Assembly (NCBI RefSeq): GCF_041260155.1
Contig: NC_091930.1
Location: forward strand, 1,406,001 to 1,470,000
Reading direction: 5' to 3'
Length of the DNA stretch: 64,000 nt
From: Ptychodera flava
Lineage: Eukaryota; Hemichordata; Enteropneusta; Ptychoderidae
Part shown: positions 1 through 64,000 of the stretch, piece by piece
How the letters are laid out: every line of letters starts with the position of its first letter
Position numbering within the stretch: position 1 is the stretch's first letter
Notes under the pieces: generated by a model
What the model was told of the DNA's origin: nothing
The model's database searches: none
Seen by the model: the letters and a program-made list of their open reading frames with translations, nothing else
Position numbers and translations under genes: made by a program

Positions 1-604
1 TCTCCATAACAATGATATATGGTCATGTACAATGTATTGAGCAGCTCAATCTCTACATTGGGAGGAAATATGGGAAAGTACAATGTATGTTTAAAATGTG
101 TTCCTGGTACAGATATAGAACTACATTTGTGCATGACCCCATTATTCACTGGATTTTATAATATTCCTGGTAGACCTGTGTAGTCAGAGAACTGAAAATA
201 CCTGTACATGTGCTCATTGCACTCATATCAAATCCAGTTTTACAAAATGTACTATTGTGTTCCAGTAGACGATAAGAAGTTTTGGTCATGTCGCCTCGTT
301 TGTGGGGAAAGGTCAACAGAAAGGCTATGCCTATTCAAACAATAATTTAAGCAAACAATTCAAAGTATGGTCATGGATTGAATGCTATAGTGTGAAATTA
401 CGGTGTTTTAACATTGATAATACTTTGTCAATTTTTGTGCCTCTTTTTTTGCATTTTAAACTTTGAAGGGAAGTGGCTTATGAAAGAGAGGGAACTTTTG
501 TTTATCAGCAAAAAGTGGAATGAGAAATAATATTGTCAAATAGTTATAGGTTCAAGATTGACACATCAGCGGAACAATGTAAGATATTGTGGTAATATCC
601 AGCA

Positions 605-755
605 GTGTTTTTGTTAAGGGCGGTACCAAGGTAAATGTTACCAGGGTTCCCCGGTGATTTTACCAGGATTAGCCTTGGTATATCAGTGCAGGTCATACTA
701 GAAATTTTACCAGGGTTCCCAATGTTCCCCAATCTTAGCAAAAACACCGTCCAAT
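605..755. repeat. Small inverted-repeat element with internal TTACCAGG repeats
   Basis: The ends (GTGTTTTTGTTAAGGG and the reverse complement of CTTAGCAAAAACACC) are inverted. The interior repeats TTACCAGGGTTCCC-type motifs. It looks like a short non-autonomous element. The rest of 1-1010 shows nothing I can assign. Confidence 0.4.
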
Positions 756-1027
756 GTTTATTAACGAAACACACTACATGTACACTGGGCAGCCAGAGTG
801 CCACGGGTTAACTGAGGAACAATAGATTGGATTTGCTATAAACTCAATTTCGATAAGAATAGCAACAAGACAGACAATCCTATTTAAGATAATGGTGGGG
901 AAGAGATACACAGAGAGTTGGGAATGAGCACTTAATAGAAAGTAAGAGGCAGTGTGCCAGTGATGTCATGTGAGCATAATTGTCTATACAAACAATTTGC
1001 TTTCTACCTTTAGTGGACCGACAACAA

Positions 1028-1140
1028 GCCCAAAAATTTGTGACCCTCCCCCTTACAGGAGCTCAAAAAATTGTGACCCTCCCCCAAACAGAGGCTCAAA
1101 AATTTGTGACCCTCCCCCAAATCCCCCCGGCCCTCCCCCC
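1028..1140. repeat. Three ~32-bp tandem units rich in GTGACCCTCCCCC
   Basis: AAATTTGTGACCCTCCCCC-type units follow one another three times. Similar G-rich 'GGGTCA' tracts occur near 54.4-54.5 and 56.0 kb and recall a dispersed repeat family. From 1150 to 1898 I see no gene; it may include TRPM upstream sequence. Confidence 0.6.
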
Positions 1141-1898
1141 CTGCTAATTTACGTCCAGTCCCTAACTGGAATGTGTGAGGCCTGCTTTCTCGCACAACGC
1201 TTGGACACTTTGTTTGTTGACTCCCATTGTGGAGAGTTTTAAATTGATGATTGGTGGGAGCAATAATTTCGCGGACAAAGTGCTGTGTACGTGCGAACGC
1301 TCGAATGCAAAAGCGAAAGCCCAAACACAGCCTCGAACCCGCCCCATTTCAAATATAATAAAACAAGTACAATTGCACAAAAATCTATTTTGTGTCCAGG
1401 AAAATTGATTTTTATTATTTAAATCTCTGAAAAGTTTGCAATTGGCCATTTTGCATTGCGCGCAGCTTAGTACAGTAAAATTGTTAAAGCGTTGAACAAG
1501 AAAAGCAACGTGATGGTGACGGCATACCTGCTCCAAACATCGTACGAAAATCTCCGGCATATGAATGTGTCCATTGCGCATCTGGTCGTAAAGTCCACTG
1601 TTTACGACTCCTTATTTTGACTTCTTATCATCAAAGTACTTTACGATATGTTAAATCACGTCGCCTATTTGACCTTGAATTCGTTAAAAGTTTGATCTTT
1701 CCATAACGATTTCATTAATTAAAAATCATAAATATTCCATTCTCTGCATAGATATTCGGATTAAAGTGCGACACTAATATCCTTAACATTAATGCTACAG
1801 TAAAGCTTAATGTACTAAGCAATGGTTATTGTTCACGAATTGCTAACATTTACATCTAATATTTGATACTTATGTCAGTTTTTTATTTTTTGTAAGGC

Positions 1899-35288
<33,390 letters not shown>

Positions 35289-35646
35289 TCGAAGTTAGCG
35301 CATGCAAATTTTTCCACAATTATCTGAGCTACTCAATATTGCTTTATCTCCAAAAAATACCCCTGAGTTGTCGAAAAAAAGTGTAATGGAACATAAAGCG
35401 CCAAGTAATCTTTCAAAGAATTCAAAGGGATTAGTTTTTTTTTATTTTTCGTTGTAGAAGTTGAACTTCATTTCACTTAAGATGTAGTTTATGAGAATTT
35501 TCATTGAACATTTTCAAGGAGTAACGACTCTCTATTATATCCTTTGAAGCTCATACACGCTCACTACAGCCATGAAACGATTTATGCCTGTCTGTGATGT
35601 TGACACTGGTTGTATTTAATTAGCACTTAAATACACCAGAAACTGA

Positions 35647-35652
35647 AATAAA
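35647..35652 (+). terminator. Candidate polyadenylation signal of the TRPM gene
   Basis: AATAAA lies about 360 bases after the stop codon. A second AATAAA is at 35862-35867. Either could end the transcript. Confidence 0.4.
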
Positions 35653-35867
35653 CTAAAATATTACGATTTTTATTTCTACATCTTCCCTGATTAATTAAAA
35701 CGTGTCATAACAATGAAAGTATTTAAGAAACATGTGAGAAAAACTCTGAAAAATCAAATCTTCAAAGCATAAAATGTATTTCTGAAGTTTGATCAAAATG
35801 TGCACTCAATTTTATGTATGAAATAATAGCAATAATTCATGAAGTATATTAACGATTTTTAAATAAA

Positions 35868-37909
35868 ACAAACATTTTGAAGACATTCTGAGTGTCATTC
35901 CTTACAGTCACATTTGTAAATCAGAAAAATATCAGTGCAACACTTTTTATCTTCCATTATTTTCTGACTAACATTTAATGAACAGCGCATACATAAATGC
36001 TATGACAGACTTGCAATAATTATTGGTAGAAATAAGTACAGAACAGTACAGAGAGCAAAGTAAGACATTCTGATATATTTTGGCGGGAAAAAATGCCGAT
36101 ATACATTTCTCTTTAATATAGGTGATAACATAACTTTCGCCATGCTATACATTTTCAAAAAACCGGATTAAAACAACGAACCCCGTTGTCGCTTCAAGTA
36201 ATGGATTTCACTTTGATGGTTGCATTAAATTTTGTTTATAGGAAAACGTGTCCTTGCTCAAACAAGAATCAAAGTTTTAATCGCAAAATATGACATCTTT
36301 AGATGACTGAAGTGTTTTAAGGCAGTATTTTTGACAGTAGTTGATATTTAAAACATGTGTAGTGAATATCATGCATAGTACAATGTATACAACCGGTTTG
36401 AATAATTTTCCCATTTTTCACGCCATATATTTGTTTATGTTTTAATATGCATGTTATTTTCATTGTATTGGTATGCAAATACTGTTTTCTATCAATATAA
36501 GTAAAAGGAAATACTAATAACATATAGGATGAGTATTTTCGTTTGCTCGACTATGAGTGCGACTGTCTCCTTTGTGTGAGTACACCTATCACGGGATGTG
36601 CTATTGATAAAATTATACAAGGTTACATACAATGGTTGTCATGATTGTTTGATACCTATATAACTTCTGAAAGAACGTTTATGACAGATTTATAGCAATG
36701 AATAACTTAAGGTAAAAATGTGAAAGCAGTTGTCAATGAATCGGCATTTGAAGAATGTGCTTTCCTTTAGAATCCGGAATGACTTACATTGTTCGTATCT
36801 TCGTGCATCATGTGTAGCTCTACTTGAAATCTGCATGTTTCAGACACGGTATCATAAAAAAATAATATATTGGTAGAGAGATACCGTAAATAGTGATGCC
36901 AACAAAGCCAGAATAATAGCATCAAAGATAAATCAAGATATGTTGATGCTATGCCACCAAGCATAACGGGAAAATATTATCCGTAATTCACTGGGGCAAG
37001 ACAGTATGGAAAGCCAGTCAGCAAGACAACTTTATGTGGCAACGCAGATCGAGTCCATAATTTACTTCCAAAGGGTATCCTACACATTTAAAAGTGTATC
37101 CTTGTATTGGATACTTATATTTTGTCTTGACATATTACGCACATTTGCCGGTAGCAGATATCGTTAAAATTGTCAGCGACCATTCATGACAACATAGAAT
37201 AGACAGGACACTATGGCTTGAAATTTCTTTGATTTGATTACAATCTAATCGCAGATAGTAAATTCCTAGAGTCATGAGGTTATACGTTTTGCTCACATGA
37301 GTGAAATCGTCAAGAGTCAGCCACGTGGATTCATTTTTTGTAAATTCATAACGGGTGGCAATCAGCTTGTAAGAAGTTACAGCCTACAGTATATCGACAG
37401 TATACAGTGTTTTTGTATGGTACATTATGACAAATTGCTGTCTAAGTCAAGTTTGAAGTTATTTCCATGAAGCTAAGATGATTAATTTTGGTGATAAAAA
37501 CATAGTGATGATAAGTGTCTGCTTGAAGGTATATTGCAAATTGGGGGAGGGGGACTTGAAAATTGAGTGAAATATTTCAAAGTACAGATGAAAAAAAATC
37601 GATAGATTTGTGAAGAACTTTATGCTTTCTACACTAGATGAACAAGAGCAAAAAACTTTGAATTGCTTGCACTGCTTTACTTGAATTGAAGCAAGTTGTT
37701 GTAGACCTAAGGAGCGACAATAAAATATAATCTTGAAAGTAAATAAAGGAGTTTAATGCATATGAGAACATCTAAATGGTAAAATAAACTGCGTCACAAA
37801 GGAAAGATGTGCGATAATCTGTTTTCAATAGAATACCTTAAAAATGATGTACTCGACATTGGCGCCGCGCATCGTCAAACACTTCTCGTCGGGCGACGCG
37901 CTGCGCCAA

Positions 37910-37910
<1 letters not shown>
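35868..37910. other. Intergenic, nothing supported
   Basis: AT-rich sequence after the TRPM 3' end. Only short ORFs without recognisable protein similarity or splice context are visible. Confidence 0.5.

Positions 37911-37914
<4 letters not shown>

Positions 37915-37975
<61 letters not shown>
37915..37975. repeat. (CT)n microsatellite
   Basis: A pure CT run, preceded by a GC-rich stretch with a GGCGCCGCGC / GCGCTGCGCC near-palindrome. Confidence 0.95.
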
Positions 37976-37978
<3 letters not shown>

Positions 37979-38841
37979 GAACGATTTGTTTAAGGATTCT
38001 ACTTAATTGTAAGAGGCATTACCATTTCAAGTACCTATAGTCAGGTTGATACCTCCTCCCGTGTTCAAATAGAAGAGAGGGCGCATATCATATCATTTGT
38101 AATATAAGATATATATCATTTACCCCGAAATATAAAAACAAAAATGAAAACCAAGAATATTTTTCAAAAAGTTTTAAAACGTCTGGCACGAAAGCATACA
38201 GTGCAGTCTCACAATGAAGTGTCAAAGAGCAAAAATGTTTTTGTTTTTTGGGGTTTTTTTTGGTTTTGTTTTGTTTTTGTATTTTGATGTTACATAAACT
38301 GTTCTTGATTGACAATGAATTAATCTAATTTTTGAATTCATTGTTGATCTTCACGTTGTTTATTCTTTAGAATATGACAATTTATGCATTTATTTTCCAA
38401 TATATTGGTTCCAGGTTGATGTAATTTTGCCATTCGATTGTATCATATTTTGCTTATCATTACTTATTTATATAGGATTCAGTAAGTATCAAACATACAA
38501 TACAACGACTGAATACTAAACATCTGTATCAATTTAAATCATCAGAAAACTGTAATATCGATAAAACATCGTGTGATATTAACATTCAATATTACTAGTG
38601 CTCACAAAGTTTACATAAGAACTTATAAGACTGTAACAATGGGCATAGATATTAACAGTATGCCACTGATGGCGCTGTTAGTATTATGCACTTTAATTTC
38701 AGTGGACTCGCAAACACGAAAATTAAATATTACGCTATGATCTAATTTATTTCAAGACACTTTGTGTCGGTTTAAGTAAGTACATTTCGCTAAACGTAAC
38801 TGCGGTGGCACATAGGATATTGATTCATATCTAGAGCCCTA

Positions 38842-39006
38842 TGTTGATTAAGCAATAACCCTCGCCGCAGGAGGGTATACACGAGATTTTGGTACAATGC
38901 GCGACATATAGCACGAGCCGATAAGTGAGTGCTATATGGAGCGAATTGTACAAAAATCGAGTGTATACCCGACTGCGAAGGGGGTTATTGCTATTATATT
39001 ATATCA
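38842..39006. mobile_element. ~165-bp hairpin MITE
   Basis: AGCAATAACCCTCGCCGCAG on the left is mirrored by CTGCGAAGGGGGTTATTGCT on the right. GGGTATACACGA and TATAGCACGAGC also have inverted partners. From 39007 to 40690 nothing else is supported. Confidence 0.8.
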
Positions 39007-40689
39007 ACTTGTGTGTCTTTGTTGTCTTGCTTGGGTATTTTCGTCACTTTAAGCCCCACATAGTGATGACAGATATTCTTGATGAACAAATATACAGTGT
39101 TAGTTTAACATCTTGCAAACAATCAGCGATCTAAATTCGTGCAACAATGTTTAAATAAATAACAATAAAATCCTACCACACGCGTGGACACTTTTAAACA
39201 TGTTTTTTTCTGTTACGTATACCTTTAATATTATTTATTGTCTTGTGTGGCGCCCTCTTTACCACGATTGGTCGGAGCTAATATTTTTTAGGATGAATGC
39301 TCGGGGTCAAAGGAGAAGATAAGTTACCTGTTTAGCTTTTCATGTTATCCAGTTATATCAATATCAATATATGTTTTCCATTTTCATGAAAACGAGTGAC
39401 GTGACTCAAGTATTTCTAAAAAGCCCTTACAAGGCTTTCTTCGTCATTGAATCACCTGAACACAGTTCAGATCTTGTTCTTCGTAGATACAACTAAATTC
39501 GCATATATTTCTGGGATTTCGTGGTTCTGGCTATTGGCATTACTTTTAATAACAAGTTATTAATCTAACATTTCATTTCAGAGGATAAATGTAATTATTT
39601 GGCTTTGATACAAACAAATCATATAAAATTATTTTTAGTGACAGATTCTCTGATTTTCAATTTAAAATTGTTTACAGTCCGACTTAGTTATTATAGGATC
39701 ACCTTATTTTGAGCATTCAGCATATTATCTAATCAAAAAATCTATCATTTCAGAAGTTATTTTCGCAATTAAAAAACACGTACTTTTCCGATAGTTTTAC
39801 TGTCAGACTATAACTTTTCGTATGACGAATTGAGAACCTATTGGGCAGATCGCTATAGCCCGAAGGTACAGGCGGCCTAACCCGACATTACGCAGTACAT
39901 TTTTCTTTATGGTATTACAAATAAATTAATTCTTTAAAGCAAAACATGAATATATTGAAACCAATTCCTCTATCCTCAAAACAAAATCTTTGCAACAAGT
40001 GTGTCTTACACTAATCTGATGAATCATTAATTTTGTACAATTCTCTTCATTTACAATAAAAAAATGTGCAAAATGGAAATAAATGTCATAAACAGCCTAA
40101 CAGAACTGACAACTCACTTGTACCCTATATCTGTTGCATCGTTCACGTTACATTTTCATTTTTTCCATCATTTTCCTTCCGTTTCCATATCTATTCATAT
40201 CTGCCGTCAGTAAAGAGTTAACGATTATGATAGTAGCCGTAGCCAAAGAGGGCGCACATCGACGCAATATAGCGTTCAGAGGCTACAGGCTGTTGAGGTT
40301 AAACGCATTCGCGATGTAATGCCATGGGACAGTCTCCATTTTGCTGCATAAGGGGTACCTTTGCTTTGTGCATGTCTAATGGGAAAGTACAATATTATTA
40401 CAATTATGAGGTGTTCGGTACGGATGGAAAAGTCCTAGAACTGACAGTTGAATCACCACACAATTCCAACATGAAGAGAAATGACTTCATAAAAATGCCA
40501 GTTTAAATCCCCGGGAAAAAATGAAATTAATTTTTTACTTCCACAACTTAACTTACAAGAAAAATGAAATTTTAACCAAACTGCCTTGGCCTCTCTAGTT
40601 ATAAATTTTTCAAGGCCCTGGTTATAATCCAAGTTGAATACTAGTTTGCGAAATTCATGTAAATTGGAATGTAATGCGCCTTGGGGACA

Positions 40690-41890
40690 GATATTCGTAC
40701 CATAAAATTCTTACAATTTTTACTAGTATCCGATCTGACATTTATGGGGGCTCACTTTACGGCTGTTTGAGTGAAAAATATTGTCAACCTATTAGTTCTT
40801 CGTAAATCATAAGTTCTATTTTCCCATAGACTTAACACAGGAATGGCGGCCATCTTAACTTTCAAATATCAGTTAACGCTATAGGGTGGAGATCTAGCCT
40901 TTTTGACTGTGATGTATTCGCTTGGCGACTTCGGACCGTACGTTGAGTTCGGATCCGATCGAGAATTTACCGCATTAGAAAGCCGTCATTGTTTACGGCC
41001 ATGGGGCGGGGTAGGAGGAATCTGAGGGAGAGTCACTCAAAAAACTGAAAGCTACAGAGGGGTTCTCAAAATGTGGAGAGAAATAAGGGGGTCACTCAAT
41101 TTTTCATGCAAAATAAATTGAAACTCCTCTCAGATTGCATCATGCTAAAAACTTTCGGAGCGAGAAAGGGACACCCTTCTCATGCTCTCCCCTTAGGGTG
41201 TTCTAACAGTTTTACTTAGCAATTAAAATGGAAAACACATCTCAGATTGCACCAGACTGCCTCATTGCAGACATCAATTTCAGGAATTTTTTCACGCAAG
41301 ATAGGGGCACTTCCCTTCAGCCTCTCGCGTGTTTTCCCCTGTACTTTCGAATTCTGCCCACAGGCAGTCAGATTTCCTACTGAAAACCATGTCATGATAC
41401 CCATCCACATCAAACAATACTATGTGGTTGGATACAGGTTACCATAGCATGAGCTTTTATTTTAATATCTATATTTTGTTGTGACTTCATTTTGTTGGTT
41501 TCACCTTTTCAAGATAAAGGATGTTAACCTAGCAGGGTACATCAGGATTTGAAAGGTCCTTACAATTGCTGTAAATTTTATAAATACATTTAGTAATATT
41601 TTCTAAGTGGGGGTGTCAGTAAAAATTTCTGTGTTAGAGACGGGAAGGGTTACTCAAATTCATCATGGCTGGCAGGGGGTTATTCGAAATTTCAGATGAA
41701 AATTCAGATGAAATTCCTCCGACCCAAGGCCGTAAATAATGGTGGCTCCCATTGATAGTTTGTTTCCGTAGTACCAAACTCTGAACCGTGACTTCTGATT
41801 TTTATTCTGATTTGGTATGGTTGGTTGAAACTTTCATTGAGGAAAGTTTAAAGCCATAGTTTAAGTCTCTCAATTTCCAGGCGCGTACTT
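40690..41890. repeat. Mosaic of dispersed repeats, including a SINE-like copy
   Basis: It includes the inverted relative of the repeat at 17.7-18.0 kb. A second SINE-like copy at about 40895-40975 has the B-box-like AGTTCGGATCC. GAGAGTCACTCAAAA-type repeats lie near 41028 and 41090. From 41890 to 43940 I see no supported feature. Confidence 0.55.
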
Positions 41891-43939
41891 CCTTTTTCTC
41901 CCCGGCGTACACTGTTATCATGTGTTAGAACATCGTCATGGATATATGTACATGTGAGCTATGCTTTGATGAACAAACGGAACTTTCATTTCGACTGACG
42001 TTTTATGCTTTTATAAAATCATGTAGACTAGTTCTAAATTAAATACGACACTTTCATATCACCTGCAACTTCGGTACGTATTGGATTCTTCACAAATATT
42101 CAGTGCCGAGAAAACACAATATTATTTTTAAAATTAAAGTATGCGGATGAAATTTCATGTTCACAACATTCGACATTCCCTTTGTGGTAACAAGTAGATT
42201 TGTTGAGTGAGTTTGAATAAGTACATTTCATTAAATTGTATTTTGAAAGATTACGTTAAGCCTTAAGTCAATGGTTTAGCATCGTATAGATTGAAGAACT
42301 TGGTGAACTCAATGTATTCGTTCTCAGTACCATGCAATGTCAAGTGTAACCATCCAGTAGATCTTCATAAATTCTAAGCAATGTTTACTTACGCATAAAG
42401 TTCCATTTAAAGTAATTGGAACGAATTAAAAATTTCGAATGGAAAGTAAAAACTGCGTATAAGTTATACAGACTCAAGCGTGCAAGTTCGTCTGGTGTAA
42501 TAACTCACAGTATAAGCTTCGTAACGCATGCGCCGTGTAGCTCTATTGATGATCATGTCGTTACCTGTCTGTATACCAAAGATAAGAGCTGTCCTTGTAA
42601 ATAGTCGTTGGGGAACTGTCAAAAAGTGCACGTAGGCACAGTAAAATAGTTTGGCGTCAGACCTGCCATTGCGATTTAAAAAAACTAAGTCTCTGTGACT
42701 AAAGCTACCACTCCAGACGACAAGGTAAGTAACTGAGTATCAAGCACCCATGCAGTTTCCCACAGTTACAACGACTTTGCGCACAACAGTCGCAGTAGAG
42801 CTTAAGCAACTCCACTCAAACTGCGATGAGTTTCGTTTTCATGCGGTGAGCTTGATTATTTATGGTTCCTAGATATAGGGACGCTTTAATAGGGCTGGCG
42901 TTTATGATTTGAACAAACACACAACATTATTGTATTTTATTATTGTATTTACATGTGTGGAAAGTCACTGTTCTACAAAATATCATCGCTGCTGAAGGTT
43001 TGCGGTTGCCCCAAAGAGTAGGTTTGTAAAATATCCATCTTGAAGCCAGTTCCCCCTAAAAATGATTGAGAGGTCCCTAAGAGCCTATCATGCGATTTTC
43101 CTCCTTGCATTGTTGACAAGAGATAAAGGCATTCATATTCATTTACGAGACATTTTACTTTACTTCGAATTCGAACTGTGCAGTACCACGGTAACCTTGA
43201 GGATTAATCAACAAGTCGTAATAGTCGTAATAGTTTCATAACCCAACCCCACCTCGAATGAGTTTGTACCAGGCAACAGCGTTCTATCCACGTCCACCAA
43301 AGTGCTAAGCCTTACAAAACTTCTATTTTCCCACGTATCTAAATTATATCAATGCTCACCTACAGAGGTACAGCTATGAAGACCCGTGTACGTGAACGTC
43401 GTTGCCTGCAACAGGCCAAACATAAAAACAACTGTTCGGATATTTGCGTTTCTGTTGAGCCAATCGATGCGAAGCGAGCAAAGGTTATCATTTTAAAGGT
43501 ATTAATAACGTTGGTGACAACACTAACATGAGCTTATCAGGTAACCTCGTATGACCTGTGTGGTTCAGTCAATATAATGACGGCGCCGATACAGGATTAC
43601 ATCCCTAAATTCCTGACTCACCAAAAAACAACCTTCTTAGGATCGTTAATTTGCATATAGCAGCTTGTTAGCCTTTGCTCCTGCCTATCCGATGTCGTAA
43701 ATTTTGACCATTCGAGAGATACATTCTGTCTGTTACTCACAAGCAAAATATATGTGTTAATGACGTGCCAGTGGACCTGATTATTTTGCCAATGACCGTC
43801 TCGTGAAGTTCAAAGGTAATTGCTATTTTGAAAACAAAGCAACGGTCACTTGCATGAAGGGATTCACTGAGTGGACGATGGCAATATATTTAATAGCTGG
43901 TGCGAGGCTTCGCAGCATAAACAGTTGATTGCGAACAAT

Positions 43940-46520
43940 GTTCCTTGTTCGATACACAGTGGTCAGATGGTTTATATTCAGTGATTGTCATCTGCGTCGC
44001 ACATCTTCCTTTGGACTTAAACACAGATAATTTGCAATCGCTGCAAGCTAAAAATGACAGGAACACTGACGTTGTATATAAGACCAAGATCATGGCAGTA
44101 AATAGGTAACAGGGTTTAGAACATGAAGCGTTCCGAAAACCTTCTTATCGACGTTTATGAGCGTTGTGTGCGATTTACTGCAATCTCATGACAATTTCTG
44201 TTTCGTATTTTTGTACTTGACTTTAAGGAGGTACTGAGTGCCACGAATTGCCGTCCACAGAATTACTTGAAGCTTTCACAGAAATTCCATTTCCTCAAAC
44301 AGACAACAATAATTTCTAAACAACCAAAGGCGAGTGAAAACCCCCTTGTTATTTACGTACAAAGCTAATATTTGTGACCCCTTGAACAAGCCGTGTCACG
44401 GTACAAGTCATATTATAAAATATTGGTAATATCAATTACTGTGCAGACTTCATGCAGAAATACGTAATCTGTAGTGCAATCGTTGCGAAGAAAGGGAGCG
44501 ACGACTGTTTTTAAAATAGCGCGATCGGTGAAAAATTAAAGGTGACTTTAATCGTAGTGACAGGCCCTCTGTTATGATATGCTATAACAACCAATGGTTA
44601 AACAGAGTCGGACCAAAATACCCATAGGCACAGGCAGGTTTCAAAAAGTGCTGTAGTCACGCTCGTTAATTTACGCGAGAACGGAACCAATTTAACCAAA
44701 TTGTTAGAACATAAGCCTCGCCGCACGTTGAATTTAGAAGTAGCAGCCCATGTATTCAGATCATATCGGAACGTCAACAAAATAAAACACATAAATCACA
44801 AATATCATCGCAAGGCTAGGGACTACATGCTACAGAATCTTTGTCATGCGCGGCGGGGTGATTTATGTAGATAAACGAGAAAATGGTGTAATAGACAGAA
44901 AATGACATTCCTGATCTGCTCTTAAATATTTCATCGGTAATTGTGGTGAATCACGTTCAGACTCTGCTGTCAGTACAACCAATGGGAGGACTTAACTTAG
45001 AATCGACCTTTATTTTAAAGATTACGTGATGGTGGTTTGGATTATACCCCCTGCATTACAACTGCTCGCATTACACCACTTCGTGTCACAGGCAATCCCT
45101 TGTGTTTCTATGTTGCAGAAAATTTGGCATTGTAATGCCATCTTCTGGTTTAAGCTTATTGTTGTTTCACAATACCATACAATTTAGTTTTTAGTTAATC
45201 ATATTTAATTATTTATAATTGTTAAAAAGAAATAATTATCTTTTTATATATGTCCTAACACATTGGAGGCGGGTAGATCATGATTTTTCATGGCACGAAT
45301 TTGGAGGAAGGTCACTATTTCTCATAAAAGGAACTTTGGGGAGGGTCACCGTTGTCCATGCACCCAGTTTTTGAATCACCAAGATCCCCCTCCTGTTATT
45401 TTGTCCAGCCCCAAAACATAATTCGAAAATGACTTAAATAATTGCAAGCAGCCACTATTTCATTTTTTGATACTAAGAGGTATTATCTTGTTGTCTGTTC
45501 GAAATTTGTACTCGAGGTTGATGGTTGATAAAATTTAGCAGTACTTCAGAACGAGGTGGCCTTAAAAGTCATTTATTAACCATCTCGATTGTTCCACCCC
45601 GTACGTCATATGCTGGCATTTGCGCCAGTAAAAGGACGTCCAGTGATTTTGGTCCCAACTCGATACTCCAACGGCACTCTTCAAACAGTCCGATTGTAAA
45701 GTCTTGTTAAGATTGTTACGACTGAAAACACAGTGTACGGAAACATCACAGTAAATTAAATCATCAGCCTGCAACCGTCACCGAACAGGTAAGGCAAAAT
45801 TGTTCATATCTAGCTAGGGTACTTCATACGGTTTGTGTGTAATATCTGCAGACAACTGAACGACCATTTTATGCATGAAGAAGTAAAACCTACCCGATCT
45901 CTGGTCTGCAGCAGATAACGTACATTCAAAATGTTGGGGATTAACTGCGAACACAAGGCTTTCTTTATTTCTGCCTAGTCTCTTTAATTGGTCCTTATAT
46001 TTTTGGACTTGCTTCGTCATAGCAAGTTTTTTATTATTGTACATCGATTCATTACGTTCCTTGTGGTCGAAATGTCCATCAACAGTAAAAAAAAATGCAC
46101 ATGCAGTGAATAAGACAAGGGAAAAGTTAGGGCGAAAACCTCTCCGTCGGAAAGAAATACACTGTTTTGTCCAATTTTGTCTTGAAAAATATCGAATGCA
46201 CACTCAACAATCCTTCTCGATAAGAGCATGGTAAAGTGGTCTGTTATTGTAACGCACAGACTAGAAAAATGCGTCAAAAATGCCCGCAAGTGTTAAGTTA
46301 ATAATAATCCTATGTTAAAGGGGTTGTCTATATTATGTTGGAATAACCACTGCAACATCTGACTGCAAACTGCTGTAAATCTTACTGTAGTATGTAGAGC
46401 ATCAATATTCGTACTGAGTAAAATCGTGAAGTTGAAAACATGTTGAGGTCAGTTCCAGACACAATAAATTACATTTGGTCGATATCAAGATGTGGCCTAT
46501 CACCTTAACTGACACATTTT
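43940..46520. repeat. Segmental tandem duplication, copy 1
   Basis: Blocks such as ACATGAAGCGTTC, CAGAGTCGGACCAAAATA, GTAGTCACGCTCGT, AATAATAATCCTATGTT and GTTGTCTATATTATGTTGGA recur in order in copy 2. The offset falls from about 2.9 to 2.4 kb because of indels. A 130-codon minus-strand ORF (45814-46203) with a hydrophobic stretch (SLVLFTACAFFFTV) lies here. Most of it is missing from copy 2, and I do not assign it as a gene. Confidence 0.75.
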
Positions 46521-46859
46521 GTCTAACCCCGTAAGACCCACTTTTTAATTAAGCTACATGTATTGCCTTTGACAACTCACTACTAATAGCTTTAAAAATC
46601 CTTGCATAACCCTCCATGATATGTCGCCTCGACTTCAAATCCTTTGCCTCGTTTAATGATGAAAATGTTGACTTTGCGAGACGATTGTGATTTTGTTACA
46701 TTGAATTAATTTTGCCCATGACTTTGCATTGTAGGTTGTAGCTAAATAAAATGACAACATTGAAATCAGTCCACATTAGACCAATATTCTTGATGACCTT
46801 TAACACTGGATATCAGGGCAATACTCCAATGTCTGCTTTTCAGTGCCATATGAACAAAG

Positions 46860-48920
46860 TTTCTGGTTAAGTATTGTGCAGTCAGATAACTTTTAATCGA
46901 AGGTAGCCATCTGTAACACATCTTCCGTGGAATAAGAGATAAATAGCATTTGCTAAAATTAAATTTTTAGGTATACTAGAGCTGTAAATAAGGCCAAGGT
47001 CATTGAAGCAAATACTTTACAAGTTTCAAAACATGAAGCGTTCTCAAACTCTCTTATCGACGTTTGGCCTCTTTGTACGATTTGTGAAATCTTCATGGTA
47101 ACGTCTGTTCCGTGTTTTGTACTCAACTAAAAGTAGGTACCGGGTGCTGCAAATTGCTGTTAAATTACGTCAATAGTCTCCTCCTATAATGATTTCAAAA
47201 TGAACAGTACTTGACTGTGCAAAAATTATATTTTCAATTATTGGTAATATAATATCTGTGCGTACTTCATGAAGAAACAATTGTGGACAAAGTTTATAAA
47301 AATATGCGTAAACTGTTGTGTAGTATCGCTGCGAAGAGAGGGGTAGCAACGACCTTTTAAACATAACGTGAACGGCGAGTTATTTAAATGTGACCTAATT
47401 CGTAGCGATACCTCCTCTGATAAGATATGCTAACAGCCAACGGCTACACAGAGTCGGACCAAAATAGACACAGGTACAGTTCAAAAAGTATCTGTAGTCA
47501 CGCTCGTCACTTTGTCATCAAATCTTTAGAACATAAGCCAAGCCTCGCACCGCACATCAGCAGCAGCTGCCAATGCATTCAAATCATATCAGGCCGCTGA
47601 CAAGAATACAAGATATACCTGACAAGTCTAATCCTAAGGTAATATTAGGGAAAACATTTAATAAAAACGTTGTCATTTGCGGACGAATGGGGTTGATGTG
47701 ATAAAGGGGAAAAATTTTAAAGGGTGGAAAGTAGCGTTCCTTGTCTATTTTTCATGTTATTTTCATTGTAGTAGGTACTGTACTGTGTCACATTTATACT
47801 CTGCTGTCCGTACAATCAGCAGAACGGAAATCACTTTGAATCGGCCCTTAAGATTACAACTGTTTGCATTGCACCACTGCAAGTCACAAACAATATTTTT
47901 TTTTTGCTTCATAGAAAAGTATATTGTAATTTCATATTCTGAATTTAGCTTTTTGATGTTTCACTGAACCGTACACCTTCTATTTCAAGATAATAATATC
48001 TAATAATTATAATTGTTAGAAAGTAGTAATTATCACTTTATTATAAGTATTGACAAAAACGGATATGGCGACGGTCAGGATTTTTCTTGCTTAAATTTTG
48101 GGGAAGGTAATTTTACCCATGCAAAAGTTTGAGGGGTCACGATTCTCCATGCATCCAGTTTTTGAATTGCAAGAAGCCATATCGTATCGTTTTCACATCT
48201 TGATGCCAAGAGGTGCTATCGTGTGACCTGCATGAAAAGTGTACTTAGATTTGAGGTCGATTGAAGATACGACTGCATACTTCAACGTTGCTCCACAGTC
48301 AGTCCGATTGTAAAGTCCAGCGGACAAGACTGAAAACACAGTACCAAGAAACGTTCACTGTGAAATTCAATTCATAGCCTGCAGTTCGTCACCAAGCATG
48401 TAAGGCGACATTATTCATGTTCAGCTATAGTACTTCTGTGTCATTTCCGCAGACGACTGAACTATCAATTTAATGAACAATTAGCTGAAACCTGCCCCAT
48501 TTCTGGTCTACAGTAGATAACGTAAATTGAAAATTGTCAGGGATACACTGTTAGAATGCTTCCCAATAATCGTTCCTGATAAGAGTACTGTAACGTCGTT
48601 GGCATTGTGACACACAGACTAGCAAAAAGCAATGTCCAGCAAAAATGCGTCGATAAAATGCCTTCAAGCTTTCTGTTAATAATAATCCTATGTTGAATAC
48701 GTTGTCTATATTATGTTGGAACTGTAACAGCAAAAATCACTCAACAAGATTCGTAAATTTACTAACGTGCGGAACATAAATTGTTGCCTTGAGTAGATCG
48801 TATCGGGTTGTGTATGTGAAAACATGCCAGTACTTTGCCTGTAAAATTTGACAGACCTAGATACAATGAATTGCTATTTGATTGAAATCAGAATGTGACC
48901 TCTACCTCACCTGACACTAA
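46860..48920. repeat. Segmental tandem duplication, copy 2
   Basis: A diverged direct copy of 43940-46520 that lacks about 0.2 kb or more of internal sequence. No intact coding region is seen. From 48920 to 49585 nothing is supported. Confidence 0.75.
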
Positions 48921-49585
48921 GATTAATAGTTACGTCAGCCTACTGTGAGAATCATGGATCAATATTTCCAGATTCCCTATACCGCAGAGCACAACTTTCA
49001 CACATTCCTTTACTACCACCAGAAATAATTTTCAACCCCCCCCCCCTGAATTCATTGAGTTCCCTGTTACCAACATTTATAAATCCAGCCTGAGCCAACC
49101 ACCTTTGGAACGGGCGTACTCATGTGTACTCCACAAACTAAATCATTTACTTCAACTACGAACGCCATGATTGGCCGAGAAACCTCGGGTCATAGCGGTA
49201 CAATTGGCTTGAGTTGTGTGGGGTCACGCATGTCATGTCCAGCCTCGGGTCTTAACAATTCATTGCTTGTGAATGGGTTCCAAATCCATGTTCATATAAC
49301 CTTTGTAATAGATCCATATTCAGATTGTTTTGGGACTCATGTTTACGATTTTCCCCTTGAATAAATTGCCGATTTGGGAAAGATGTAGCCGTACACATCT
49401 CTATCAGCGGATGCCTTTGTAAATTGGGGATTGTAATATACATTGTTAATCATTAATGATAGATGTCGTTAAACCTACTACCTTACCTGATCACAGATAC
49501 ATACGACATAATAGTCAACCTATCCAAAGGTTTTTTTAAAAATTCTATTTAAAGCTTAAGTCCTGAAGTAATAGTGACTTTTATT

Positions 49586-51212
49586 TAGCTCCGCTGTCAG
49601 CGACGCGGAGCTTATCAAATAGGTTGATTTTCCATCGTCGTCCGTCGTCGTCCGTCCAACAATTGCCTTCTCCTCGGATACCGCAAGTCCAATTGCTTTG
49701 AAATTTCATATGCAGTTCACTTGGGGTGACCTCACTTAAGTTTGTTCAAATTGTGGTGAAATTGGCATATTGTATTTTGGGGGCATTTTTTGGTGTTTTT
49801 GGTAAAAAAATCTTCTTCTCTGAAACCGCTTGTCGATTGCTTTAAAATTTAATATGCAGTTTACTTAGGGTGACTTCAGTCAGATTTTTTTCAAATCGTA
49901 GTGAAATTTGCATATTTGTATTTTAAAGGCAATTTTTGTCATTTTTGGTAAAAAAATCTTTAAAAATCGTCTTCTTCAAAACTACCAGTCAGATAGCTTT
50001 GATATTTGGTACATATGTCCCTAAGGATGATCTATTTCAGATTTGTTCAAATTGTGCAGAAATATGCAAATTTGCATTTTTAAGGCAATTTTTGCCATTT
50101 TTGGTCAAAAAATGTATTTCTCAAAAGGACTGGTCTGATATTTTTAAATTAATTGGTATACAGGTTTCTATAGATGAACTTAGTAATATATATTGAATTT
50201 CTGATGAAATCTGTAATTTTGTATTTTGGGGCAATTTTTGCCATTTTTGGTCAAAAAATGTGTATTTCCAAAACTACTCATCTGATAGCTTTGAAATTTG
50301 GTATACAGGTTTCTACAGATGAACTTAATGATATTTATTGAAATTATGATGAAATCTGCAATTTTGTATTTTCGGGGCAGTTTTTTGCCATTTTTGGTCA
50401 AAAAATGTGTATTTCCAAAACTACTCATCTGATAGCTTTGCAATTTGGTATACAGGTTCTTACAGATCACCTTAATGATATTTATTGAAATTATGATGAA
50501 ATCTGCAATTTTGTAATTTTGGGGCAATTTTTGCCATTTTTGGTCAAAAATTGTGTTTCTCAAAAAGTACTGGTCTAATAGCTTTGAAATTTGGTATACT
50601 GGTTTCTACAGATGAGCTAAGTAATATATATTCAATTTCTGATGAAATCTGTAGTTTTGTATTTTTGGGGCAATTTTTGCCATTTTTGGTCAAAAAATGT
50701 GTATTTCCAAAACTACTCATCTGATAGCTTTGAAATTTGGTATACAGGTTTCTATAGATAAACTAAATGATATTTATTGAAATAATGATGAAATCTGCAA
50801 TTTTGAATTTTTGGGGCAATTTTTTCCCATTTTTGGTCAAAAAATGTGTTTCTCAAAAAGTACTGTCTAACAGCTTTGAAATTTGGTATACAGGTTTCTA
50901 TAGATGAACTAAATTTGATCTTTTGAAATTATGATGAAATCTGCAATTTTTATTTTTTGGGGCAACTGTTGCCATTTTGGTCATAAAATTTTATTCTCAA
51001 CAAAACTACTCATCAGATAGCTTTGGTTGACATGTTCTTAGGGATGATCCGATGTGATATATTCAAAGTATGATGAAATCTTCAATTGTGTATTTTTGCA
51101 GCTTATTTTAGCCACTTTTTTCTGGCCACTGCATTGAGCTATCAAAGATTTCCACCTTCTTCATCAACATGTTTCAAAAATAGTTATTCTCTACATAAAC
51201 ACAGCGGAGCTA
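49586..51212. mobile_element. TIR element filled with ~147-bp tandem repeats
   Basis: The ends TAGCTCCGCTGT (49586-49597) and ACAGCGGAGCTA (51201-51212) are perfect inverted repeats. Inside, about nine units are marked by CCATTTTTGGTCAAAAAATG and GCTTTGAAATTTGGTATACA at 144-159-bp spacing. The subterminal GTCAGCGACGCGGAGCT can form a hairpin with the left end. There is no coding sequence. From 51213 to 52825 I see no supported feature. Confidence 0.8.
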
Positions 51213-52828
51213 TATCGGCCGCTAGGTAGCTTGTTTATCATGAATCTTGCATATATAACTTTGTAGTTAACTTTTTCATTTAAAAAATCTAATATTATAT
51301 AGGGCTCAGCCCTTGGTGTCGCGCCCAGGGTTATTAAAGATTGGCAATGTTATTGTATTGGTTCATGATAAACTGTAATTGTTACTTCATAAACGTTTAT
51401 ATGACAACTACCGGTATGCCCAATTTCCCTCTGATGAAAGCAGTTCACGTACGTACACGACGTCAAACCCTGCAGCAGGGCAGGTATAGATTTTCTGTAG
51501 CGTGTAAAAAATTTGGACAAAAATTGGCAATTTTTACAATGATAACAGCCTATTGCGATAAACAAGGACGTATTATGCAATCATTATCATTGCAATGGTA
51601 ACCGCACTGCCCATCTTCCACTTGCAAGCTGAAAACTATAGCGTTTCCGTCTAAAAACTGGCAATTTTTGAATCTAATTATTGACACAGGGGGCGCTCTT
51701 CTATAATTTAATCCCAGCATTCTTTGCGTATGCTCCCGTTCATATGCACGACAGTTTTCTCCCTTTATCTATATTAACGATATTTTGTATCAGCGACAAT
51801 GTGCATAATAACGTTTACTGGCTAATAAAAGAGGTATATTTTTATAAAAGGCATGTTATTTAATAGTAATTTGTTTCGTTTTTGTTTATTTACGAGTACT
51901 CAAAAAAAAAAAACATGCGGCGGCGCCGTGAAAGAAGGGTACACTTCCGGTTACTCGCATAGTATATTATGAATAAGCGCATGCGTAGTCAGTAAGCGCT
52001 GGCGCGACTATTATTGTTTATTTGAAAGTTTTTCTATTCGTCATGTTGGTTTGTAGGGATGACTTGACTCAGATAAGTGAAAGTGGCGACAAAACATCTT
52101 CACATATGAATTGCTGGAGCAGTTTTCCTTTGTAGTGAAATCATCAATTCACTGACCGATTTTATACTATAGCTTTGAAATTTAGTTTAGTAGGATCATC
52201 TTCACGCATTCTAGAATGACGAAAAAAATCGTCTCGGACGATTCCATAGACAGTACAGGAACTGTCTATTAGCGATTGTAAGGCTAAAGTTTCTCAAATG
52301 TGTTGAAGTTTTCATAAAATTTGAAGATTTTAATTTTCGGATGGGTATTCTCAATTTTGCTAGCAACAATATCCGTGCAACCATTAGTCCGAGTTAAATT
52401 ACTTTTGTCGGTTTGTAGAGATGACTTATCAAGGAATTTCACAGTTACATAACTTGCACATGCAATTATTACCAATTTTTGTCCAAAACAGGCGCTGGTG
52501 CCATTGTCGATATAAGCAATTAGAATTGGAATGCTAGTCGAAACTGTGATAGTATATCAACGAATGGAACGGGTAACACTATAAATCGAATGTTTGCCTT
52601 TATCCACCATTTGTCTCAGCCATACATGCAGTTTACGCCACCGACTTTACTCATCACATTGGGGTTTACAGACCATGCCAGGCCAACAATGAGCACTACG
52701 CGACCCATACAAGATCACCATTAGGATCATCAGATTTAGAGTTTAATTTTAGCAGATGTTCTAAGAAAGTGAGGTGCACTCTTTTTAAAAGTTTTTATAC
52801 AGTGTTTACTGTGTTAAATTTTTGGTGT

Positions 52829-52967
<139 letters not shown>

Positions 52968-53174
52968 ACCCGCTATGTCGGATTAAAATGTTCAAAAGTA
53001 ACAATACTGGGAAATCGTGGTGTCTATAATTAATCAGTTATTACAAAATACTGGCCCATGTCAAGAATTTCGACTGTATTATAAGAGAAATGACTTTTTT
53101 GGGCATTTACGATTGCATGGACTTATTTCATGGACGATTTACATCATCATGTCACACTTACCTTGCTTATACGT

Positions 53175-53370
53175 TGTATTTCATGTTGCTGTCCTTGAGG
53201 GTCAATATGTTATTGTGAGAGTTCCGTGCTTTTCCTGTGTTTCGATGTTTTGAAAGTGTATTTGTGATATGTATAATCTTGTTTTGAAAGCTGAGTCCCT
53301 GAGTCCGATATAGTACTTTGTATTTTGCTTGTATTTACGGTGGCTTTGTATACTACTGAGGGCGTGAGAC
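53175..53370 (-). mobile_element. Penelope-like GIY-YIG fragment (minus strand)
   Basis: The minus strand reads SVVYKATVNT and YTYHKYTFKTSKHRKSTEL in split frames. This matches the plus-strand copy near 56630-56790. The fragment is truncated and frameshifted. Confidence 0.7.
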
Positions 53371-54125
53371 ATTTCCTTGGCCAGTCTATCACCTTCAGCA
53401 TATGACTGAATACCCATGCAGCATGATGCTATGAGTGCCTTTCTGTCAAAAAATTAGTTACTTCTAAACCAATCGTTTAATATATAGGAGCATATCGAGT
53501 TCAAATCAGGTTCCGATTAGATATGTTCTGATTCATTACAGTGAGGTCCACACAAAGACAACAAGGGAAGCATCCTCGTAATGGCAGAAAATATACCAAG
53601 TGGGGATGAACAAAATCCCACTGACCAAAATGTTAAGGGAAATGGCAGCGTACCAGTGACAGTGTTGACAGTGATGGTGAAACTTGTCAAAAGTCACAGG
53701 TAAGTTACGTTGTTGATTTAACGCATTATTTCTAAGCCTTGCGACAGAGGCACATCGACAATTAACATGAATAACCTATGCCTATTTAGCAACACATCGT
53801 GTTTAATGTGTGAAAACAAAACCACAATAACGCTAATATAGTTGTTCATCATCAAAATGAAAACCATAGTATTGCATACAACAGCAAATGCCCAGTATTG
53901 TATTATTTGTCTTGATGAACACTTCTCATCACTCTAGGCTGTATGTGTATATATTAACACAAAATACTTCCATTATACCTGTTACTTAATTTTCATGCAT
54001 CCAGCAATATTTAGATGAATGAAACATACGTAACCTACTGAGTACACTAACATAAAAACATATACATACATATGTATATACACATATATAAACATAAAAA
54101 CATATACATACATATGTATGTATGT

Positions 54126-54146
54126 ACACACACACACACACACACA
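54126..54146. repeat. (CA)n microsatellite
   Basis: A short CA run next to several ACATATGTATGT repeats. Confidence 0.9.
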
Positions 54147-54164
54147 TAGAGTGTGTACATATAG

Positions 54165-54292
54165 TACTGGAGTCTCGAACTCACCGTCCTCCGACAGTGA
54201 GTCCGTTACTTTATCTACCGGGTCTTGAACCGATTCTCGAACTCACTACTCTCTGACAGTGAGTCCGTTACCATAACCACTGGGCCACGGTG
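54165..54292 (-). mobile_element. tRNA-derived SINE head, minus strand
   Basis: On the minus strand TGGCCCAGTGG fits the pol III A box and GAGTTCGAGAATC fits a B box. A second GAGTTCGAGACTC lies in a tandem copy. It sits next to the Penelope fragment at 54300. Confidence 0.6.
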
Positions 54293-54299
54293 CCTCTAT

Positions 54300-56225
54300 T
54301 CGAAAGAAATTCTGTACGTTTGTTTAGCAGTGTTGGCTTGTCTGAGTTGATAATGTGAAATTTGTCCGCGATGCAGAGGTTAGGGAGCATTCGTTTTTTA
54401 CAGGGAGAGCGGGGGGGGGGGGCGGTGGAAATCAGGGGGGTGACTTTTACAAAACCGTTTTTAGGGGGGTCAAATTTTACAATCAATGATTGAAGGGGGG
54501 TCAAATTTTACAAAGGTTTGTATGGAGTTATGGAAAAAAAATTGACTTTGGAATTTCACCGAAATGTTGCTTGTGTAACCGATGTTTCGAGACGGCAGAA
54601 TGATAACCGACCAAAGCTCAGCCAAATTTATTTCTGTAGCAGAGCCAACAAGTACGATACTGGCGGTAACCTCTCTAGAGCAGCAACAGAGCATGTGGCC
54701 CTGAGTACAGGTCTGTGTGTTCCCGGCGTTATACGGCCTCCATCACAGCCTGCAACGGTCTATGGAGATAACAGGGGACTCTCTCTGCAGCGAGATTCAA
54801 AATGGCAATCTCCATGGGTAAACAACTTGTCGAGTATGTTGTTTCAGAAAACGAGCGGTTTTGGACGTTAGGAAAAGTTAATCGCATCATCTCTGGGTCG
54901 GTTAGGAGGTAAAGGTAGGCAGAGAAAGGATTTTGTCCCGATAGAGCAGAATTTCGCCCAAAAGACCTTTTCTTCATTGCGATCCGATCCAGGCCGCAGA
55001 GACCTCAATTCTGTTCAAGGATTCGTTGGTGTTGGAGGCTATATAAAGCAGGGAGCACACAGACCTGTACGCGGGGCTGCAGAGCATGGGGCATGAAATG
55101 AGGAACTACCACACAGTCATATAATGTAACAAACAACTTCCCTGTATTATTATATTGTGTCAAATTATCGGCGTTTACATACAAAATAGTAACACCGTAC
55201 TTCAAAACTACAAATATACATATACATTCCATACATAGTCTATGAGAAGCTATGAATAATTTCTTTTAAATACAAAACTAGCTAAATCTGTGTATTTATA
55301 GACTCTTGATTATTGATATTAATGTACTTGATCAGACTAGGGTAGTTACCGGTGCATGTGTGAGCAAGAAATTTGATTTTGGAATTTCACCGAAATGTTG
55401 ATTCACTATCTTGTCAATGAGGAAACTATGAATAATTTTTTTCCAATACAAAACTAGTTAAATCTGTGTATTTATGTACGCTTGATTATTGATATTAGTG
55501 TACTTGATTAGACTAGGGCGATTACAAGTTCATGTGTGTGCAAAAAATTGATTTTGGAATTTCACCAAAAATGTTGATTCTCAATACATTGTGGTATGTG
55601 AGGAAACTGAATATTTTTTTTACAATACAAAACTGGCTATTAAAATCTGTGCATTGACAATTTGATGTAAATATACGTGACAAGAATATCATTTTTGAAA
55701 GAGCAGATCTGAAAAAACCAATATGATATTGCAATTTCACCCAGTGATTATTTGAAAACTTCAAAAAGGATTCTTTGAAAGTTCAAAGGTCAAATGGGAA
55801 ATTATAAGTCAATTAAGATATCATTGATACAGACTGTGACATCTGGGGAGAGTCACTGTTTTTTGTGCATGAAAATTGGGGTAGGTAACTCTTTTGTTTG
55901 TTTTTTTGCAAACACTTTGAAGGGCCTAATTTTTCAGCCCAGGGACATAGGGTGCGAAGGGTTAATTTTAATCAAATCTGATATTTTTTTAAGGGGGTCA
56001 CATTATAAAATTGATGAATTTAGGAGGGGGTCGAATTTTAGAAATTTGATTTGGAGGGGTCGCTTTTAACATTTCATTGTCGCTCAAATTCCACCGACCC
56101 TCCCCTCCCCGTAAAAAACGAATGCTTCCTTACAACGTTTTGTCTTGGTTGAGTAAGGCTTGGCTCCGTCAATAATAGACAATGTGACGTTGTATTTTAT
56201 GTTGCTGTCTGGTTGGGCGGCCTTT
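54300..56225 (-). mobile_element. Penelope-like 3' fragment split by a nested transposon
   Basis: Minus-strand coding pieces at 56144-56225 (block equivalent to DSNIKYNV) and at 54300-54377 (KFHIINSDKPTLLNKRTEFL) would be contiguous if the insert at 54383-56129 were absent. The same order is intact in the plus-strand copy at 56800-56980. Confidence 0.75.
54383..56129. mobile_element. 1,747-bp TIR transposon with TTA target duplication
   Basis: The ends GGGAGCATTCGTTTTTTAC and GTAAAAAACGAATGCTTCC are inverted, flanked by TTA on both sides (54380-54382, 56130-56132). The interior has ~173-bp tandem repeats (55250-55640) marked by GATTTTGGAATTTCACC, and GGGGTCAAATTTTA tracts near the ends. I see no transposase, so it looks non-autonomous. 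TIR plus a TWA-type target duplication suggests a Harbinger-like family (inference). Confidence 0.8.
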
Positions 56226-56262
56226 TTGAATGAAGTTACATTCAAAAAGGCCACCCCTGAAT
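56215..56262. repeat. Hairpin between opposed Penelope copies
   Basis: GGCCTTTTTGAATG and CATTCAAAAAGGCC are perfect inverted arms around AAGTTA. It lies exactly at the join of the minus-strand and plus-strand Penelope fragments. Confidence 0.8.
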
Positions 56263-57020
56263 ACGAACATCACTGAAGAGGAGTGGCCATCAGCACAAGA
56301 TGAATTAACCAACCACCGACCAGCAGCGCCCCATAAAGATCACGAAGCAGGCAGATAATTTGGTATAACCCACCATTCAACAAAGCAGTAAAAACCAACA
56401 TTGGCAGAAGATTCCTCAACCTCATTAAATTACACTTCCCTCAAGGACATCCATTACACAAGATCTTCAATAAAAACAATGTGAAAGTCAGCTACAGCTG
56501 TACAAGAAATATGGGCAGTATCATGAGAGTCCATAACAACCACCTTCTACACAACGACAACAAACCAACTAAGTCATGTAACTGCCGCAAAAAAAGAAGA
56601 TTGCCCTATTATACGGAAACTGTCTCAACGCCCTCAGTAGTATACAAAGCCACCGTAAATACAAGCAATAATACAAAGCACTATATCGGACTCACTGACT
56701 CAGCTTTCAAAACAAGATATACATATCACAAATACACTTTCAAAACATCAAAACACAGGAAAAGCACGGAACTCTCAAAATACACTGAATACATATAGAC
56801 CCTCAAGGACAGCAACATAAAATACAACGTCCACATGGTCTATCATTTAACAGAGCCCAGCCTTACTCAACCAAAACAAAACGTTGTAACCTCTGCATCA
56901 CCGAGAAATTTCACATTATCAACTCAGACAAGTCAACACTGCTAAACAAACGTACAGAATTTCTTTCGAAATGTACACAAAGAAGCAACTTCCTTCTCAT
57001 TAACACTTGAACGCGCCAGA
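56263..57020 (+). mobile_element. Penelope-like element 3' part with GIY-YIG domain
   Basis: The plus-strand reading gives RRFLNLIKLHFPQGHPLHKI, KVSYSCTRNMGSIM, KSCNCR, SVVYKATV and HYIGLTDSAFKTRYTYHKYT, then the NFTLSTQTSQHC-region tail. This order matches the region between RT and GIY-YIG endonuclease in Penelope-like elements. Stops and shifts mark it as dead. The RT itself is absent. Confidence 0.75.
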
Positions 57021-57189
57021 ACAACCGCCTCGTTTGCATATACCCCTGGCCCTGTATATAGGTAGCAACGAGCCCGCCAACATCACTCCTGACGATTGCC
57101 AAAGAGCATGATACAGTCTATAGAGTTACAGCTGGGCGATCTTTACGTTTTAGTTGTTGTTTTGCCGATATAAAACATCGTCCAGCTGT

Positions 57190-57597
57190 ATTTAATTGCC
57201 GGAACAAATCTCAAATCTTCATGTACGTTGAAAGTTACGGTCAAGCCAGGAGTGTCATTTACAAGGCCAATGATTCAACAGAAGTCAATAAGGTCTCACC
57301 GCTAACACCTTGAAGACAAGCTTCGCTGATCACATGCGGTCGTTCCGTAAGGAAAAGAATGAGAACAGCAGTGAACTATCAAAGTTTGTTTGGTCCCTCA
57401 AAGTACAAGTAAAAGGACAAGGACTTTGTTGAATCATGGTCAGTTACCGACAGAGCATTAGGTTTCTCTAACATAAAGCAAGCGGTTTAATCTTTCTGTC
57501 TTTGTTGTTTGTCTACGCTTAATCAATGCTGACAAATCTACGCTGTTCAACAAGCGCTCTGAGGTGGTCTCAAAATGTCGTCATCAAAACAAATATT
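57190..57597 (+). mobile_element. Second Penelope-like GIY-YIG fragment
   Basis: Pieces in several frames read SVIYKAND, TSFADHMRSFRKEKNENSSE, LSKFVWSLK and NADKSTLFNKRSEVVS. This family is different from the copy just upstream. It stops at the TA microsatellite before exon 2 of the pseudogene. Confidence 0.65.
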
Positions 57598-57600
57598 AAA

Positions 57601-57686
<86 letters not shown>

Positions 57687-57687
57687 T
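57598..57687. repeat. (TA)n microsatellite
   Basis: About 90 bases of TA that end 54 bases before exon 2 of the GT4-like pseudogene. Confidence 0.96.
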
Positions 57688-57740
57688 CGCTTTTCGTATT
57701 ATAAGTATCATATTTATTAAGCATTACCATAACCTTACAG

Positions 57741-59031
57741 GGAATGGAGGGAAAGCAAGTACTGCCACCTGCAACTCTGATCGTAATCGAAAGATGGGGT
57801 TTTCCGATCCTTGGAGGAATTCCAGCAGCCTTGTATTTGCTCATAAATCTACTAAAATCGATAAGATTGACAATATATTGCACCGTACTCGAAGCTGATG
57901 GATACACTGATAGTGAAGCAAAACGTTTGGGCGTACACCTTCTAAAACCAAAACTAAAGCCCTACTATAGATCAATAAAACCAACGCCAATTTGGCTCGA
58001 GACGTACACAGCTTTCTATCCACATTTAGAAAAGTTGCAAAATGTGAAGTTCATCTTCGGTTTTGGATTAGTAACATCATCAGTTGCATTTGATATAAGG
58101 GACAGCATATTTCCCGAGGCTAAATTTGGAGTAGTCAATGTTTGGTGTCCGGACTTCATCACCAAAGAAACTTTAAATTATGATCAACGGACATTTCAAA
58201 ATCGTTGTATACTTCTTGACCAAGAAAACCAGTGTGCCGAGATAATTCTTTCAATAGGACCTTCAGTGTTTGACCACTTTAAATTCAGGTATAGAAATAT
58301 CAAGTTAAAACATTATCAGTTAATGCCAAGATCCTTTAAAGAATATTTTGATGTACCCTTACTTACAGTTGACCAATTACCAGACGAAATTCGACATTTT
58401 GAAATTCTGTCGATGTTTGAAAACTTATTGATGAATTTTCGCCGACTAATGTCCTACAAAAAGCAATGAATCTGATGGCGAGTTCATATGAAAAAAATAT
58501 GAAAGATCCTCCAAAATGGACAATTCTCTGCACAGAAAAAACAAGTGATATAACAATCACATCGCGTTTAAAGCCACGGTCCAACCTGAATGTATACGTT
58601 AAAAGACTGAAGTCTACTGATTATATTACAGAACTGCGTTTTTCACACATTTTTATTGTGCCCATGCGCTCAGTCGACATGTTCAGTTTAAACAATCGCC
58701 GCCATGGCTAGCGGAAACCAGTGATCGTTCCTGCGATGTCAGAATGTGACATGTTTATTCGAAAATACTTACCTTTGTACCGAGATAATATGGTCGTGGA
58801 CATGCGATGCGGTCCAAACAATTACGCGATAGGATCGTACATATCCTGCAAAACTACAGTGTGTACATGAAGCAAGCAGGGAGGTCAGGCGTGTCCTGCA
58901 GGAAGACCTCGCGAAGAAAATCGAGGAAATGAATAGTATGCTGGTAGATGAAGTTAATATACATGTGCAACTCTCAAGAACACCACAAGTGGCAACCTCA
59001 ATTTCCAGTAGTGATGCTACACTGGATTACG
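57741..59031 (+). pseudogene. Exon 2 of the broken gene: GT-B (GT4-like) glycosyltransferase domain
   Basis: The frame open from 57744 to 58469 encodes the N-terminal Rossmann half. Landmarks are ERWGFPILGG (the sugar-acceptor-side glycine loop region), IYCTVLEADGYTDSEAKR, FPEAKFGVVNVWCPDF and AEIILSIGPSVFDHF. The C-terminal half continues in another frame (DPPKWTIL, FSHIFIVPMRS, then RKPVIVP). These match the order seen in GT4-like proteins of invertebrates. A TAG sits where the family's glycine-rich nucleotide-sugar segment should be, just before KPVIVP. After a further shift, a helical tail (VRRVLQEDLAKKIEEM) leads to the donor at 59032. Activity as it stands is very unlikely. Confidence 0.75.
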
Positions 59032-59623
59032 GTAAGACTGTAAATTCCTTTACATATATTAGAAGACGCGGTCGTGCATTTGACTCAAGCGACAATTTCA
59101 TTATTTCATGCAACATGCATTCCTCGTTTATGTTATGACAATGTTTACGTTTTCGTTCGTCATTAGCAAGTGAATAAAATCTATAATTTTATTTTCAAAT
59201 TACCTCCCAGTATCACAATACAAGCTACTTTGCATTGTGCTTTTGTAACAAAATGCTATCATCTTTCTTATTGATATTGGTTCATCAGCCTCATCTACAT
59301 CACTGGACATCCACACAGAGAATGAACAACGCAATCTGGGTAAGCAGCTTTAGCAGTTACGACTGGTGACAGCATTGTTTATCATTGAATTGTACAAGTT
59401 GATTTTTTAAAAATAACGTTGGCATGAAAGTATAAATGAAGGTTGCATCCCATGAGATTAAGATTAATTTGTACTATGGGGAATTCTAAACTGTAATTAC
59501 ATCTATGTGTTTTCTTTCTTCCTGTATGTATTCAGTCAGCAACATGGTCTATACAAAATGCAACAAAATTATTTTAGTAAGACAAATGATATTTTTCTTA
59601 TGCATTCCCTGTGTTCCCTTCAG

Positions 59624-59998
59624 CTACAGTGAGCTTGCAGATCAGCCCTTCATATGGAAACTCTGTAAACGGTGAGTCTATGTCTCACGTGGAAGGCTCG
59701 TTTTACCAAGAGCATCAACCCGAACAAATATGTCAACTGATTAGTGGTGTTCACGATGATCTCGATGTCCTGACAGTAGAAAAGGGTTGTCTTCAGTATG
59801 TGATGAATTGTGGATCATTAGAAGCGCTGGAAGCTCTTTGGAATGAGTATACCAGTGGACGACTGGACGAAACCATCCATGCTACAATCATCACACCAAC
59901 ACTACTCAGCAAGATTCAAGCTCACTACCTAACCCTCGATATCTACATTCCAGTACAGGAGTATTTACTCTGTAAGAGGGAACTGCCACTGATCTCAG
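59624..59998 (+). pseudogene. Exon 4 of the broken gene: TRADD-like N-terminal domain
   Basis: The exon is intact: 375 nt, phase 1 in and out, between CCCTTCAG and GTGATT. The conserved block reads VEKGCLQYVMNCGSLEALEA, then LWNEYTSGRLDE and VQEYLLCKREL. This pattern (xxGSLxxxLxCxSLxALExLWxxYxSGxLxx... LxCK) is what I recall for TRADD-N-like domains in cnidarian, lancelet and hemichordate immune-type proteins. The role would be adaptor-type protein interaction. The assignment is from memory and has not been searched. The short upstream exon 3 (59289-59339, 17 codons, phase 1-1) and the start of exon 4 look like serine-rich linker modules. Confidence 0.65.
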
Positions 59999-60533
59999 GT
60001 GATTTAAACCCAATTCTTCGTTATCTGCTTTTTGACTTAAAAAAGAAAGTTCATCGTGTCTTTTTTGTATTTATGACGGGTGGTCCTACTTGTAACAGTA
60101 GTAAAAGTTTATTTCAGCTGACAAAGATATATGGTACACGCAAGATGTCACATAACTGTTAACCAAAAATCACAATAATGCACTTGTTAGCAGTAGGCAT
60201 CTGTAAAGAGATAAGTGATTTGAAAATCCGCTGCTGTAAAATCATACATGACATTATAAAGTTAACAAGGTTTTTGACTTGGATGACTATCAGGGGTTTA
60301 ACCTTACCAAATTGCTGGGGAGAACCTAGCTTAGCTAGGATTTGGATTTTAAAATATTGACAGTTGGAAAATTGCAGGGGTGGTTCCCCTCCCCGCAGAC
60401 AACGGCCTTTACTATGCTACTATAATTGAATTAAATTAAAGAAAGTTCTGATTATTTTGTATCAAATTACAATTACACTTTCCGGTGTACACAGGTTTCA
60501 TTGATTGCTGACAACATTTTTCTTTTTCCGCAG

Positions 60534-61017
60534 GTTCTGTGACGATGCCATCTCGTCGTCACAGTGTTGGTGCAACAACTGAACCGAGAGCTGTTCCATG
60601 TCACCGTGCAGAACTAAACGGTACAGTGGACACTCTAAATCTGATTCTGTCACATCCCCAGATGCAAATACAAGACGGTAACGCCCACTCCACATTGTTC
60701 AGTCGAGATGACTTCCATGTCGAAGAATTGCATCACTACAAAACAAGTTTACGAAAACACATGGCAAAGTAACAACTGACGTCTATGTCCAAGAAGCAAG
60801 GCTCGGAGCATACCAGACCAAAATGGACGCACTTGTCAGGGATTTCACTGCTAATCAACACATATCGGGCAGATGGAGAATGCTACGGAATCTGACTTCA
60901 TCGAGTTAAAGATAGGGACCACTAACTGCAGCCGTCAGAAGATGGTGGAATTGCGTGAGGATAACGAAGTGTTGACTTTGTACAAGTTGAAGGGTGAGCT
61001 AGGACGCGTCACTGAAG
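60534..61017 (+). pseudogene. Exon 5 of the broken gene: conserved downstream region with two shifts
   Basis: The acceptor is TTTTTCCGCAG and the donor GTAAGT. Three successive frames read as protein: MPSRRHSVGATTEPRAVPCH to FSRDDFHVEELHH, then VTTDVYVQEARLGAYQTKMD, then NATESDFIELKIGTTNCSRQ to LGRVTEG. I do not recognise a named domain, but the composition and phase closure indicate one coding exon with two single-base losses. No later exon was found before the window ends. Confidence 0.6.
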
Positions 61018-64000
61018 GTAAGTAAAGCTTTTATGAAGAGAAACAATACTCGTTAGGGGTGGACCATTTGATGATATCCGGGCGGGGGAGTTGGCAGATT
61101 TGAGGGGGGAGGGAATCCGAGAGGTTGCCTTTTATAAATCCACAATGTCGATGTGCCATATGCAGCGCACCCTTTGTTCATGACAATGCCATAACATATG
61201 AAATGACTACATTTCATTTAAAGCGTCCTGATTGACTAGTATTCTAACTGACACTTTCGCTGTTGTTTTACGTGAACCAAGTATTTCAATCTGCAGCATT
61301 AAGGCGCATCATTCATTTTGTGCATATGCTGCAGTTTCTGATCCTTACACCTGAAAATATCTTGACTACTCAATTCAGCTTGTTCACATAGCCTGCATTG
61401 GATATCCTGTGTCCATTGCTGTTCACTACAATGATGTGCTGGGCTTATCATAACTTGTGAACCAATGTATTTGTGGTACATAAAGGGGTTCCCGCAGTCA
61501 CCCCGATATGTAATGTTTCTTTAACTACTCTTTTCTAATTTCTAACAACTTTACGACCAACAATAGCAATTTAATATGGCGAGGGTTAGACAAGGGTACT
61601 AGAATTTGACAGAAATAGATCTAATAGACTTATAAATGTCCTAATAATAACTTATGATTTTGTTTGTCGCTCAAAGCATGTTATCGGATACACCTGTTAA
61701 TATCCAAATAGATGCTGCATTCGAAAATGAATAGCGATACCCTGAATTTGAACCAATGTATCATAAACTTTTGAAACAGAAATACTAAGCACTTCTGTAG
61801 CATGTACATATACTGAAGCTGCGCTTTGATTTGTTTTTGTATTAAATTGCATTTCTTTGCATTAATTGTGAAAAAAATATATTTACCTATTTGGATATTC
61901 ACTTGTCTCTGCTGACATGGCAATGATTGGAATTAAGTACATTTTCGATCAGATTCGGAAATCATTTTGTGTCTTATGTATTTTGAGTCTTCATGAAAAC
62001 TATGTTTAAAACACTCAAAATGGCAACAAGATAACTCCCTTTTACTATGTAAAATTCAAAATTTCTGTATCAGAAGGAAAACACCCAAAAAATCCACTAA
62101 TTGGATTAATTGTGTCATTTCAGTATTCAACTACCTCTATGCATTTGCAGTCTTTCAAATCCTTGTGCCGCATGTTTTTAGCCTGCTGCCTAGAACAAAC
62201 TTAATCATAGTGGTAATGGTTTTCTTATAGATTGAAACGTCGATGACTTCTTATTTGCCTCCATAAGTAATTTTGCTGTAGTAAAGAATTCTTGTATTTT
62301 CTTTCCAACTTCCAGACATTCTGAAGCAGATGCTGTTTGCCTTTAGTACGATATAAACTTTGTGCTGCTTTACCTTCATTTCCTTATTCAGTTTGGCATG
62401 TGAACAGCAATTACTGGCATTCAGCACACGTATTCGCGCGAAAATATTTCTCTCAAACGGGAAATAAGAATGAAAGAGGCCTGGATATATACAGTAAGAA
62501 ATACAGTTCTTTGTGAAACAGGGAGTAAAAAATAATGTTCCTTAGTCAATCCTTCACCCCCATACAGAATGGTCCACCCCTTAATTAGAAAAGCCTTGTC
62601 AAAACATACCACAAATGTATATATTTTATGACTGATGCGTGTCTAAAAAAGCACATGTTTTGTAAACAGTCTTGTGTATCATTCCTTTAGAGAACATTTT
62701 CATTTTAATCAATTACATTTATTTTTATTGCTTCATATTCACGGTCTTTGATAGCAGAGCCATGTCCAGAGAATGTAACCCTGCCAAATTCCCTCGCACT
62801 GGAACTGTTAAAACTGAACCTCGTATATATAAGACTAAATCACAAATAGTTGTTACACAATCATTCTTCAAAACTTGTGCGTACCACGCATTATTTTTCA
62901 GCGTTTTTTTTTTTTGTAGTCACGTACGTGATAATACATATTCATTTTCCGGCTACGACTCCTTGATTCCAGTTTAACCAAAAAATCTAACGACAACGTC
63001 ACAAATATAAATAAATTCAATAAAAATTTGATGCCAAGATACCAAGTTTCAGTCGATAAGTAGGAGATAGTTTTCCAAAAAGCTTTTGCGAGAGCACTCC
63101 GGATTCGTCTAAATGAGGGTTGAAATCTAAGAAATCGCTGACCCGTAGTGGTGTGTAGAGATTGATGAAGTGATCGCAAACGAAGTTTGTGGGTCTCTAG
63201 GAGCTGGGCAAAAATACGAATTCGAATATCACGTAAGTGGAAGCCTACTGAAATGTTGTCATTTATCCAAGAATTTTGAACGCAATAGGTACCAAGTACA
63301 TTCTCTTTAGGCTGTGTTCACGAACACCTCTTGGCAAAACTCTGAGCTAAAAGATGGGGGGTCTTGAAAAACAGAGAAGCTGAAAGGGAGACTTGAAAAA
63401 TATATAATGGAAGGGCTTTTTTGTGAGAATCACAGTAAGAGGCCAAAGGCGACTAACTAAGACATTTGTTGTAAGAAAATACAAAGTCGCTCAAATTTGA
63501 TCAGAATTGGTATATACCAGTATGGGTTACCAATGATCAACAATAAATGTTGTTTCTATCTGTTCAGTGGAGGAAAATTCTACGTTGATGTTATGACATA
63601 ATTTCTGCACAGTACAACCAGAAAAACGACAAGAAATATTTAAACCAGAAAAACAAGAATGACAAAAGTAATTAAGGTCTAACTTTAGGTACTGGAGGTC
63701 AACTTTAGCAACATACATATCAGAAACAAGCCCCTCTTAGTTTAGTATAAACGGTCTTCCCTATCTACTGTCTATGGTTGCAGCTGGTCAGTTAATATGT
63801 AACAGTTCATAAACAATGACAGGAAATGAGTCAAGATCAGTGGACTTTGCCTGTTTCTCAATGGCATGCCTCTTGCAGGATTTCACTTTTTCTTACCTCA
63901 TTTGCACATTTTTGACACTGATGTGTTCATTTGAACAAATTCACATCTCAACCCCTGCATCTACCTGTACACCAAATACTGAGATGGTAGCTTTGGCGGT
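61018..64000. other. Window end, no supported exon
   Basis: The sequence is AT-rich with short ORFs lacking recognisable domains. G-rich dispersed repeat pieces lie near 61070-61130 and 63350-63420. Later exons of the pseudogene, if any, lie beyond the window. Confidence 0.5.

Follow-up and report, generated by a model that had tools for sequence, protein, structure and literature searches.

Does the genome of the hemichordate Ptychodera flava join a glycosyltransferase domain to an adaptor domain in one gene, and does that gene still make a protein? The question is raised by a locus at 53581..61017 of the window, that is, the whole stretch of DNA that was analysed, 64,000 nucleotides (nt) long (contig NC_091930.1). 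The explanation that best fits the whole, and one considered quite probable, is that the locus is one copy of an animal GT4–TRADD-N gene family; that this copy is decaying is only slightly favored.

Layout of the Locus

The features on which the argument depends are as follows.

53581..53699, + strand: candidate exon 1 of the initial annotation, 119 nt, with an ATG and a GT donor, ending in phase 2
57741..59031, + strand: exon 2, predicted GT4-type glycosyltransferase domain with five frame changes (PF20706 match, splice borders)
58673..58700, + strand: where the GT4 E-x7-E pair would lie (frames compared by eye with 26 bacterial rows)
59289..59339, + strand: exon 3, a linker of 51 nt in phase 1 on both sides (splice borders)
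59624..59998, + strand: exon 4, open, putative TRADD-N-like domain (PF20694 below cut-off, bacterial profile)
about 59776-59874, + strand: TRADD-N-like Pfam core (PF20694), with a Gly-Cys turn at 59788-59793
60534..61017, + strand: exon 5, with two frame changes and a phase 1 GT donor (frames, splice borders)

Exons 2, 3, 4, and 5 have AG/GT borders, and the phases derived from these borders place all three junctions in phase 1. For this part of the locus, the phasing proposed in the initial annotation holds. Exon 1 does not bear out the five phased exons that were claimed, since it ends in phase 2 whereas the open frame of exon 2 starts in phase 0 at the best acceptor, 57741, and a model of five clean phased exons was therefore rejected. 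A phase-compatible AG is present before 57722, but without a good pyrimidine tract as judged by eye. A Pfam search with exon 1 gave no match, and its membership in the gene is doubtful. Exon 5 had no Pfam match above cut-off, either as separate pieces or in a piecewise reading.

The GT4 Domain of Exon 2

In a Pfam profile search, the GT4-conflict family PF20706 matched exon 2 over 57741-58466 with 29.4 bits (E 5.4e-7), above the curated cut-off of 26 bits. When the exon is read piecewise across the frame changes, with an X at each, the score rises to 42.4 bits and the match covers positions 8-375 of the 385 in the profile, or nearly its whole length. Kept in one frame throughout, the exon scores 27.4 bits. 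In five controls, the C-terminal half was either reversed (n = 1) or shuffled (n = 4); these score 27.2-27.9 bits, and their matches end at profile positions 165-167. The C-terminal half alone, read piecewise, has no GT4 match, which counts against the best explanation and means that the homology of this half rests on the gain seen in the joined reading. The GT-B domain predicted for exon 2 is thus confirmed at the level of profile matching as GT4-type. The same family also has matches in all 14 ordinary control genomes, so the match alone is no proof of a role in biological conflict.

The TRADD-N-like Domain of Exon 4

The only Pfam match of exon 4 is to TRADD-like_N (PF20694), with 17.3 and 17.9 bits against a curated cut-off of 23.7 bits. 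A profile built from 10 of 11 bacterial TRADD-like_N loci (the eleventh was left out because its padded stretch contains a stop) scores exon 4 at 12.5 bits, compared to at most 3.3 bits for 500 shuffles; the bacterial members were fetched with PF20694, so this is a second look that is not independent of Pfam. None of the 14 control genomes has a PF20694 match. The turn motif, a strand, and a helix of the bacterial domains align with exon 4, which carries Gly-Cys where the bacterial domains carry Gly-Ser. In the turn between beta2 and beta3, the TRADD-N superfamily, which has an RRM-like fold, is described as carrying a tiny residue and then a Ser that is sometimes replaced by Cys (Kaur et al. 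2021, PMC8195603), and the Gly-Cys of exon 4 falls at this turn.

That exon 4 is something else and matched by chance is a reading to which very little probability is given. It draws on the Pfam score, which lies under the curated cut-off, and on a search of solved structures (PDB, by sequence) that returned no match to exon 4; it has to contend with the bacterial profile, whose alignment covers the same core and the turn motif within it, at a score well apart from those of the shuffles. The empty structure search also counts against the best explanation, as does a search with exon 4 as a single query in five cyanobacterial genomes, in which nothing was found. The TRADD-N match of the initial annotation consequently stands in part: the bacterial profile favors it, but the Pfam score falls short. 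The name TRADD-N-like, and nothing closer, is supported, though more weakly than that of the GT4 domain.

A Probable Single Gene of a Known Animal Family

The domain matches and the phase 1 junctions put GT4 before TRADD-N in one gene. The proteins so built are not new. Kaur et al. (2021, PMC8195603), in their account of the metazoan members, describe proteins of cephalochordates, hemichordates, and cnidarians in which GT4 is followed by TRADD-N and then by leucine-rich repeats. The authors assign these proteins to immunity against invaders, suggest that GT4 modifies invader molecules, and report retrotransposons near the genes. The pairing at the present locus is real, though its TRADD-N match is weak, and the architecture has been in print since that account of 2021 (PMC8195603). 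What the initial annotation said of the gene is therefore upheld in the names and order of the domains, GT4 (exon 2) upstream of the TRADD-N-like domain (exon 4), and is qualified by the disrupted frame, the doubtful exon 1, and an architecture that is already in print. Its placing of such proteins in an invertebrate immune or conflict-type setting agrees with the published description (PMC8195603).

Compared with the metazoan GT4–TRADD-N(–LRR) proteins of the DEDD2-like TRADD-N clade, as they are described in that account (PMC8195603), the locus shares GT4 before TRADD-N and transposon-like sequence nearby. It differs from them, in a comparison made with the published description, in its broken frame and in an Ala at the second Glu of the catalytic pair (PMC8195603). 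The leucine-rich repeats of that description (PMC8195603) were not found up to the end of the window, a point that weighs against the best explanation: six frames of 61018-64000 gave no Pfam match, and the window ends at 64000.

Could two neighboring genes, one with GT4 and one with TRADD-N, have been mistakenly read together? The link between the two domains rests on splice sites and phase, which leaves room for such a misreading. However, three successive phase 1 junctions with AG/GT borders would arise once in 27 by chance, counting phase alone, and the same order is described within one protein in three animal groups (PMC8195603). Two genes are considered very unlikely.

A single gene would run from the GT4-type glycosyltransferase domain through a short linker and the TRADD-N-like adaptor domain to a C-terminal region in which no known domain is recognized. 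The domains, their order, and the phases of exons 2-5 are seen at the locus itself, as is the broken frame. From the literature we infer that intact relatives likely act in intracellular immunity, where the TRADD-N domain, with its RRM-like fold, would dock to partners and the GT4 domain would modify or bind a molecule of the invader; all three of these functions (immunity, docking, and glycosylation) have this literature as their source. The locus adds one copy to a family in which the function of GT4 is a predicted one in the published account (PMC8195603).

The Catalytic Pair of Glutamates

The E-x7-E pair is a motif of GT4 enzymes and lies in their C-terminal domain. Its site in exon 2 was placed with a comparison profile of 26 cyanobacterial proteins fetched with PF20706 (4 of the 30 fetched, longer than 520 aa, were left out); this profile barely sees the protein of the window, at 2.5 bits, and was used only to place the motif. 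The letters around the pair read VPMRSVDMFSL, then TIAAMASG, then KPV, across changing frames. The second Glu position is Ala (58698-58700), and the letters around it are in the same frame as AMASG. At the first position stands Val if the frame change loses no residue and Asp if one is lost; the cyanobacterial profile aligned the Asp, not the Val, to the first Glu. In the 26 bacterial rows, counted by eye, the second position is always Glu; 25 rows also have Glu at the first position, and the remaining one has Asp. With Ala at the second position and Val or Asp at the first, the domain is not called an active GT4 enzyme.

This loss of a catalytic glutamate is the sole point that may go beyond the published account of the family (PMC8195603), and it would be meaningful only alongside intact animal relatives. 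If such relatives also were without the glutamate, the idea of GT4 domains adding sugars to invader molecules would need revision. A more speculative reading, and a rather improbable one, is that in this animal lineage the GT4 half dropped catalysis and became a sensor that binds sugar or nucleotide-sugar and is wired to the TRADD-N adaptor; the gene would then be alive, and the breaks in its frame would be errors of the sequence.

Pseudogene or Sequence Errors

Seven frame changes fall within about 2.2 kb, five of them in exon 2 (across three frames) and two in exon 5, and as a result, no continuous protein can be read; the initial annotation had not noted these changes. Either the locus is a pseudogene, or the sequence of a gene contains local errors. 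Upstream on the same strand lies a gene for a TRPM-type ion channel (2749-26625, + strand), with eight open exons matched to structures of TRPM1-5, 7, and 8. These exons, 1505 nt in all, serve as a control for frame quality, with some cautions: they were found through matches to solved structures, so a badly broken exon may have been missed; two of the eight come from weak matches (i-Evalue 0.91 and 0.045); and the borders were set by eye, some a base or two off.

A serious alternative, given a little under an even chance, is an intact, expressed GT4–TRADD-N gene in which errors in the assembly sequence alone account for the broken frame. Six of the seven frame changes share one sign; the remaining one is of opposite sign, or else stands for two more of the shared sign. 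Between the changes, the pieces of open frame (2166 nt, with a few bases trimmed at every change) contain no stop, which counts against a pseudogene. In a pseudogene, the chance of zero stops would be 0.48 if each frame-shifting indel is assumed to be accompanied by 3 substitutions, falling to 0.05 if it is accompanied by 12. Five of the seven changes also lie within a 12-nt stretch that has a run of at least three, where 42% would be expected; the stretches were placed by eye and the excess is weak, so homopolymer errors are not supported as a clear cause. Against sequence errors stand the TRPM exons, which remain open in the same window: if errors were uniform, the chance that all seven changes miss their 1505 nt is 0.025. 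Taken together, the evidence leans slightly toward a decaying copy over local errors in an intact gene.

Searches for Relatives

Relatives of the locus were sought both inside and outside the window. Plasmid records yielded nothing at E values of 1 or less. A peptide pattern picked up 54 stretches in genome contigs and 5 in viral contigs, and tblastn confirmed none of them. A search of phages returned 46 records, the best with E of about 2, and these were taken as noise. A PDB search by sequence with exon 2 returned one match (E 0.65), which is unrelated. Within the window, tblastn queries with exons 1 and 4, two parts of exon 2, and the opening part of exon 5 found no second copy of any of them at E up to 1.

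Surroundings of the Locus

The window has long introns and microsatellites. In intron 1, an open frame at 56337-56798 (+ strand) looks by eye like a fragment of a retroelement, and we take it to resemble the end of a Penelope-type retroelement; a Pfam search with this frame gave no match. An inverted copy, whose protein is about 69% similar to that of the intron frame, lies upstream of exon 1 at 53171-53365 (− strand). Across the roughly 24 kb of 29801-53601, six frames gave no Pfam match above cut-off and three weak ones below it, and tRNA and Rfam scans over the whole window were empty. Two tandem arrays are also present, one at 19594-20479 with 4 copies of a 224-nt unit and the other at 49976-51025 with about 7 copies of a 146-nt unit.
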